From the NCBI GenBank assembly GCA_016235445.1, contig JACRLB010000007.1, positions 62,001 through 126,000 of the forward strand: a DNA stretch of 64,000 nt, in the 5' to 3' direction. A program made the position numbers and the translations under genes. Below are positions 1-64,000 of the stretch, piece after piece (within the stretch, counting starts at the first letter, position 1; each line of letters begins with the position of its first letter). The notes under the pieces were generated by a model. The model had not been told where the DNA came from, ran no database searches, and saw nothing but the letters and a program-made list of their open reading frames with translations. This DNA comes from Chloroflexota bacterium. Lineage in GTDB: Bacteria > Chloroflexota > Anaerolineae > Anaerolineales > Villigracilaceae.

Positions 1-1
1 T

Positions 2-556
2 GCTGAAAAGAAGATGGGCTTGCGCGGTTCGCCCGCTCACGGCGTCATCTACGATAATGTCCGTGTGCCGCTGGGGAATTTGGTCGGCGCCGAGGGACGC
101 GGGTTACAGCAGACGCTGACCACGCTGGACGCGGGGCGCATCAGCATCGGCGCGATTTCAGTCGGGCTGGCACAGGCGGCGATGGATGCGGCTGTCAACT
201 ATGCGCGGGAACGCAAGGCGTTTGGTCAGGTAATTTCTGAGTTTCAGGCCATTCAATTCAAGCTGTCTAACATGGCGATGGAGATTGAGTTGGCGCGCAC
301 GATGATCTACAAAACGGCATGGCTCAAAGATCAGGGACGCCCGTACAACAAGGAGGCGGCGATTGCCAAACTCTACGCCACCGAGATGGCCGAGCGGGTG
401 TGCTACGAGGCAATTCAAATCCATGGGGGGTATGGGTACAGCCGCGAGTACAACGTGGAGCGGATGTACCGCGATGCGCGTTTGATGACGATTGGCGAGG
501 GGACGAGTGAAATTCAACGATTGGTGATTGCCAGGCATGTGCTGGCGAGTGAGTAA
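2..556 (+). CDS. Acyl-CoA dehydrogenase, C-terminal part (5' end outside window)
   Basis: This is the C-terminal half of a flavin-dependent acyl-CoA dehydrogenase, which introduces the alpha-beta double bond in acyl-CoA and passes electrons to ETF. The reading frame is open from base 2, so the start lies upstream of the window. Visible family features are the DAGRISIGA stretch, the ARERKAFGQ helix, the IQIHGGYGYSRE segment and the EGTSEIQR motif, whose first Glu is the usual catalytic base of short/medium-chain enzymes. A second, complete acyl-CoA dehydrogenase is encoded at 9972. Substrate chain length cannot be told from this fragment. Confidence 0.93.
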   Translation, partial: AEKKMGLRGSPAHGVIYDNVRVPLGNLVGAEGRGLQQTLTTLDAGRISIGAISVGLAQAAMDAAVNYARERKAFGQVISEFQAIQFKLSNMAMEIELARTMIYKTAWLKDQGRPYNKEAAIAKLYATEMAERVCYEAIQIHGGYGYSREYNVERMYRDARLMTIGEGTSEIQRLVIARHVLASE

Positions 557-562
557 TAAATT

Positions 563-634
563 CCCTCACCCTAGCCCTCTCCCGAAGGGAGAGGGGACTC
601 CCTTCCCCTTCGGGGGAAGGGTTGGGGATGAGGG
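563..634. repeat. Palindromic CCCTC...GAGGG repeat
   Basis: The gap between two convergent genes is filled by an inverted repeat beginning CCCTCACCCTAG and ending TTGGGGATGAGGG, with a second internal hairpin (CCCTCTCCC/GGGAGAGGG). A similar G-rich repeat occurs at about 52636-52695. It could act as a bidirectional terminator between the two tail-to-tail genes, but no clean T-run is present. Confidence 0.6.
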
Positions 635-636
635 GG

Positions 637-1197
637 TTATTTTTTTACTATCACCCAGGCCGTTCCATCTGCGGTTTTGATTTGCTTCTCCCCACTCGCA
701 AAGTCCGTAAACAATTTCATAATTTCATCGGGCGTGAGGAAGTGACTTCGCATCAGCAAGAGTTTTTCGGCGAGGGCAATCAGCTTCACGCCGAAGGTGC
801 GGATGTCGGGTTCTTCGATGACGAGCGCTCCGCCAGGTTTTAGCACGCGGAACATTTCGCGGGCGGTGTGGGCGTGGTCCATGACGTGGTGAAGGGCGTC
901 TACCATGATGACGCGCTCGAAGGAATTGTCAGCGAAGGGTAATGATTCAGAACCACCGCACACAGGTTCGAGGGAGGAAAGAGGCGCTTTTTTCAGCATC
1001 CCCAGGGAAACATCGGCTACGATGATCCCATCCACCAAGCCACGAATCGCAGAAGCAACCCGCCCCGTGCCGCCGCCCACATCCAGCAAAATTCCGCGCA
1101 CAGGCAGGGACGCGGCTTCGCGCATCACATCCGTTTTGGAATAGGTGACGCGGGCATAAAGCGGGGCAATAAAAGCAAAGTGGTCGAAGCCTGACAT
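637..1197 (-). CDS. Class I SAM-dependent methyltransferase
   Basis: A 186-residue UbiE-like methyltransferase. The SAM-binding motif I reads LDVGGGTGRVAS near residue 40, followed by an acidic loop (IIVADVS) and a post-motif MVDALHHV, the usual order of a Rossmann-fold methyltransferase. The C-terminal part carries EMFRVLKPGGALVIEEPD, typical of methyltransferases acting on small or lipid substrates. I chose the ATG at 1197 because alignment-like features begin right after it; an in-frame start at 1242 would add 15 residues of poor quality. It is tail-to-tail with the acyl-CoA dehydrogenase. The substrate is unknown. Confidence 0.85.
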   Translation of the reverse strand: MSGFDHFAFIAPLYARVTYSKTDVMREAASLPVRGILLDVGGGTGRVASAIRGLVDGIIVADVSLGMLKKAPLSSLEPVCGGSESLPFADNSFERVIMVDALHHVMDHAHTAREMFRVLKPGGALVIEEPDIRTFGVKLIALAEKLLLMRSHFLTPDEIMKLFTDFASGEKQIKTADGTAWVIVKK

Positions 1198-1261
1198 AAT
1201 TGTTTTTGGCTCATGCATAAGGAGTGCGCAAGCGATTGGCATCGTATCAAAATTCTTAATG

Positions 1262-1494
1262 CGAATGCCGCGAATTCAACGAATTGCGGTAACTGCTCAG
1301 ACACCTTGCTCCGCCGTAGGCTAAAGCCTACGGCTATCTTTACAAAATCCGCTAACCCACAGGGTGCTTCGCAAAGCGGATTAGCCGCCTTTAGGCGGCT
1401 TTGTAAAGATAGCCTGGACGTTTACGTTCAGGCGGGCACGGAACGTGCAGGTGCTTGCCTGAGCAGTTACGAATTGGGCGAAAAATTCGCGTGA
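1262..1494. repeat. Compound palindromic element in a 360-bp gap
   Basis: The gap 1198-1557 is occupied by nested inverted repeats. The outer arms are AACTGCTCAG near 1290 and CTGAGCAGTT near 1460. Inside are CCGTAGGCT/AGCCTACGG, GGCTATCTTTACAAA/TTTGTAAAGATAGCC and CCGCCTTTAGGCGG. No coding sequence is apparent. It looks like a non-autonomous mobile or REP-type element rather than a regulatory region. Confidence 0.55.
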
Positions 1495-1557
1495 TTTGCC
1501 CGATTTGCGTACTTCGCGTTTGGCCTTTCGGACAGAGTCTATACATGAGCCTTGTTT

Positions 1558-2130
1558 TTATATCGTAATCAGGTCTTTCATTTCCTCGAAGGTGGCAGGG
1601 CCAACTCCCGAAACGTTGAGAATCTCTTCAATGGATTCGAAGGGACCGTTTGCGGTGCGGTAGTCAATGATGCGCTGGGCGGTTGTAACACCGATGCCGG
1701 GCAGGGTATCCAACTCCTCTAAAGTGGCGGTGTTGATATTGATTAAATCATTTTGTGGGTTACCGTTTTGCCCGGAGTTCGGCAATTCGGGTTCGGTGGG
1801 CGCTTCGGCTGGGGCCGCGCCTTCCTGGTACGGAATTGTAAGTTGTTCTCCATCCACCAACAATGCGGCAAGGTTAATCGAATCGACACTGGCCGAGGCA
1901 AGCAAACCGCCCGCGGCGTCAATCGCATCCTGCACGCGCGCGCCTTCCGCAAATTCATACAAGCCCGGGCGCGGCACTGCGCCGATCACATGCACCACAA
2001 CGGGGGGCTGGGTTGGCGCAGGCTGTAAGAGAATCGGCTGGCCCGCAGGCGCGCGCGAGACAAAGACCAGCACACCCGCAAGCACGAAGCCCGCCATCAC
2101 GCCCAGCAAGACATATAATGCGTTTTTCAT
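1558..2130 (-). CDS. ComEA-family SLBB/helix-hairpin-helix DNA-binding protein
   Basis: The 190-residue protein has an N-terminal membrane anchor (about residues 5-25), a proline-rich spacer, an SLBB domain (about 45-105, VVVHVIGAVPRPGLYEF) and a C-terminal double helix-hairpin-helix domain (about 130-190, ININTATLEELDTLPGIG). This order is that of ComEA, the receptor that binds incoming DNA outside the membrane in natural transformation. No comEC or pilus gene is in the window, so competence is inferred from the family only. It lies 9 bp after the upstream GNAT gene in the same direction and may be co-transcribed with it. Confidence 0.88.
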   Translation of the reverse strand: MKNALYVLLGVMAGFVLAGVLVFVSRAPAGQPILLQPAPTQPPVVVHVIGAVPRPGLYEFAEGARVQDAIDAAGGLLASASVDSINLAALLVDGEQLTIPYQEGAAPAEAPTEPELPNSGQNGNPQNDLININTATLEELDTLPGIGVTTAQRIIDYRTANGPFESIEEILNVSGVGPATFEEMKDLITI

Positions 2131-2139
2131 ATTGCAATT

Positions 2140-2583
2140 CTACTCCAACTTCATCACTAGTAGTTCCTCGCCGGTGCGGCGGATCACATCTGCAACTTGA
2201 AAAAACTTTTGGATGCGTTGAAAGTAACGCGGCATTTGTTTGTAATCCATCGGGCGAAAACCAAATTTCTCGTACATGGGGCCGTTGTGAGAAATGCACA
2301 TCAGGTACAAAGGCCGTGGGCTTTCGCGCAGTAATTCCTCGATCACCGCGCGCGCAATGCCCCGCCCGCGATACTCAGGTCTTGTGCCAATCGAAGCCAG
2401 TTCGAGGATGTCGGCCCCGTGAGGTTTTAACTGCCCGCAGGCGATGACCTGCCCCCCGTCATTTACCGCCACGACAAAACGCCTCCAATCCAAACCTGTG
2501 GGGTTGATCCCGACTAAATGAATTAAGTCCTTAATTTGAGCGGACTCTGCTTCCAATGCAGGGCGAATCGTGTAGTTTGCCAT
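2140..2583 (-). CDS. GNAT family N-acetyltransferase
   Basis: A 147-residue protein with the GNAT acetyl-CoA-binding signature RPEYRGRGIARAVIEELL near residue 80 and an N-terminal beta strand of the usual form (YTIRPALEAE). It most resembles small single-domain GNATs of the ArgA/ElaA-like group, but the acceptor cannot be assigned. The ATG at 2583 is preferred over an upstream in-frame start at 2628 because the fold begins immediately after it; the longer form would overlap the preceding CPBP gene. It is the second of a run of minus-strand genes from about 4690 down to 1558. Confidence 0.85.
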   Translation of the reverse strand: MANYTIRPALEAESAQIKDLIHLVGINPTGLDWRRFVVAVNDGGQVIACGQLKPHGADILELASIGTRPEYRGRGIARAVIEELLRESPRPLYLMCISHNGPMYEKFGFRPMDYKQMPRYFQRIQKFFQVADVIRRTGEELLVMKLE

Positions 2584-2587
2584 AAAA

Positions 2588-3202
2588 TTATACCGCTCCC
2601 GCCGCCACGATAATAATAAACGTGGCAATGAACCAGTGAATCAAAAACGGCCAGACGAATGATTTCGTGCGGTACGCCACCCAGCCGAAGGCAAACCCGC
2701 CGAAAATGGTGGAGAGAGTCTCTATCTCTGGCTTGGAGATGTGCGCAATCGCAAATGGAACAGCTTGGAGCAACAAGGCTTCAGCCCCAAATTTGCGGGC
2801 GTAGGCAAATAAAATCCAGCCACGAAAGATGAATTCCCAGCCGATCAGGTCGAGGAAGGTTGTCCACGGCAGGCCAGGCAGGAAGCGTTCGTAATACGCC
2901 TGCATGGATGGGTTGCCGCTCCCAAGAAAATAAATAATCGGAGCCATGAACAGAATCCCAAGCGCGGTGTAGGTTAATCCCAATTTCCAATCGCCGAGGG
3001 AAAATCCATACTCCCGCGGATTCTCCCGAAAGAAGATCAGAATAATCAAAAGCGGGATAACAAGATACAAAATAACACGATCCAAATATTTGTGGGCCGT
3101 GAGCTTGTGATAGTAATCCACCATCAACAACAACACGCTGACGATGGTGACGGAGACTACTTTCCAGTCAAAGTTTAGTTTTTCGCCGAGGAGGTATTTC
3201 AT
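2588..3202 (-). CDS. CPBP-family intramembrane metalloprotease-like protein
   Basis: A 204-residue polytopic membrane protein with about six hydrophobic segments. The three family motifs are visible: E-x-x-x-R in GWEFIFRG (about residue 118), FAIAH (about 152) and a terminal HW in FLIHWFIATF. CPBP (Abi/Rce1-like) proteins process prenylated or peptide substrates in the membrane or serve in bacteriocin immunity. One deviation is that the usual paired glutamates of motif 1 are W-E here. It precedes the GNAT gene by 4 bp and is probably in the same transcript. Confidence 0.83.
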   Translation of the reverse strand: MKYLLGEKLNFDWKVVSVTIVSVLLLMVDYYHKLTAHKYLDRVILYLVIPLLIILIFFRENPREYGFSLGDWKLGLTYTALGILFMAPIIYFLGSGNPSMQAYYERFLPGLPWTTFLDLIGWEFIFRGWILFAYARKFGAEALLLQAVPFAIAHISKPEIETLSTIFGGFAFGWVAYRTKSFVWPFLIHWFIATFIIIVAAGAV

Positions 3203-3214
3203 AGTTATCAGTGG

Positions 3215-4690
3215 TCAGTATGGGAAACGAGCCTGGTTTCCGCTGGGGGCGAGTAGTTGGGCAATTTTATCCGCATCGCGGGATAACTCAAACCCCCAAT
3301 TGGCAAGGAGCAGGATAAAGCCAATGATCGCAAAAGTCACTGCCAGTTTTCCATACGCCGATTCATGCCAGCGGATAGACAGGCCTTGAAGCCCGTTCGT
3401 CCAAAAATACGCCGCGAGAATGGCAAAGTATGGGACAAGCGCCAGGTGAAAACGGTCCTCGGCGAGGATGAAGATGTGTGGGAGGATGTAGGCAACGAGT
3501 AATGAGATAAGAAGGAATGAGCGTGGGTTTCGGGGCAAGAAGGACAGCCCAAGCATAGCAGAGGTGGAAATAAAGACAAACGGCAAAAGCAAAATTGCGG
3601 AAATGGTTAACAAGATTGGTTTGGGAATAAATCCAATAATATTGTTGGAATAAAAATACATCAGCACGCGCTTTTCAAGGCCGAAGAAAAACCCGAGGCG
3701 ATTGACCGCCAGCGGGATAAATCTTTCAGGCTGGTCTTTGATGAAACCCAATGCTTTTTGCGTGCCAACTTCATCGCGTTCGGCGTCGTCCATGATGGTG
3801 AGCAAATCCAGCGAGGGGCCGAAGAGGAAGGAGCCATTTCCCTGCGGGTGATAGCCGAGGTACAGATTGTAGCCCATCGAAGTTTCGATACCTGTGAGTT
3901 TGCCGTGCAAGAGTGAGTTACGAATTACCCAGGGAGCGATCACCAACACAAATGCAACGGCAACCCACAAGGCTTTCCTGCGATGCAAATAAAATAGATA
4001 AAGACCAGCCAACCCTGCAAAAGGAAGAATGACAGAGCGCGTAAGGGCGGTCAACGCAAGAAAGAGGCCAGAAAGCAGAAAGTTGGAATTCGACGGGCGT
4101 TCGATGGATTTGAGAAGAAAGAGGAAAGAGGAAAGAAGAAGCACGAAGAAGGGATTCTCTGTACCCAAGCCTAAAGGATAAACGAGCAACATGGGATAGC
4201 AAGCAACGACCCAGGCGGCAACCCGCGCAACCTGTTCATCTTTCTTTCCTCTTTCTTCTTTCATTTCGTCAGAAGAAAGAGGAAAGAAAAAAAGATATTT
4301 TGCAACCCAATAGGTCAACGGAGCCAGCGGCGCGCCGAGAAAAATCGCCTGGGCAAGACGTGCCGCAAAGAAGCGGGAAAAATCCACGCCGTTGAAAAAA
4401 TATACAATGGCTAAAAATGTCGGGTAGAGCGGCGCGCGGAAGGAGGTGTACAGTCCATATTGAGGGTCGTAGCCTGTGGCAGTGGAAAGATCAAAATCCA
4501 CGTACGGTTCGAGCAGTTTCAAATCTTCGTGCGCGTACCAGCGAAAGCCATGCCCAGAGGCGAGACTGCGCGCGAGCATATCGTACTGGAACATGTCGTC
4601 GAGGCCGATGCCAAGCCCGCGGGTGAGCAGGATGGGAATCAGGCGCAGGATGAGGGCGATGAGATAAATACGAAGTGGGAAGGATTTCAT
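3215..4690 (-). CDS. Polytopic GT39/GT-C-type membrane glycosyltransferase-like protein
   Basis: A 491-residue integral membrane protein with roughly a dozen hydrophobic segments. The first periplasmic loop contains LDDMFQYDMLARSLASGHGF, matching the acidic catalytic loop of dolichyl-phosphate-mannose-type (GT39/ArnT-like) transferases that take sugar from a polyprenyl phosphate carrier. Residues around 135-155 (SSDEMKEERGKKDE) and the loop near 190 are polar, purine-rich insertions at nucleotides 4110-4150 and 4235-4290. They resemble short repeats also found in the FAD oxidase near 56950. The start overlaps the SET-domain gene by 4 bp, suggesting translational coupling. Confidence 0.75.
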   Translation of the reverse strand: MKSFPLRIYLIALILRLIPILLTRGLGIGLDDMFQYDMLARSLASGHGFRWYAHEDLKLLEPYVDFDLSTATGYDPQYGLYTSFRAPLYPTFLAIVYFFNGVDFSRFFAARLAQAIFLGAPLAPLTYWVAKYLFFFPLSSDEMKEERGKKDEQVARVAAWVVACYPMLLVYPLGLGTENPFFVLLLSSFLFLLKSIERPSNSNFLLSGLFLALTALTRSVILPFAGLAGLYLFYLHRRKALWVAVAFVLVIAPWVIRNSLLHGKLTGIETSMGYNLYLGYHPQGNGSFLFGPSLDLLTIMDDAERDEVGTQKALGFIKDQPERFIPLAVNRLGFFFGLEKRVLMYFYSNNIIGFIPKPILLTISAILLLPFVFISTSAMLGLSFLPRNPRSFLLISLLVAYILPHIFILAEDRFHLALVPYFAILAAYFWTNGLQGLSIRWHESAYGKLAVTFAIIGFILLLANWGFELSRDADKIAQLLAPSGNQARFPY

Positions 4691-5184
4691 TTCAGGAATT
4701 TGATGCGGCGGGTAAGGTATGGGGAGAAATAGCCATTATATTTTTTCCACAGCGTGGGCAGTTTCCAGTCATTGCCTGTGATTTTTCCGCGGCAGGTTTC
4801 CGAGCCGCAACGACAATCAAATTCATCGTACGGCTCGCCATCAGACATGGCGTAATCGAAAGTCAACTCTTCGCCCTCGGCAATCTCCTGCATGGCAACC
4901 AAACCGATCTGCCCGAAGAATCCCAGGTTCGGTTCGCAGGAATGGTTGAAGCAATCATTCGGCTCTTTTTCTTCGGCGGTCACAAGATATAACCCCTCGT
5001 CCATTTGCAGAACGCGCTGGGTAAAGCGCGGCATGGCAGGGTCGAGTTCATCCTTGCGGACGATCTTCCCACCCCACAGGGAAACCAATTCATCCTTCAA
5101 GATTTTTTCGCGCGCGAACACACCGCACCCGCCCTCGGCCTGGTCACGCGCTTCGCATTTTGGATTGAGATAGGAAAAGGTCAT
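4687..5184 (-). CDS. SET-domain protein (putative lysine methyltransferase)
   Basis: A 165-residue stand-alone SET domain. Visible hallmarks are the GCGVFARE strand near residue 20, the NHSCEPN motif near 80, the GEELTFDYA motif near 104 and a cysteine-rich post-SET segment CRCGSETCRG near 125. These residues form the SAM and target-lysine pockets in eukaryotic-type lysine methyltransferases, so the enzyme looks active. A bacterial substrate is not known from sequence. Its stop overlaps the start of the GT39-like gene by 4 bp (ATGA-type junction). Confidence 0.88.
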   Translation of the reverse strand: MTFSYLNPKCEARDQAEGGCGVFAREKILKDELVSLWGGKIVRKDELDPAMPRFTQRVLQMDEGLYLVTAEEKEPNDCFNHSCEPNLGFFGQIGLVAMQEIAEGEELTFDYAMSDGEPYDEFDCRCGSETCRGKITGNDWKLPTLWKKYNGYFSPYLTRRIKFLK

Positions 5185-5344
5185 TGCACCTCGGTTGAAT
5201 GAAGAAGATTAACGCCTCGCCTTCTTCGGGTTGGCTGGGACTTGGTTCGAGCGGCAGGAGCCAAAGCTGAGGCAAATGCCGTTGCGGCGAAGCAGGCCTA
5301 AAGTCCAGAAAGAGGCGCAAGGAGTCAAGTCCAAGAAAGGGCTT

Positions 5345-5397
5345 CGTAGCAGCGACTTTAGTCGCTTTTTACCCGAACGACTAAAGTCGTTACTACG
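5345..5397. repeat. REP-like palindrome, CGTAGCAGCGACTTTAGTCG family
   Basis: An inverted repeat with arms CGTAGCAGCGACTTTAGTCG and CGACTAAAGTCGTTACTACG. Related copies or half-copies lie at 17559-17582 and 37260-37318, so this is a dispersed family. It occupies much of the 310-bp gap between the SET gene and the ABC permease gene, where no coding sequence is seen. Confidence 0.75.
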
Positions 5398-5422
5398 CTT
5401 TCGTGATCTACTGATTATACAA

Positions 5423-5459
5423 GAAGGTGACAGTCATTTTGGAAATGACTGTCACCTTC
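5423..5459. terminator. Strong hairpin downstream of the ABC importer operon
   Basis: A perfect 17-bp stem with a 3-base loop (GAAGGTGACAGTCATTT, loop TGG, then its complement). It lies 36 bp beyond the stop of the last gene of the minus-strand polyamine-type operon and could end that transcript, although no long T-run follows. The core GGTGACTGTCAC is shared with another hairpin at 16563-16595, so it may instead be a repeat. Confidence 0.5.
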
Positions 5460-5494
5460 AATATTTGCTTCGGCGATTCACAGCGACGACACAG

Positions 5495-6319
5495 TTATTT
5501 CATTTCGCCTTCCGTGTCCGATGCTTCTGCTGAAATTTTTTGCGCGAAGAAAATCGGCAGGAAGGTGATGAGGATGACAATGGTTGCGACGACGTTCGTC
5601 ACGGGGCGGTCACGCGGACGGGATAGCTGGCTAAAGATCCAAATGGGAAGCGTGGTTTGCTGGCCTGCGGTGAATGTCGTAACGATGACTTCGTCGAAGG
5701 AAAGCGCAAAAGCCAACATGCCGCCTGCAAGCAAAGCGGTTGCAATATTGGGCAGAACAACGTGCCGAAAGGTTTGGAAGGAATTTGCGCCCAGGTCCAT
5801 GGAGGCTTCGATCATCGTTGCGCTGGTACGGCGAAAACGCGCAAGCACGTTGTTGTAAACGACAACGACGCAAAATGTTGCGTGGCCGATGACAATCGTC
5901 CAAAATGAAAATGGAATGTCGAGGCCGCCGATGGCGGTGCGCAGGGCAATGCCAGTGACGATGCCCGGCAGGGCAATGGGTAAAACCAAAAGGAAGGAAA
6001 TGGATTCGCGGCCAAAGAAATTACTGCGATAAACTGCCGCCGCGGCAAACGTGCCAAGGATGAGAGCCGCCGCTGTGGCAATCGCTGCAACTTGAAAAGA
6101 AAGCGTGAGCGAACGCCACAGGTCTGGGCGTTGCAGGGCCACGCCGTACCATTTCGTTGTAAAGCCCGGCAGTGGAAAGGTATACGTGGCTTCTTCCGGG
6201 GTTAGGGTGTAAAGAAAAATAATCCACATGGGAACGTGCAGAAAGAGCAGGGTTCCCAAAGCGGCAAGTGTTAAAGCCCATGAAGCTTTTGGGCGGGTAT
6301 CGGATGATTTAGAGAGCAT
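5495..6319 (-). CDS. potC: ABC transporter permease, spermidine/putrescine PotC type
   Basis: A 274-residue inner-membrane permease with six predicted membrane segments and the EAA loop [20 protein letters not shown] (about residues 180-200) that docks with the ATPase. It is the last gene of a potD-potA-potB-potC operon on the minus strand. I start it at the ATG at 6319, preceded by TTGGAG at a suitable distance; a longer reading frame begins with a TTG at 6331. Either way it overlaps the end of potB, implying translational coupling. Family membership points to import of polyamines or similar cations; exact substrate is inferred from the family. Confidence 0.88.
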
Positions 6320-7214
6320 CGAAAGCTCCAAGTTTACGGGCGATGAGCAGGTAAACCACCATGATGAGCACAGGGCCCATTGTCATGGCGGCGGCAAGCG
6401 GAATATTGCCGCCCGTTCCCTGATAGGAGAAGACGGCCTGCCCAACAAAGAATTTTGAATTACCGAGCGTTAATGGCACTATGAAATCACCCAGGGTTAA
6501 TGAGAAAGTAAATATCGAGCCTGCCACGACCCCGGGAAACGCCAGGGGTAAAATTACATTGCGGAAAGTTTGAAAAGGTTTTGCGCCCAAATCACTGGAG
6601 GCTTCAAGCAGGGAAGCAGGGACGCGTTCCAAAGCGGTTTGAATTGGAATGATCATATACGGAAGCCAGATATAAACAAATACGATGAACATCCCAATCG
6701 GCGAAAGAGACAGCGACGAGCCGCCAATGGCTGGAAAACTCAGAAGCCAATCCAGCACGCCCGTCAGGTGGAATAAATCAATAAACCACGACAAAATCCC
6801 TTCCTTGGCGAGGATCAACTTCCACGCATAAACACGGACGAGGTAACTGGACCAAAGCGGAATTGTCACGCCAATCAACAGCCAGGTCTTTAATCTTCGG
6901 GATGCAAATTTTGCAATGTAATAAGCGAGGGGGAAGGCAAGCATCGCATCCACAACGGTGACAATGGCCGCCATGCTTGCAGTGCGGAGGAATATTTCGC
7001 GGTTGGCGGGGTTGAATGTCTGGGCATACGTGCGCAGGGTAAACTCACGAACAATGATGCCTGTAAAATCATCTATTGAATAAAAGCCATTAATCAACAG
7101 TGAAAACAATGAGCCCAGGTAGACAACAAGCATGTAAAGAATTGGCGGGGTAAGGAAAATTGCCAAAACCAACCGCGGGCGGCGATAAAAATAAGTGGAG
7201 ACGCGGTTTAGCAT
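6309..7214 (-). CDS. potB: ABC transporter permease, spermidine/putrescine PotB type
   Basis: A 301-residue permease with a PotB-like N-terminus (one extra membrane helix after a basic segment), the large periplasmic loop after helix 1, and the EAA loop [20 protein letters not shown] near residue 215. It forms the membrane channel together with PotC. The gene starts 1 bp after the potA stop and its own end overlaps potC, so potA-potB-potC are tightly coupled. Nothing is unusual in length or motifs. Confidence 0.9.
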
Positions 7215-7215
7215 A

Positions 7216-8247
7216 TCAACTTCCCAAATGGCTGATGTGATCCGGATGCCAGGACAATTTCACTTTTTGTCCCTTTGCAGACAACACATCCATTGAAGTG
7301 GTTTTGAGGTTTTGCTCAATCACCACCAGGTCGGCGCCGCCCTCGATTTCAACCAAATAACGGGTATACAAACCCAAATACACCACATCGCGGACCGTCC
7401 CATCCAAAGCGGCCATGCCCGCGGCAGGCGTATCCCCGGCAAAACCCAGGTGAATTTTTTCGGGGCGAATCGAAAAGGTCTTCGTGGAGCCGGTGGCGCG
7501 CTTTGCAATCTCCCCGCTCACCAGGTTGGATGTGCCTACAAAACCTGCTACAAATTCAGTGGCAGGTCTTTCGTAAATATCCGAAGGGGAGCCAACCTGT
7601 TCGATTTTTCCCTCGCTGAAAACAGCAATGCGGTCGCTCATGGTGATCGCTTCTTCCTGATCGTGGGTCACAAAAATAAAGGTGATGCCCACTTCGCGTT
7701 GAATATTCTTCAATTCCACCTGCATTTGTTGACGCAGTTTTAAATCAAGCGCGCCAAGCGGCTCATCGAGCAGTAAAACTTTGGGTTGGTTGATCAAGGC
7801 GCGGGCAAGCGCGACGCGCTGTCTTTGTCCACCGGAAAGCTGGGATGGTTTACGATACCCAAACCCGGGCAAACGCACAAGGTTGAGCATTTCGTCCACA
7901 CGTTTCATGCGCTTTATCTTTGGCATCCCCTTAATCATCAAACCATAGGCGATGTTGTCTTCGATGGTCATGTGCGGAAAGAGCGCATAATCCTGAAAGA
8001 CCGTATTGACGGGCCGTTCATAAGGCGGCAGGTTGGAGACATCCCGATCGTATAAAAATATTTTGCCTTCAGAAGGGCGGTCAAAACCTGCAATCATCCT
8101 TAAGCAGGTGGTTTTTCCTGAGCCTGAGGGTCCCAGCATGGAGAAAAATTCCCCATCGCCGATTTCCAAATCCACTTGATGTACAGCTTTTATTTCGCCA
8201 AAATGGCGGCTCACGTTATCAAAACGAATGGCAGGGTTTTTGATCAT
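7216..8247 (-). CDS. potA: ABC transporter ATP-binding protein, PotA type
   Basis: A 343-residue ATPase that powers the importer. Walker A is GPSGSGKTT (about residue 39), the Q-loop [10 protein letters not shown] follows near 85, the signature is [15 protein letters not shown] near 140, Walker B is [12 protein letters not shown] near 163, and the switch His is in [11 protein letters not shown]-terminal TOBE/OB extension (from about 240) is typical of CUT1/polyamine-type ATPases and often regulatory. It is separated from the binding-protein gene by a 187-bp spacer containing a repeat and a terminator-like hairpin. Confidence 0.93.
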
Positions 8248-8271
8248 ATGTGTGACTCTTTATCTGAGGTT

Positions 8272-8372
8272 CCGTCATTGCGAGGGCGGCGCACTTCCGC
8301 CCGAAGCAATCCCCCAGTGCAGCGAAGGGATTGCTTCGCCGCCAGGAACAAGAACGCGGCTCGCAATGACGG
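8272..8372. repeat. CGTCATTGCGAG-type inverted repeat
   Basis: A 101-bp imperfect palindrome with ends CCGTCATTGCGAG and CTCGCAATGACGG and an internal GAAGCAATC/GATTGCTTC pair. This type of intergenic repeat is widespread in environmental bacterial genomes. A second element with similar ends (CCGTCATTGC...GAATGACGG) lies inside the 26070-26179 element. It sits within the operon between potD and potA. Confidence 0.7.
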
Positions 8373-8387
8373 GGTATGGAAGGAGAA

Positions 8388-8418
8388 AATATCAGGCGGG
8401 AGTTACCCGCCTGATATT
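8388..8418 (-). terminator. Terminator or attenuator hairpin between potD and potA
   Basis: On the minus strand a 13-bp stem AATATCAGGCGGG pairs with its complement around a 5-base loop and runs into ATTTTC. It lies 17 bp after the potD stop. Such a partial terminator inside a binding-protein-dependent operon would make the lipoprotein more abundant than the membrane subunits. Confidence 0.6.
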
Positions 8419-8434
8419 TATCAATTACAACAGA

Positions 8435-9670
8435 CTAACGACCGCCGATAACGGCTACATAGTTTGTGACCCATTCATGGTAAGGCACACATTCCTGGGA
8501 GCCATCCGAACAAGTTGAGGTGGGAGTGCGCCACCAGATAATCTTGTCGAAATCTTCAGAGCCATTAAGTTTACAACCATCGGGACCCAGGAGATCATTC
8601 CCTTCGCAGGCATCAAGGCGGACTGGGATATTGCTGAACCAGGAAGCCAAATCACCCTGAAATTTGGGGTTAAGCGACCATTCCATCCATGCATAGGCAC
8701 AGTTGGGATGAGCAGAATCTACATGCAACATGGTGGTATCTGCCCAACCCGTGGCGCCTTCAACAGGGACAACTTTTTCAATTGGCTGAGCGCTAAAATA
8801 CTTCAGGTAATTTGCCTGGAAGGGCCAGGAACCAGAGACTGCCACGCCTTCATTGGTAAAGTCATCCATCTGGATGAATGCATCGTGCCAGTAGCGGTTG
8901 ATCAACGTGCGTTGCTGACGCAGAAGCTCAATCGCCGCATTAAATTGATCACGGGTCAAAGCATAGGGATCGTTGATGCCAAGTTCGGGCTTTGTGGCCT
9001 TCAAATACAAAGCCGCATCTGCAACATAGATCGGGCCGTCATAAGCCTGAACCCGCCCCTTGTTGGATTCACCGTCCGGCAGGGTTGTTTCTTCGAACAC
9101 AACACTCCAGCTTGTGGGAGGCTCAGCGCCAAAAACGTCCGAGTTGTACATCAAAACATTTTGGCCGGAAGAATACGGCACGCCATAGTGAACGCCATCC
9201 ACGGTATGCCAGGCGGCATCCTGCAAGCGCGGGTCAATTTTATCGTAGCTGGGGATGCGGGAAATATCAATCACCTGAACACGTCCGCCGGAGATCAGGC
9301 GGTTCGAGGCGTCGCCGGAAGCGGTCACCAGATCGAAACCACCCTCATTCATCAAAGCAACCATTTCATCCGAAGTGGCGGCTGTCTTCACCGAAACCAT
9401 ACAACCTGTGTTCGCCTCGAATTCAGTCACCCAATCATAGTTGGGGTCGGTTTCACCGCGCTCGATATAACCAGCCCAGGCAACAATGGAAAGCGCGCCT
9501 TCGAGATCAGTGGAAGGCGCTTCCGTTGCCACTGGAGCCTCCGTAGCGGCCACAGGAGCTTCCGTCTCAGCGGCGGGAGCCTCCGTCACAACAGGGGCCG
9601 CGCCACAGGCGGCGAGCACAAAGCTGGCAAGGACAAACAGAACCATCAAGTTAAAAGCAAACTTTTTCAT
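8435..9670 (-). CDS. potD: Polyamine-type ABC transporter substrate-binding lipoprotein
   Basis: A 411-residue binding protein. The N-terminus is a lipoprotein signal (MKKFAFNLMVLFVLASFVL, then AAC with the lipidated Cys), followed by a low-complexity linker rich in repeated TEAP units and then a periplasmic binding fold starting with LSIVAWAGYIERGE. PotD/PotF-like features include the early W-x-G-Y strand. The TEAP linker is typical of Chloroflexota binding proteins. The ATG at 9670 is preceded by AGGAGAG; an upstream in-frame extension to 9748 lacks signal character. It is the first gene of the importer operon, expressed from the promoter at 9804-9831. Confidence 0.92.
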   Translation of the reverse strand: MKKFAFNLMVLFVLASFVLAACGAAPVVTEAPAAETEAPVAATEAPVATEAPSTDLEGALSIVAWAGYIERGETDPNYDWVTEFEANTGCMVSVKTAATSDEMVALMNEGGFDLVTASGDASNRLISGGRVQVIDISRIPSYDKIDPRLQDAAWHTVDGVHYGVPYSSGQNVLMYNSDVFGAEPPTSWSVVFEETTLPDGESNKGRVQAYDGPIYVADAALYLKATKPELGINDPYALTRDQFNAAIELLRQQRTLINRYWHDAFIQMDDFTNEGVAVSGSWPFQANYLKYFSAQPIEKVVPVEGATGWADTTMLHVDSAHPNCAYAWMEWSLNPKFQGDLASWFSNIPVRLDACEGNDLLGPDGCKLNGSEDFDKIIWWRTPTSTCSDGSQECVPYHEWVTNYVAVIGGR

Positions 9671-9803
9671 TTTCTCTCTCCTATTAAGTTGGGTACTACA
9701 ACATCCAGACAAAATCAAACCAGCCCTGCCCCAGCCACCTCCTTCCATGTAAACATAAGTACACCTGCGCTAAAAATTAGATACGAACTGTCCTCTTCCA
9801 ATA

Positions 9804-9831
9804 ATTATATAAGGGGAAGATTGAAAGTCAA
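9804..9831 (-). promoter_or_regulatory. Sigma70-type promoter of the potDABC operon
   Basis: On the minus strand a -35 box TTGACT (9826-9831) and a -10 box TATAAT (9804-9809) are separated by 16 bp. Transcription would start near 9797, leaving a leader of about 125 bases before potD. The 300-bp gap 9671-9971 otherwise holds only this and the candidate -10 for the divergent acyl-CoA dehydrogenase. Confidence 0.65.
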
Positions 9832-9936
9832 ACAAAAATTGCCGAATGGGACAATCGCCTCACTCCGCGCCCAAACCTGCCAGCCCACTACCGGCAGAAT
9901 CCACGCGGATAGATTCCCCGTCCTCGCGCAAGGCGG

Positions 9937-9942
9937 TATAAT
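9937..9942 (+). promoter_or_regulatory. Candidate -10 box for the acyl-CoA dehydrogenase gene
   Basis: TATAAT lies 30 bp before the ATG at 9972. No good -35 hexamer is seen at 16-18 bp upstream, so the call rests on the -10 and position alone. Confidence 0.35.
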
Positions 9943-9971
9943 CTCATGAAAACAACCCTGGAGAACAACCA

Positions 9972-11141
9972 ATGACAGACCTGCCCATTCATCCTCTCAG
10001 CGAAGAACACAAAATGCTCCGCGATACGGCGCGTGATTTCGCCCAAAAAGAGATCGCCCCCATCGCGGCAGAATTCGACGAGAGCGGTGAGTTTCCACAT
10101 TCAACGATCAAAAAAATGGGCGAACTGGGGTTTATGGGAATCGAAGCCCCCGAAGAATACGGCGGCGCAGGCATGGACGCTCTCGCCTACGTTCTTGCGC
10201 TCGAAGAAATCTGCAAAGTGGACGCTTCGCATGGCACCATCATGTCGGTCAATAATTCGTTGTACTCACATGGCATTCTAAAATTTGGCACCGAAGAGCA
10301 AAAGAAAAAATTTGTCACCCCCGTCGCCTCCGGTAAAGCCATTGGCGCGTACTCCCTCACCGAACCACAAAGCGGCTCCGACGCCGGCACAATGAAAAGC
10401 CGCGCCACCCGTGATGGGGATTTCTACATTTTGAACGGAAGCAAATCCTGGGTCACCAGCGGGCCAGTGGCAAATTACTTTGTCGTCTTCATGATGACAG
10501 ACCCCGGGAAAAAGCAAAAAGGCGTATCCGCATTTTTGGTGGAAGGCAATACGCCCGGTCTCGTGCGCGGAAAAAAGGAACCCAAACTCGGCATCCGCGC
10601 CTCCGCAACCAGTGAGGTGATCTTTGAGAATTGCCGCATCCCCATCGAAAATCGACTCGGCGGGGAAGGCGAAGGCTTCAAGATCGCCATGACCGTTTTG
10701 GATGCAGGCCGCATCGGAATTGCCACGCAAGCGCTTGGGATTGCAGAAGCTGCCTACGAAGCCGCGAGGCAGTACGCGGGTCAGAGAGAGGCGTTTGGTC
10801 AACCGATTGGAGCGTTCCAGGGCATAGGCTTCAAAATCGCAGATATGAAGACCCGCATCGAAGCATCCCGCCTGCTGACCTACAACGCCGCGATTGCAAA
10901 AGAAAAAGCCAAGGCAACCAACGGACGGTATTCGCTGGAAGCATCCATGGCGAAATTATTTGCATCCGAAACCGCCATGTTCGTCACCCACCAGGCCGTG
11001 CAAATTCACGGCGGCATGGGCTACAGCAAGGAACTTCCCATCGAACGCTATTTCCGCGACGCAAAGATCACCGAAATTTACGAAGGCACAAGCGAAATTC
11101 AACGGCTGGTGATATCGCGCATGGAAACCAATCTTCGGTAG
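9972..11141 (+). CDS. Acyl-CoA dehydrogenase (short-chain/butyryl-CoA type)
   Basis: A complete 389-residue acyl-CoA dehydrogenase, the usual length of the family. Visible features are the N-terminal helical domain, the FAD-binding strand YSLTEPQSGSDAGTMKS (about residue 125), the middle beta domain, AYEAARQYAGQREAFGQPIG near 260, QIHGGMGYSKE near 345 and EIYEGTSEIQRLV near 372, with the catalytic Glu before G-T-S. It most resembles butyryl/short-chain enzymes of anaerobes that donate electrons to ETF. It starts a plus-strand group; the next gene begins 10 bp later but encodes an unrelated membrane protein. Confidence 0.94.
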   Translation: MTDLPIHPLSEEHKMLRDTARDFAQKEIAPIAAEFDESGEFPHSTIKKMGELGFMGIEAPEEYGGAGMDALAYVLALEEICKVDASHGTIMSVNNSLYSHGILKFGTEEQKKKFVTPVASGKAIGAYSLTEPQSGSDAGTMKSRATRDGDFYILNGSKSWVTSGPVANYFVVFMMTDPGKKQKGVSAFLVEGNTPGLVRGKKEPKLGIRASATSEVIFENCRIPIENRLGGEGEGFKIAMTVLDAGRIGIATQALGIAEAAYEAARQYAGQREAFGQPIGAFQGIGFKIADMKTRIEASRLLTYNAAIAKEKAKATNGRYSLEASMAKLFASETAMFVTHQAVQIHGGMGYSKELPIERYFRDAKITEIYEGTSEIQRLVISRMETNLR

Positions 11142-11151
11142 GAAAACCCCA

Positions 11152-13377
11152 ATGTCTTTGACGCAGATTTTTTTGATCGCCGCAATCATTATTGCCGCTG
11201 TAATTTTGGATTGGCTGTTGATTAAATGGCTGAAAAAAAAGCAGGGGACTGCCATTGAAATCAACACTTTATTCAGTGTAGTAAAACAAAAAACGGCCCT
11301 TCGGATCGCCCGGCGGAAGAGCGAAAAAAACTCGGCGTCTGAAGATGAAGGCCTGCCCCAACAAACTCCACAACCCCAAAGTCAGCCGGGAGTATCGAGC
11401 ATAATGAGTTCGCCGATTCGCAACACCACACTGCGCATTCTTGGGTTTATTCTATCCGCCGGATTGACCATCGTTGGAATCACATTCATGCGAAGGCAGG
11501 AAATCGCAACAGGCATAAGCTTGCTGGCTGTAGCCCTGCCGCTTTTTTTATCAGTCGTTCGCTCTATTGAAAAAAACCCGCTCACTGACGATGAAATTAC
11601 CCTGTTGAAACCATATCTCTCCCCGGGGTTACTCTTCCTGGCAACAATAAGCCTGACCGTTGCGCTTGTTTTCAACGTTACAGACTTCGCCCGCACCCAA
11701 AAGCTGGACTACACCGCAACAGTCGAATGGTTATTAAGTATTCTCAGCCTCACGATCGGTATTCTCTGGGTTTCGAAATGGAAACCCATTCACCCCCGGT
11801 ATATTTGGGAATGGATTAAAGCGAATAAGGCTGAATTCAGTTTAGCGACTGTGGTCATGGCCGCCGGATTGATCATCCGCATGATGGCTTTGACCGACCA
11901 CCCCTATCCATGGTCCGGCGATGAAGCCTCGGTTGGGTTAGACGCGCTCCGCCTTATGAATGGCGCGGTTACAAATTTATTCGACACAAGCTGGTCTGGC
12001 CAGCCGAACATTTCTTTTCTTCCCACTTCTTTCAGTATGCTGATTTTCGGAAAAACCATGTTTGCCGTAAAAATGGTAAGCGTTATAACGGGAACCCTCA
12101 GCATCCTAACGCTTTACCTTCTGGCGCGAGAATGGTTTGGGGCTGAAATTGCATTAATTGCCAGCGGTTTTCTGGTTGCCTATCCCTTCCACTTGCAATT
12201 CAGCCGCATCGGAGTAGACAATATCTTCGACTGTCTGATGGCGCCACTTGTGATCTGGCTCGTTTTCCGCGCTGCCCGGCTTAAGAGTTTGCCTGCCTAT
12301 CTTCTGGCGGGTATTGCCAGTGGACTAACCATTTACACCTACGTGGGTACAAGGCTCGTTTTGGCAATGGGGGTCGGCACAATCGTATATTTCGCGATCA
12401 AGCAAAAGGGTTATCTGAAAAACAACCTGTCACAGTTGGGAACATATTTGGCCGGGCTGGTCGTCACAGCCGCTCCCATGGCAACCTTTTTTATCAAACG
12501 TCCAGACCTATTCATGACGCGGCTTGGGCAGGAGGGCATCTTCCTCAACGGCTGGCTGGCCTCCCAGGTGGAACAGACCGATCAAAGCGCCCTGCAGATT
12601 CTGCTTGATCAGTTTTTAAAGACAACCCTGGTTTTCTTCGCCCAAAACGCGGGAAGTAATTTTCTGAATTTTGATCGTCCGTATCTGACAACATTGGGGG
12701 CGGCTTTCTTTTTAATCGGGATTACAGCCAGTTTCCGCTATTTCTTCGAAGAACGCTACTTCATTCTACAAATGTGGTTCTGGTCTGTGATGACACTGGG
12801 CGGCTTCCTGACAGTGAGCCCGCCTGCAAACACGCGGCTTCTTATGACAATTCCCGCAACAGGCTTATTCATAGCCCTGGGCGCAATACAAATATCCAAT
12901 GTTATGTTAAATTTGAAATTCAAACAAACATGGGTCTATGGCTTGAATTTCATTCTAATACTGGCGCTTGCATACCAAAACCTGTCTTTCTATTTTGGCT
13001 CTTATTGGCAGGGAAGATTTTTCCAGGACGCCAGCGGTGAATTAGGTATGGAGACTGGATTGGAACTGCAAAAACTTGGAGAAAATTACGATTATTATTT
13101 ATTTGGACTGCCGCGAATTTTTGCCGGCTTCCCGACCACTGATTTTCTAACCCCGCGAAATCCAAAATTTGATTTGAACGCAGAGTCGATCCCCGAATTA
13201 TCCCTTAATCCGAAACGAGGCGCGTTTTTCGTGGCCATACCAGAAAACCAGGAATTGCTTCAACAAGTGATGGAAAAATTCCCAGGCGGGTCTTATGAAG
13301 CGATTAAACGCAGAATGGACAGCGAGGTTCTGTATTATGCTTATATTTTGCCCCCTACTGCCATCGTTACCCCATAA
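11152..13377 (+). CDS. Large GT39/GT-C-like membrane glycosyltransferase
   Basis: A 741-residue membrane protein. It has one N-terminal helix (residues 1-22), a charged cytoplasmic stretch, then many transmembrane segments. The key loop PYPWSGDEASVGLDALRLM (about residues 254-272) carries the acidic GDEA motif of ArnT/PMT-type transferases, and HLQFSRIGVDNIFDC follows near 348, the region conserved in GT39. It would transfer sugars from a polyprenyl phosphate donor on the outer face of the membrane. The GT2 gene at 13513 could supply such a donor. The acceptor is unknown. Confidence 0.78.
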   Translation: MSLTQIFLIAAIIIAAVILDWLLIKWLKKKQGTAIEINTLFSVVKQKTALRIARRKSEKNSASEDEGLPQQTPQPQSQPGVSSIMSSPIRNTTLRILGFILSAGLTIVGITFMRRQEIATGISLLAVALPLFLSVVRSIEKNPLTDDEITLLKPYLSPGLLFLATISLTVALVFNVTDFARTQKLDYTATVEWLLSILSLTIGILWVSKWKPIHPRYIWEWIKANKAEFSLATVVMAAGLIIRMMALTDHPYPWSGDEASVGLDALRLMNGAVTNLFDTSWSGQPNISFLPTSFSMLIFGKTMFAVKMVSVITGTLSILTLYLLAREWFGAEIALIASGFLVAYPFHLQFSRIGVDNIFDCLMAPLVIWLVFRAARLKSLPAYLLAGIASGLTIYTYVGTRLVLAMGVGTIVYFAIKQKGYLKNNLSQLGTYLAGLVVTAAPMATFFIKRPDLFMTRLGQEGIFLNGWLASQVEQTDQSALQILLDQFLKTTLVFFAQNAGSNFLNFDRPYLTTLGAAFFLIGITASFRYFFEERYFILQMWFWSVMTLGGFLTVSPPANTRLLMTIPATGLFIALGAIQISNVMLNLKFKQTWVYGLNFILILALAYQNLSFYFGSYWQGRFFQDASGELGMETGLELQKLGENYDYYLFGLPRIFAGFPTTDFLTPRNPKFDLNAESIPELSLNPKRGAFFVAIPENQELLQQVMEKFPGGSYEAIKRRMDSEVLYYAYILPPTAIVTP

Positions 13378-13401
13378 GGTCTTGAAATTTTGATTACAGA
13401 G

Positions 13402-13512
13402 TCATAAACCGAACGGCTGGCCTGGCTTAAGGCTCGAACTCCCCCACATCCACGGCGTGGACGGACAGCCCCTGTACTGGTTCTACAAATACAAAGCGGC
13501 CCATAAATTTAA
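13402..13512 (+). pseudogene. Possible gene remnant between the GT-C and GT2 genes
   Basis: The 135-bp spacer contains an open stretch in one frame that reads like protein (LELPHIHGVDGQPLYWFYKY) but has no start codon and no partner. It runs into the next gene in another frame. It may be the relic of a deleted gene. This rests on appearance only and could be chance. Confidence 0.2.
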
Positions 13513-14532
13513 ATGTCCAAGAAAAACAAACAACCTCCAACACTCTCCATCATCCTGCCCGCCTACAATGAAGGGGCGCATATTTTCGCCAACCTCATGG
13601 CAGTTTGCGGTTCGATAAAAAAGGCCAATTTCGAGATCATCGTCGTGGACGATGGCAGCAGCGACAACACCTTCTCCGAAACCAGACGCGCCGCAAAAGC
13701 AAGGTACCCCGTCAAAGTAATTCGCAATGAAGCCAATCTCGGCAAAGGCGCTTCACTATTTCGCGGATTCGAAGAAGCCAAAGGTGAACTCATCGCCTTT
13801 TTGGATGCAGACCTCGAAATCGCCCCCCACCACATAGTAAAATTGCAGGCCGTCATGAAAAAGACCGGCGCCGACGCAGTCATCGGAATCAAAGACACGC
13901 TTGCAAATCGTTTCCCACTCCCGCGCCAGATCACCAGCGCAGTCTACCGTCACAGCATTGGGTTTCTGTTTGGCCTTAACTTCACCGACACCCAAACAGG
14001 CATCAAACTCTTCAAGCGAGAAGTATTAGAAGCCGCCGCCCCGCGCCTGAGCATCAGCCGCTTCGCCTTCGACATCGAATTGCTGGTCGCCGCATCCCGC
14101 TTCGGTTACCAGATCGTCGAGCATCCAGTCGAAGTTACCTACCAGCGCAAAGGCGGCATGGGACGCATGAAATTGAGTCATCTGGCTGGCACATTTTTCG
14201 ACACCCTTGCTGTATACTTTCGCGCAAGTTTTTGGCGCTGGCTGGAGCCAAGCTACGGCACACAATTCTGGATGATTGTTTTTGTATTTGGAGTTTTTCT
14301 GGCAGGCGTTGGCTTTTCAAAACTCCTCACCCCGGTCATCCTCAACCCGCCATTCAACGAAATCGCGCGCATCATCTTTTTACAATTTCTCCCCACAACC
14401 CTTCGGGATAAATTACTTGCAACAGGCGGCACACTCATGCTGCTCCTTGCATTGATCCAATTAAACAAAAGTCTACTAAACGCCTTCGCCCGCAGAGACC
14501 GTGGCGACCTGGCAGGGATACTCAGAAAATGA
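13513..14532 (+). CDS. GT2 glycosyltransferase, polyprenyl-phosphate sugar synthase type
   Basis: A 339-residue family 2 glycosyltransferase. The N-terminal GT-A fold shows SIILPAYNEG (about residue 12), VVDDGSSDNT near 43 and the metal-binding LDADLE near 97, as in dolichyl-phosphate mannose/glucose synthases. Two hydrophobic C-terminal segments (about 250-275 and 300-320) anchor it. It would make a lipid-linked sugar for the neighbouring GT-C protein. Its stop overlaps the start of the methyltransferase gene (ATGA), so the two are translationally coupled. Confidence 0.88.
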   Translation: MSKKNKQPPTLSIILPAYNEGAHIFANLMAVCGSIKKANFEIIVVDDGSSDNTFSETRRAAKARYPVKVIRNEANLGKGASLFRGFEEAKGELIAFLDADLEIAPHHIVKLQAVMKKTGADAVIGIKDTLANRFPLPRQITSAVYRHSIGFLFGLNFTDTQTGIKLFKREVLEAAAPRLSISRFAFDIELLVAASRFGYQIVEHPVEVTYQRKGGMGRMKLSHLAGTFFDTLAVYFRASFWRWLEPSYGTQFWMIVFVFGVFLAGVGFSKLLTPVILNPPFNEIARIIFLQFLPTTLRDKLLATGGTLMLLLALIQLNKSLLNAFARRDRGDLAGILRK

Positions 14533-15416
14533 CAAACACCGCTTCACTCTTAAACCTTGAAACTGCCACCTGCCCAATTTGCGGACCCTCCGCCCCGGCA
14601 GTTCTCCGCCACGAATTCCCCCCCCATAAAGTTGTGGACTGTTCCTCCTGCGGTCTTACCTACCTCTCCCCCCGCCTCACTCAGGAAGCCATCCTCAAAC
14701 TATACAAAGATGAAGCCTATTACAACTCAAACATCTCAGGCCAGGGCTATGACGAATACCTCGAAATCAGTGAAAACTGGGTCAAAACGTTTTCACTTCG
14801 CTTGAAACAAATTGCTCCCTACAAATCCACAGGCCGCGCATTGGATATTGGCTGCGGCCCCGGCTACTTTCTCACCGCCGCACAAAGACTCGGCTTCGAT
14901 GTTCACGGTCTCGACCCTTCCGATTACATTGTAGAAATGGCCCAGAAGCAATGGGGTGACCGCATTCAACTCGGCCTCATCGAATCAGCAGACTACCAGC
15001 CAGAAAGTTTCGACCTGATCGTAGCCTTCGACACCTTCGAACATATCTATGATCCAAAGAAATTCCTGAAAGCCATTCATGGATTCTTGAAACTGGGCGG
15101 CGTGCTCGCCATCACCACCCCAGACCCAAGCAGTACACTCTCGAAAGTCTCAGGGAAAAACTGGGTATCCTACAAACTCCCTGAGCACGTTTTCTACTGG
15201 ACGCCCAAAACCATCCGCCGCGTGCTGGAGGAAGATTTTGAAGTGCTTGAAGTCCGCAGTGCAGGGCAATACGCCACGCTTGGTTTTCTATTTCGGCGAA
15301 TATTTCGAATAAGCGGCGCCCCGGGCAAATTCATCACAGCCATTATCAATTTCCTCAATCGCTTCAGCATCTACTCGGATAACGGGTCATTGACCGCCAT
15401 TGCGCGTAAAAAATAA
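14529..15416 (+). CDS. SAM-dependent methyltransferase with N-terminal zinc-ribbon-like motif
   Basis: A 295-residue methyltransferase of the Methyltransf_23 type often found in surface polysaccharide clusters. The N-terminus has two Cys pairs (CPIC near 15, CSSC near 38) that could bind zinc. Motif I is ALDIGCGPGYFLTAA near residue 105 and motif FDTFEHIYDP lies near 172. Coupling to the GT2 gene by a 4-bp overlap suggests it modifies a glycan or glycolipid made by that gene's pathway. Confidence 0.87.
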   Translation: MTNTASLLNLETATCPICGPSAPAVLRHEFPPHKVVDCSSCGLTYLSPRLTQEAILKLYKDEAYYNSNISGQGYDEYLEISENWVKTFSLRLKQIAPYKSTGRALDIGCGPGYFLTAAQRLGFDVHGLDPSDYIVEMAQKQWGDRIQLGLIESADYQPESFDLIVAFDTFEHIYDPKKFLKAIHGFLKLGGVLAITTPDPSSTLSKVSGKNWVSYKLPEHVFYWTPKTIRRVLEEDFEVLEVRSAGQYATLGFLFRRIFRISGAPGKFITAIINFLNRFSIYSDNGSLTAIARKK

Positions 15417-15593
15417 AACATACTGCCTCGGCAACCTCACCAAAAATTTCTGCGTAAGGTGAGGCATTAATATCTAACCAGTGAGATTCTTATTTTTCAC
15501 GGAGCGGCAGGGATTTTCAAGGTCTTCCTTCGCGGGCCTCGTGTTTAATCTCTTTCGCTCGTCCCAGTTGGGGAAAGAGGGATAAAATGAATG

Positions 15594-15704
15594 GGGTGTG
15601 TTTCAAATGAGTTGAAGGATAGAACGTCCCGAAGGTTTTCTCGAAGACTTTGACCCTTTTTCAAACCTTCGGGACGGTTGTTTCAACTGAAATGAAACAC
15701 ACCC
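15594..15704. mobile_element. 111-bp inverted-repeat element with 9-bp target duplication
   Basis: The ends are GGGTGTGTTTCA and TGAAACACACCC. The element is bounded on both sides by the 9-bp direct repeat AAATGAATG (15585-15593 and 15705-15713), the expected footprint of transposition. The centre (15623-15679) is a palindrome CGTCCCGAAGG/CCTTCGGGACG identical in its arms to the REP palindromes beside the transposase gene at 45850. It lies in the 338-bp gap before the small membrane protein gene. The rest of that gap (15417-15584) shows no gene. Confidence 0.72.
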
Positions 15705-15754
15705 AAATGAATGAAAGCAACTATTAAAATTTCACCCGCAGGAGGTAAAACGAA

Positions 15755-16393
15755 ATGGCCAAGGAAAAAGCAGAGAAACCGAAAGTCGAAAAAGAAACAA
15801 ACTCAAAGGATGACATGAGCAACTTTCGCGCAAATTGGGGATGGATTACCACACTCACGATCTATTTTATTGCATTCGGAATCCTTAGTTTGTGGGCTAT
15901 CCTTGCATTTTTCCCTTGCGAGATCGCGGCGGACAAAGCAGTGAACTGCCCAAAAATAGTGGGGTTCATGTTTTGGGAATTCAAGGTATCCGACGAGGCG
16001 CGTATGATCCTGCTTGTGATGATGGCAGGCGGACTCGGAAGCCTCGTTCACGGATTCCGCTCCCTTTTCTGGTACGTGGGTAATCGCGCCTTTGCAAGAA
16101 GCTGGATTCTGATGTATTTCCTCCTGCCCTTCATCGGTTCATCGTTGAGCGTGATCTTCTATTTTGTCCTGCGCGGCGGATTATTCTCGCCAAACGCAAC
16201 CGTGGACGCCGCCAGCCCGTTCGGGTTTATCGGCATGGCGGGTCTCGTTGGCATGTTCTCGAACAGAGCCGCCTTGAAATTACAGGAAATCGCAGAGAGC
16301 GTTTTTTCCACAAAAGAATCCACAAAAGGCAAAGACAACGTGGACAAGGAAACGCTCGAAGCGGAAAAGAAATCCAGAGGAAAGAAAAGCTAA
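15755..16393 (+). CDS. Hypothetical membrane protein, four predicted helices
   Basis: A 212-residue protein of unknown function. The first 30 residues are highly charged (Lys/Glu rich). Four hydrophobic segments follow at about 30-52, 85-100, 118-138 and 155-172, and the last 35 residues are again charged and lysine rich. A loop between helices 1 and 2 has two cysteines (FFPCEIAADKAVNCP). The start is supported by a strong AGGAGGT ribosome site 7 bp upstream. I recognise no family, and the neighbours give no hint. Confidence 0.75.
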   Translation: MAKEKAEKPKVEKETNSKDDMSNFRANWGWITTLTIYFIAFGILSLWAILAFFPCEIAADKAVNCPKIVGFMFWEFKVSDEARMILLVMMAGGLGSLVHGFRSLFWYVGNRAFARSWILMYFLLPFIGSSLSVIFYFVLRGGLFSPNATVDAASPFGFIGMAGLVGMFSNRAALKLQEIAESVFSTKESTKGKDNVDKETLEAEKKSRGKKS

Positions 16394-16419
16394 GCAATAA
16401 CCAAGTGACAGTCACCGTA

Positions 16420-16553
16420 GAGGCTGTTTCTTAACTCTTTTTTGAGGCACGAACAGCACGGAGTAGACTGAATAAAAAAAGCCGCTCTTTTCCGTGTTTT
16501 CCGTTAAATCCGCGTACGAAAAAAGAAACCGCAAGGACTTAAGAAATGCTCTC
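16420..16553. mobile_element. MITE-like element, GTTTCTTAA family, copy 1 (134 bp)
   Basis: A 134-bp element with inverted ends GAGGCTGTTTCTTAA and TTAAGAAATGCTCTC. The interior carries phrases such as CACGGAGTAGACTGAA and CGCTCTTTTCCGT that recur in the copies at 23308-23441 and 54253-54533. No transposase gene is inside, so it is non-autonomous. Flanking duplication is unclear here (TA). Confidence 0.72.
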
Positions 16554-16562
16554 TAAGCCAAA

Positions 16563-16595
16563 AAGTGACAGTCACCTTAAAGGTGACTGTCACTT
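16563..16595. terminator. Perfect hairpin with GGTGACTGTCAC core
   Basis: A 16-bp perfect stem (AAGTGACAGTCACCTT and its complement) with a one-base loop. It shares its core with the hairpin at 5423-5459 and a half-site at 16403-16416. It lies between two convergent genes and could terminate either, or be a dispersed repeat. Confidence 0.45.
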
Positions 16596-16604
16596 GTATT
16601 ACCG

Positions 16605-16724
16605 CTAGCACTCACTAAACCCACAAGCATAGCACTTCCTGCACCCCGCTTCATTCACCGCCTCCACGCACTCAGGACAAATATCCCCGACCTTCATCAT
16701 AGGAGCAGGTTGGCGTTTATTCAT
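16605..16724 (-). CDS. 39-residue zinc-ribbon peptide, duplicate of the NrdJ C-terminal tail
   Basis: This reading frame encodes [19 protein letters not shown] followed by a tail ending in [13 protein letters not shown]. The tail is nearly identical to the last 30 residues of the ribonucleotide reductase encoded about 1 kb away (stop at 17642), including both Cys pairs. The ATG (16724) lies inside the last codons of the PIN gene in another frame (ATGAATAA overlap), which is the layout of a coupled gene. It may be a functional small zinc-ribbon protein, or a decayed duplicate left by insertion of the PIN/antitoxin pair. The cysteines and the frame are intact, which argues against simple decay. 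Confidence 0.5.
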
Positions 16725-17127
16725 TTGATTCCAGCCAATTAATAAACTCGCGTCCCGAGATAACGGGAATGGATCGGAATTCTTTGAGATCGAGCAGGTG
16801 GCTGTCTCCGCTTACGATAAAGTCAACTTTTCCAGCAATGGCCGCCTCAAGAAATTTATCATCTTTGGGGTCGGCCTCAACGAATTGGATTCGTTCCTCG
16901 GTAGCAACAAATTCTGAAAACTGATAAAGGTAACGCGCGATCTTATCTATTGTTTCCTGTTTCAACCTGAATTTAGGGCGGTTGAGAACTTCAAAATATT
17001 CGCTGAGAATGTCACTTGTGACGATGACGGTAAACTTCCCATCATTCCATCTTTCCAGAATCAAAACCAGCGCGCCGCCCAACGCGCTGGAAATAACGAT
17101 ATTGGTATCCAGAACCACACGCTTCAT
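16717..17127 (-). CDS. PIN-domain toxin (VapC-like ribonuclease)
   Basis: A 136-residue PIN-family protein of the 'putative toxin-antitoxin system toxin component' group. It starts [13 protein letters not shown] with the first catalytic Asp (D7) and has conserved acidic residues in the [12 protein letters not shown] and [12 protein letters not shown] segments, which would bind the metal of an RNase. The start overlaps the upstream antitoxin gene by 4 bp, the usual toxin-antitoxin arrangement. Its 3' end overlaps the 39-codon NrdJ-tail copy. Confidence 0.87.
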
Positions 17128-17354
17128 TTGCCATCCCGCACAGCGCGAATTTCAGCTTCAATATCTTCCTGGGTAATGTCATATTTTTCCGCAGTGGCGC
17201 GTGCGTCTTCGAGGGCATCCTTGAAATCCTCCCTGACCTTTTCTTCATTTGGCAAACTAATCTTGAGAAAGCGGACAAATGCCAAAACATCCACCTGACG
17301 AGATTCCGGCAGGGTGGCAACTTCACGTAAAAGAGTTTGTTCAAAAGTGGTCAT
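17124..17354 (-). CDS. Antitoxin of the PIN toxin
   Basis: A 76-residue protein with an N-terminal helical part (LLREVATLPESRQVDVLAFVRFLK) like DUF2281-type antitoxins and an acidic C-terminal tail ending [10 protein letters not shown], which would bind the toxin. It is directly upstream of and overlaps the PIN gene. No clear ribbon-helix-helix or AbrB motif is visible, so the DNA-binding mode is uncertain. Confidence 0.72.
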   Translation of the reverse strand: MTTFEQTLLREVATLPESRQVDVLAFVRFLKISLPNEEKVREDFKDALEDARATAEKYDITQEDIEAEIRAVRDGK

Positions 17355-17457
17355 ACGTCACCTCGATTTCAATTATACAACCAGTCCCAGCCCCACCCTG
17401 CCCTCCCCAAATACGGCTGGTACAGGCGGGCATAAATTCGTCTTGATTTCGTAGTTC

Positions 17458-17555
17458 GACAATATCACATTAAGACTGAAACCAAAGTGCAAAACCACAA
17501 AGGGTACCCTCCTTTGTGCCCCTTTGTGGTAAAGGTTTTGAAATGTGACATTGTC
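17458..17555. repeat. 98-bp element with TCACATT inverted ends
   Basis: Ends GACAATATCACATT and AATGTGACATTGTC are inverted repeats with one mismatch; inside is ACCACAAAGGGTACC with TTTGTGGT. A half-copy of the CGTAGTAACGACTTCAGTCG family follows at 17559-17582. Together they fill the gap between the antitoxin gene and nrdJ. A small mobile element is the simplest reading. Confidence 0.55.
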
Positions 17556-17641
17556 AAAGTAGTAACGACTTCAGTCGTTTTTAGGCAGGGAGGGTCTCCG
17601 ACACTTGCGCCGTACGCCAGTGCGGTGAGAACGGGAGGGGT

Positions 17642-20600
17642 CTAGCACTCGCTAAACCCACAAGCATAGCACTTCCTGCACCCCTCTTCGTTGACCACCG
17701 CCGCCTCCCCGCACTCGGGACAAATATCCCCGATCTTCATGGCAGGCGCATGGGATTCGCCATCCGCTCCCGAAAGGGAGTGCCCGTTGCCGCCGTTGGA
17801 TTTCACCTCCTCAGTGACAACTCCGTTCTTCTCATTCAGATATTGATCCAACACCTGACCAATGCCATCGGGCAGGGAACGCACGCGGTTGATGCCGAAG
17901 CCGAGCGAACGTCCGCCGCCGATGCCGATAAGTTGGACGATGATCTCGCGCATCCTGTCTACGGGAGCAATGGGCGAAGCCATGCGCAGGATGTAAGACA
18001 TCAAACGTCCAATGGCCTCGGAGACGGCGGCAATTTCAGAGCCAGCCTTGGCAGTGTTGACGAAAGCCTCGAAGGGCTGGTCGCCGCCGTTTTCGTTGAT
18101 GGTGATGAAGGCCTTGCCCACGGGCGTTTCGATATTGTACGTTCGGCCAGTGAGCGCTTTGGGGCGCGGTTTCTTTGTCCCATGCCACATCGTCCCCGAA
18201 GCAGGAGACAGGGTAGGAACTGCCTGTTGCACAGGAGCAACTGTCGGCGCGGGAAGAGGCGCTTTCTTATCCGCAGTGGCTTTGGTTTCCAGCACAACCA
18301 CATCGCGCGAACCCGTCACGTACACCGTAATCCCCTTACAGCCAAGTTCCCAGGCCATCATGTAGGCCTGCGCCACATCGTCCTCGGTGGCGTTCTCGTG
18401 GAAGTTGACGGTCTTTGAAAGCGAGTTATCCACGAAGGCTTGCAGTGCGCCCTGCATCCGCACATGCTCTTCGGCAGTGATGTCACCCGAAACCACAAAG
18501 GTATCGCGCACAGACTGCGGAAGTTCGGCGATGTTCTGGCAGGTGCCATCGTTCATCACCTGCTCCACGATCTCCTGCCGTTTCTCTTCGCCGAGGCCAA
18601 GCTTCTTGAGAGCTTCATCGAAACGCGGGCTGGCATAGGTGAGTTTCAAATCCTTGCCGTTATCGTTGACATGGCGGATATACGCGAGCGCGAAGACAGG
18701 CTCGCAACCATAGCCTTCACAACCAGCAACCGTGGCGATTGTGCCAGTAGGCGCGACAGTGGTCTGAGCCGCATTGCGGATGCCGTGACTTTTAATTCCG
18801 CTGACAATCGCCTCCCACTTAACCTCGGGCCTGTTCCAGTTATGCTGATAGCTGGTCAACGCTTTGGGAGCCTGCCATTTCATATCATCCATATCGTAAA
18901 TAGAATCAACGATGGCGGGGAAAGGTCCGCGTTCTTCGGCAAGCGAGACGCTCGTCTGCATCGAGTGATAACGCACGAACTCCATCACCTGCGCGCCGAA
19001 CTCCTGCCCCTCTGCAGACCCGTAGCGCACGCCCGCGTGATACATCAAATCCGCGAGACCCATGATGCCCAACCCAATGCGCCGCGCGCGATGAGCGGCA
19101 TCTTTGAGTTGTGGCACGGCAGGCACATATCCGTTGGCTTCGACAACATCGTCCAGGAACCGTGTGGCTAACACAACGCTCTGGCGGAGTAATTCCCAAT
19201 CAACGCCGCCATTGGGCGCACAATGTTCATTAAGATTTATAGAACCCAAACAACAATTTTCGTAACTGCCTAAATATTGTTCTCCGCAGTTATGAACAAC
19301 CAAACCGTTCGCGATAAATGAATGTGTATCAGATTGATGTAAGTCATACACAGGTTCAACGCCATCAGGTTCAATTACCTGAACTGTTGCAAGGAAAGGT
19401 TCTTCATAAGGGCCGCGAATCATGCGGCTAAGATAATCAGCCAATTTTGTTTGTTTGGCCTCTGTTAAAAATCCGATTTCATTCGCAAAACGGATCAAGT
19501 TGGTCTTGCTAATCGCTAGATCATGTTGTGGCAAATGGAAATATTCCTTTGTTCCACCTTTGCCATCTGGCATTGGGCGTACACCGCCTAGTCGACGATT
19601 CTCATAAATACGGCTTGCTATTCCAAAGTTCAAAAGCAAGCGTTGTGTATCTTTAAGTAAAGTCATATGGCTTGATGAAAGGCGCACTGAACATCCTTTT
19701 TCGCCGCCATCATTTACTTGTCCATCAGCTGTAAACAAGGCTTGCAGGAAACCGCGTTGAATGGCTTCACTTCCTGCAAAAACAGCAGATGGGATGAAGT
19801 GCTTTTTCTTTTCTGTAATTCCATATTGAGCAACCCAGCCTCGCAAACGTTCTGAACTAACCCGTGCTTCATCACGCTCAGTAACTTCTGTTGCACTAAC
19901 AGGATAGGCGCGGCGTTGACCAGGCTTCTCAACAATATTTGTCACCATCTCAGCAAATGCGGGGGCAAGTTCTTGTTTTTCATCTCCAAAGAATGAAAGC
20001 ACAGCACGCACAACATTTACCGTACCGTCACCAACCAGCCAGCCAAGCACCTGCCCTTCTTCAAGAGTGCCTTGTCTGCCAAAGCCGCCTTTTCGATTCA
20101 AGATATGAACGCGGTCACCTGATTGCAATTTTCCTGCTTCGACCCAGCCGCGAGAAGTCATTACACGGTGATCTTCTGTGAGCCGCAATTCGTAACCTTC
20201 ACGAGTCATCAAGCGATACACTGGTTTTGTGCCTGTTTGGAAAACGTGTGTGGCGGGGAGAAAAGTATCCGCGCCAAAGCGAGCATCTGAGGTGACATTA
20301 ATTTCCTGTCCATCAACTGCAAGTTCATCGGCACGGCGCAAACCCTGATCTGTGTAAATTAAAGTGTCGCCAGTCACGCATGGGTTTGTTGATTCCAATT
20401 GATACAAATGCGGGACAGGGTTTTGACGATTAGCCGCATCCAAAAACAACATGCCAGGCTCGCCATTATGATGAGCCTGCTTAACGATTTTATTGAACAA
20501 GTCGCGCGCGCGCACTTTTCTATAAGTGTTAATTTTTATTCCAGCGGCTTCGGCTTGTTCCATCGTGCCGTCAAAATTTCGTTCTTTCACTTCAGAGAGG

Positions 20601-21337
20601 TCGGGGAATCTCAATTCCCAATCCTCATCATTCTTCACCGCGCGCATAAAAGCATCGGTAATGCCAACAGAGATATTAAAGTTTGTGATGTGATTCTCGT
20701 TCGTTTTGCATTCGATGAATTCTTCCACATCCGGATGATCCACACGCAACACCCCCATATTAGCCCCGCGTCGGCTTCCGCCCTGAGCCACCTCCCCAAA
20801 CGCATGGTCGTACACACGCAAAAAGCCAACAGGCCCCGTCGCGCGCCCAGCCGAAGTTTTCACCATCGAATCCTTCGGGCGTAATCTTGAAAACGAGAAC
20901 CCGTTTCCGCCGCCTGTCTGCTGAATCAGTGCGGCATCGCGCAAGGTCTGAAAGATGCCCGCGCTGTGGCGCCCCATGTCATCAGTGATCGGAAGCACGA
21001 AACACGCAGCCAACTGCCCAAGCGGAGTTCCCGCACCGGTAAAGGTGGGAGAGTTCGGGAAAAACTTCTTGCTGGAAAGCAGGTGGTAATACTCAACCGT
21101 TCGTTTGTCCACGTCCGCGCCCCATTGTTCTTCCACTTTCGCAACGTGATACGCCACACGCCAGAACATCTCTTCGACATTCTCAGCAGGCTTGCCATCG
21201 TCGCCGCGGCGCACGTAGCGCTTCATCAACACCTGGCGGGCGTTGTCCGTCAGGGCGGCTTTGGGCATCCCCTTGGCAATGGCAGGCGTTGGCAACAAAC
21301 CATTCTTAACTTTGGGTTCAGCAGATTTTGGAACCAT
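17642..21337 (-). CDS. nrdJ: Adenosylcobalamin-dependent (class II) ribonucleotide reductase with intein
   Basis: This enzyme reduces ribonucleotides to deoxyribonucleotides using AdoCbl. The precursor is 1231 residues from the ATG at 21337 (preceded by AGGAGAG) and contains a 364-residue intein, leaving a mature protein of about 867 residues. Extein landmarks are [24 protein letters not shown], the [17 protein letters not shown] active-site region split by the intein, and [19 protein letters not shown]. The C-terminus is a zinc-ribbon tail, CPEC...[12 protein letters not shown], characteristic of class II enzymes. It follows nrdR on the same strand and is probably under NrdR control. Confidence 0.95.
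19289..20380 (-). other. Intein with LAGLIDADG homing endonuclease inside NrdJ
   Basis: The intein begins at the Cys of ESTNP/C (codon 20378-20380) and ends at HN (Asn codon 19289-19291); the next extein residue is Cys, as splicing requires. Splicing blocks are visible: [10 protein letters not shown] (A), [11 protein letters not shown] (B), [12 protein letters not shown] (F/G). Two LAGLIDADG-like motifs, [10 protein letters not shown] and [11 protein letters not shown], flank an endonuclease domain. The insertion is at the active-site Cys region, a known hot spot in ribonucleotide reductases. Codon use looks AT-richer than the extein, consistent with horizontal arrival. Confidence 0.93.
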
Positions 21338-21495
21338 CTTTTCTCTCCTATAAAAGTTAGTCATCGTATCGCAGGGGCAACCCCTCACGATCAACCGTCT
21401 TGCTGGTTTATCAAAGGCGGGTCGTCCCTACGGTATGTTGGACACAAAACGGCAAAGACATTCCCCCCTTGTGAGGGGAAGTCCCTGCCGTGAAC

Positions 21496-21945
21496 TTAAT
21501 CTTCGAGTAACTGATCTATTTCAGTGCGGATGGACTTGAGATCGTCCAGACCCAAATACACAATCGCATAGCGGATGTAGGCGATCTGGTCAACTTCCTT
21601 CAAAGTGGTCATCACCAGGTCACCCACCACACGGGAAGACACCTCAGCCTTGCCCATTTTCTGTAACTGCGTCTCCACGTGCCCGATCATCCGCTCGATG
21701 TCCGCCGCCGAAACAGGCCGCTTGGCGCAGGAAATACGAATCCCCCGCGCCAGTTTCTCGCGGTCGAACTCCTCGCGCGCGCCATCCTGCTTGATGATAA
21801 GCGGCGTGGCAAGAATAGGTCTCTCATAACTGCTAAAGCGCTGCCTGCATTTCAGGCACTCGCGGCGGCGTCGAATCCCCCCGTGGCTATCGTGGGAAGT
21901 ATCCAGAACTTTAGAGTCATGATGCTTGCAATATGGACAACGCAT
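21496..21945 (-). CDS. nrdR: Transcriptional repressor NrdR
   Basis: A 149-residue NrdR, the nucleotide-sensing repressor of ribonucleotide reductase genes. The N-terminal zinc ribbon has CPYC (Cys 3 and 6) and CLKC (Cys 30 and 33) with the arginine-rich GGIRRRREC between them. An ATP-cone domain follows (from about residue 48, ILATPLIIKQDGAREEFDREKLARGI). The length is standard. It sits 158 bp upstream of nrdJ in the same direction. Confidence 0.96.
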   Translation of the reverse strand: MRCPYCKHHDSKVLDTSHDSHGGIRRRRECLKCRQRFSSYERPILATPLIIKQDGAREEFDREKLARGIRISCAKRPVSAADIERMIGHVETQLQKMGKAEVSSRVVGDLVMTTLKEVDQIAYIRYAIVYLGLDDLKSIRTEIDQLLED

Positions 21946-21961
21946 CCGAGGTATCTCTCCA

Positions 21962-22022
21962 ATTATAGAACAAATGTTAGAGCCATATATGGGCGTTCGA
22001 GCTCTGCATCCCCGTACATATG
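21962..22022 (-). promoter_or_regulatory. Candidate nrdR promoter with NrdR-box-like palindrome
   Basis: On the minus strand TATAAT (21962-21967) lies 17 bp before the nrdR ATG, with a ribosome site GGAGAG after it. A palindrome CCATATATGG (21983-21992) covers the -35 position, and a partial second site with CATATG is centred about 32 bp further up. Paired boxes about three helical turns apart with an ATATAT core are how NrdR operators look, but the flanks match the consensus poorly. The remainder of the 451-bp gap (to 22396) holds small hairpins around 22190-22250 and 22285-22365 and no gene. Confidence 0.35.
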
Positions 22023-22396
22023 GTCAAAGTGTTCGGCATTTTAGCATCTTACACAAGCATTGGCAAGGGGTGATTGGTCTACGGGATTCTTAAAAAATGG
22101 CGGACATATCCCCCCGCTTCCTTCTTAACGGATGGTTGATTCTATTTCAATAAGCATTCCCCCTCAGACACACAATGACACCCCTGCGGGGTTCAAAACA
22201 TTTGCAATTCAAATTCTACAATCATCTCACCCCTTCGGGGTTGAGAGTATAAAAGAGGTGTAACACAAAACTGTCGGTGACCATGCTCAAGCCGCCATCT
22301 CGGCGGCGTTCTACAAAGAAAACCTGCGCCGAGGACGGCGCAGGGAGCATCGGTGAAAAGTGTCAAAAGTTTGCCCCCGAAAGGAAACGTGAGGCA

Positions 22397-23257
22397 TTAT
22401 AAATTTTTCAAAAACGTCATCACATACGGGTTGAACGTCTCAGGGTGGCATTGATGCGGCACATGCCCACACACTGGCATCGTATGCGTACCCACCACGT
22501 TCGGCAGGGATTTTGCAAGCTGTGGAAAAGACGAGGGCGCAAGGGTTTGATCACGCTCACCCCACAGGAGCAGAGTCGGCTGGTGAAGGCGAGACAGGTC
22601 AATCGTCGAAGAACGAAGCGTGCGCGGGATGTTGTAAATTCCAGAAGAGGCGCGTTTATAGTCCAATGCAGTCTGGAAGCGGATGCGCTCAGGCAAAATA
22701 TGAGTCTCGCGATGGCCAAAGTGATAATTGAAGCTGGTCATATCCACCAACAAGCGAAAGAGGCGGTAGGGCGTCTTGTCAATAAGATTGGTGTTGATCA
22801 GTTGATGGCGAAATATCCTTTGCATGACAGGCGGCAGTTGGGCAATATCGAAGAATGGGTTGACCAGCACCAACGCCCGCACCCGTTCGGGATACTTCAA
22901 CGCATACAACAGAGACAACCCCCCGCCCAGCGAATGACCGACCAGGATCATCGGTTCATCAAGTTGAAGCGAATCGATCCATTGCGAAAAATGGTCAAAG
23001 GTGTTTTCAAGGGTGTATTCGTGCGCACCGCCAGGCTTTTCGCTTTCGCCGTGTCCAAGCAGGTCGAGGGCATAGCCAGCATAGCCCGCGGCCGAAAGCT
23101 CGGGGAGCAGGTCGTCCCAGTCGTGAAGCGAAGCGGCCAGCCCATGCGTCAGGATGACTGGCGCGCCCGCTCCATGCCGCACGTAGTTCACTTTTTGTTG
23201 GTTATCCAGAACCCCATCGAGAGGCATTATTTTATTCGTATTCATGTTCGCAATCAT
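22397..23257 (-). CDS. Alpha/beta-fold hydrolase
   Basis: A 286-residue hydrolase. The oxyanion region VILTHGLAASLHDWDDL is near residue 33, the nucleophile elbow is LVGHSLGGGLS (Ser about 108), a late Asp is in WGERDQTLAPSSF and the catalytic His is in VCGHVPHQCHPE near residue 266. All triad members are therefore present. The substrate is unknown. Two ATGs four codons apart (23257, 23245) are both possible and neither has a strong ribosome site. Confidence 0.88.
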   Translation of the reverse strand: MIANMNTNKIMPLDGVLDNQQKVNYVRHGAGAPVILTHGLAASLHDWDDLLPELSAAGYAGYALDLLGHGESEKPGGAHEYTLENTFDHFSQWIDSLQLDEPMILVGHSLGGGLSLLYALKYPERVRALVLVNPFFDIAQLPPVMQRIFRHQLINTNLIDKTPYRLFRLLVDMTSFNYHFGHRETHILPERIRFQTALDYKRASSGIYNIPRTLRSSTIDLSRLHQPTLLLWGERDQTLAPSSFPQLAKSLPNVVGTHTMPVCGHVPHQCHPETFNPYVMTFLKNL

Positions 23258-23307
23258 ATTCTTTTTTACCAGACTTCGTAAGCCTTTGGGCGCTTACAAA
23301 ACCCTTA

Positions 23308-23441
23308 GAAAGCGTTTCTTAACGCCTTATTTTTTGGATACGGATGTTACGGAAAAGAGCGGCTTTTATTTATGGTTTTTCCGTGAAGTTCAGTCTACTC
23401 CGTGTTGTCCGTGTCCCAAAAAAGAGTTAAGAAACAGTCTC
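23308..23441. mobile_element. MITE-like element, GTTTCTTAA family, copy 2 (134 bp)
   Basis: Inverted ends GAAAGCGTTTCTTAA and TTAAGAAACAGTCTC, and exactly the same length as copy 1. It is flanked by the 3-bp direct repeat TTA (23305-23307 and 23442-23444). The right flank abuts the TAG stop codon of the acyl-CoA ligase fusion gene at 23445. TNA-type duplications occur with IS5-group transposases, but no such gene is in the window. Confidence 0.78.
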
Positions 23442-23444
23442 TTA

Positions 23445-25916
23445 CTATTCTCCAGCGATTTGTTTTCCATATCGTTTTGCAAGTTCGCGGCGTAAAACCT
23501 TGCCGATGAACGTGCGCGGAAATTCATCCATAAAGATCACAAAGCGCGGGACGAGATGCGGGGGCAGTCTGCGCTTGCAATACGCAATCACATCCTCAGC
23601 GCTTGGTTTTTGTTTCGCGCCAATGATAAACGCAAATGGATGCCCAGCCACAGCCACCACGGCCACTTCCTTGATCTGCGGGATTTCGTAGATCACTTCT
23701 TCGACATCGCGTGGGAAGGCGGGTTCCCTGCCAGTTTTTTCAGGATACCACATGTCTGCCTTGCGGGCGATAATGCGGCAGAAACCATCCTCGTCCATTT
23801 GCGCCACGTCGCCAGTCAACAGCCAGCCGTCTGCGGTCAACACTTCTTTTGTAGCCTCTTCATTCTTCCAGTACCCCATCATCACCTGCGGCCCGCGGAT
23901 GGCAAGCTCGCCGATCTGCCCAGGCAGCACTTCCTTACTGCCTGTTTTCAAATCCACCACGGCGGCCTGGGTGGAAGGCAGAGGCACGCCAATCGTCCCT
24001 ACCCTGCGGTTTTTGCCCAGCGGGTTGGCGTGAGTCACAGGCGCGGCTTCGGTGAGGCCGTAGCCTTCCACCAGTTTGCCTTTGGTGAGTTTCTCGAAAG
24101 CCTCCTGCACTTCCACAGGCAGGGGCGCGGAGCCGCTGATACAAGCCTTGATGGATTTTATTCCGTATTTTCTTACGCCGCGGAAATTATTGATAGCCAC
24201 ATACATGCTCGGCGACCCAGGGAAGATGGTCGGCTTGTATTTCTTGATAGCCTTCAATACATCCAGGACGATGAACTGCGGTTTTAAGATCAATGCCGCG
24301 CCAATGGAAACAGGCACATTCAAGGCGGTTGTCATGCCATAGCTGTGGAAGAACGGTACAACGCACAAAAACCTCTCCTTGCCCTCTTCGGCATTCGGCA
24401 GCCAGTGGCGGGTTTGCAGTGCATTCGCCACGAGGTTGCGGTGCGAAAGCATCACACCTTTGGATTGTCCCGTTGTGCCGCCCGTAAACATGATGACGGC
24501 CAGGTCTTCAGGAGCAACTTCCACAGCGGATGATTTTGTGCTTTGCTGGGCAAGCCAGCGATTCCAGTGCAAGGCGTTGGATAGGTCCAGGCCGCGGTTG
24601 CGCCAGCGGGAGATTAGATGTTTTGGAAGCGCAAGATAATCCGCGGGGTCGGTCAGCGCCACATGCGGCACGCCCGTCTCTTGCTTGATCTGCTTCGCCA
24701 AGCCAGACCAGGTGGATAACGTGACGAGCAGGCTCGCATCCACATCCTTGATCTGGCGCGCCAATTCAACAGGGTCGGTCATTGGCGGAATCAATACCAC
24801 CGCCGCGCCCGCTTTCAATGCGCCGTAATACCCGACCACCATTTGCGGAATATTCGGTAAAAGCAAAACAACGCGCGCGCCTTTGCCAAGCCCCAATGCC
24901 AGCAGGGCATTGGCAAAGCGGTTGGCTTCGTGATTCAATTGTCGGTAGGTTAATTTCGAACCTTCAAAATAAACAGCAGGGCGGTTAGGGAAACGCCGCA
25001 CCGAAGAGCGCAATAAAAGATGAGCGGGAATGCGCGGCACATCCACTGTGTAGGGCACGCCGTCTTCATAATGGTTGAGCCAGGCGCGTTCCTGCTTCAA
25101 TTCGTCACGGGAAGATTTGGGAGCGACGAAGGCGGAATCGCGCCACGATTTTTTAGACTCGCCTTTGAGGAAACTGGCGATTGCCCGATCGACTGCCTCG
25201 CGCCTCTCCAACATGACCATGTGGCCGGATGCGCGCACGTCGATTTCCTCTCCGCCCGGAATGGACTTTGCCACCTTCTCGAACGACGGACGCTCAAAGA
25301 CGAGATCACGATGCCCGCGAATGATCATGGTTGGGACGATTAGTTTCGGGAACCTGTCCCAGCCCACCCATTGCGATAGGTTGTACAGGTAAAATTGCCT
25401 GAGGGCGTGTGGGGGGGCGTGAAGCCATTTACGCGTGAAGAGGCCTACAAAACGCAATAATGCGGCGGGAAGATTTAATGCCAGTTTGAATAAGGGCTTT
25501 ATTTTAAACTCGCCTGCGGTGGCAATGAGAATTAATTTTTCGATGTGGTCCGGGTGATTCAACGCGTATTCTGTGACGATGGCGCCGCCGTAGGAGTGGC
25601 CGATCAAAACAAAAGGCGTGGATACTTTCAACTGGGTCAAAACAATTTCCAGGTCCAGTTGGATGCGCGGCATGTCGTAGCCAGTGGCGGGCTTGTCGGA
25701 GAGTCCATGCCCGCGCAAGTCCAATGCAATGACGCGGTTATCCATCGCGAATTTTTGCATTTGAAATTGCCATTGTTCCGCCTTGCCGCCAAAGCCATGA
25801 ATGAAAATAATGGTGCGCTGTGGGCTTTCAGGCGAAACATCGATTGCGGAAAGGCGGACGATGGGGTCGGACGAGGTGCGGATTTCGTGACGGTAGAGAT
25901 CGAGGTCTATGTCCAT
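23445..25916 (-). CDS. Fusion of alpha/beta hydrolase and acyl-CoA synthetase (AMP-binding)
   Basis: An 823-residue two-domain protein. The N-terminal ~260 residues are an alpha/beta hydrolase (IFIHGFGGKAEQW, then nucleophile elbow LIGHSYGGAIV and a terminal ASGHMVMLERRE His). The C-terminal ~530 residues are a complete long-chain-fatty-acid-CoA-ligase-like enzyme: P-loop MFTGGTTGQSKGVMLSH, GYGLTEAAPVTH, TGDVAQMDEDGF and the final PRTFIGKVLRREL with the catalytic Lys. The hydrolase could release a fatty acid that the ligase activates. I start it at the ATG at 25916; a longer frame to 26024 adds 36 residues without family resemblance. Confidence 0.9.
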   Translation of the reverse strand: MDIDLDLYRHEIRTSSDPIVRLSAIDVSPESPQRTIIFIHGFGGKAEQWQFQMQKFAMDNRVIALDLRGHGLSDKPATGYDMPRIQLDLEIVLTQLKVSTPFVLIGHSYGGAIVTEYALNHPDHIEKLILIATAGEFKIKPLFKLALNLPAALLRFVGLFTRKWLHAPPHALRQFYLYNLSQWVGWDRFPKLIVPTMIIRGHRDLVFERPSFEKVAKSIPGGEEIDVRASGHMVMLERREAVDRAIASFLKGESKKSWRDSAFVAPKSSRDELKQERAWLNHYEDGVPYTVDVPRIPAHLLLRSSVRRFPNRPAVYFEGSKLTYRQLNHEANRFANALLALGLGKGARVVLLLPNIPQMVVGYYGALKAGAAVVLIPPMTDPVELARQIKDVDASLLVTLSTWSGLAKQIKQETGVPHVALTDPADYLALPKHLISRWRNRGLDLSNALHWNRWLAQQSTKSSAVEVAPEDLAVIMFTGGTTGQSKGVMLSHRNLVANALQTRHWLPNAEEGKERFLCVVPFFHSYGMTTALNVPVSIGAALILKPQFIVLDVLKAIKKYKPTIFPGSPSMYVAINNFRGVRKYGIKSIKACISGSAPLPVEVQEAFEKLTKGKLVEGYGLTEAAPVTHANPLGKNRRVGTIGVPLPSTQAAVVDLKTGSKEVLPGQIGELAIRGPQVMMGYWKNEEATKEVLTADGWLLTGDVAQMDEDGFCRIIARKADMWYPEKTGREPAFPRDVEEVIYEIPQIKEVAVVAVAGHPFAFIIGAKQKPSAEDVIAYCKRRLPPHLVPRFVIFMDEFPRTFIGKVLRRELAKRYGKQIAGE

Positions 25917-26069
25917 GGATAACCTTTCAACTGGCCGAATATGATTTCGAGAAGTGTACAGGAGTTGGGATGGATTGTCAATTTTTATTGTGACCCCCGG
26001 TTTTTCGATAAAACGCCTACCCACCTCCCGACCGCCAGTCCACCGGTCAGAAATATTTGCAATTCGTTT

Positions 26070-26179
26070 TTTCTCTACCGCACATCCGTCATTGCAAACC
26101 GCCGCTCTTGCTCTTGGGCGGCGACATCGTTCCCGAGTGGGGAATGACGGATACTACTCTCGTATTTGTACGGTAGAGA
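26070..26179. mobile_element. 110-bp inverted-repeat element with 9-bp target duplication
   Basis: The ends are TTTCTCTACCGCACA and TGTACGGTAGAGA. The 9-bp direct repeat AATTCGTTT flanks it (26061-26069 and 26180-26188). The inside contains a CGTCATTGC...GAATGACGG palindrome like the repeat at 8272-8372. It lies in the 282-bp gap upstream of the hydrolase-ligase gene and beyond the end of the secreted-protein gene. No coding content. Confidence 0.68.
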
Positions 26180-26198
26180 AATTCGTTTCAAATCTCCC

Positions 26199-27650
26199 TT
26201 ATGGGCAATTGGCAAGGTCTGCCCGGCCCGAGTTGATGCCTACTTTCATGCAGGCAGTGTTCACCGCTTCGAAATCACTGCCTGTCAGAACATCCAGGTC
26301 GTGGAGCATGACGTTATCCCAGCGTTGGTCCGGGACGCCATTGATAACCCAGGGGCCGCCGTTATCTGCATTGACAATTCCATAGACTTTCATGGTGCGT
26401 AAAATGACTTGCAAAACAGGGTCAAAGCCGCTGATGTTGTAATTGGCTTTCAATCGGAAACGCGCGCCAAACGGGACGGGGTTGGCGCAGGAACCGCTCC
26501 TGGCCTGGTGTCGTGCCGGCCAAATGTACCAATCCGGCGAACAGTTTACTGTAAAGCGCAAGGCGTGAGGAATGATTTGATCGTTCGGGTTTGGCTGTTG
26601 CAGGGCTGTTACAATTTCCTGGTAGCGCGCCAAACCAGCCAGAATAGGCAGTCCTGCGGCGTCGGCGGATGTCCATACGTCGGGACGCAGGGCGTTACTG
26701 CCCATATCCCAAATTGCGCCAGAACCGCCGGACCATTGACCGCCGCTGAATGACATATCATACGTTTCATAAAGTATGCAAGTGTCCGTGTCTACAACTA
26801 ATATGTGACGGTCCGAACCCCACTCGCGCGCGGGACTATTGGGGATGGGGTATGGGCCTGGGTCTGATTGTTCGGGGTAATAAAAATCGACATCGTATTT
26901 TGTGACTGCCGAGCCAGAGACAACGTTATATGGAATGCCGATGGGGCCGCCATCCCATAAGCCGGAGCCAAAGTCCATGTGAAAATGCCTGTCGGCGCCG
27001 ATGGAGTTGATCCATGCGGAGGATCTTGAATCAACACTTAATGTGTTGACCGGGGTATTCCAATAATTATTGGCGGGAAAAACCGCGCACTTGGCGGGGA
27101 TGTTGGGGGCATTGCCAAGCACATAAGCCGTGGTTACCAACACTCCTTCGTAATCGATACTGGCATTACCGCTGGCATTATTGGATTGCAAGAGAATTCG
27201 CACCACGCCATTCCCCTGGACGTGTGCCTGCGGGTTCGGCACATTGAAAGTAAAGGTTTTCCAAATGTTATTCTTTGCGCCCTGGTTTGTGCCGATCTTT
27301 GTCCAGCTTCCAGAAGACCAGTTGTATGCGTACCACGTCCAGGTTTGGGAGCCGGCAGGCAACCCGCGGTAGCTTACTTTTACTTTAAGGGAACTCACCG
27401 ATTGAGGCGGCATCGAAGCGGGCAGTCTGTACGTGCGATAGCCTTTGTAGATTTTATCCGGGGTCTTAAATACCATAAATGTAGCATGGTCAATGGTATC
27501 CAATGCGGAAAGACTCCCTACCGAACTGCCGCTCAAATTTTTATTGGCAGTCGGTGAAAGGGTGGTATTGGCGGCAACTGCATTGCTCGATGGAATGGAC
27601 GTCAACACAGACAGCATAAAAACAAAAAATAAAAAGCGGTGTAATTTCAT
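26199..27650 (-). CDS. Secreted protein of a conserved bacterial family, function unknown
   Basis: A 483-residue exported protein with a classical signal peptide (MKLHRFLFFVFMLSVLTSI, cleaved after about AVA). Residues ~30-190 look like a beta-sandwich carbohydrate/lectin-like module. From about 195 comes a conserved domain seen in many bacterial secreted proteins: CAVFPANNYWNTPV, HMDFGSGLWDGGPIGIPY, SDPGPYPIP, GSGAIWDMGSN, WTSADAAGLPILAGL and DNGGPWVINGVPDQRW. I know of no tested function for it. The ATG at 27650 follows AGGAAAA; the frame extends upstream to 27725 but without a signal sequence. Confidence 0.82.
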   Translation of the reverse strand: MKLHRFLFFVFMLSVLTSIPSSNAVAANTTLSPTANKNLSGSSVGSLSALDTIDHATFMVFKTPDKIYKGYRTYRLPASMPPQSVSSLKVKVSYRGLPAGSQTWTWYAYNWSSGSWTKIGTNQGAKNNIWKTFTFNVPNPQAHVQGNGVVRILLQSNNASGNASIDYEGVLVTTAYVLGNAPNIPAKCAVFPANNYWNTPVNTLSVDSRSSAWINSIGADRHFHMDFGSGLWDGGPIGIPYNVVSGSAVTKYDVDFYYPEQSDPGPYPIPNSPAREWGSDRHILVVDTDTCILYETYDMSFSGGQWSGGSGAIWDMGSNALRPDVWTSADAAGLPILAGLARYQEIVTALQQPNPNDQIIPHALRFTVNCSPDWYIWPARHQARSGSCANPVPFGARFRLKANYNISGFDPVLQVILRTMKVYGIVNADNGGPWVINGVPDQRWDNVMLHDLDVLTGSDFEAVNTACMKVGINSGRADLANCP

Positions 27651-27789
27651 ACGTTTTCCTCTTAAAATGATTTTAACCAAATCCGCCCGTGTCATCGCCT
27701 GTCGAACAGAGGGAATCAATAACAATTTTGCAAGTTTCAGCTTTTTTTGGTCTTTTCAACAGAATTTGGTACGTGGCCCGGTATTTTTT

Positions 27790-28479
27790 TTACAGGGGTA
27801 TCGTAAAGAAGAACGAACTCCCCTGCCCTGCTTCACTTTCGAACCAGGTCTCGCCATCATGCAAATCAATGATGTGCTCGACGATCTTCAAGCCAAGCCC
27901 AAAGCCGAGGCGCGGATCGTTTTTATCTTCGAGGATGGTCTCGAAAGGCTCGAAGACCCGTTCCTGGTCTGCATCGGGGATGCCAATGCCCGTGTCATTG
28001 ACTTCGAAGACAATTTGATTGCGCTCGTTCACCACGCGGACGGTCACCGTCCCGCGTTCAGTGAACTTGACAGCGTTATGGATGTAATTCAACAAAGCCT
28101 GCGAAAGGCGGGTTGGGTCGCCTTCGATTGTCGGAAGATTTTCTGGAATTTCCTCCTCCAATGTAACACCAGCTTTTTGTTCGATCAACTGGTCGGCAAT
28201 GGTCATCACGCCATCGAGCAGGGCATAAATATCCACATCCTGCAAATCCAATTCCATTCGGCCTGTGACGGTTTCCGCATAATCCTGAAAATCGTTTACC
28301 TGCCCAACGAGCGGGGCCAATGCCGCCTGAATATGCTCAATCGGAGAATCCTTGATATCAATATAATCCTCCAATTCTTCGATGCGATACAAGTCATTGA
28401 CCTTGGCCTGTGCTTCGGCCAGCCCTTTGCGGAGGTGGCTGGACATTTTGTACAAAAATTCATTTTGAGTATCGGTCAT
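27790..28479 (-). CDS. Sensor histidine kinase-like protein, no sensor domain
   Basis: A 229-residue protein with a DHp-like helix pair and a complete GHKL ATPase domain: N box LLNYIHNAVKFT (about 135), G1 DTGIGIP, G2 GFGLGLKIVE. The H box reads FLYKMSSHLRKGL; compared with FLANMSHELRTPL the His is shifted one position toward the C-terminus and the Pro is lost. It may therefore phosphorylate poorly or act as a modified scaffold. It starts 3 bp after the ABC exporter gene, with an AGGAG ribosome site at the junction, so the two are co-transcribed. No response regulator is adjacent. Confidence 0.82.
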   Translation of the reverse strand: MTDTQNEFLYKMSSHLRKGLAEAQAKVNDLYRIEELEDYIDIKDSPIEHIQAALAPLVGQVNDFQDYAETVTGRMELDLQDVDIYALLDGVMTIADQLIEQKAGVTLEEEIPENLPTIEGDPTRLSQALLNYIHNAVKFTERGTVTVRVVNERNQIVFEVNDTGIGIPDADQERVFEPFETILEDKNDPRLGFGLGLKIVEHIIDLHDGETWFESEAGQGSSFFFTIPL

Positions 28480-28482
28480 CTT

Positions 28483-30276
28483 TTACTCCTGAAATCCCGT
28501 CTTGTATAGTTCGTAATAATGGCCCTTCGACTCGAGCAAGTCCGCGTGCCTGCCCTGCTCGATGATCTTTCCGCCATCGATGACAACTATTTTATCTGCA
28601 TTCGTAATCGTGGACAAGCGATGCGCGATCACAAAAGATGTGCGCCCCTTCAATAATTTTATCAGCGCGCGTTGAATGATCTGCTCGGTTTGAATATCCA
28701 CAGAAGACGTGGCTTCATCCAAAATCAAAATACGCGGATCGGCAAGCAGTGCGCGCGCAAATGAAATCAACTGACGCTGACCCACACTCAATGTTGCCCC
28801 GCCTTCCTCCACCGAAGTCTCGTAGCCGTTCTTCAAGCCGAGGATAAAATCATGCGCGCCAACGGCAGTCGCGGCGGCGATCACTTCTTCATTGCTGGCA
28901 TCCAAACGCCCGAACAAAATATTTTCCTTCACCGTGCCGTTGAACAGAAACGGGTCTTGCAGAACCATGCCCATTTGAGCGCGCAGTGATTGCTGAGTCA
29001 CCGTCCGCAAGTCCACACCGTCCACGCGCAAACAGCCGTCGGTTGGGTCGTGGAAGCGCGTGAGAAGTTTTACGATGGTCGTCTTGCCCGCACCCGTCTC
29101 GCCAACCAACGCAACCGTCTCCCCTGCTTTTACATCCAAATTAATTTGATCGAGGACAAGAGTCGGGTCATCGGAATAATGGAAGGAGACGTTTTCGAAT
29201 CGCACCCCGCCGATAATTGATTCCAATTCTGCGGCATTTTCCGCATCCCGAACATCCACCGGAGTGTTGAGCAATTCCAAAATTCTTTCGCCGCCCGCCA
29301 TCGTGGATTGGAGCGTATCGAAGCGGCGGCTCAAATCGCGGATCGGCTCGAAGAAACGGTCCACATACAACACGAAAGCGATCAACACCCCCGGGGTAAT
29401 GGACTCGCCCAGCACAGCCGTGCCGCCGACATAAACCACCAGCGCGGTTGCAATCGCGCCAAGCACATCCACAACGGGAGTGAACACCGAAGCGACCTTG
29501 GCCGCATCGAGACTGGTTTCGTAAAAATAGCGGTTGACATATTCCTTGAAGGTTTTGTAATTCCGCTCCTGACGCGAAAACGCCTGCACCACCCGCACCC
29601 CGTTGACATTTTCCGCGAGCACAGAGTTCGTCCACGAAACGGCGGCGCGTACCTTGCGATAATTCTTGCGTGCCACCGAGCGAAACGCCACAGTTGCCAA
29701 AACCATGAAAGGCAGAACGGCGAAGGTCAGCAGGGATAGTTTCAAATTCAAAGCCAGCATCGCGATCAACGTACCGACAATCCCAAGCAAATTGCGGACG
29801 ATTGCCAGCACCGCCCAGGTGATGAATTCGCGCAGTGTGCCCACATCGTTGATGACGCGGGTGATGACACGTCCCACGCTGTAGCGGTTGTAAAAACTCA
29901 GCGAGAGTTTTTGCAAATGCCCGAACATGGCAGTGCGTACGTCATACAAAACATACTGCCCCACACGAGACATGATGCGCACACGCAGATAGTTCACGCC
30001 CAATTGAATTACCGAAACACCAAGGAAGATCAGCGCGGTCTGCTTTAATGAAACGATGTTATTTACGGCAATGCCATCGTCAATTGCCAGCTTCACAAAA
30101 TACGGCCCCGATACGGAAGCCGCCGTCACCAGGATCATGAAAAATAAAGCAATGAGCATTTGCTGAGTGTACGGCCTGACGAATCGCAAAAGTCCACGCG
30201 CCACTTTGGGGTCGTACATCTTGTCGAGGATTTCCTCAGACTGGGTGATGAAGGTTGGGGGGATGATTTTGGTCAT
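28483..30276 (-). CDS. ABC exporter half-transporter (permease fused to ATPase), subunit B
   Basis: A 597-residue exporter with six transmembrane helices (to about residue 320) fused to an ATPase: Walker A GETGAGKTT (about 395), signature LSVGQRQLISFARAL near 495, Walker B ILILDEATSSVD and H-loop IAHRLSTI. It has the architecture of MsbA/LmrCD-type multidrug or lipid exporters. A second such gene lies at 31315-33144 in the same direction; bacterial LmrC/LmrD pairs are arranged this way and act as heterodimers. The signature here is LSVGQ rather than LSGGQ, a common asymmetry in heterodimers. Confidence 0.9.
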   Translation of the reverse strand: MTKIIPPTFITQSEEILDKMYDPKVARGLLRFVRPYTQQMLIALFFMILVTAASVSGPYFVKLAIDDGIAVNNIVSLKQTALIFLGVSVIQLGVNYLRVRIMSRVGQYVLYDVRTAMFGHLQKLSLSFYNRYSVGRVITRVINDVGTLREFITWAVLAIVRNLLGIVGTLIAMLALNLKLSLLTFAVLPFMVLATVAFRSVARKNYRKVRAAVSWTNSVLAENVNGVRVVQAFSRQERNYKTFKEYVNRYFYETSLDAAKVASVFTPVVDVLGAIATALVVYVGGTAVLGESITPGVLIAFVLYVDRFFEPIRDLSRRFDTLQSTMAGGERILELLNTPVDVRDAENAAELESIIGGVRFENVSFHYSDDPTLVLDQINLDVKAGETVALVGETGAGKTTIVKLLTRFHDPTDGCLRVDGVDLRTVTQQSLRAQMGMVLQDPFLFNGTVKENILFGRLDASNEEVIAAATAVGAHDFILGLKNGYETSVEEGGATLSVGQRQLISFARALLADPRILILDEATSSVDIQTEQIIQRALIKLLKGRTSFVIAHRLSTITNADKIVVIDGGKIIEQGRHADLLESKGHYYELYKTGFQE

Positions 30277-30548
30277 AATTCCTTTTCGTCCTCCCGAAGG
30301 ATATCGGGACGATGTGAGCGGAGCGACGAACGCTCTTTGAGGAGCGCAGTCGAAAGACGTGGTTTATATAAAATTTAAGTTTCCTATTCACCCTGCGCTT
30401 CGACTGCGTTCGGACAAAGTGCATGTCCTCTCTCCGCTCAGCGCGAAGAGTCTTCGTCCTCCCGAAGGACATCGGGACGATGTGAGCGGAGGGCTGAGCG
30501 CACTTCGCGAAGCCCGCAGTCGAAGGACAGGTCTTTACATAACTTCGC
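30277..30548. repeat. 146-bp repeat family, partial and full copy upstream of the ABC gene
   Basis: The gap between the ABC exporter gene and the GIY-YIG gene carries one partial copy and one full copy (from about 30396) of a repeat whose arms are CTTCGACTGCG and CGCAGTCGAAGG. Each ends in an AT-rich spacer TTATATAAAATTTAAG. Two further full copies and one incomplete copy lie beyond the GIY-YIG gene. No gene is present in this gap. Confidence 0.8.
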
Positions 30549-30869
30549 TCAGCGCGAGTCCTTCTTCTTTTTTTCTCTTCGCTTTCGTTCTTCTTTCACG
30601 ATCTCATGAATACCATCATAATCATCGCGCATCAAAGCCTCTTTCTTCGCCCTGCTCCAGCCTTTGACTTGCCTTTCAAAACGCAACGCATCCGAATACC
30701 TTGCTGTTTCTTCAGAACACCACACAAGCTTTACAGGTCGGCGGGTAAACGTATAAGCATCTGGGTAAACACCTTCCTGATGCTGTAATAATCTTTCTTC
30801 CACATTTGCGGCGCTGCCGGTGTAATAGGACCCGTCTGCGCATTCGAGAATATATACACGATATGGCAT
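30549..30869 (-). CDS. GIY-YIG nuclease-domain protein
   Basis: A 106-residue single-domain protein of the UPF0213/YhbQ-like group. It starts YRVYILECADGSYYTGSA, containing the two Tyr-containing strands that name the fold, with the conserved Arg in the following helix (VEERLLQHQEG) and a Glu in ALRFERQVKGW. The C-terminus is a highly basic lysine-arginine tail, probably partly encoded by adjacent repeat sequence. It is enclosed on both sides by copies of the 146-bp repeat, so it may have arrived with it or been caught between duplicates. Cellular role unknown. Confidence 0.85.
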   Translation of the reverse strand: MPYRVYILECADGSYYTGSAANVEERLLQHQEGVYPDAYTFTRRPVKLVWCSEETARYSDALRFERQVKGWSRAKKEALMRDDYDGIHEIVKEERKRREKKKKDSR

Positions 30870-30885
30870 ATCACCTCAACAATCA

Positions 30886-31314
30886 CGCTTCGACTGCGCT
30901 CGGACAAAATGCATGTCCTCTCTCCGCTCAGCGCGAAGAGTCTTCGTCCTGAGCGGAGGGCTGAGCGCACTTCGCGAAGCCCGCAGTCGAAGGACAGGTT
31001 TATATAAAATTCAAGTTTCCTATTCACCCTGCGCTTCGACTGCGCTCGGACAAAGTGCATGTCCTCTCTCCGCTCAGCGCGAAGAGTCTTCGTCCTGAGC
31101 GGAGGGCTGAGCGCACTTCGCGAAGCCCGCAGTCGAAGGACAGGTTTGTATAAAATTCAAGTTTCCTATTCACCCTGCGCTTCGACTGCGTTCGGACAAA
31201 ATGCATGTCCTCGCTCCGCTCAGCTCGAAGCATTTCGTCCTGAGCGGAGCGACGAACGCCCTTTGAGGAGCGCAGTCGAAGGACAGATTTTTACATGGCT
31301 CCGCTCAGCGAGAA
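30886..31314. repeat. Tandem array of a 146-bp repeat unit
   Basis: Units begin with CGCTTCGACTGCG at 30886, 31032 and 31178, exactly 146 bp apart; the last is incomplete. Each unit is an imperfect palindrome (CTTCGACTGCG ... CGCAGTCGAAGG) with an AT-rich linker TTATATAAAATTCAAG. This fills the 445-bp gap between the GIY-YIG gene and the next exporter gene. The units differ by only a few bases, so the duplication is recent or kept uniform. Confidence 0.88.
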
Positions 31315-33144
31315 TTATGTATCCGACTTTCTCTGCATCAAGGTGTTCTCATGTTTTTCGCCGCCGCGCTCAACGCCAACAATCTCTTCCGCCATTTCCA
31401 TTTCATCGGAAAACCGCGCCTGCCCCACCAATTGCAGATCGTGAATTTCCCTGTACAAGCCGCCTTCTTTCAACAGCTCGTCATGCGTGCCGCGTTGAAC
31501 AATGCAGCCTTTGTCCATCACGAGGATCATGTCTGCCCGCCGCACGGTGGACAGGCGATGTGCGATCACAAAAGTGGTTCTGCCCTCCATCAACTTATCC
31601 AGCGCGGCCTGAATGAGTTTCTCCGTTTGTGTATCCACACTCGAAAGAGAATCATCCAAAATCAAAATACGCGGGTTCATCAACAACGCGCGCGCAATCG
31701 CCACACGCTGACGCTGTCCGCCAGACAAGGTCACACCGCGCTCACCAACCACAGTCTCGTAGCCGTTTGGAAATCCCTCGATAAATTCATGCGCCTGCGC
31801 CGCCCTCGCCGCCGCGAGCACTTCATCCATCGTTGCATCGGGCCTGCCATAGGCAATATTATTTTTGATCGAATCAGAAAACAACAATGAGGTTTGCAAA
31901 ACGATCCCGATTTGATTTCTCAGCACAGCCAAATCAATTTCGCGGACATCGTGCCCATCCACCAAAACCGTGCCATCGCTGACATCGTAAAAACGCGGGA
32001 TGAGATTCACGAAAGATGTTTTACCCGAACCCGTTGGGCCGATCAACGCGACCAAACGGTTCGGTTCGACCTTCAAGTTGATTCCGTCCAATGAGGCATT
32101 TTTCTCGTTTTGATATTTCAACCCCACCCCGCGAAACGCAACCTCGCCGCGTAAATTCTCCAACTTGATCGCCCCATCTTTGGACTGAATCGCAGGCGCA
32201 ACATCCAACACTTCCAACACGCGTTGCGCGCCCGCCGCGGCTTCACCACCCGCGTTGACGAGTCCCGTCAACGCCTGGGCGGGTTCCGCCATCATCAGGA
32301 TGTAAGCGTTGAAGGCGACAATTGCACCGATGGTGAGCGTTCCATCCATTACCATTTGTCCGCCAAACCAAAGAATTAACATGGTGCTGACCAGGGTCAG
32401 CCAGTTGGTGGTGGGCATGATCTTGGCCCACTCGTCGATCACCTGCACCCAGGTTTTGAAAACATCCTTGTTGGCCTTGTCAAAGCGTTCGATCTCGTAA
32501 TCTTCGCGGGCGAATGCACGTACCACCTGCACACCCGTCACATTCTCCTGCAACCGGTTGGACACCTCCCCGATGGCCGAATCCACGGCGAAGAATAGTT
32601 TGCCGATCTTTGTCCCAAAGCTGGAAGTCATGATGATGAGCGGGATGATCGGCAGGAGCGAAATCACCGCCAAATTGGAATTCACTGAAAACATCACAGC
32701 CAAAATGCCGACAGAGAGAAAAACGAATCGCACCAATTCGGCAATGGACGAGCCTGCAAACTTCTCGATGGAACGCACATCCTCGATACAGCGTGAGATC
32801 AACTGTCCGCTTTGGGCGTGGTCGTGATAGGAAAACGGCAGGTATTGAATATGGTCGTATAAACGATTGCGTAAATCATAACCAACGTTGACGGCGATCC
32901 ACTCGGAAATGTATCGGTGAGATAAATTCAAAATTGCCGAACCAAGCCCGAGCGCAAACAAAAGAAGCGCGGAGCGAATCAGATTTGTCGTCTCACCGCC
33001 CACCAATCCAACATCGATCACAGATTGGATGATGCGCGGCACAAGCAGGTTGAGCCCCGTTAACGTCAACAACATAACGAGTGAAGCGAGAACCTGCCAG
33101 ATGTAAGGTTTGAGAAATGTGGAGATGCGAAGTAGGTTTTTCAT
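31315..33144 (-). CDS. ABC exporter half-transporter (permease fused to ATPase), subunit A
   Basis: A 609-residue exporter. Six transmembrane helices precede an ATPase with Walker A GPTGSGKTS (about 390), signature [15 protein letters not shown] near 490, Walker B ILILDDSLSSVD and H-loop IAHRLSTV. The residue after the Walker B Asp is Asp (LDDS) instead of the catalytic Glu, whereas the partner at 28483 has LDEA. One degenerate and one consensus site is the rule in heterodimeric exporters such as LmrCD/TM287-288, supporting pairing of the two genes. The ATG at 33144 starts the protein at the membrane domain; an upstream extension to 33225 is unlikely. Confidence 0.9.
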   Translation of the reverse strand: MKNLLRISTFLKPYIWQVLASLVMLLTLTGLNLLVPRIIQSVIDVGLVGGETTNLIRSALLLFALGLGSAILNLSHRYISEWIAVNVGYDLRNRLYDHIQYLPFSYHDHAQSGQLISRCIEDVRSIEKFAGSSIAELVRFVFLSVGILAVMFSVNSNLAVISLLPIIPLIIMTSSFGTKIGKLFFAVDSAIGEVSNRLQENVTGVQVVRAFAREDYEIERFDKANKDVFKTWVQVIDEWAKIMPTTNWLTLVSTMLILWFGGQMVMDGTLTIGAIVAFNAYILMMAEPAQALTGLVNAGGEAAAGAQRVLEVLDVAPAIQSKDGAIKLENLRGEVAFRGVGLKYQNEKNASLDGINLKVEPNRLVALIGPTGSGKTSFVNLIPRFYDVSDGTVLVDGHDVREIDLAVLRNQIGIVLQTSLLFSDSIKNNIAYGRPDATMDEVLAAARAAQAHEFIEGFPNGYETVVGERGVTLSGGQRQRVAIARALLMNPRILILDDSLSSVDTQTEKLIQAALDKLMEGRTTFVIAHRLSTVRRADMILVMDKGCIVQRGTHDELLKEGGLYREIHDLQLVGQARFSDEMEMAEEIVGVERGGEKHENTLMQRKSDT

Positions 33145-33236
33145 GAACGGGGTTTTTAGGATACCACATAACAATGCGGGAAATAAAATCGGGCTGACTC
33201 GAGTCAGCCCGATTCGATGAAACAAAAAATGTGAGG

Positions 33237-33467
33237 TTACACGTCCACTGCAAGGCAGGTGAGGGTTTGCTCCACGCCAGGGATGGGCTGGATTTCCAGA
33301 GCCGTGATCGCGCCGAGGTTGGCGATGTCGGGCGCTTCCACGACGGCCACCGCGTCATAGGGGCCGAAGGTCATGTGAGCTTCGAGGACGCCCTTGATTT
33401 TGCGGAGATGGCCAACGACTTCTTTCACGCCCCCTGCATGGATCTTGATCATGATATATGCTTTCAT
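33237..33467 (-). CDS. Stand-alone Lrp/AsnC ligand-binding (RAM) domain protein
   Basis: A 76-residue protein corresponding only to the C-terminal effector domain of Lrp/AsnC regulators (MKAYIMIKI, then GPYDAVAVVEAPD and a final GVEQTLTCLAV strand). It lacks the helix-turn-helix, so it cannot bind DNA on its own. Such small RAM proteins form oligomers and may modulate full-length regulators. It follows the FNT channel gene by 9 bp in the same direction, so a role linked to that channel is possible. Confidence 0.87.
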   Translation of the reverse strand: MKAYIMIKIHAGGVKEVVGHLRKIKGVLEAHMTFGPYDAVAVVEAPDIANLGAITALEIQPIPGVEQTLTCLAVDV

Positions 33468-33476
33468 TGCTTCTCC

Positions 33477-34367
33477 TTATCGATCTCTCTTGTTGCGAAG
33501 GAAAACGACCCAATAGATGGCGGCCACGAGAACCGCTCCGCCGATGATATTGCCAATGGTAACAGGAATTAAGTTGTTTATGAAAAAAGCTTTCCAGGTG
33601 AGCGCCTCCAGGTTTGGGACTTTCTCTGCGGCCTTCGCCATGTATTCGGGGTCAAACCCTTTTACCAGCAAGGCGTAGGGAATAAAGTACATATTGGCAA
33701 TGCTATGCTCGAAGCCCGCTGTCACAAAAGCTGTAACGGGGAAGATAATGGAAACGATCTTATCGAGTGTGGTGCGCGCGCTGTATGTAAGCCAGACCGC
33801 AAGGCAAACCAATGCATTGCAGAGGATGCCCAATGCAATCGCCTGCACGAATTCAAGATCACATTTTGCAACGGCGATCTTCAGTGCGGTAATGCCAACG
33901 GCATCTGAGCCGAAGGTGTATTGCTTGCTGAAAAACATTAATCCAGCGGTGGCAATGGAGCCGATGAAGTTGCCCGCATACACGATTCCCCAATTTCGCA
34001 GGAGTGCGCGCCCAGTGACCTTGCCGCTGGCCCAGGCCATCACGATCATGTTGTTGCCTGTAAACAGTTCTGCGCCGCCCACAATGACGAGGATCAGGCC
34101 GAGGCAGAAGACAAGTCCGCTGAGCAACCGCGTGACGCCATACGGCAAGCTTGTGGAAAACGCCACCGCCCCATCCGCCGCAGTGACAGACATGCCGCCC
34201 GCCGCGACGGTTGTGGCGAAGATCGCGCCCAATGAAATGAAAGCGCCTGCCAGGATCGAAAGCATCAGCATGGTAAAGGCGGGCATCTCCGCTTTGCGAA
34301 CGCCCAGGTATTCTGCGCGGGTTGCCATCTCGGCAGGCAAAAGAGAATCGATTCGAAGTTCACTCAT
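33477..34367 (-). CDS. Formate/nitrite transporter (FNT) family channel
   Basis: A 296-residue inner-membrane protein with six to seven hydrophobic segments. The FNT signatures are recognisable: LSILAGAFISLGAIFATTV in helix 1, GGAELFTGNNMIVMAWASGKV near 105 and FVTAGFEHSIANMYFIPYAL near 215, whose Asn-x-x-Asn/His elements form the pore. FNT channels move formate, nitrite or hydrosulfide. The partner protein at 33237 and the absence of pfl or nitrite reductase genes nearby leave the substrate open. Confidence 0.92.
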   Translation of the reverse strand: MSELRIDSLLPAEMATRAEYLGVRKAEMPAFTMLMLSILAGAFISLGAIFATTVAAGGMSVTAADGAVAFSTSLPYGVTRLLSGLVFCLGLILVIVGGAELFTGNNMIVMAWASGKVTGRALLRNWGIVYAGNFIGSIATAGLMFFSKQYTFGSDAVGITALKIAVAKCDLEFVQAIALGILCNALVCLAVWLTYSARTTLDKIVSIIFPVTAFVTAGFEHSIANMYFIPYALLVKGFDPEYMAKAAEKVPNLEALTWKAFFINNLIPVTIGNIIGGAVLVAAIYWVVFLRNKRDR

Positions 34368-34471
34368 AAAATTACCCTTTCCATTTTTTTATTTGTGATT
34401 TTTTTCACAACACGAGTATATCAAAGAGAATCAAAAGTGAGAAGTTTGGATGTAATCAAAAGCGGGTGATA

Positions 34472-35482
34472 TTACTCCGCCGCCGTGTCTTTCTTTTTCC
34501 GTCCGAGCCAGGCGCCAATGCCAGCCGCAAACAACGCGGATGCCACGATCATCCCCACCACCAATCCCCCGCTCTGAGCGGATGCAGGCGGCGTTGGCAC
34601 AGGCGTGGACGTGGAGGTTGCCGTAGACGTGACGGGCCTTGTGGATGTGGAAGTTGGGATGCCCAGCGTGGCGGTTATTTCCAGCGTTGGAGTTGCAGTA
34701 TCTGGAATGGGACGAAAAACCAAAAGGGTTTGGCCTTCAAAAATTTCATCGGTGGCGAGGCCATTCAGCAATTTCAATTGTTCCACGGTGGTGTTGTATG
34801 CCAGCGCAATGCTCCAAAGCGCTTCGTTCTTTTTTACAAGGTGGAATATTTCTCCATTTTCCATCGGCGTGCTGAGTGAAACGACGATGGCAGGCGTTCC
34901 AAAACTACCAGCCGTGGCGATCACAAACTCGGAGGGCGATAAAGTGGCGGTGGCGGTGGGAATGGACGCGTCCCCTTCGAGGCCAGCGTTCAGAACGTAA
35001 TAGGTAATTCCGTTGGAAGCGGCAACACCAACGCCCACATCTTCATATATTGGAGAGAGCATGGTTTCTACATTGGCCGCATCGCCCTGCCAAAAGATCA
35101 CTGCGCCTGCGGGAGATACATTCGAGCCAGAATAAAGATTCTCGGCAAAAGAGCCACCCACCGCAAGATCACCTGCCACGGAATAGCCAGCCGCCAACGC
35201 GCGCTGGTAGGGACGGTTTCCATTTTCACTGAAATGGGTGATGATGCCTTTATCCGCAAGGTATTCGGCGTGGGACTGGGCAATATTCATCAAAGCCGAA
35301 TTCACTTCGTACAGCGGAAGGTCGTTGGAAGCGCGCAATGCATTGACCTCGTCAACGAGTTCCTGCGCAGAGAGGTTGGGAGAAAAATGGCCAGGCTGGG
35401 CAAATGCCTGCTCGGACGGAAACAAGCCAAAGATTAAGGCAAGAAGCGGAATCAATTTCCAAAAGTCGCATCGTTTCATCAT
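34472..35482 (-). CDS. Exported CAP/SCP-domain protein with LysM and C-terminal membrane anchor
   Basis: A 336-residue surface protein. After a signal peptide (LIPLLALIFGLFPSEQAFA) comes a CAP/SCP domain (about 30-165: LVDEVNALRASNDLPLYEV, the HAEYLADKG and THFSENGNRPYQRA regions with two His that could bind metal). A LysM repeat follows (about 210-255, HLVKKNEALWSIALAYNTT), then a Pro/Thr linker and a C-terminal helix with a KKK stop-transfer. It probably sits at the cell envelope bound to peptidoglycan. TATAAT at 35489-35494 on the minus strand, directly before the start, would give an almost leaderless message if it is the promoter. Confidence 0.87.
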   Translation of the reverse strand: MMKRCDFWKLIPLLALIFGLFPSEQAFAQPGHFSPNLSAQELVDEVNALRASNDLPLYEVNSALMNIAQSHAEYLADKGIITHFSENGNRPYQRALAAGYSVAGDLAVGGSFAENLYSGSNVSPAGAVIFWQGDAANVETMLSPIYEDVGVGVAASNGITYYVLNAGLEGDASIPTATATLSPSEFVIATAGSFGTPAIVVSLSTPMENGEIFHLVKKNEALWSIALAYNTTVEQLKLLNGLATDEIFEGQTLLVFRPIPDTATPTLEITATLGIPTSTSTRPVTSTATSTSTPVPTPPASAQSGGLVVGMIVASALFAAGIGAWLGRKKKDTAAE

Positions 35483-35494
35483 ATCAAAATTATA

Positions 35495-35654
35495 CCCTTC
35501 GGGCACTTTACCCTTCGGGCACTTTACCCTTCGGGCACTTTACCCTTCGGGCACTTTACCCTTCGGGCACTTTACCCTTCGGGCACTTTACCCTTCAGGC
35601 ACTTTACCCTTCGGGCACTTTACCCTTCGGGCACTTTACCCTTCGGGCACTTTA
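35495..35654. repeat. 16-bp tandem repeat, ten copies
   Basis: Ten head-to-tail copies of CCCTTCGGGCACTTTA, all identical except copy 7 (35591), which has CTTCAGGC. Because 16 is not a multiple of three, the array is open in long frames that spell a repeating peptide; this is an artefact. It lies between the divergent CAP-LysM and MetV-MetF genes and directly adjoins the TATAAT before the former. Near-identity of the copies means recent expansion, so copy number may vary between strains. Confidence 0.95.
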
Positions 35655-35721
35655 TACCTTTCCAAAAAAATAGAGTCTGGGTAGAATTATATATTATATA
35701 TAATTTCAAGGAGATGTTCGC

Positions 35722-37161
35722 ATGTCCGTCTTTACCCCAGGCCGCCGCTATCAACCGCCCTTCATGCCGTTCAAACGCCAGCCGCTCAAAAAACGCGCGC
35801 TCGCCAAAATAGAACTCGCAATAAAAGGCCCGCTCTTCGGGTGCCGCATGTGCGGCAACTGCCTCTTGCAAGAGACCGCCTTGATCTGCCCGATGGAATG
35901 CCCAAAGGGTTTGCGCAACGGGCCTTGCGGCGGCTCGACCCCCGAAAAATGTTACGTCGACGAATCACGCCCCTGCATTTGGTACAAAATTTACGAACGC
36001 TCTTTCAAACTGGGCCGCGAGGCATTCCTGCTGGAAGTACTGCCGCCACTGGATTGGGAAAAGGCGGGGATGGAATCGTGGGGCGCCGTGTTCGACCAGG
36101 CGAAAAAAATCGGCGTGAAAAATATTGTGTCGCATCTTTCTTCGGGTGAAGTTGATTCTGTTTCGAAAACATTGGATTCCATCTTTCAGCCTGTGCGCCA
36201 GCCCGAGTGGTGGCAAGGCGACTCGTTATATCACGCGCCAAAATATACAGAACCCGCCTCCGAACTGGAACGCAGACTCAAAGCTGGCGAGTTTGTGGTC
36301 GCCGCTGAAATAACGCCCCCCACCTCAACCAACACCGATAAACTGAAACAGAACATCGAATTGCTCAAACCACACGTGGCCGCGCTAAATTTCACAGACA
36401 GTTCATCCGCCATCCCGCGCATGTCATCATGGGCGTGCAGTAAACTGGCGCTGGAGATGGGCGCAGAACCCGTAATGCAAGTCACTGGGCGTGAGAATAC
36501 CAGAATCGGTTTGCAATCCAACGCGATGGGCGCGGCGGCTTTGGGCTTGCGAAACATCCTCTGCCTGACGGGAGACAGCATGGTACTGGGTCCCGCCCCG
36601 CATGGCCGCATGGACATCGTCGACCTCGACGGCATTCAAATATTGTGGATTCTGCGGCGAATGCGTGACGAAGGCAAATACCTGGATGGGCGTGAAATCA
36701 TAGTTCCCCCTCGATATTTCCTTGGCGCGGCGGCCTCGCCCTTTGCATCCAATATGAAATTCCAGGCGTTGCGTGAGCAGAAAAAGGTTAATGCTGGGGC
36801 GCAGTTCTTCCAGACCAATGTCGTTTTCGACGCCGACGCAATCGACGAATGGCTGAACGAACTCGCCAAACGCAATGTTCTGGACAAGGTATTTATTTTG
36901 ATCGGCCTCACCCCGCTAAAAAGTTACAAAACCGCCGTTTACATGAACAATAAAATACCAGGCATATTCGTGCCTGAAAAAATCATGAAGCGCATGGAAG
37001 CCGCCAAAGCAAAAGGCAACGAGCAGGAGGAAGGCGTGCAGATCGCATTGGAGTTGATCGAAAAGATCAAAACCAAACAAGGCGTGAGCGGAGTCCACTT
37101 GATGACGGTGGGCTGGGAGGAAATTGTGCCGCGCCTTGTAAAAGAGGGATTGGGGCGGTAG
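35722..37161 (+). CDS. MetV-MetF fusion: methylenetetrahydrofolate reductase with cysteine-rich N-terminal domain
   Basis: A 479-residue fusion. The first ~110 residues are the MTHFR_C/MetV zinc or cluster domain with many cysteines (GCRMCGNCLLQETALICPME, GPCGG, KCYVD). The rest is a TIM-barrel MetF: FVVAAEITPPTSTNT (about 185), NFTDSSSAIPRMSS, CLTGDSMVLGP and ANMKFQALREQKKVNAGAQFF. The enzyme reduces methylene-THF to methyl-THF for methionine synthesis or the Wood-Ljungdahl methyl branch. In acetogens MetV and MetF are separate subunits; here they are one chain. An AAGGAG ribosome site lies 8 bp upstream. Confidence 0.9.
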   Translation: MSVFTPGRRYQPPFMPFKRQPLKKRALAKIELAIKGPLFGCRMCGNCLLQETALICPMECPKGLRNGPCGGSTPEKCYVDESRPCIWYKIYERSFKLGREAFLLEVLPPLDWEKAGMESWGAVFDQAKKIGVKNIVSHLSSGEVDSVSKTLDSIFQPVRQPEWWQGDSLYHAPKYTEPASELERRLKAGEFVVAAEITPPTSTNTDKLKQNIELLKPHVAALNFTDSSSAIPRMSSWACSKLALEMGAEPVMQVTGRENTRIGLQSNAMGAAALGLRNILCLTGDSMVLGPAPHGRMDIVDLDGIQILWILRRMRDEGKYLDGREIIVPPRYFLGAAASPFASNMKFQALREQKKVNAGAQFFQTNVVFDADAIDEWLNELAKRNVLDKVFILIGLTPLKSYKTAVYMNNKIPGIFVPEKIMKRMEAAKAKGNEQEEGVQIALELIEKIKTKQGVSGVHLMTVGWEEIVPRLVKEGLGR

Positions 37162-37259
37162 ACAGCAGGCAGTCGCTTCAAACAGAGACGGGGAAAAAAT
37201 CGCTCAGACGCATAAAATGAAGTATATTTATAACTCTCCCCGCACGAGTGATCTTTTTT

Positions 37260-37318
37260 CGTAGTAGCGACTTCAGTCGCTTTCACCTAATAAACCCACG
37301 AATAAAATCGTTACTACG
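37260..37318. repeat. REP-like palindrome, CGTAGTAGCGACTTCAGTCG family
   Basis: Arms CGTAGTAGCGACTTCAGTCG and TCGTTACTACG enclose a spacer. Same family as 5345-5397 and 17559-17582. It occupies the short gap before the lipoprotein gene. Confidence 0.65.
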
Positions 37319-37369
37319 CCATTGTCATTTATTTAACTCCACCACCAATCTCCCTTAAAGGATTTATAC

Positions 37370-38167
37370 ATGAAACGACTCTTAACAATGATGATCATTA
37401 TTTGCGCCACACTCAGCGCCTGCCTGATGGCTCCGCCCACCCGAACACCCGCATTCGATGCAGGCGAACTGGAACAACTCGCCGCCCAGGCAACCCAGAT
37501 GGTGATCAACCAGGCTACACAAACCCTCACACCGACAATAACGCCAACTGCAAACATACAGATCGAGGAAAACGACCCCACGTTCCGCGACGATTTCAAC
37601 TCCACCCTGCGAGCGGGGTGGAAGTGGACAAACGAGAACAACAAAAACTGGAGTCTTCAAAGCGTGCCTGGCTCACTCCAAATCAAAGTAGACAGCGGCT
37701 ATGTGAGCCTCGGCAATATGCCGAACCTGCTCCTGCGCCCCGCGCCCGCGGGAGATTTTATGATCGAAACCAGCCTGTTGTTCGACCCGAAAGACAACAA
37801 TCAATTTGCCGGGCTTATCCTTTATGAATCAAATGAAAATTTCATACAAGCCGGCAACTCCTATTGCGACCCCGTCAACAACTGCGAGGGGCAGGGACTG
37901 TATTTCGACATCTATCGCGATGGAAACCTCACCCTTCCGCGCGTGATCAACAAAGTGGAACTCTCCAGCCTGTCCTTGCGCGTCGTACGGCAGGGCAATC
38001 TTTTCAGTTTTTTCTCCAGCCCTGATGGCAAAGTTTGGTATCTCGTCACCAGGCAGGAAGTAAACATGCAAGCGCTTCAAGTGGGGCTGGTCGCGGGTCA
38101 AAACGTGGATGGCGCCAGACTCCCCACCGCCTCGTTTGACTATTTTGAAATCAACAAAGTCGAATAA
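37370..38167 (+). CDS. Lipoprotein with LamG/DUF1349-like beta-sandwich
   Basis: A 265-residue lipoprotein: signal MKRLLTMMIIICATLSAC with Cys 18 as lipid site, a Thr-Pro rich linker (to about residue 60), then a beta-sandwich domain beginning DDFNSTLRAGWKWTNEN and including FAGLILYESNENFIQAG and LFSFFSSPDGKVWYLVTR. This is the pattern of DUF1349/concanavalin-like domains that bind carbohydrates. It is likely exposed at the cell surface. No enzymatic residues are apparent, and neighbouring genes do not define a pathway. Confidence 0.78.
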   Translation: MKRLLTMMIIICATLSACLMAPPTRTPAFDAGELEQLAAQATQMVINQATQTLTPTITPTANIQIEENDPTFRDDFNSTLRAGWKWTNENNKNWSLQSVPGSLQIKVDSGYVSLGNMPNLLLRPAPAGDFMIETSLLFDPKDNNQFAGLILYESNENFIQAGNSYCDPVNNCEGQGLYFDIYRDGNLTLPRVINKVELSSLSLRVVRQGNLFSFFSSPDGKVWYLVTRQEVNMQALQVGLVAGQNVDGARLPTASFDYFEINKVE

Positions 38168-38211
38168 CAGACTCGCGCCTCCCTCCGCGCCCAAGCCTGC
38201 CAGCACACCCC

Positions 38212-38913
38212 ATGCCCATCTCTTCCTTTGAAATTCGCGTCTGCACATCCTGCGGGTTACGTTACCCGCTCACCGAAGGACATGCCTTCGGAGCGCGCTG
38301 TCCGCATTGCCTCGGAGAAACGCGGGTTGCCCTCACCAGGCGCATCCGCACGGAAAAGATTTCTGCAAACCAAGGCAAAGACGAAGAACACAGGCAGATC
38401 GCCGTGCTGTTGGACAACATCCGCTCGGCATGGAATGTCGGCTCGATCCTGCGCAGTGCAGACGGCTTCGGGTTTGACCATGCTTATTTCTGCGGCATCA
38501 CACCCACGCCTGAAAAAGAAGCGGTGACAAAGACCTCCCTCGGCGCGGAGGAATTTATCGCCTGGTCTTATCACAAAGACGCTGTCGAATTAATCAAAAA
38601 GCTAAAAGTGGAAGGCTGGAAGATTTACGCGCTCGAGGAAGGCAAACAAGCAGTGGATATCGGGCTGGCATCCACAACGCGCAAAGAGAAAGCGGCGCTG
38701 GCGCTCGGCAATGAAGTGACCGGGGTAGACCCCAGCCTGCTCAAACTGGCGGATGAAATTATTTACATCCCCATGCGCGGCGGAAAACGTTCGTTCAATG
38801 TTTCGGTCGCTTTTGCGGTGGCCGCGTATGCCTTGAATTTCAGGAACAAAAACAGGCGCAAAAAATCTATTTCAAAAGCAGTGACAAAGCCTCGAACCAC
38901 TTCGCGGCGATGA
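38212..38913 (+). CDS. TrmH/SpoU-family RNA methyltransferase with zinc ribbon
   Basis: A 233-residue protein. The N-terminus has a zinc ribbon (CTSCG near residue 9, CPHC near 30). The rest is a SPOUT-fold methyltransferase with the three SpoU motifs: NIRSAWNVGSILRSADGFG (about 75-93), LALGNEVTGVD near 165 and IPMRGGKRSFNVSVAFA near 190. It would 2'-O-methylate a tRNA or rRNA nucleotide. Its last 47 bp overlap tail-to-tail with the GDSL lipoprotein gene on the other strand. Confidence 0.88.
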   Translation: MPISSFEIRVCTSCGLRYPLTEGHAFGARCPHCLGETRVALTRRIRTEKISANQGKDEEHRQIAVLLDNIRSAWNVGSILRSADGFGFDHAYFCGITPTPEKEAVTKTSLGAEEFIAWSYHKDAVELIKKLKVEGWKIYALEEGKQAVDIGLASTTRKEKAALALGNEVTGVDPSLLKLADEIIYIPMRGGKRSFNVSVAFAVAAYALNFRNKNRRKKSISKAVTKPRTTSRR

Positions 38914-39748
38914 GATCGTAGCCCGCCTGGTTTGGATGGTTGCCGTCATCATACAGGGTGGCAGGGTTGGTGAAAATGTCGGTGGAGTAGAAATCCACGG
39001 TCAATGCGCCGTATCGGTCTGCTTTCTGTGTGATGATCTCGTTATAACGCTGTACCTGCACAGACATGCGATTCAGTTCGTCTGGTGTGATCGAGGTGAA
39101 AGCCTCCCCTTTCAAGGCAACCGGGCGCCTGGATTGATCGTCCAGCAGGGCAATAATCACTTGCGCTCCCTTGCCGCGCAGTCCAATGAAAAGAGCATCG
39201 AGGTTTGCGGCAAAACGTTGAGCATCGAGTTGTTCCGCTTCATCATTTACATCCCCGCCGTATTCATACAAATACCAAAGATCATTACTGCCAATCCACA
39301 CAAAGGCAACGGGGTTGCGCCCTTGTTTGCTGGAGAATTCAACTTCTGGAATCGCGCGCTGGAGTTGTCCGGGCAATCCCTGATCTCCGTTGATCAACGC
39401 ATCAGAACTCCAGCCAGATTGGCCGAAGTTGGTCAACGATGAATTGGGACGAAGAGCGTTAACCATTTGCAAAACCCGCCCCGGATAGCCACGCGCGGTT
39501 TCGTCACCGTCACCGTGGGTAAGGCTGTCGCCGAGGGCAATCATGTCAATCGGTCCAGCGAGAAGCGGGGAGGCGGGTGGAAATTCCACATACGCAGTGG
39601 GAGTCGGCGGGACGGGGGTTTCTGTCTGCTGTGGAATTTCCGTTTCAGTGGGTTTCATTTCCACTGTGGGCTGGGGCGTCCAGCCGTTGGGGATTTCCTG
39701 CAAGCAGGCGGAAAGAAATAGCGCAGAGAGAATCAAGACACGCTTCAT
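38867..39748 (-). CDS. SGNH/GDSL-family hydrolase lipoprotein
   Basis: A 293-residue exported lipoprotein (MKRVLILSALFLSAC, lipid Cys at 15) with a Thr/Pro linker and an SGNH esterase domain. Block I is ALGDSLTHGDGDE with the catalytic Ser, block III is WIGSNDLWYLY, and block V is DDGNHPNQAGYDL with the Asp and His of the triad. It would hydrolyse an ester or acetyl group outside the cell. I chose the ATG at 39748, which puts the lipoprotein signal at the N-terminus. Confidence 0.88.
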   Translation of the reverse strand: MKRVLILSALFLSACLQEIPNGWTPQPTVEMKPTETEIPQQTETPVPPTPTAYVEFPPASPLLAGPIDMIALGDSLTHGDGDETARGYPGRVLQMVNALRPNSSLTNFGQSGWSSDALINGDQGLPGQLQRAIPEVEFSSKQGRNPVAFVWIGSNDLWYLYEYGGDVNDEAEQLDAQRFAANLDALFIGLRGKGAQVIIALLDDQSRRPVALKGEAFTSITPDELNRMSVQVQRYNEIITQKADRYGALTVDFYSTDIFTNPATLYDDGNHPNQAGYDLIAAKWFEALSLLLK

Positions 39749-39879
39749 TTTACAAAACTCCATTGCTCAAAATTTTCGCGCAGTGTTTCCATTTTGGGCA
39801 AGTTTACTCCATGCGGATGGGTTTCGCTACTTTTTGAAATACCCGCCGTATACAGTTCTGTAAAAAGAGGAGTTGAAAA

Positions 39880-40074
39880 ATGACAATACAAAGACAGGCA
39901 TTACGCAGGTCAAAAAACGACCGCATCATCGCTGGCGTGTGCGGCGGGCTTGGTGAATTCTTCGGCATCAGCGCGTTCTGGTTCCGCCTTGCGATGTTCA
40001 TCGCTTTTGTTCCAGGCGGCGCGCCGGGGATATTGATCTATCTGGCGGCAATGATCATGATTCCATCGGAATAA
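39880..40074 (+). CDS. PspC-domain protein
   Basis: A 64-residue protein that is essentially one PspC domain: a basic start (RSKNDRIIAGVCGGLGEFFGIS) followed by a hydrophobic hairpin (FWFRLAMFIAFVPGG...ILIYLAAMIMIPSE). Short PspC proteins are small membrane proteins linked to envelope stress. A good ribosome site (GAGGAG) precedes the ATG. No other phage-shock gene is nearby. Confidence 0.88.
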   Translation: MTIQRQALRRSKNDRIIAGVCGGLGEFFGISAFWFRLAMFIAFVPGGAPGILIYLAAMIMIPSE

Positions 40075-40160
40075 ATTTGCCCAGCCGCGCAAGTCGGATT
40101 GGTAATCCGACCTGCGCTATTCGCTGGTTGATCACGGCGATTCCCAATGAGCCACGATTA

Positions 40161-40388
40161 TTACGCATCCTTCCCAACCGACTTCTGATACAGCTCTTCA
40201 ACTTTTTTTCTGGCCCAGGGAGTTCTGCGCAAAAACTTCAGGCTGGATTTGACGCTCGGGTTGTCGGTAAAGCATTTGATCGTGATGCGTTGGCCTAATT
40301 CTTCCCAGCCGTATTGCTCGACGAGGCTGGTTAGGATCATTTCAAGGGTGATGCCGTGCAGGGGATTTTGCGGTTGCTTGTTGGTCAT
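40161..40388 (-). CDS. VF530-family (DUF2132) small DNA-binding-like protein
   Basis: A 75-residue protein matching the VF530 family: [20 protein letters not shown], then [29 protein letters not shown]. Family structures are small helical proteins thought to bind DNA; no firm function is known. It starts 4 bp after the end of the deacetylase gene in the same orientation and may be co-transcribed with it. Confidence 0.88.
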
Positions 40389-40392
40389 AGGG

Positions 40393-41199
40393 TTATGGTT
40401 TTGGCTCCAACCCGATCAATTGCGAGACGGTGACCAGGGTAAGCCCCTTGTTTTGCAGATATTCAATAATGGATGGCAGGGCTTCGGCAGTGTGCCAGCC
40501 GCGTCCGTTGGCGTGCATGATGACGATGGAACCTTTGCGCGCCGTGCGTTGGACTTCGGCGAGGATGGTTGCGGCGTCGAAGGCTGGGTCGGGATCGCCA
40601 GAGACGGAGTCCCATTGAATGGTGTACAAGCCATGTTCGGCGATCACTTGCAGGCTCAAGTCATTGTACGTGCCTGATGGCAGGCGAAAGAGGCGGGAGT
40701 GTTTGCCAGTGAGTTGGAAGAGTGCATCCTCGGTCATTTCGATTTCCTGGCTCATCGCTTCGGGGGACAATGTCTCAAAGTTGGGATGACTCCAGGAATG
40801 GTTGCCCAGCTCAAAGGTCGGGTTTGAGGCGAGGGCTTTTGTCTCTTCGGGGTGGGTGCGCATCCAGTCGCCGCCCATGAAAAAGGTGGCAGGGACTGCA
40901 TATCGCGTGAGCACATCCACGATGGCGGCGTCATAGCCTGCGGGGTAATCGGGGTCCTGGCAGAGGTCAAAGGTGAGGGCGATGTATGGCTCGACCCAAT
41001 CTCCGCTGGTGATGAGGACGGCGGGCGGTGTGGATGTGGGCAACGGCGAAAAGGTGGGCGTTGGTGTGGGCTGAGTTGTGGCGGTTGCGGTGGGAGGCGG
41101 CTGTGTTGGCGTGGAAGTGACGGGGGCGGAGACGCAGGCGGTGAGCAGAAAGAGGAGAGCGAATATCAATTGGGGATGATTCGTTTTGCGGCTTTTCAC
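40393..41199 (-). CDS. Polysaccharide deacetylase (NodB-type) lipoprotein
   Basis: A 268-residue exported protein. After a lipoprotein signal ([12 protein letters not shown]) and a Pro/Thr-rich linker comes a NodB domain: motif 1 [10 protein letters not shown], in which the usual DDG is DLC, and motif 2 [11 protein letters not shown] with the two metal-binding His. RLPSGTYND is the likely motif 3. It would remove acetyl groups from peptidoglycan or an exopolysaccharide. The start is a GTG at 41199 preceded by AGAGGAA; an upstream in-frame region to 41274 runs into the REP copy and is unlikely to be translated. Confidence 0.83.
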
Positions 41200-41272
41200 G
41201 TGGCGAGTTCCTCTTGCGATCCATTCAACATTGGATGGATGTGCGGTTCGTAAAATCTGCGCCCGCAGGGAC

Positions 41273-41332
41273 AACGTCCCGAAGGTTCGGGTGGATAATG
41301 CTTGTCGCTTGAATAAAACCTTCGGGACGGTT
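41273..41332. repeat. RAYT-associated REP palindrome
   Basis: Arms AACGTCCCGAAGGTT and CCTTCGGGACGGTT surround a conserved centre containing GTGGATAA and GTCGCTTGAATAAAA. The same unit recurs at 41429-41488, 45721-45777, 45791-45852 and 46443-46500, and its arms occur inside the element at 15594-15704. These are the REP partners of the transposase at 45850. Confidence 0.85.
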
Positions 41333-41338
41333 CTTCAC

Positions 41339-41419
41339 GCGAACGCCTCCGCCAGCAGACTCTCAAACAACCCCTCCACACTTCGACAGGCTCAGCGACT
41401 CGACCCGCGCCACCACGCA
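41339..41419 (-). pseudogene. hsdS 3'-end fragment, copy A
   Basis: On the minus strand this encodes the last residues of HsdS (LFESLLAEAFA, then stop) preceded by RVESL, matching the live gene end at 42806. It is interrupted by a small repeat (CTTCGACAGGCTCAG). It lies immediately next to the REP at 41273, and this REP plus hsdS-tail pair is repeated in tandem as copy B. Confidence 0.75.
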
Positions 41420-41428
41420 CGCATGGAC

Positions 41429-41488
41429 AACGTCCCGAAGGTTTGCGTGGATAAATCTTGCCGCTTGAATAAAACCTTCGGGACGGTT
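41429..41488. repeat. RAYT-associated REP palindrome, second copy before hsdS fragment B
   Basis: AACGTCCCGAAGGTT ... AACCTTCGGGACGGTT with the same centre (GTGGATAAATCTTGCCGCTT). Together with fragment B it repeats the arrangement of 41273-41419 about 156 bp further on. Confidence 0.85.
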
Positions 41489-41496
41489 CTTCACGA

Positions 41497-41617
41497 AAAC
41501 GCCTCCGCCAGCAAACTCTCAAACAGCCCCTCCACCTGCCGCGTGGACTCGCGAGGCTCAAACGCCGAGATCCGCCCGCGAACTCTTCTTGCAGGCTCAG
41601 CGGCGGTGAGTTGGGCG
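41497..41617 (-). pseudogene. hsdS 3'-end fragment, copy B
   Basis: The minus strand encodes PPLSLQEEFAG, then after a rearranged stretch the RQVEGLFESLLAEAF tail of HsdS. It covers the region just distal to the second target-recognition domain of the live gene. The frame is broken, so it is a relic. The TumE-like toxin-antitoxin pair follows directly. Confidence 0.75.
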
Positions 41618-41644
41618 TCATCAAGTTTTCATTCATTTATTTGC

Positions 41645-41676
41645 TATAATACCATCAGCCAGTTATATTTGGCTGA
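41645..41676 (+). promoter_or_regulatory. Toxin-antitoxin promoter (-10) and palindromic operator
   Basis: TATAAT at 41645-41650 is followed by the perfect inverted repeat TCAGCCA-8 bp-TGGCTGA (41655-41676). The repeat covers the expected transcription start and lies just upstream of the ribosome site of the antitoxin gene. This is how an autorepressed toxin-antitoxin operon is built. A -35 box is not obvious. Confidence 0.65.
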
Positions 41677-41689
41677 CAAGGAGAACGAA

Positions 41690-41980
41690 ATGTTACAACA
41701 CATTACCATTGAAATTCAAGATGCAAGTCGGTTTGAGTCAATCCTACGCGGCGCTTTGGATCGTGAAGTTCATTTGGTGGAGTATGCCATCCTGCGGACA
41801 TGGGATCGCCTGCGTGAGTTCGAAAAGAAATTCGGGATGAGCACCGATGAATTCAAACGCCGCTTCACCGCCGATGATCTGGGCGAAACGCTGGACTTCA
41901 TTGAGTGGGATGGTGAGATTGATACGCTTAATCTACTGGAAGAAAAAAAGAAGATAATCCAGGGGGCGCGCATCAAATGA
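41690..41980 (+). CDS. Antitoxin-like protein of a TumE-type toxin-antitoxin pair
   Basis: A 96-residue protein beginning MLQHITIEIQDASRFESILR. Its C-terminal half (FEKKFGMSTDEFKRRFTADD, then FIEWDGEIDTLN) resembles small antitoxins found before DUF6516/TumE toxin genes in Chloroflexota and cyanobacteria. The ATG at 41690 has an AGGAGAA ribosome site; frames extending further upstream run through hsdS debris. Its stop overlaps the toxin start by 4 bp. The operator at 41655 suggests that it represses its own operon. Confidence 0.75.
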   Translation: MLQHITIEIQDASRFESILRGALDREVHLVEYAILRTWDRLREFEKKFGMSTDEFKRRFTADDLGETLDFIEWDGEIDTLNLLEEKKKIIQGARIK

Positions 41981-42360
41981 TTGACGAGTATGTCCGCGCC
42001 ACTGAAGAAGCAGTTGCATCATTAGGAAATCTCACGCGCGGTTCCATGATTTACAAGGAAGAGCGCGAAGCCGACTTTATAGTTTTACGCGGTGAAGTCA
42101 AATTCGTGGACGGTTCGCAACTGCATTTTCGAGAGTTTGTCCAACTAAAACAGGGACAATTGCCCCATTGTTATAAATATGCCTATCATTACCAGCGCGC
42201 TGACGAGACAGTTATCTTTCGTTACGACAACGCGCGTCATTATCTTGATCTATCAACCGCGCCGCATCACAAACACATTGGGGAAAATGAAGTTGTTGCG
42301 GCAAATGCTCCCGATTTAGAATCTGTGTTGAAAGAAATCGAGGGGATGGTAAAAACGTAG
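41977..42360 (+). CDS. TumE-family (DUF6516) toxin-like protein
   Basis: A 127-residue protein with the DUF6516 pattern: a first strand pair around EREADFIVLRGEVKFVDGSQLHFREFVQL, the YKYAYHYQRADETVIFRYDNARHY stretch, and a terminal PHHKHIGENEV motif with several His. Family proteins are annotated as toxins of toxin-antitoxin systems; the biochemical activity is not certain from sequence. It is translationally coupled to the antitoxin gene. The pair sits between two hsdS fragments, so it was inserted into or carried with the restriction locus. Confidence 0.78.
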   Translation: MIDEYVRATEEAVASLGNLTRGSMIYKEEREADFIVLRGEVKFVDGSQLHFREFVQLKQGQLPHCYKYAYHYQRADETVIFRYDNARHYLDLSTAPHHKHIGENEVVAANAPDLESVLKEIEGMVKT

Positions 42361-42404
42361 ACACGTAAACAAATACCCAGGGAAACAGGTCTTTCAACTC
42401 GTTT

Positions 42405-42527
42405 TACGCGAACGCCCCCGCCAGCAGACTCTCAAACGACCCCTCCACCTGCCGCGTGGACTCACCCATCCGCCTCCGCAGAGACTCGACCCGCCTCGCC
42501 GCGCCCGCAAACTCTTCTTGCAGGCTC
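42405..42527 (-). pseudogene. hsdS 3'-end fragment, copy C, in frame
   Basis: The minus strand reads SLQEEFAGAARRVESLRRRM, then GESTRQVEGSFESLLAGAFA and a stop, an uninterrupted copy of the HsdS C-terminal helix. It differs from the live gene by a handful of residues, so it descends from another hsdS allele or a duplicate. It is joined upstream to a DUF559 remnant. Confidence 0.8.
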
Positions 42528-42615
42528 GCAGATTTCGCTCAGCGGGTGTAGGTTCTTTTCGCAGTTCAATGGCGTGGGTTCTGGTCTTTGGGTTGCTTCT
42601 GGGTGGACGTGGCAT
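42528..42615 (-). pseudogene. DUF559 nuclease gene, 5' remnant fused to hsdS fragment C
   Basis: From an ATG at 42615 the minus strand encodes RSNPKTRTHAIELRKEPTPA followed by ERNLRA. This matches the start of DUF559 (Vsr-like) endonucleases, whose genes often lie next to type I R-M systems. After about 31 codons it breaks into the hsdS tail in another frame. A deletion must have removed the rest of the nuclease gene. Confidence 0.6.
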
Positions 42616-42619
42616 TTCT

Positions 42620-42790
42620 TCCCCTCCCTAGCCCTCCCCAATTGCGACGGAGAGCACGTCGAAATTGGGGAGGGGACGGTTGCTCTTGAAATCAAAATTT
42701 TAGATATGCTTTCAATGTTCATAAAAAATCTAAGTCCCATGTTCTCCCCCAAATTCGACAGCACCACCGTCGCATTTGGGGGAGATGTCC
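42620..42790. repeat. Two G-rich palindromes between the DUF559 remnant and hsdS
   Basis: The first hairpin pairs CCCTCCCCAATT with AATTGGGGAGGG (about 42627-42678). The second pairs CTCCCCCAAATTCGAC with GTCGCATTTGGGGGAG (about 42742-42783). Both carry a GACGGAGAGCACGTC-like or GACAGCACCACCGTC-like loop, so they are related. No gene is present in this part of the gap. Confidence 0.6.
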
Positions 42791-42805
42791 AACGGACAGA
42801 GGGGG

Positions 42806-43987
42806 CTAACTGAACGCCTCCGCCAGCAGACTCTCAAACAGCCCCTCCACCTGCCGCGTGGACTCGCCCATCCGCCCTCGCAGCGACTCGACCCGCGCCA
42901 CCACGCCCGCAAACTCTTCTTGCAGGCTCAACGGTGGGACAGGTATCACCAATTCTTTCAGTTTTTCACCAGTCAAATGTGCAAACGTAACTTGTGAAGT
43001 GGAATCAACCAAGCCGCCAGATTGCGCCATCCACCAAAGTAAATGAACAATGTATTCTGGATTTGCTAGTTTTGAATTGGGACGTGCTCGATGTAATGCT
43101 TTTTGAAAATAACATTCTTCCATTTCATTACGCCAAATTGCGGCTCGACCAACTTCCCCACCTTCGCAAATCAAAACATCGCCATATTGAAGCCGAAATT
43201 CTTTTCGGTCTTTCTCGTCAAAATCCATTTCAGCAATATCAGACAAATCAAGACTATGCCATCGAACATTGAAATTTCGCAAATAAGGACGCTTGTTTTT
43301 GCCAGTTTGTTTTTTGTCGTCCAACATTTTGCCTAACCGAGTTTCGCAAACATCTTCAAATCTTGCCAATTCCCATTTTTTATCATTTACTCTTACGTGT
43401 CCAAACATCTCCAAAAACACGGACTGGAGCAGGGCATCGCCGAGATCGTGCGCAGTCCGCCGCAGTTGACGCAGGCGGTCGGCGCGTGCCAGCAGGGACG
43501 CAATCCGCTTTTGCTCGGTCAGCGGGGGAAGGGGAATTTCGTATTCAAGCAACTCAGAAGTGCGTAAATTAGAAATATTCGTTGTATTTGAAGACATAAG
43601 ATAGCATTTGTCTAAGAACTCTTTTGTTCTCATCCAAAATGCAAGATACTCTGGTGTAACTTTCTTGTTCGGGCGAATAACTGTGACAAACGCTCCAAAG
43701 GTTGCTTCATAAGGTAATCGGTCAACAATACAAGATTTACCAACAAGTTCTTTGCTATTGGCGGTAGAAATCAAAATATCGCCTTCATGAAGAAGTTGTT
43801 TTGAATTTGCCAAGCGATTTCTTGGAATAAAACGACGCGAATCCCAATTCACTACATCCTGAACCCCGCTTGTAGTCAAACAAGCCAAACTATTGTCAAA
43901 AGCAACTCGTGATGTTTCATCACCAGAGAAAGTAACTCCCCGAATTGCTTCGCTGATTTCGCCAAGTTGAACAGAGTCGTATTTCAT
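42806..43987 (-). CDS. hsdS: Type I restriction-modification specificity subunit
   Basis: A 393-residue HsdS. Two target-recognition domains are each followed by a conserved helical spacer: PLPPLTEQKRIASLLARADR (about 155-175) and PVPPLSLQEEFAGVVARVES (about 350-370). These helices set the distance between the two half-sites of the recognition sequence and dock onto HsdM. It overlaps the hsdM stop by 4 bp. Its 3' end is duplicated in three fragments downstream, indicating repeated rearrangement at this gene. Confidence 0.93.
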   Translation of the reverse strand: MKYDSVQLGEISEAIRGVTFSGDETSRVAFDNSLACLTTSGVQDVVNWDSRRFIPRNRLANSKQLLHEGDILISTANSKELVGKSCIVDRLPYEATFGAFVTVIRPNKKVTPEYLAFWMRTKEFLDKCYLMSSNTTNISNLRTSELLEYEIPLPPLTEQKRIASLLARADRLRQLRRTAHDLGDALLQSVFLEMFGHVRVNDKKWELARFEDVCETRLGKMLDDKKQTGKNKRPYLRNFNVRWHSLDLSDIAEMDFDEKDRKEFRLQYGDVLICEGGEVGRAAIWRNEMEECYFQKALHRARPNSKLANPEYIVHLLWWMAQSGGLVDSTSQVTFAHLTGEKLKELVIPVPPLSLQEEFAGVVARVESLRGRMGESTRQVEGLFESLLAEAFS

Positions 43988-45693
43988 TTCAACAACTTTT
44001 TGAGTTCAGTAATTTCATCAATCATCACCTGCTCCAAAAGAGTCAGGCGTTCAAGTGTTACGGACGGCTTCTCGTGATACACAGTATCCGTATCTGTCTG
44101 GCGATAACGACTCGCAGAGAGGTCGTACTTATTGGCTACTACTTTCGCTTTTTCAACCCAGAATTGGCGCGTGAGTCGGTCAAGTTCTGCTTGTGGCGCA
44201 GAGATTTGAGATTCAAGAGTAGTGACGAGTTGTTGGCAGGCAGATAAATCAGCGGCAGATTTACCATCAGAAACAGGATCAACTGCAAGGTCGAAGGTGA
44301 GGCGGTTAATATCCGCTTGCAACTTCAAGAGTTTCTCCTTCAACGGAGTCAACTCCTTCCGCAATTCATCCACGCGCAACTTTCTACTTTCCACGAACTT
44401 CTTATTCGCCCGCTTCTCCCAACAATTCACCACATCGGGAATATCATTCTCATCAATCGCCACGCGTTTATCGTCCAGCGAAAAACCATCGTGCGCCATA
44501 TCATAGAACCAAATGTCCTTCGTCTGCGCGCCGCGCGTGAAGAACAGCACCGCCGTACTCACCCCCGCGTACGGCTTGAACACACCCGAAGGCATCGACA
44601 CCACCCCGTCCAGCCGATTCTCCTCGATGATCCTCCTACGGATCTCCACATGCGCGCGGCTCGACCCGAACAGCACCCCATCGGGCACGATCACCGCCGC
44701 CCGTCCGCCCATATCCAGCGCGCGCAAAATCAAATGCAGAAAAAGCAACTCGCTCTTCGTCGTATCCGCTGGCAGCGTGGGATGAACGCCGCCCTTATCT
44801 ACCGCACCCTTGAACGGCGGGTTCATCAGGATCACATCATACTCGCGCTCATCATCGAACGACTTCGACAGCGAATCCATGTAATAGAACTGCGGCGACT
44901 CGATCCCGTGCAGCATCAGATTCATCGACCCAATCCGCAGGATGGTCATCCCCGAATCATTATCGAAACCCCGCAAATATTTCTTCGTCGACATGAACGA
45001 TCTTTCCGCCGCCGATAACTGGTCGCCGATCAGATGGTGTGCCTGCCCCTCGGCATCGTACTCCAAAATCCCCGCCGACGTATGCTTCTCCAAAATATAC
45101 TGGTGCGCGTTGACGAGAAACCCCCCCGTCCCGCCCGCCAGATCGCCAATGCGCTCGCGCGGCTTCGGATCCACCATCTGCACCATCATGCGGATAATAT
45201 GCCGCGGCGTGCGGAACTGTCCACCGCGCCCCGCAAACTGCATGTGACCCAGCATATACTCATACAGATCGCCCTGCACATCCTGATTCTGCTCCGCGAT
45301 CCTCATCTGATCGATCAAATTGCACGCCTCTATCAACAACCCCGCCTTATTGATCTTACACTGCGCCCCCTTCATATACTCCCCAAACGACGACTTCACA
45401 TCAGCCAGTTCGACCAACCCTGGGAAGACGACATTCTTCAGATGACTCAACGCCTCCTCCGCCTTCATCTGCGTCCAATACCCCCAACGCATCTCCTTCT
45501 TAACCGACGGCTGATACGTCGTCCCCTTGCGTTTTGCCTGCCTCTCAGCCGCATTCTCGCGGTCATCCAAACGCTTCAAAAACAACAAATACGAAAACTG
45601 CTCGATAGCATCCAGCGGATTTGAGAGACCACCAGTCCAGAACTTATCCCAGAGGGCATCTACTTGTGAGCGGAGTTTAGGGTCGGTGAGCAT
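43984..45693 (-). CDS. hsdM: Type I restriction-modification DNA methyltransferase subunit
   Basis: A 569-residue N6-adenine methyltransferase. The N-terminal helical HsdM domain (to about 130) is followed by motif I IGDLAGGTGGFLVNAHQY (about 185), the catalytic motif IV MNPPF (about 288), and a long C-terminal helical region that contacts HsdS. It modifies the host site and, with HsdR, forms the restriction complex. A copy of its first 16 codons lies 858 bp upstream at 46505-46551 beyond a transposase gene, so the original start region has been split or duplicated. Confidence 0.94.
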   Translation of the reverse strand: MLTDPKLRSQVDALWDKFWTGGLSNPLDAIEQFSYLLFLKRLDDRENAAERQAKRKGTTYQPSVKKEMRWGYWTQMKAEEALSHLKNVVFPGLVELADVKSSFGEYMKGAQCKINKAGLLIEACNLIDQMRIAEQNQDVQGDLYEYMLGHMQFAGRGGQFRTPRHIIRMMVQMVDPKPRERIGDLAGGTGGFLVNAHQYILEKHTSAGILEYDAEGQAHHLIGDQLSAAERSFMSTKKYLRGFDNDSGMTILRIGSMNLMLHGIESPQFYYMDSLSKSFDDEREYDVILMNPPFKGAVDKGGVHPTLPADTTKSELLFLHLILRALDMGGRAAVIVPDGVLFGSSRAHVEIRRRIIEENRLDGVVSMPSGVFKPYAGVSTAVLFFTRGAQTKDIWFYDMAHDGFSLDDKRVAIDENDIPDVVNCWEKRANKKFVESRKLRVDELRKELTPLKEKLLKLQADINRLTFDLAVDPVSDGKSAADLSACQQLVTTLESQISAPQAELDRLTRQFWVEKAKVVANKYDLSASRYRQTDTDTVYHEKPSVTLERLTLLEQVMIDEITELKKLLK

Positions 45694-45698
45694 TATTT

Positions 45699-45852
45699 AC
45701 CGTCCCGAAGGTCGAACACCCGTCCCGAAGGCTCGCGTAGAAAAAACCAGTCGCTTGGACAAACCCTTCGGGACGTTGGTTGCGCGAGTACAACGTCCCG
45801 AAGGGTTGACGTGTAGAATCTTGTCGCCTTCCAGAATCCTTCGGGACGGTTA
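45699..45852. repeat. REP palindromes at the 3' side of the RAYT gene
   Basis: Two full REP units (45721-45777 and 45791-45852) and a half-unit at 45699 lie between hsdM and the transposase gene. Arms are CGTCCCGAAGG and CCTTCGGGACG. The TAA stop of the transposase gene falls at the edge of the last unit. Confidence 0.88.
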
Positions 45853-46428
45853 ATCGAATAAATATTTCGAAATCTTCTCATAACTCTTCTCTTCATCCTC
45901 AACATCATTCACAAATTTGACATACTCATCCGCACTCGGAAAATGATCCTGCACAAAAACCTTATCCACCAACACGCCATCCCTCACCCCAATCCACTCT
46001 CGATAATTCGAATACGCCCAATCTTCGGGTCTCGTCACCAATCCCGCCTTGACAGGATTTCGATGAATATACCTGCAAAGTACCATCAAGTATTCCCATT
46101 TGTCCACGCACTTATGCTTGAAACGTCCCTCGAACAAAGTACCTGTGCGTCCCTGTTGCAAATTCAACGCCTGCACATATCCATTAAACAGCACCTGCAT
46201 AAACTTTGACAGGAGAACTTCGGTTTCCTGCCGAAAGAGAAAATGATAGTGATTGGGCATCAAGCAATAGGCAATCACCGTCACGCCAAACTTTGGGGCA
46301 TACTCCTTCACCAACCGCAGAAGATATTGATAATTCCCATCATTGAAGAAAATCTTCGCCTTCCCCGCCCCGCGATTATAGATATGATAATACTGCCCTT
46401 GCGCAAAAGCATCACCGCGATATGGCAT
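45850..46428 (-). CDS. REP-associated tyrosine transposase (RAYT, Y1-type)
   Basis: A 192-residue single-strand transposase of the IS200/IS605-related TnpA_REP group. Key motifs: YYHIYNRGAGKAKIFF near residue 13, the HUH motif in CLMPNHYHFLF (His-Tyr-His, about 55-65), and a later helix with the probable catalytic Tyr (FNGYVQALNLQQGRTG). The end has RYIHRNPVKAGLV and AYSNYREW, typical of the family. It is bracketed by REP palindromes on both sides, forming a complete REP-RAYT-REP unit. It has inserted at the hsdM start, between hsdM and the NACHT gene. Confidence 0.93.
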   Translation of the reverse strand: MPYRGDAFAQGQYYHIYNRGAGKAKIFFNDGNYQYLLRLVKEYAPKFGVTVIAYCLMPNHYHFLFRQETEVLLSKFMQVLFNGYVQALNLQQGRTGTLFEGRFKHKCVDKWEYLMVLCRYIHRNPVKAGLVTRPEDWAYSNYREWIGVRDGVLVDKVFVQDHFPSADEYVKFVNDVEDEEKSYEKISKYLFD

Positions 46429-46442
46429 GGTTACCTGCTAAA

Positions 46443-46500
46443 AACGTCCCGAAGGGTTGCGTGGATAAATCGAGTCGCCTGAACAAAACCTTCGGGACGG
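46443..46500. repeat. REP palindrome at the 5' side of the RAYT gene
   Basis: CGTCCCGAAGGGTT, then GCGTGGATAAATCGAGTCGC, then AACCTTCGGGACGG. It lies 15 bp upstream of the transposase start and directly against the duplicated hsdM 5' end. Confidence 0.88.
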
Positions 46501-46504
46501 TGTA

Positions 46505-46551
46505 CCCCAGAGGGCATCTACTTGCGAGCGGAGTTTCGGGTCGGTGAGCAT
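46505..46551 (-). pseudogene. Duplicate of the hsdM 5' end
   Basis: The minus strand reads MLTDPKLRSQVDALWG and then runs into the REP at 46500. It repeats the first 15 codons of hsdM (45649-45693) with two silent or near-silent base differences over about 46 bp. It starts 3 bp after the NACHT stop codon, which is where hsdM should begin in an intact operon. So this is probably the old hsdM start. Confidence 0.85.
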
Positions 46552-46554
46552 GGG

Positions 46555-49500
46555 TTACCTAAGCTCCTCTGAATCGCTTTCTTTTTTATCATTCTTGCCT
46601 TCAATGGCTAATATAAAACTGTCGATACCATCTGCGTAATCTAAACTTTCTTTAGTATTCATGGCTCTCAGCTCGCTTTGAAACTTCCTTGCTGCTGGTA
46701 TTGCACCTATATCTCTAAGCTTTGCAAAGTTTTGTATTATTACCCTTCGCAGATAAATATCTAGCTCTTCCTCCTCTGCATAGCCTCCATTTGCTAAATA
46801 AAGCAAAGCTTTTTTACGCACCTCAAAATCGCCAAAACTTATCAACCCCATCATCACGGCAACATCTGTATTCCAAGATATTTTCTGCTCTTTTTGCTTT
46901 CCTCTAAGTATTTGCCTGCATTTCGAATTACCTATCCTGCCAAGTGCAATGGCTGTCTCCATAAGAACTTCTGGGTCTTTACTTGAATTCAACAATTCTC
47001 CCAATCTATCTACAGCTCGGATATCACTCATTTGCCCAATTGCATCAATCGAATTTACGATAACAGGCTTTTCGGATCGATGGGTTGCTTCAATTAAATA
47101 TGGAATAGCTGGTTTGCCAATATCAACTAGCGCCTTTACAGTAAAAAGTGAGCTCACCAAACGGCTCTCAAATTCTTCTGATGCAAGCGAATCGATCAAA
47201 AACGGCACGGCTTCCTCACCATAATCAGTCATTAATTTGACAACTTGCAGATTAAGAAAGAAATCATTTCTCTTAAGAAGCCTAGCGAGATCGGGTAGGA
47301 TGCTCTTATCCTTTAATTTTCCGAGAACAATAACAGCCTTTGCCGCCGTGTCTTTGCTGCCTCCGCGTACTAGATTTCGCAACCCTTCAAGTGCATCGGA
47401 TCCAAATGAGACAATTGCATTGTCCAAACCCCATATATTAACTTCGCTCTGCTTTGTACTTCGTAGTAAATTTAAGAGCGCGGCAAGCCCTTTGTCACCC
47501 ATTTTGGATAAGGCTCGATAAACAGATGAATTGATAAATATATCTGCCGTTTTATCAAGAGGATCGTTCATTTCCTTAAGTAACATTGGAATAAATTTGG
47601 GGTCGCCTGTTTCTCCAATAGCATCAAAGACTTTGCTCTTTTGATTCGCAGGAAATTCATTGAGTGCTTTTACCAAATAAGGCTCTGCTTTTCTATGGTC
47701 TATTCTTGCCAAAGCAGATAATGCAATAATTTTCCGCCGAACATTTTCTTGCTCTTTTAACTCTTGTATTTCATTATCGGATATTCTCGAATAAGGCATA
47801 TGATCCCATCTCGAATACTCGTTTTGCATATCAAGAAACTCAGTAAGTGGTGCAATTGATCGTTTTCCAAGCACAGTCAACCCATTTACAACTTCACTCT
47901 GGAGATGAAAACTTTCAAGCAAATGGAGCAATAATCTTGATTTATGACCCGATTTGATCGCCTTCTCCACAAGGTAATCAATTGTCATTTGAATATTGGC
48001 AGGCTTTTTTTGCTTATTTAAGTCCCCAATAATCTCTACGAGATTTTCTGGAGAAACACTACTTGCCATATCTAACGCATGTTTAAACTCATCGGAAAAT
48101 CCTTCGCCTATTATTTGTTCTAGACGTTTCAATGTGATCTCATACACTTCTGTTTTGATAATTCGTTCCATGACAGACATAGAGCAAGCAAGCATCAGAA
48201 CGGCTGCCGTTTGCTTGTTTGCCCCTGCCACAAACTCAAGATACTTTGAATACCTCCGTAAATTCAGCCAAGAAGATTTGAGGTCGCTAAGCAGATTCAA
48301 GGCAAAAAATAAAACATTCCACCATTGTTTGATATTATCATCAAGCAAAAGTTGATTGTTATCGACAATTTCTTCTTTTAGAGCATAACAGGCAGCTAGA
48401 AAATCTCTTATCAAAGGGTGGCGAAAGCGAACAGGATTTTGCTTACTTCCATTAAAACGCGACGATTCAAGAATATAAGAATCCCGAGAAAATTCAATAA
48501 CATCGCTTCCACTTAAATCCTTTATATCCTTTGAGTTGATAAAACTCTCTAGCTTTTTTGTCGCCTCATCAAAGTCAAGTGCCAATATCTCATCCTGAAC
48601 CATTTCAAAAGCTAGGTACGATAATGCCAGACGCGTTTCACTAACCTGAACATCTACTGGGTTTTTCTTTCTCCAATTGTCAGGAAGCTTTGCCTTGTTC
48701 CATTCCGTTTTTAATAACCCACTGATAGACTTATCAAGAATTACAACATAGTCTCCAGCAAATACATTCTGCTGCACCATAAGACTCAACCAAAAAGGGT
48801 TTCGCCCTAATCCTCGCTCTCCAATCAAGTTATTGTTTTGAATTGTTGTAAAAACATCCTCGGTGATTTGATCGTTCTGCTTGTAAACATCAACAAAGTG
48901 CTTTACGCCTTCGTTTGTCAATTCCTTGACATCGAATATTTCAAAACCCAATTTCTCAAAGAGCTCAACATCAACGGATTGCCTAGCTGTGATTATCAAA
49001 GTGCATTTTTCATAGGCGTTAGATGTACTCCATAATTCAATCTCTCTGAGTAGTGCCATTCTGCTGTCAGGTGCAGTTTCGTCTAAGGCGTCAAGTAATA
49101 AAGAAATTTTTCCATCTCTCAATAATTGATCTGCGCCTTTACCTAATACTTTTCCGCTCTCCCCTCTACTCATCAAAGGTATCTTGTTTTTCAGTAATTG
49201 AAGTAGGCTTTCCTTGTATTCATCACAACGCAACAGCACAGGCATAGAAGACCTACAACCAAGCTTCCTGATTGAGTGCCGAGCTATTGAGAAAGCCGTT
49301 TGGGTTAAGCCAAAGGATTTGCCAGAGCCAGGCTCCCCAATAATCAAAATTTTTTGTCGTTCTTTACCGTAAACTAACTTATCAAAGCAATATCTACTTA
49401 GATCACTTTCAGTTTTGCCATTTGAAATTGTGATAAAGGAATCAACCAAAGACTCATTAGCTACATTAAGTTTTCTTCCTAATTTTATTTCTAACAACCG

Positions 49501-49725
49501 TTTATAGTGGTCTCGCAAATTAAACAAAAATCGAATTCGATGAAAGCGCCAAGTTAGCGCCAACTCCCTTTCTTCTTGAATAAACACATAAAGTACGCCA
49601 CCCAAAACAGCGAAAATAATTATAGGTGTAATCTCTGGTTGCTTACCCCAATAAACATCAATAAGTTTACTGGCTAAACTGCCAATTATTAGGTCAAGGA
49701 AAAATACAGTGATGCCTTTTATCAT
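46555..49725 (-). CDS. Membrane-anchored NACHT ATPase with HEAT repeats
   Basis: A 1056-residue STAND-type NTPase. Two hydrophobic segments (about 5-25 and 32-50) anchor the N-terminus. The NACHT domain has Walker A GEPGSGKS at 130-137, Walker B ISLLLDALDE at 207-216, a sensor-like LIITARQSVD, and the helical region with QNPVRFRHPLIRDFLAA near 450. From about residue 640 to 1010 there are repeated helical pairs of HEAT type (for example KVFDAIGETGDPKFIPMLLK and METAIALGRIGNSKCR). Bacterial NACHT proteins are known antiphage sensors. The gene sits between hsdR and hsdM, with 9 bp to hsdR, and is visibly AT-richer than its neighbours. No effector domain is evident, so the membrane part may be the effector. 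Confidence 0.88.
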   Translation of the reverse strand: MIKGITVFFLDLIIGSLASKLIDVYWGKQPEITPIIIFAVLGGVLYVFIQEERELALTWRFHRIRFLFNLRDHYKRLLEIKLGRKLNVANESLVDSFITISNGKTESDLSRYCFDKLVYGKERQKILIIGEPGSGKSFGLTQTAFSIARHSIRKLGCRSSMPVLLRCDEYKESLLQLLKNKIPLMSRGESGKVLGKGADQLLRDGKISLLLDALDETAPDSRMALLREIELWSTSNAYEKCTLIITARQSVDVELFEKLGFEIFDVKELTNEGVKHFVDVYKQNDQITEDVFTTIQNNNLIGERGLGRNPFWLSLMVQQNVFAGDYVVILDKSISGLLKTEWNKAKLPDNWRKKNPVDVQVSETRLALSYLAFEMVQDEILALDFDEATKKLESFINSKDIKDLSGSDVIEFSRDSYILESSRFNGSKQNPVRFRHPLIRDFLAACYALKEEIVDNNQLLLDDNIKQWWNVLFFALNLLSDLKSSWLNLRRYSKYLEFVAGANKQTAAVLMLACSMSVMERIIKTEVYEITLKRLEQIIGEGFSDEFKHALDMASSVSPENLVEIIGDLNKQKKPANIQMTIDYLVEKAIKSGHKSRLLLHLLESFHLQSEVVNGLTVLGKRSIAPLTEFLDMQNEYSRWDHMPYSRISDNEIQELKEQENVRRKIIALSALARIDHRKAEPYLVKALNEFPANQKSKVFDAIGETGDPKFIPMLLKEMNDPLDKTADIFINSSVYRALSKMGDKGLAALLNLLRSTKQSEVNIWGLDNAIVSFGSDALEGLRNLVRGGSKDTAAKAVIVLGKLKDKSILPDLARLLKRNDFFLNLQVVKLMTDYGEEAVPFLIDSLASEEFESRLVSSLFTVKALVDIGKPAIPYLIEATHRSEKPVIVNSIDAIGQMSDIRAVDRLGELLNSSKDPEVLMETAIALGRIGNSKCRQILRGKQKEQKISWNTDVAVMMGLISFGDFEVRKKALLYLANGGYAEEEELDIYLRRVIIQNFAKLRDIGAIPAARKFQSELRAMNTKESLDYADGIDSFILAIEGKNDKKESDSEELR

Positions 49726-49734
49726 TCAAACCGC

Positions 49735-52482
49735 CTACACTTGAAGCCTTCTAGTTAACTCAACTACTTCTTCCACTTCCTTATCTGTGAACCATCGCTC
49801 CACCGCATCCGCGCCAAACATATCCAGCGGCGGCTCGTATAAGTCAGCGGTTTCGAGATGGCGCTTCTGCAAGAACACGCTCTGCACCGTACGCAAAAAA
49901 CGAATTTGGTCGGCGTTGTAGTTGTGCCTAATAACGTAATCTTCAAACTGCCGCGCCACCACATCCTTGTAATCGGGCAGGTATTGCATGTCCAGCACCT
50001 GGCGCACCAAACCGAGAAAACTATCGGCGGTGTGGGCAAAAACTTTCTTCAAGTTTTCAGGCGTCACTTCCAGATCGCCTTCGCCGAGTTCTTTGGTCAA
50101 CGTGCGCTCCAGTTCGAGCAATTGCCAGTCGTCAATTTTTTGTCCCTGCTGAATGGCTTTGATCGTTGGGTGGTTAGCAACCAGCTCCAAAATGCGTGCT
50201 TCTACCAAACGGCGATATTCCGCCACGTACATTTTCTCTCCGCTCTTGGTGAGCAAAATGTAGCCGCTGATGGCGATGGAATCCAGTAAATCGAGTTCAA
50301 GGAAAGAGTCATAACGCATTTTGTTTTTCATACATGGTGAAAGAACATCTCGGAGCAAATTCAATTCATTGTTCGAGAATTCAACCAGTTTTTCAGGGAC
50401 ACACATGCTCTTTGCTTTGATTTCACCATCAGACAAAATCGTGTCTCGCAAACTCTGCGCATCTTCCACAATCGACCCTATGAGACCTGACAGGTCTCCA
50501 AGACCTGTCAGGTCTTTTTCACGTTTCTTCAACTTCAAGCGTTCCACTTTGCTGATGAAGGTCGCGGCGGCGACATCCACACCAGGGACAAGTCTCAAGT
50601 GCGGGGCGACTTTCAATTTCAGGAATTCAATCTTGCTCGGAATCAAATAGTCCCAAAAGGCGTCTGTCCACGCTTCTTCGATCTCTGGCATGTGCTTGCG
50701 AATGGTGAACGAGTCAGTCGGGATTTGTTGAATCTGCTCGCGCAGGTCAGCGATCACCTGTTTGCAATCGGGGTCTTTCTGGTCTTTGAGATAGGTCTCC
50801 AGCAATTTCAAGCGCGTATTGAAGATCGTCACCAACACAGGCGTGGATACATCAACCACTTCCTTCGCCTCCCGACTGAAGTTATTTTCCCAAAAATCAA
50901 TGATGAGAAAATCCTTCTTCTCGAAGTTCGGCAGTAACGCCAGATTGCGGCATGCCGCTTGCACCCGCGTCCCACGCCCGATCATCTGCTGTAACTTGAT
51001 CGGCGATTGCACAGGCTTCATGAACACAAGGTTGACCACCTCGGGAACGTCAATGCCCGTATCGAGCATGTCCACCGAAATGGCAATGCGCGGCTCGTCC
51101 TTCTTCTTGAACGCCTCCACCAGCGTGCCGCGATATTCGGATTTATGCGTGATGACCTTGGTCAGATTTGGGAATTGCGGATACATCTCATCGAAGGCGG
51201 ATTGCAGTCGCAAGGCATGTTGCTGTGTAATGGCAAAGACGATGGTCTTGCCTGGCAATTGTCCCGAAGAGTCTTTCTTGCAAACTTCCCAAATTTCTTC
51301 CCACTGCTTGCGCAGCGTGTCACGGTTACTGACTTCCCTTTCCAGTTCCGTGCCTTCATAGTTGATATCGTCGGGGTCGAGTCCTTTTTCGATCAGGGCG
51401 TTGCGCTCTTCCTCGGTCAAGTCCACGCCGTGAATGCCTTGCCGCTGGAACTTGGTCCGCGCAGAATATAGGTTGTAATCCACAAGAAATTTATCATCTA
51501 TTGCTTGCTGGTAGGTATATAAATAAGTTGGCTTGCCATCTGTGCAATCAAAGGCAAGGAAGGTATCGCGGTTGATGTAATTGGCGGGCGTAGCGGTCAG
51601 TCCCACCTGACGAGCATCGAAATATTCCAAGACCTCATTGAACTTGTTATAGATCGAACGATGAACTTCATCGAAGACGATCAAGTCAAAGAAGGCGGGC
51701 GAGAATTGCTCGAAGATATTGCTCAGCGTTTGAAGAGTCACCGCGTAGAGGCGGTTGCCAGTTTCGATTTTCCAACTATGCAGGCGCGTGCATGGTTCAT
51801 TGGGAATGAATTTCTCGAAGCCATCATCCTTTGCCTGTTCCACGAGTGCATCGCGGTCAGCCACGAACAAAATCCGCCGCGCCTGATTGGAACGCATGAA
51901 CACATCAATCAATCCCATCGTGGTGCGCGTTTTACCCGTCCCTGTTGCCATGACGATCAAGGCTTTGCGCTTACCACTGGCGAAGGCTTCTCCCACACGT
52001 CGAATGGCTTCGTGCTGGTAGGAACGGTCAACGATCTCGTTGTTGATTTCGATGGAACTGAGCGGCTTGGCATTCTGGCGGATATACAGCAGGTTTTCCA
52101 GATCTGCGAGCGTGAAGAATCCGAACACTTCACGCTTGTGCGCTATCCCCACGTCCACAAAATGGATTTCAAGTCCGTTGGCTAAAAATCCAAACGGACG
52201 AAACGATTGGTGCTTTTCGATTTCGGTGACGTAATGCGTGAGTTGTGCTTCTGCAAGCCGAACATCCACCGCTGTTTTTTTGGCTTCCACTACCGCCAAT
52301 ACTTCCCCATTTGCACGATACAACGTGTAATCCGATATCCCATTCCACGGCTCTTTATCGTACCCATCCACGGGAATTTCGATCTTCACTTTGGAATGGT
52401 CGCGCAAATACCAACCCGCGCTTTCAAGTTGCGGGTCAATCATTTCCTTGCGAGTTTGGTCTTCGGATATTTTGCGGGGCAT
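49735..52482 (-). CDS. hsdR: Type I restriction endonuclease/translocase subunit
   Basis: A 915-residue HsdR. The N-terminal PD-(D/E)xK nuclease is seen in ISDYTLYRANGEVLAVVEAKKT (D51, E66, K68). The superfamily 2 motor follows: Walker A MATGTGKTRTT near 180, DEVHRS, LTATPANY, and motif VI QQMIGRGTR. The C-terminal helical domain (EcoEI-type) binds HsdM. At 50481-50511 a perfect palindrome GACCTGACAGGTC/GACCTGTCAGGTC is read in frame as DLTGLGDLSGLIG inside the C-terminal region, a tolerated repeat insertion. It is the first gene of the operon hsdR-NACHT-hsdM-hsdS. Confidence 0.94.
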   Translation of the reverse strand: MPRKISEDQTRKEMIDPQLESAGWYLRDHSKVKIEIPVDGYDKEPWNGISDYTLYRANGEVLAVVEAKKTAVDVRLAEAQLTHYVTEIEKHQSFRPFGFLANGLEIHFVDVGIAHKREVFGFFTLADLENLLYIRQNAKPLSSIEINNEIVDRSYQHEAIRRVGEAFASGKRKALIVMATGTGKTRTTMGLIDVFMRSNQARRILFVADRDALVEQAKDDGFEKFIPNEPCTRLHSWKIETGNRLYAVTLQTLSNIFEQFSPAFFDLIVFDEVHRSIYNKFNEVLEYFDARQVGLTATPANYINRDTFLAFDCTDGKPTYLYTYQQAIDDKFLVDYNLYSARTKFQRQGIHGVDLTEEERNALIEKGLDPDDINYEGTELEREVSNRDTLRKQWEEIWEVCKKDSSGQLPGKTIVFAITQQHALRLQSAFDEMYPQFPNLTKVITHKSEYRGTLVEAFKKKDEPRIAISVDMLDTGIDVPEVVNLVFMKPVQSPIKLQQMIGRGTRVQAACRNLALLPNFEKKDFLIIDFWENNFSREAKEVVDVSTPVLVTIFNTRLKLLETYLKDQKDPDCKQVIADLREQIQQIPTDSFTIRKHMPEIEEAWTDAFWDYLIPSKIEFLKLKVAPHLRLVPGVDVAAATFISKVERLKLKKREKDLTGLGDLSGLIGSIVEDAQSLRDTILSDGEIKAKSMCVPEKLVEFSNNELNLLRDVLSPCMKNKMRYDSFLELDLLDSIAISGYILLTKSGEKMYVAEYRRLVEARILELVANHPTIKAIQQGQKIDDWQLLELERTLTKELGEGDLEVTPENLKKVFAHTADSFLGLVRQVLDMQYLPDYKDVVARQFEDYVIRHNYNADQIRFLRTVQSVFLQKRHLETADLYEPPLDMFGADAVERWFTDKEVEEVVELTRRLQV

Positions 52483-52520
52483 CTGTCCCCTTGCGATTGA
52501 TGAATGAGGGATATGCGTCT

Positions 52521-52549
52521 AGGATACAGGAAAAAGCATATCCATGCAA
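52521..52549 (-). promoter_or_regulatory. Candidate promoter of the hsdR-NACHT-hsdM-hsdS operon
   Basis: On the minus strand TTGCAT (52544-52549) and TATCCT (52521-52526) are 17 bp apart, giving a start about 30 bases before the hsdR ATG. The rest of the 385-bp gap to 52867 contains a G-rich palindromic repeat (about 52636-52695) and no gene. Confidence 0.42.
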
Positions 52550-52867
52550 GAGCCTGCAAGAACAAAGTGTGTACGCAAAGGTTGTCAGCATTCCCCTTTT
52601 CCCTCACCCCAAGTATGAAGACTTTTCGCCGTGTCGACTCCCCCCTCTCCCTGAGGGACGTGTGCCCGTAAGGGTAGAGGGCAGGGCGAGGGGTGTTCAC
52701 AGCCCAGCGAACAATCTACCTCCCTTGACAGCCTTTGCATGCGCACAGAACAAAGAACGGGCAAAGAGAACGGGTCACTGCCTTATCCTCCCCTTTACAA
52801 ATCCCTCACAGCTTTGCACGCTTCGACCTGATTCGCACTATGATGAAGAAAATGAAAGAGAGGAGAA

Positions 52868-54196
52868 ATGCGAAAAATATTTGCCTCTATTTTCAACTTC
52901 ATTGCCAAAACCATCGCGGCGCTTTTCGCGGGGCTGGCTGTTCTCGCGGGCATCCTTGTATTCCTGCTGTTGGGGGTCAAACATGTCTTGTTGAATTCCG
53001 AAACGTACAAGCGCGCACTGGTTGAGAACGGGGTCTACGAGCAGTTGCCTGCCCTCGTCGCGGAACAATTCTCGCTGGTCGAGGAATTCATTGCCGACCC
53101 GTGCAAGGCCAATCCGCTTGGCTGTTCCATTGACGGCGCCTCGCCTGAACTGCAAACCTGCCTGATGGATGTTTTGGGCGAAGATGCCTACGTGGAGATC
53201 GGAAGCGGTCAGCGCAACCCAACCGAAAGCGAAGTAAAAGAGGCGCAGTCCTGCCTCGATCAATTCAGCCGCGCCTCCCATCCCCAATCTGAAAGTGGGC
53301 CGCCCGACGAAAGGCCATCACCCAGCCCGCAGAGTGACTCTGACCCCCAGCCATCCTATCTCAAGAATCTCTCATCAGAAAATTGGCAGGCGCTTATCCT
53401 GCACCTGCTCCCGCCGCAGGATTTGCAGGAGATGACCGAAGCCACACTCGATCAACTCTCCGCGTACCTGAACGGCGAAACCGACACAGTAACCATGCCT
53501 CTCGCAAAATTGAAGGCGCGCCTCACAGGCCAGGCAGGTGAAGATTTTATTCAGATGATGGTCAACGCCCAGCCGCCTTGCACCGAAGAACAAAAGGAGC
53601 AAATCAATTCCACTGACTTCGGCATGGAAGGACAGCCGCCTGTCGTTTGCGCCGCAACAGGTGAGACGCTCGAAAAGGTATCGCAGGAATTACAAAGTCA
53701 ATTGAACGAAGCGCTCGCTGAACTTCCCAAAGAGGCAACTCTTGTAAAGCCGCCTTCCGCCTCCAACCCAGCCAGCGGCGGCGGGCCGCTTGGCAAAGAC
53801 CCACAAGCGGCGCTGCAAAAGATCAACATTGCATTAAATCTCAGCCCGCTCCTGCCGCTGGCTTTTCTTCTTCTTGTGGCTCTGTTCGGCGTGCGTTCAT
53901 TCAAAGGATGGCTGAACTGGTGGGGAGTTCCCATCTTCATCACAGGTTTCATCCTGTTGAGCATCGGCATCGCCGCGATCCCCGCCTTTGAATGGGCGTG
54001 GGTTGAATTCGTCATCCCTGAATTTCCCGCCATGTTCTCCGAGTCGAATCTCATCCCGCTTGGGCATGATCTCGCGTATTCCGTGGCCCGCAGTTTCGCG
54101 GCATGGGTTTCGCTTGGGGCGGCATGTATCAGCGTGGCCGCTCTTTCGGCGCTGATCAGTTGTCGGTTTATAAAGATGCACCCAACTCTCCCATGA
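52868..54196 (+). CDS. Hypothetical membrane protein with large extracellular domain
   Basis: A 442-residue protein of no recognised family. One membrane helix at about residues 12-40 is followed by a ~270-residue region that is probably extracytoplasmic. It has three Cys-containing stretches (DPCKANPLGCSIDG, QTCLMDVLG, QPPCTEEQKEQ) and a Pro/Ser-rich linker near 140-165. Three or four hydrophobic segments follow from about 325 to 435. Cysteine pairs suggest disulfides outside the cell. An AGGAGAA ribosome site lies 5 bp before the ATG. It is divergent from hsdR. Confidence 0.78.
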   Translation: MRKIFASIFNFIAKTIAALFAGLAVLAGILVFLLLGVKHVLLNSETYKRALVENGVYEQLPALVAEQFSLVEEFIADPCKANPLGCSIDGASPELQTCLMDVLGEDAYVEIGSGQRNPTESEVKEAQSCLDQFSRASHPQSESGPPDERPSPSPQSDSDPQPSYLKNLSSENWQALILHLLPPQDLQEMTEATLDQLSAYLNGETDTVTMPLAKLKARLTGQAGEDFIQMMVNAQPPCTEEQKEQINSTDFGMEGQPPVVCAATGETLEKVSQELQSQLNEALAELPKEATLVKPPSASNPASGGGPLGKDPQAALQKINIALNLSPLLPLAFLLLVALFGVRSFKGWLNWWGVPIFITGFILLSIGIAAIPAFEWAWVEFVIPEFPAMFSESNLIPLGHDLAYSVARSFAAWVSLGAACISVAALSALISCRFIKMHPTLP

Positions 54197-54252
54197 AAGA
54201 TGCGGCGCAGGAAACTCCGTCAAATTAGACTACCTCAACAACACATCCCTCA

Positions 54253-54533
54253 GAGAGCGTTTCTTAAGCAGGACTTACGCAAAACCTTGAAAGAGTCCAC
54301 TAATCTCCACGAATTTACACTAATCCTTTTAAAAATTTGCGTGGATTAGCGTAGATTAGCGGACAAAAAAGCATTCTGCGTAAGTCCTATTAAGTCTATA
54401 TCGCCTTATTTTTATACACGGATGCCACGGACGCTTCGCGTACAGAAAAGAGCGGATTTTTAATGGATTCTTCCGTGAATTTCAGTTCAATCCGTGCTGT
54501 CCGTGTCCAAAAAAAGAGTTAAGAAACAGTCCC
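54253..54533. mobile_element. MITE-like element, GTTTCTTAA family, copy 3, interrupted
   Basis: Inverted ends GAGAGCGTTTCTTAA and TTAAGAAACAGTCCC, flanked by the 3-bp repeat TCA (54250-54252 and 54534-54536). It is longer than the other copies because a second element has inserted into it (54269-54389). Its right end lies inside the coding sequence of the FAD oxidase and supplies that protein's last codons and stop. Confidence 0.78.
54269..54389. mobile_element. 121-bp nested element with 5-bp target duplication
   Basis: Ends CAGGACTTACGCA and TGCGTAAGTCCTA are inverted repeats. It is flanked by the 5-bp direct repeat TTAAG (54264-54268 and 54390-54394), which is a single TTAA site in copies 1 and 2 of the host element. 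The interior is itself a weak palindrome (GTGGATTAGCG/ACTAATC). This is an insertion into an insertion. Confidence 0.72.
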
Positions 54534-57500
54534 TCACCAACACCAGCGGATGCTTCGCCTCCACCCCCGCGCCATGCTGAATCTGCAACCTGCACGCCGC
54601 GCCAGTAGATATCACCTTCTGCATTCTGAATTCTGCATTCCGCATTTCGCGAAGCGCCCCCAACTCGCCCACCTGCATCGAAAACTCGTAATGCTCGGCC
54701 TCATAACCAAACGTGCCCGCCACGCCGCAACAGCCCGCATCGGTCACATTCGCATCGAAGCCAAACATCTTCAACATCGCCACCGTCGCAGATGTGCCAG
54801 AGGGCAACCCATCGTCCGCCAGCCCCTCGGCGCGCTGGTGACAATGCGGATGAAAGATAATCTTCTGGAGTGCGGGAGCAAGCTCCCGCAGTTTTTCGGA
54901 CAGCAAGCTCTCCGACTCCAGATTACGAACAACAAACTCATCCACCAGCCAGACTTTTTTTGTGATGGATTGAATCTCTGCGCGGCGTTCGGGCAACAAT
55001 GCGACATACTCATGCTTGAGGCAATACACTTCGGGCGGTTCGCATCCCACCACGCCGACAATTGATTCAGGGTCGAGAGCTTGAATCTCCGCTAAAACAT
55101 TTTCCGCATGTCTGCGCGCCGCGTCGATGAATCCCTTGGAAAGTAACGAAGCCCCCGCGCCGATGATCGGCAACACCTTCACTTCATAGCCCAGCGCATT
55201 CAGCACATCGAAAGCCGCCTCTTCCACCTCTGGCTCGATGTAGCGCGAGAACACATCCGATAAAAAGATAACCCTCCCATTTTTCGCGCCGAGCGGAGCG
55301 GAGCGCAGTCGAGGCGCAGTTTTTCTCCAAGCAAACAAGGGAAATCGTCTCTGCTCTGCAATCCCCAGCGCGCGCGAAATCAACCTGCGCATCCAGCCCA
55401 CCTTCATTAAAGCATTTGCCAGCGGCGCAATGGGCGAAAGCCATTTTGCCGCCACGTGGAAATATCCAAACAAATAATCGCGCAATCGCCTGCGATGGGT
55501 TTTGTAATACTCGTTCATGAATTCATATTTCAACTTCGGCATATCCACACCGCTGGGGCATTCCGAAGTACAGCCCTTGCAGGCCAGGCAGAGATCGAGG
55601 GCAGAGTAAACAGAATTTACGATTTCAGATTTACGATTTTCGATTGGCCCCGTTGAAGCGATCATCGCACGCAACAGGTTTGCCCTGCCTCTGGTGCTGA
55701 ACGCCTCATCCCTCGTCGCCTGGAAAGACGGGCACATCACGCCGCTTGTTTTGCGGCACACCCCCTGACCGTTGCAATGCTCGATTGCGCCAGCCAGCCC
55801 GCGCTCGTGCTCGAAATGCAAAGCGGACTTCCAGACATTCACCCGATGATTTTCTCCATACCGCAAATGCGTATCCATCGGCGGCGCGTCCAGCATCTTC
55901 TTGGGGTTCAACAGGCTATGCGGGTCTGCGGCATGTTTCAGCATTCGCATGGCTTCGGTCACTTCCGCGCCGTATGTTTTTTCGATCCACTCGCCCGCCA
56001 CAATTCCATCGCCGTGCTCACTGCTCATCGAACCGCCCAGTTTCACCACCAAAGCGAATACCTGTTCGCCAATGCTTCGCATGGCGCGCACACCTTCCCC
56101 TTTTTGCAAATCCAAAATCGGGCGGATGTGCAAACATCCAGCCGAAGCGTGGGCGTAAATTCCGCCAACCGTTTTATGCTCTGTCAAAATCTTTTCGATC
56201 TCGCGTACAAACTCGCCCAGCCGTTCCACAGGCACGGCGCAATCTTCGATGAAGGCCGCGGGTCTCGCCGCCTGCGGACGCGAATCCAAAATCCCCAGCC
56301 CCATCTTGCGGATGTTCCACACGCGGCTCTGCTCTTCATTGGACTCTGCGATTGCTATTAATTCACTGGATATTCGCCCTGAGCGGAGCGGCCCTTCAGG
56401 GAAGCGAAGCCGAAGGGCCGCCTCTTTCAAAGCCGACGGTTGATCCCCGCTAAATTCAATCACCAACACTGCGGCAGGCGCGCTGAGCAGAGACGAAGCG
56501 CCGCCCGTCACCCACCCCATTTGCCGCGCATACGCAGGGACGCTCCGCGCCAATTGCAGAATCATGCGCGGGATCAACTCAATTGCGCTTGGATGAAATT
56601 CCAGCAAGCGCGGCACATCGTCACAGGCTTCAGCAATGCTTTCATAAGCCAGCACGCCCAAAATCGTATGCTTCGGCTTGCGGACGAGATTCACTTTGGC
56701 GCGCCGCATCACTGCAAGTGTGCCTTCGGAGCCAGCAAGTAAAGGATGAAGGCTGAAGGATGAAGGCTGAATGGGAGGATAGTTATCAGTAACCAGTGAA
56801 GAGTGATCCGTTTTCCACTGCGGCGGCGTGGATGGACTCCACGGCAAAAGGTAATTCAAACGATACCCCGCCGAGTTGCGCCACGTCTTTGGGTAGCTTT
56901 GTTTTATAGCATCCGCATATTTCTCGCGAATTTCAAGGGCGGCAAAGAGGAAAGAGGAAAGAAGCGAATCGTCTTTCCTCTTTCCTCTTTCCTCATCTAC
57001 ATTCATTTCTCTCCAAACAGCAAGGCCGCCATCCGCCATAATGACATCGGCAGAAATCAAATGATCCGCAGACATGCCATACAAAATAGAGTGCGCTCCC
57101 GTGGCGTTATTGCCGATCACCCCGCCCATCGTGGCGCGCTCTGCGGATGCGGGGTCGGGGCCGAACATCAGTCCATGCTTTGCGGCGGCACGATTCAGGG
57201 ACGCAAGAATCACCCCAGGCTCCACAATTGCCGAGTGAGTTTCTGGATTAATTTCGACAATGGAATCAAGATAACGCGAACAATCCAAAATCAACGCTTC
57301 GCCGATGGCTTGTCCGCCAAGCGAGGAACCCGATCCGCGCGGCAGGATAGGGATTCGATATTTCGCGGCCAGTTCCACCGCCGCTTGCAGATCATCCTGC
57401 GTTTTGGGAATCGCCACCCCCAGTGGTTCGATCTGATACATGGATGCATCAGTGGAGTATAAAATCTTCGAGGCAGAATCAAGCCGCAGGTCGCCTGTGA

Positions 57501-57537
57501 AGCGTTTTTTTAGTTCGCTCAAAAAATCGGGATTCAT
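54487..57537 (-). CDS. FAD-linked oxidase fused to Fe-S oxidoreductase (GlcD/GlcF-like)
   Basis: A 1016-residue D-2-hydroxyacid dehydrogenase-type flavoprotein. The FAD-binding (VAO/PCMH) domain has ILPRGSGSSLGGQAIG (about 50-65) and TMGGVIGNNATGAHS (about 130). A GlcD-like cap ends near SEHGDGIVAGEW. The C-terminal part carries one 4Fe-4S motif, CLACKGCTSECPSG (about 655), and CCG heterodisulfide-like segments (HPHCHQRAEG, VTDAGCCGVAGTFG). It would oxidise D-lactate or glycolate and pass electrons to the membrane. At least seven short repeats lie in frame (listed in the findings), and the last ~16 residues come from the MITE at 54253-54533. Confidence 0.9.
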   Translation of the reverse strand: MNPDFLSELKKRFTGDLRLDSASKILYSTDASMYQIEPLGVAIPKTQDDLQAAVELAAKYRIPILPRGSGSSLGGQAIGEALILDCSRYLDSIVEINPETHSAIVEPGVILASLNRAAAKHGLMFGPDPASAERATMGGVIGNNATGAHSILYGMSADHLISADVIMADGGLAVWREMNVDEERGKRKDDSLLSSFLFAALEIREKYADAIKQSYPKTWRNSAGYRLNYLLPWSPSTPPQWKTDHSSLVTDNYPPIQPSSFSLHPLLAGSEGTLAVMRRAKVNLVRKPKHTILGVLAYESIAEACDDVPRLLEFHPSAIELIPRMILQLARSVPAYARQMGWVTGGASSLLSAPAAVLVIEFSGDQPSALKEAALRLRFPEGPLRSGRISSELIAIAESNEEQSRVWNIRKMGLGILDSRPQAARPAAFIEDCAVPVERLGEFVREIEKILTEHKTVGGIYAHASAGCLHIRPILDLQKGEGVRAMRSIGEQVFALVVKLGGSMSSEHGDGIVAGEWIEKTYGAEVTEAMRMLKHAADPHSLLNPKKMLDAPPMDTHLRYGENHRVNVWKSALHFEHERGLAGAIEHCNGQGVCRKTSGVMCPSFQATRDEAFSTRGRANLLRAMIASTGPIENRKSEIVNSVYSALDLCLACKGCTSECPSGVDMPKLKYEFMNEYYKTHRRRLRDYLFGYFHVAAKWLSPIAPLANALMKVGWMRRLISRALGIAEQRRFPLFAWRKTAPRLRSAPLGAKNGRVIFLSDVFSRYIEPEVEEAAFDVLNALGYEVKVLPIIGAGASLLSKGFIDAARRHAENVLAEIQALDPESIVGVVGCEPPEVYCLKHEYVALLPERRAEIQSITKKVWLVDEFVVRNLESESLLSEKLRELAPALQKIIFHPHCHQRAEGLADDGLPSGTSATVAMLKMFGFDANVTDAGCCGVAGTFGYEAEHYEFSMQVGELGALREMRNAEFRMQKVISTGAACRLQIQHGAGVEAKHPLVLVRDCFLTLFLDTDSTD

Positions 57538-57615
57538 TAATCGATTCCACTCCGTTTAAACACGAAGTTCACAAAGGTTTCCTTCGTGAACTTTGTGTCC
57601 TTCGCGGTAAAAACC

Positions 57616-58362
57616 CTACTTCACGCTGGCCTGGTTTGCAACCGCGGCGGCTTTCTTTGCGGCTTCTTCAGGGTCGCCGAGATAATAATTTTTGATCGGC
57701 TTCAAATCTTTATCGAGTTCATAGACAAGCGGCAGGCCGGTCGGGATGTTCAACTCGGTGATGTCTGCTTCGGAGATGTTATCGAGATATTTCACCAGTG
57801 CGCGGATGGAATTTCCGTGAGCAACGACCAACACGCGTCTGCCCGATTTAATTTCAGGCGCAAGTGTGGAATGCCAGTAAGGCAGAACGCGATCCAGTGT
57901 AATCTTAAGTGACTCGGTGGCTGGCAATTGTTCGGGAGTCAACGAGGCGTAGCGGCGGTCAAATTTGGGGTGGCGCTCATCGGTCAATTCCAAAGCTGGA
58001 GGGGGAACATCATACGAACGCCGCCAAACCTTCACCTGTTCTTCGCCAAATTGCGCAGCGGTTTCGGCTTTGTTCAATCCTTGCAGTGAGCCGTAATGTC
58101 TTTCATTCAACTGCCAGGCGCGGATGACGGTCAGCCAGTTGCGATCCATTTCATCCTGAACGATGCCGAGGGTTTTGATGGCGCGTTTCAACACAGAGGT
58201 GTAGGCGATGTCAAAATCATATCCGCCTGCGCGCAAGAGACTGCCCGCTTCAGCGGCTTCGGCGCGGCCAAGATCGGTCAGGTCAACATCCGTCCAGCCA
58301 GTAAAACGATTTTCGAGATTCCAGGCGCTTTGCCCATGACGGACGAGAACAAGTTTATACAT
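57616..58362 (-). CDS. gpmA: 2,3-bisphosphoglycerate-dependent phosphoglycerate mutase
   Basis: A 248-residue glycolytic enzyme that interconverts 3- and 2-phosphoglycerate. The phospho-acceptor His is in [10 protein letters not shown] (His 9), then [30 protein letters not shown] near 90 and the second His in [17 protein letters not shown] near 185. All active-site residues are present and the length is standard for GpmA. It is divergent from mutS, with a 77-bp gap that contains the promoters of both. Confidence 0.95.
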
Positions 58363-58439
58363 AAATAATTCTCCTGAAGGTTATGTCATAATCGCCGAAA
58401 TTATAGCCCAAGTCGTTCCGTCATAGTAAAATCAAGCCC

Positions 58440-61031
58440 ATGCCCAATGATGATGTCACTCCCGTCCGCCAGCAATATTTGGATATCAAACGCGAATATC
58501 CCGATGCAATCGTTTTTTTTCGGCTCGGTGATTTTTACGAAACTTTCGACGAAGACGCCGAGATCACTGCCCGCGAACTCGATATCGTTCTAACCTCGCG
58601 TCCCATCGGCAACGGTGTGCGCGTTCCGCTCGCGGGCATTCCCTATCACGCCGCCGAAAATTATCTCGCGCGCCTGATCGAAAAAGGCTATCACGTTGCG
58701 ATTTGCGAACAAGTCGGCGACCAGCCAGCGAAGGGAATATTTCCGCGCAAGGTGGTTCGCGTGGTCACTCCGGGGACTGTGACCGAACCTGGACTTCTGC
58801 CCGGGGATGCGAACAACTACCTCGCCTCGATCTTTCTTGACACTTCGACTTCGCTCAGTGCGGGCCTGACAACTGCTTCTGTTTCCTATACAGATGTCAC
58901 CACTGGAGAATTCGCCGTCACCGAACTTCCGCTCGAAGCCCTGCGCGCCGAGTTGACGAGACTTCACCCTGCCGAAATCATTTACCCAGATAACCAAACT
59001 TTGCCCGATGGAATCACAGGTCACTTGACTGCATTACCTTCATGGAAATTTGAAGCGGGCAAATGCAATGAGACTCTGCTGAATCAATTCAAATCCGCCA
59101 CATTAGACGGGTTTGGGTTAAAAGCCAACAGCCTGTCAGTTCGCGCGGCGGGCGCAATTGTGACCTACCTCAAAGAGACCCAGCCTGATGCGCTGAACCT
59201 GCTCAACTCATTGCGTTCCTACAGCCTGAACGAATTCATGACTTTGGACGCATCCACCCGCCGCAATTTGGAATTGGATGAAACCCTGCGCGGCGACCCC
59301 GCTGAACCTGGTCGGGGGAGGCGTAAAGGCTCATTGCTTGGGACTCTCGATTTCAGCATCACCCCCATGGGCAAACGGCTCATCCATCAATGGGTCAGCC
59401 AGCCACTACTGCATGTTGAAAAGATCAAAGCCCGCCAAAGCGGCGTGGAGTATTTCGTCCAGCAGGGAATGGTCCGCGCTGAACTGCGAGATGCTCTGAA
59501 GCCGCTCGCAGATTTGGAGCGCCTCGTTAATCGCTTGATTGCGGGTCAAGGTCAACCGCGTGATCTGGTTGCAATGAGAAATACATTGGGGCAGTTGCCT
59601 GTTGTCAAGGAAGTGGTCAGTAGGCAGTCATCAGTAATCAGTCACCAGTGGTCGGTTTGCGAAAATGAACTTTCGCTTTTGAAGAACGCAATTGACGATG
59701 ACCCGCCCGCTACCTTGCAAAATACGGGCATCATCCGCGCAGGGTACTCGCAGGAATTGGATTCTGTCATCGAGGCATCCAAACATGCGCGGGATTGGAT
59801 CGCAAACCTTGAAGCCGTTGAAAGAGAAAAGACGGGCATCAAGACTCTCAGGGTTGGCTACAACAAAGTCTTCGGCTATTACATTGAAATCTCACGCGGC
59901 GCGGCAGAACGAGCGCCAGAGCATTACATCCGCAAGCAGACATTGGTCAATGCAGAGCGTTTCATCACACCAGAGATGAAGGAATATGAAACGCTGGTGC
60001 TGAATGCCGAAGAACGCATCCGCGAGATTGAAGTTAGGCTGTTCAAGGAAATCTGCGCGGAACTGGGGAAGGCCGCGAACAAGTTACTGTCTACTGCCAG
60101 GGCGATTGCGGAACTGGATGTCTTGTCCGCTTTAGGGGAGGCGGCGGCTCTCGGAGGCTACACCAGGCCCGAGGTCCACGAAGGAAGCGAATTGGAAATC
60201 CGCGAGGGGCGTCACCCTGTTGTGGAACAGTTATTGAAATCAGACAGGTACATCCCGAATGATGTCATCTTTGAAAAAGGCGAGATCGTGCGGGTTATCA
60301 CCGGGCCGAATATGGCGGGTAAGTCCACCTATTTGCGGCAGGCGGCGTTGATCGTGTTGATGGCGCAGATGGGTTCGTTTGTACCTGCCGCCTCTGCAAA
60401 AATTGGATTGGTGGATCGCATCTTCACCCGCATCGGTGCGCAGGATGAAATTCACGCGGGGCAATCCACGTTCATGGTGGAGATGGTGGAAGCGGCGAAT
60501 ATTTTGCATCACGCCACACCGCGCTCCCTGCTGATATTGGATGAGATTGGCCGCGGCACGTCCACGTACGACGGGCTTTCGATTGCGTGGGGCATCATCG
60601 AGTACATCCATAATCATCCGCACCTGCGCGCAAAGACTCTATTCGCTACGCATTACCACGAACTGACTCAACTCGCCGAGTTACTGCCTGGCATCCGCAA
60701 CTACAACGTGGCCGTCAGCGAAGCGGATAATAAAGTTATTTTCCTGCACAAGATTATCGCGGGCGGCGCGGACCGCTCGTATGGCATTCACGTGGCGCAA
60801 CTGGCTGGCCTTCCCGCGCCTGTTGTGCAAAGAGCGAATGAGATCATGGCTGAGCTTGAACGCTCGTCTGGCCGCGGAGTAAAGATCAACCCGAATGCGG
60901 CACAGCAGGCGGCGCTCTTTCCGGAAACCAACCCCATGCTGGACGAGTTGAAAGGGCTGGATGTGAATTCGCTTTCGCCCATCGAGGCGTTGAACAAATT
61001 GTTTGAGTGGCAAAGGAAGTTTACGAAATAA
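58440..61031 (+). CDS. mutS: DNA mismatch repair protein MutS
   Basis: An 863-residue MutS1. Domain I begins QQYLDIKREYPDAIVFFRLG and carries the mismatch-wedging Phe-x-Glu in DFYETFDED. The clamp and core follow, then the ATPase: Walker A TGPNMAGKSTYLRQ (about 620), Walker B LLILDEIGRGTSTYDG (about 695) and the FATHYHEL signature. At 59618-59655 a repeat-derived insert reads VVSRQSSVISHQWSVCENE in frame in the core domain, extending a loop. No mutL is in the window. A strong terminator follows the stop by 3 bp. Confidence 0.96.
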   Translation: MPNDDVTPVRQQYLDIKREYPDAIVFFRLGDFYETFDEDAEITARELDIVLTSRPIGNGVRVPLAGIPYHAAENYLARLIEKGYHVAICEQVGDQPAKGIFPRKVVRVVTPGTVTEPGLLPGDANNYLASIFLDTSTSLSAGLTTASVSYTDVTTGEFAVTELPLEALRAELTRLHPAEIIYPDNQTLPDGITGHLTALPSWKFEAGKCNETLLNQFKSATLDGFGLKANSLSVRAAGAIVTYLKETQPDALNLLNSLRSYSLNEFMTLDASTRRNLELDETLRGDPAEPGRGRRKGSLLGTLDFSITPMGKRLIHQWVSQPLLHVEKIKARQSGVEYFVQQGMVRAELRDALKPLADLERLVNRLIAGQGQPRDLVAMRNTLGQLPVVKEVVSRQSSVISHQWSVCENELSLLKNAIDDDPPATLQNTGIIRAGYSQELDSVIEASKHARDWIANLEAVEREKTGIKTLRVGYNKVFGYYIEISRGAAERAPEHYIRKQTLVNAERFITPEMKEYETLVLNAEERIREIEVRLFKEICAELGKAANKLLSTARAIAELDVLSALGEAAALGGYTRPEVHEGSELEIREGRHPVVEQLLKSDRYIPNDVIFEKGEIVRVITGPNMAGKSTYLRQAALIVLMAQMGSFVPAASAKIGLVDRIFTRIGAQDEIHAGQSTFMVEMVEAANILHHATPRSLLILDEIGRGTSTYDGLSIAWGIIEYIHNHPHLRAKTLFATHYHELTQLAELLPGIRNYNVAVSEADNKVIFLHKIIAGGADRSYGIHVAQLAGLPAPVVQRANEIMAELERSSGRGVKINPNAAQQAALFPETNPMLDELKGLDVNSLSPIEALNKLFEWQRKFTK

Positions 61032-61033
61032 TA

Positions 61034-61064
61034 AAAAGCCCCGAACTGTATTCGGGGCTTTTTA
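61034..61064 (+). terminator. Intrinsic terminator of mutS
   Basis: A 13-bp stem AAAAAGCCCCGAA with loop CTGTA and the complement ending in five T. It is A/T-flanked on both sides and so could also stop transcription from the right. It begins just after the mutS TAA stop. Confidence 0.92.
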
Positions 61065-61067
61065 TTA

Positions 61068-61387
61068 GACGTTATCGGAAATAAAATTGGAACGCTGACC
61101 GCGAAGCGCGCAAAAAAACACAGATAAATTCTTTTGGCTCTACAGTTTTTAACGGGAAAACTATCACCAACTAAAAAAATCTGCCACGAATTTCGCTAAT
61201 TCACGCTAATTTTCAAACCAATTTGCGAAAATTTGCGACATCGTGCCCGTAGGGTAAATTAGCGGCAAAAGATCTGTTGTTTGAAATTCAATCCCGCCAG
61301 AAACGGTAGAGCCATTCTTTTAAATCAGCGAAAATCAGCGTTTATCTGCGTCCCATTAAAGCTTGTGGCTTATTACCGATAACGTCT
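61068..61387. mobile_element. 320-bp non-autonomous element with AGACGTTATCGG ends
   Basis: The ends AGACGTTATCGGAAATA and TATTACCGATAACGTCT are inverted repeats of 17 bp with one mismatch. The 3-bp sequence ATT flanks it (61065-61067 and 61388-61390), abutting the mutS terminator on one side and the TAA stop of the next gene on the other. The interior contains decayed runs such as TTCGCTAATTCACGCTAATTT and no gene. It fills the whole gap between the two convergent genes. Confidence 0.75.
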
Positions 61388-61388
61388 A

Positions 61389-62927
61389 TTATTTAATGGC
61401 TTCGAAAACCAAAACTCTGTTGTTTGAATATACCTGAATATAGTTTAGCGAGCCGTAAAAAGATTCAGCCAATATTCCGCTTTTGCTGGATTTGACAATA
61501 ACAAAATATGTGGAAGGCAGTTCCATTCGAGCAGACCAATCTTCAACACAAAAAATGGATTCACAGCGTTGTAATTCTGCCAGCTTTGTATATCGCTCGA
61601 AGAATTTATCCGCCAGAAGCCATTCGTATCCCTGAATCGTCGATTGACTGCGGCGTTCGGTCAGGGCAGGAAACCACTCGACAAACGGGTCGATCTCCGG
61701 GCTTTGGATGCCAGTCAACAGCAGGAAATTCGCATCAACGGGGGTGTGTTCCGTGATCCAGGTCATCGCCTCGCGGTCGGCAGGTTTCAGGCTGTTGCCC
61801 ACCAGGCGAAACCCATACAATCCAGAGTCCACAAACAGAAGGGTCAATACAAGAAAGAAGAAAGCGTTATAAACCTTGCTCTTATATAATTCATCAAAAT
61901 TCATTTCGATGTTTCGCAATCGGGAAATCAAAAATGGAATTGCCTCTGCAAACGCCAGCGCGATCAACATAGTCAATGGATAAAACGCCACGCTCGGCGC
62001 ACTGCGCGGCTCGACAAGGTACGGCAGGAACGTCCATGCAAGAAGAAAATATTGTTTTTTCCAAAGCCCCCATCCCAGCCCGATCAAACGCAACATTGCG
62101 AGCACAGGAATAACCCCATCGCCAACGATCATTTTCGTCAACGCAGTCCAAAGCGGAGTCCCGTACGACCCTGTATGCATGGCAGATAAAAATGGCGCAA
62201 GCCCATGAAAAGAAATGACGGTCAACCACCACGGAGACGTAACAGCCAATGTACCCGCGCCCACAAGAACAGCGCCCTTGACAGACTGGATTGTCCGCCC
62301 GAAGACCAGCCACATAAGGATACAAGTCCACGCTGCATGAATCCCCGCTTCAGGATGACTGAGAACTGTCAGCCCGCAAAAGGCAACAGACGCCCCGACA
62401 AATTTCCCCCGTCCCGTTTGGAAGAGCCGTAAAACAAAAAAAATAGAGAGCAGGAAAAACATCGAACCGAAACTACGCGTCAAACCGCCGCCCATCACAA
62501 ACCAGCCAAACGCACCCGGAGTCAACGCATAAAAGGCGGAAGCCAGCGCCCCCAATGGTTTTGATTTAAGAAGTTCGCGGGCAAGCATGTAAAAAACAAG
62601 GATGGAAAACGAATTCACCAGCGGCGGCGCCCAGCGAAGAAGGTCCACCTCAGAAATGCGAAACAAATCGGAAAGCGCCCTGCCTATGTAAAACCCCAAC
62701 GGCGGGTATGCATACGGAATCTGCAATTGATTATAGGAAGTCACTTGCGGAAGGGCATACCCACTGTCCTTTAAATCCCGAATCATTTGCAGGAACATCC
62801 CCCCGTCGTTTAATGGGAACCCAGCTTGAAGCCCGGGCAGGAAGCGGACAATACTTCCCAAAACGATGGCGGCCCCTGCAACAAGCTGTACCCACTGCAA
62901 ACTGGTCATTTCTTTTTTGTTTGTCAT
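61389..62927 (-). CDS. Polytopic GT-C-like membrane protein
   Basis: A 512-residue integral membrane protein with about 12 hydrophobic segments. The first loop has GFPLNDGGMFLQMIRDLKDSG (about residues 35-55), where an acidic residue stands in the position of the catalytic loop of GT-C enzymes. YAYPPLGFYIGRAL follows. The C-terminal 120 residues are soluble and probably extracytoplasmic (EWFPALTERRSQSTIQGYEW). It is divergent from the GT2 gene at 63041, which could make its lipid-linked donor. The activity is inferred only. Confidence 0.68.
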   Translation of the reverse strand: MTNKKEMTSLQWVQLVAGAAIVLGSIVRFLPGLQAGFPLNDGGMFLQMIRDLKDSGYALPQVTSYNQLQIPYAYPPLGFYIGRALSDLFRISEVDLLRWAPPLVNSFSILVFYMLARELLKSKPLGALASAFYALTPGAFGWFVMGGGLTRSFGSMFFLLSIFFVLRLFQTGRGKFVGASVAFCGLTVLSHPEAGIHAAWTCILMWLVFGRTIQSVKGAVLVGAGTLAVTSPWWLTVISFHGLAPFLSAMHTGSYGTPLWTALTKMIVGDGVIPVLAMLRLIGLGWGLWKKQYFLLAWTFLPYLVEPRSAPSVAFYPLTMLIALAFAEAIPFLISRLRNIEMNFDELYKSKVYNAFFFLVLTLLFVDSGLYGFRLVGNSLKPADREAMTWITEHTPVDANFLLLTGIQSPEIDPFVEWFPALTERRSQSTIQGYEWLLADKFFERYTKLAELQRCESIFCVEDWSARMELPSTYFVIVKSSKSGILAESFYGSLNYIQVYSNNRVLVFEAIK

Positions 62928-62975
62928 AAGTTGATTGCAATTATCGATTCAAGGAAATGTATGAGATCGGACAGG

Positions 62976-62981
62976 TATAAT
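62976..62981 (+). promoter_or_regulatory. Candidate -10 box for the terminal GT2 gene
   Basis: TATAAT lies 60 bp before the ATG at 63041 in the divergent spacer. The -35 region has no clear match. Confidence 0.3.
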
Positions 62982-63040
62982 ACGAATATCCTGCTGGGTT
63001 TGCAGGTTGTACTATACCATTTTACCGAAAGGCAAATTCG

Positions 63041-64000
63041 ATGGATTTTTCCAACATAGAGTTGAGCGTTGTTCTGCCATGCTTGAACGAAGAATTAACC
63101 GTCGGAGCTTGCGTGGCAAAAGTGGTTGCCTTTCTGAAAAAACACAATATCGAGGGGGAAGTCCTCGTGGCAGACAACGGCAGTACAGACCGCTCGATTG
63201 AAATCGCCCGAAAAGCAGGCGCCAGAATTGTACATGTAGAGCAAAAGGGATACGGAAGCGCCCTGCGTGGAGGTTTCGATTCGGCGCATGGCAAATATAT
63301 CATCATGGCAGACGCGGACGACAGCTACGACCTTGTCAACTTGATGCCGTTTGTCGAAAAACTCCGCGAGGGGTACGAACTCGTGATGGGAAATCGCTTC
63401 AAGGGTGGCATCAAAAAAGGAGCCATGCCCTGGCATCACCGCTATATCGGCAACCCCATCCTTTCATTTCTTGGAAAATTATTCTTCAAAACCCCCGCCA
63501 ACGATTTCCACTGCGGCTTGCGCGGTTTTAAAAAATCCGCAATCCAAAATATGAACCTGCAAACCACCGGCATGGAACTCGCCAGCGAAATTGTGATCAA
63601 ATCCTCCATTCTCGAAATGAAGGTATGCGAAGTGCCAACCACCCTCTCTCCCGACGGCAGAGACCGCCCCCCTCATTTGCGAAGTTTCCGTGATGGATGG
63701 AGGCATTTACGGTTTTTGCTGATCTATAGCCCGTCATGGTTGTTTTTGTACCCGGGGTTGATTCTTGTAAGCATAGGGATTATAAGCAGTTTTGCCTTGT
63801 TTTTTGGACCGGTAGACATTGGCATTCGTCCGCTTGACTTTCATAGTTTCATTATCGCAGGAACAATTATGATGCTTGGGCTAACCACGCTTTCTTTCGC
63901 ATCCATTACCAGGGTCTTTGCATATAATTTCGGGCTACTTCCCAACCGTCCCTTATTTTTTAATTTATTTAGATTTTTCAATCTTGAAATCGGTTTGGGT
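63041..64000 (+). CDS. GT2 glycosyltransferase, dolichyl-phosphate-sugar synthase type (3' end outside window)
   Basis: The frame is open from the ATG at 63041 to the end of the window (320 codons), so the C-terminus is missing. The GT-A domain shows SVVLPCLNEELTVG (about residue 9), VLVADNGSTDRS near 43 and the metal-binding MADADDSYD near 88, then GNRFKGGIKKGAMPWHHRYIG. Two hydrophobic segments follow (about 230-255 and 275-300), as in DPM1-like proteins with a membrane tail. It probably makes a polyprenyl-phosphate sugar used by the GT-C protein transcribed in the other direction. Confidence 0.92.
   Translation, partial: MDFSNIELSVVLPCLNEELTVGACVAKVVAFLKKHNIEGEVLVADNGSTDRSIEIARKAGARIVHVEQKGYGSALRGGFDSAHGKYIIMADADDSYDLVNLMPFVEKLREGYELVMGNRFKGGIKKGAMPWHHRYIGNPILSFLGKLFFKTPANDFHCGLRGFKKSAIQNMNLQTTGMELASEIVIKSSILEMKVCEVPTTLSPDGRDRPPHLRSFRDGWRHLRFLLIYSPSWLFLYPGLILVSIGIISSFALFFGPVDIGIRPLDFHSFIIAGTIMMLGLTTLSFASITRVFAYNFGLLPNRPLFFNLFRFFNLEIGLG

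Follow-up and report, generated by a model that had tools for sequence, protein, structure and literature searches.

A REP-RAYT unit between two alleles of the hsdM start in a type I restriction-modification operon of a Chloroflexota bacterium

In a type I restriction-modification (R-M) operon of a Chloroflexota bacterium, a gene for a REP-associated tyrosine transposase (RAYT) lies together with its REPs between two copies of the hsdM start, which by sequence comparison are different alleles and not a simple target duplication made in this genome. With a probability of about 0.5, we attribute this layout to a one-sided joining anchored in a gene: the outer REP of a unit linked to an intact gene copy would have been joined inside one gene copy, and later cargo turnover would have changed the allele on the left. 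The layout, which recurs at unrelated genes, hints at an undescribed way for RAYT units to settle before genes. If such settling linked to gene starts were true, Y1 enzymes would have a gene-preserving insertion mode leaving gene-start copies of 20-106 nt. Units flanked by gene starts, here from Chloroflexota, a KSB1 bacterium and a planctomycete and at unrelated genes, would then record, as physical traces, the arrival of RAYT units at new places, thereby making the movement of these units testable from junctions.

The REP-RAYT unit and its operon

The window is the whole analysed stretch of 64,000 nt (contig JACRLB010000007.1, positions 62,001 to 126,000). On its minus strand the order is hsdR, a NACHT gene, an hsdM 5′ fragment, a REP pair, RAYT, further REP pairs, intact hsdM and hsdS (Table 1). 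The hsdM fragment begins 3 nt past the NACHT stop (46555-46557) and passes directly into REP (CACCGTCCCGAAGG). The original prediction, a Y1 transposase gene with REP palindromes on both sides between the NACHT stop and a spared hsdM, was borne out by the Pfam Y1_Tnp domain, the REP pairs and the whole hsdM behind the unit. Downstream of hsdS, a second copy of the hsdS 3′ end was observed at 42407-42526 (40 aa, 82.5% identical), and such copies also occur in several relatives.

Table 1. Features of the hsd operon and the REP-RAYT unit in the window.
Feature	Position	Strand	Basis
hsdR, type I restriction subunit, left border of cargo slot	49735..52482	-	Pfam ResIII, EcoEI_R_C, HSDR_N; PADLOC REase_I
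NACHT-HEAT protein gene, slot cargo here	46555..49725	-	Pfam NACHT, HEAT_2
Truncated hsdM 5′ end, 49 nt, left copy	46503..46551	-	Sequence comparison with live hsdM start
Left REP pair (REPIN), few nt from truncated hsdM end	46445..46499	.	DNA hairpin z -4.45
RAYT, REP-associated Y1 (HUH) transposase, 192 aa	45850..46428	-	Pfam PF01797; NCBIfam REP_Tyr_transpos
First right REP pair	45794..45848	.	z -3.42
Second right REP pair	45721..45775	.	z -1.86
Extra single REP arm adjoining hsdM	45701..45711	.	Sequence
Live hsdM 5′ end, right copy	45645..45693	-	Sequence comparison with fragment
hsdM, intact type I methyltransferase	43984..45693	-	Pfam N6_Mtase, HsdM_N; PADLOC MTase_I
hsdS, specificity subunit	42806..43987	-	Pfam Methylase_S

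The RAYT protein carries a Y1 domain (PF01797, E 2e-11, 44.5 bits, cut-off 23). Its sole NCBIfam match was NF047646 (REP-associated tyrosine transposase) with 73.9 bits and E 1.2e-20, which is below the cut-off of 80. Inverted REPs flank the gene on both sides. In single-stranded DNA folding, two of the three REP pairs beat all 200 shuffles (z -4.45 and -3.42), while the third folded less clearly (z -1.86, with 12 of 200 shuffles as good). The REP arm CGTCCCGAAGG was found 91 times in forward and 89 times in reverse orientation in the genome, compared to 6 and 10 matches of a reversed control, and most of the REP places listed were opposed arms about 40-44 nt apart. This type of RAYT is single-copy in the genome, the next Y1 gene being less than 40% identical. 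Judged from these sequences, the RAYT has its own REP population, and the unit is a candidate REPtron consisting of REP pairs, RAYT gene and REP pairs in a hypervariable slot between hsdR and hsdM.

With REPtrons as presented in PMC2817692, PMC3116915 and PMC8266576, the unit shares a Y1_Tnp protein, inverted REPs on both sides, scattering of the same REP in the genome and one gene of the RAYT type. It differs by its position between two gene-start copies and by the head of its REP, since the window REPs lack a GTAG head and the arm starts with CGTC. REPs with CGTC are said in PMC3733652 to have no dedicated transposase; contrary to this, a REP starting with CGTC, which may or may not belong to the CGTC families of that paper, flanks the RAYT at 45701-46499 of the window. 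In PMC8266576 and PMC6006769, RAYTs are described as mostly single-copy, domesticated genes. The former states that there is no evidence of tnpAREP mobility; the latter sees no formal evidence that they are autonomously mobile, yet reports horizontal transfer, and PMC3116915 predicts the REPIN to be the mobile unit. A plasmid search for the RAYT returned 11 records, all below 60% identity, and a scan of viral contigs with the RAYT of the KSB1 bacterium (L120) gave no match.

The hsdR-hsdM slot and the two hsdM starts

Among relatives, the content of the slot varies and includes NACHT, NUDIX, TIR, nSTAND1 and other genes. Across the family, gene content and remnants mark the interval between hsdR and hsdM as a hypervariable cargo slot in which remnants of hsd genes occur, at some loci without RAYT. 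Remnants of the hsdR 3′ end lie between cargoes at RAYT-free loci (G107, G131, G132, G172, G113) as well as at RAYT loci (G191, G038, G161). Fragments of the hsdM start lie between cargo genes without RAYT in G046 and G151, which are decayed loci without full hsdM; RAYT is thus not needed to make such fragments. In these two genomes and in G025 and G029, the operon is a shell, the bodies of hsdR, hsdM and hsdS being gone and their ends kept. Slot and remnants together show gene swapping inside an R-M operon. Some of the cargo genes are likely defence genes, which rests on their domains and position, as PADLOC gave weak matches or none for the seven cargoes analysed.

Type I R-M operons may embed an extra gene such as prrC. 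The extra gene inside the hsd operon is shared with them, while here a slot between hsdR and hsdM has a content differing between the genomes compared. In titles and abstract openings of literature on RAYT target site duplication, on accessory or embedded genes in hsd operons and on genes between hsdR and hsdM, the pattern was not found, subscription journals being mostly outside this scope.

The shells were also inspected at their junctions. In L184 (6609-7037 and 8619-10350), L183 and L191, hsdR codons ~1-63 are joined to codon 840 onwards, followed by cargo, hsdM 5′ end and hsdS 3′ end. The hsdR breakpoints are alike in the shells of G151, G046 and G025, which come from two genera. At L184 8619-8920 (oriented coordinates), an hsdM 5′ fragment between two cargo genes apparently continues directly into an hsdR 3′ end, matched weakly over 22 aa, which resembles a fusion of two operons by deletion. 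In G046, an hsdM fragment is probably fused to an hsdR 3′ end (weak match, E 0.02).

The claim that the hsdM start is present twice, before and behind the RAYT unit, held. Counted from the start codon, the fragment (46551-46503, the best block) agrees with the live hsdM start in 46 of 49 nt, and the first 46 nt contain two differences, each in a third codon position. A 24-mer of the hsdM start, allowing up to 3 mismatches, had exactly two matches in the 4.13 Mb genome, namely the two copies, while its reversed control had none across 152 family genomes, by which chance similarity was ruled out. Assembly error was ruled out by the identical layout in other genome assemblies, so that artefact or chance together are left with a negligible probability.

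A RAYT with at least 82% identity was found in six other genomes by a family search (152 genomes), and the same six were obtained from a scan of one genome per species (84,980 species; best 80 of 561 confirmed stretches). In all six, hsdR lies upstream of RAYT on the same contig, and hsdM follows where the contig continues. To the left of the REP, five of these genomes carry a fragment of the hsdM start, and in four of the five the fragment, the unit and hsdM are on one contig; in the fifth, G031, the right side is on a separate contig, which begins inside the end of the same RAYT. G161 has at most an ATG before the REP, and its contig stops before hsdM. Including the window, the fragment occurs in 6 of 7 loci with this RAYT vs 0 of 19 RAYT-free loci (Fisher 3e-5, relatedness ignored). 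The 19 are those holding an hsdR 3′ end and an hsdM start; among them, G172 and G113 retain only hsdR remnants, and some are frameshifted. Each of the 19 has one hsdM start, as expected for RAYT-free relatives in the original prediction. The breakpoint at +47 to +49 is common to the window, G016, G031 and G191, whereas it is at about +32 in G058 and at +105 to +109 in G038; the REP side of the junction is constant to a few nt although the fragment lengths vary. Two further contigs contain partial arrangements: one of G040 ends after an hsdM fragment and REP, and one of G051 carries REPs and a decayed hsdM start.

Concerning the origin of the fragment, the earlier idea that the resident hsdM start was simply duplicated in this genome was rejected by allele comparison. 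Over 46 positions, the window fragment has 2 differences from its own live start and 1 from the live starts of G017, G040 and G107. The G031 fragment is identical to the live start of the window and has 2 differences from its own. In six loci, the own live start was never the unique best match of the fragment, being tied best in G191, and 12 of 19 differences between fragment and own live start fell on third codon positions, the pattern to be expected had both copies evolved as coding DNA. Over the 24 nt compared, the G040 fragment is identical to several live starts, its own among them.

In G016 and G058 the fragment starts with TTG behind a NUDIX gene (Pfam), while their own live hsdM starts with ATG; in the RAYT-free G027 and G157, the single live hsdM start is a TTG directly behind a NUDIX gene. 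Of the NUDIX proteins, that of G157 comes closest to the one in G016 (66% aa), and the G157 live start also comes closest to the G016 fragment, with 3 differences vs 4 between this fragment and its own live start. From this pairing, with G157 nearest on both counts, it follows that the fragment is tied to its left-hand cargo. For the NUDIX cargo, the predicted empty site with one hsdM start abutting the cargo was thereby found; for the NACHT cargo there was no second locus, as the gene is in no other of the 152 family genomes at E<=1e-60.

RAYT and its surroundings also differ in their relationships. When the terminal 300 nt of cargo were aligned globally, pairs of loci agreed in 0-14%, with G016/G058 (66%) and G031/G161 (28%) as exceptions, while the RAYT DNA is 80-90% identical among loci with mostly unrelated cargo ends left of the fragment. 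Between the window and G016, identity is 88% for RAYT and 78% for the first 420 nt of hsdM; between the window and G038, it is 87% and 92%, respectively. The RAYT and hsdM distances thus disagree, which indicates partly separate histories.

Gene-start copies at other RAYT loci

The same layout was found at genes unrelated to hsdM. In L120, from a KSB1 bacterium (RAYT identity 51%), a copy of the initial 53 nt of a PPOX-class gene stands left of a REP-RAYT-REP unit and agrees in 53 of 53 nt with the right-hand start. A relative, G564, without RAYT, has a homologue of the upstream gene, about 30 nt and then the PPOX gene with one start; in L120, the left copy is separated from the upstream gene by a further 0.8 kb, which is absent from G564. 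At hutH, G122 and G034 have the layout with 29 and 34 nt. Thereby it occurs in 2 of 5 genomes with RAYT before hutH vs 0 of 27 RAYT-free hutH loci, the control being taken from the best 30 loci of 106 genomes with a match, with less than 1.5 kb upstream (shortest 158 nt) in 7 of the 27. In the planctomycete L080, a longer and partly diverged copy of a regulator start lies left of RAYT, measuring 84 nt at 95% by BLAST but 7 nt by extension from the start codon, because the first codons differ; this left copy stops about 45 nt before the first REP and becomes a diverged paralogue. In G120 (L263), 21 nt of the start of a second hsdM family lie left of a RAYT unit. The fragment ends at most about 10 nt from the REP in the hsdM, PPOX and hutH cases, and the measured fragment lengths are 21-106 nt.

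Two observations concern other gene parts. In L263 at 1225-1390 (RAYT on the plus strand), the left fragment is the hsdM start followed by an apparent hsdS 3′ end, the latter read by eye. In L093, a RAYT-REP unit is enclosed by a gene 3′ end present twice (39 nt, 87%), at 5875-5913 and 6618-6656.

To survey RAYT loci, a gene-start test with a REP filter was used, which was positive at 10 of 135 RAYT loci and at 1 of 416 control positions taken from these loci, and thus showed no gene-start duplication at 125 of the 135. Four of the ten were dropped by eye, namely L065, L231 and L243, whose matches were REPs or lay between them, and L242, with a fragment of an opposite-strand gene, while the single control match was kept. 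This curation left 6 of 135 loci (p 0.001): L080, L120 and two loci each at hsdM and hutH. They represent four gene contexts, and with each context counted once the p value is 0.013. L263 with its 21 nt fails this test and is not among the six. Without the REP filter, the gene-start scan gave 28 of 144, mostly REPs read as starts, vs 2 of 431 for swapped flanks, these two being one hsdM-family pair and one REP. In flank-repeat scans, 12 of 72 RAYT loci vs 0 of 108 controls were found at first, most of the 12 being REP-derived. A stricter general test gave 4 of 161 RAYT loci vs 2 of 254 controls, which is not significant (p 0.21), and its filter also lost L069 and L080. Within the genome of the window, the flank duplication that was to be looked for around other transposase copies was absent at five other Y1 genes. 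At 20 REP pairs away from RAYT, no flank repeat exceeded 18 nt and 2 of 20 had matches of 16-18 nt; these were picked as pairs from the genome list, some being near-identical copies, flanks included.

Origin of the layout

In the favoured one-sided joining, a unit would be linked on its right side to a gene start. Its outer REP end, which might stem from a nick made by RAYT or from arrest at the hairpin of the REP, would be joined to a second copy of that gene at a point about 20-106 nt into it, homology existing on the gene side only. The product would be the upstream neighbour, the gene-start fragment, the unit and the whole gene. In the R-M operon, the fragment would then act as right-hand homology arm as NACHT, NUDIX and other cargo were swapped, and its allele would hence follow the cargo rather than the live hsdM. 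We infer that the RAYT may catalyse the joining. As to features of homology-facilitated illegitimate recombination, the copies are different alleles at hsdM and identical in L120. The earlier suggestion of an acquisition by recombination or repair is a better fit than transposition of the plain Y1 kind. A model of integron-like cassettes, in which the hsdM start would serve as attachment site, was also considered and dropped, because the remnant ends vary.

The main and serious rival, which we nevertheless regard as unlikely on balance, is a passive stacking of cargo. The RAYT would then be one more slot cargo without an active part, and imported DNA would be anchored by hsdR or hsdM homology with its other end joined illegitimately, leaving hsdR 3′ and hsdM 5′ remnants. 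The slot can explain the hsdM remnant: hsdR 3′-end remnants stand between cargoes with and without RAYT, the left alleles follow the cargo, and hsdM-start fragments exist in the RAYT-free G046 and G151. The latter two are close to the case that was to speak against the original prediction, namely RAYT-free relatives with both copies of the hsdM 5′ end; what they have are start fragments between cargo genes in decayed loci. A published parallel are the T6SS effector-immunity arrays of V. cholerae, for which PMC5361080 proposes one-sided, homology-facilitated illegitimate recombination. Variable cargo behind conserved anchors, remnants of displaced genes and one-sided homology are shared with these arrays, while the window differs by the type I R-M operon and by the REP-RAYT unit as joining partner. 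Against a passive role, fragments among loci with a whole hsdM start are confined to those with the REP-RAYT unit (6 of 7 vs 0 of 19), they end within a few nt of the REP, and the layout is also present at PPOX and hutH, whose surroundings showed no hsd genes.

Still less probable appears a true target duplication, in which the unit would have transposed into the hsdM translation start and duplicated its first ~50 nt, which would be a behaviour so far undescribed for Y1 enzymes, the copies later diverging or being exchanged. The enrichment of gene starts over controls, the breakpoint at +47 to +49 common to four hsdM loci and the identical copies in L120 with the RAYT-free relative G564 are consistent with this. 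The latter copies look like a true duplication, with a second allele not needed, and plain transposition with target duplication is possible above all for L120. A fixed duplication length had looked possible and was ruled out by the measured junctions, which span 21-106 nt; moreover, left and right hsdM copies are different alleles and none of the 20 REP pairs of this genome showed such a duplication. IS200/IS605 elements (IS608, ISDra2) have a related Y1 HUH transposase, but make no larger target duplications according to PMC2817692, while the unit in the window and its likes have gene-start copies on both sides.

Going further than the favoured one-sided joining, REP-RAYT-REP might be mobile as a whole unit and settle at translation starts via an end made by RAYT and joined inside the target gene, the complete gene being rebuilt on the other side. 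We regard this only as a tentative proposal and somewhat doubtful. Between the left REP pair and RAYT, G191 (L178 ~11260-12198) and G038 (L179 ~10879-11688) carry an extra gene, encoding a TPR protein in G038, which may be an old passenger of the REP-RAYT unit.
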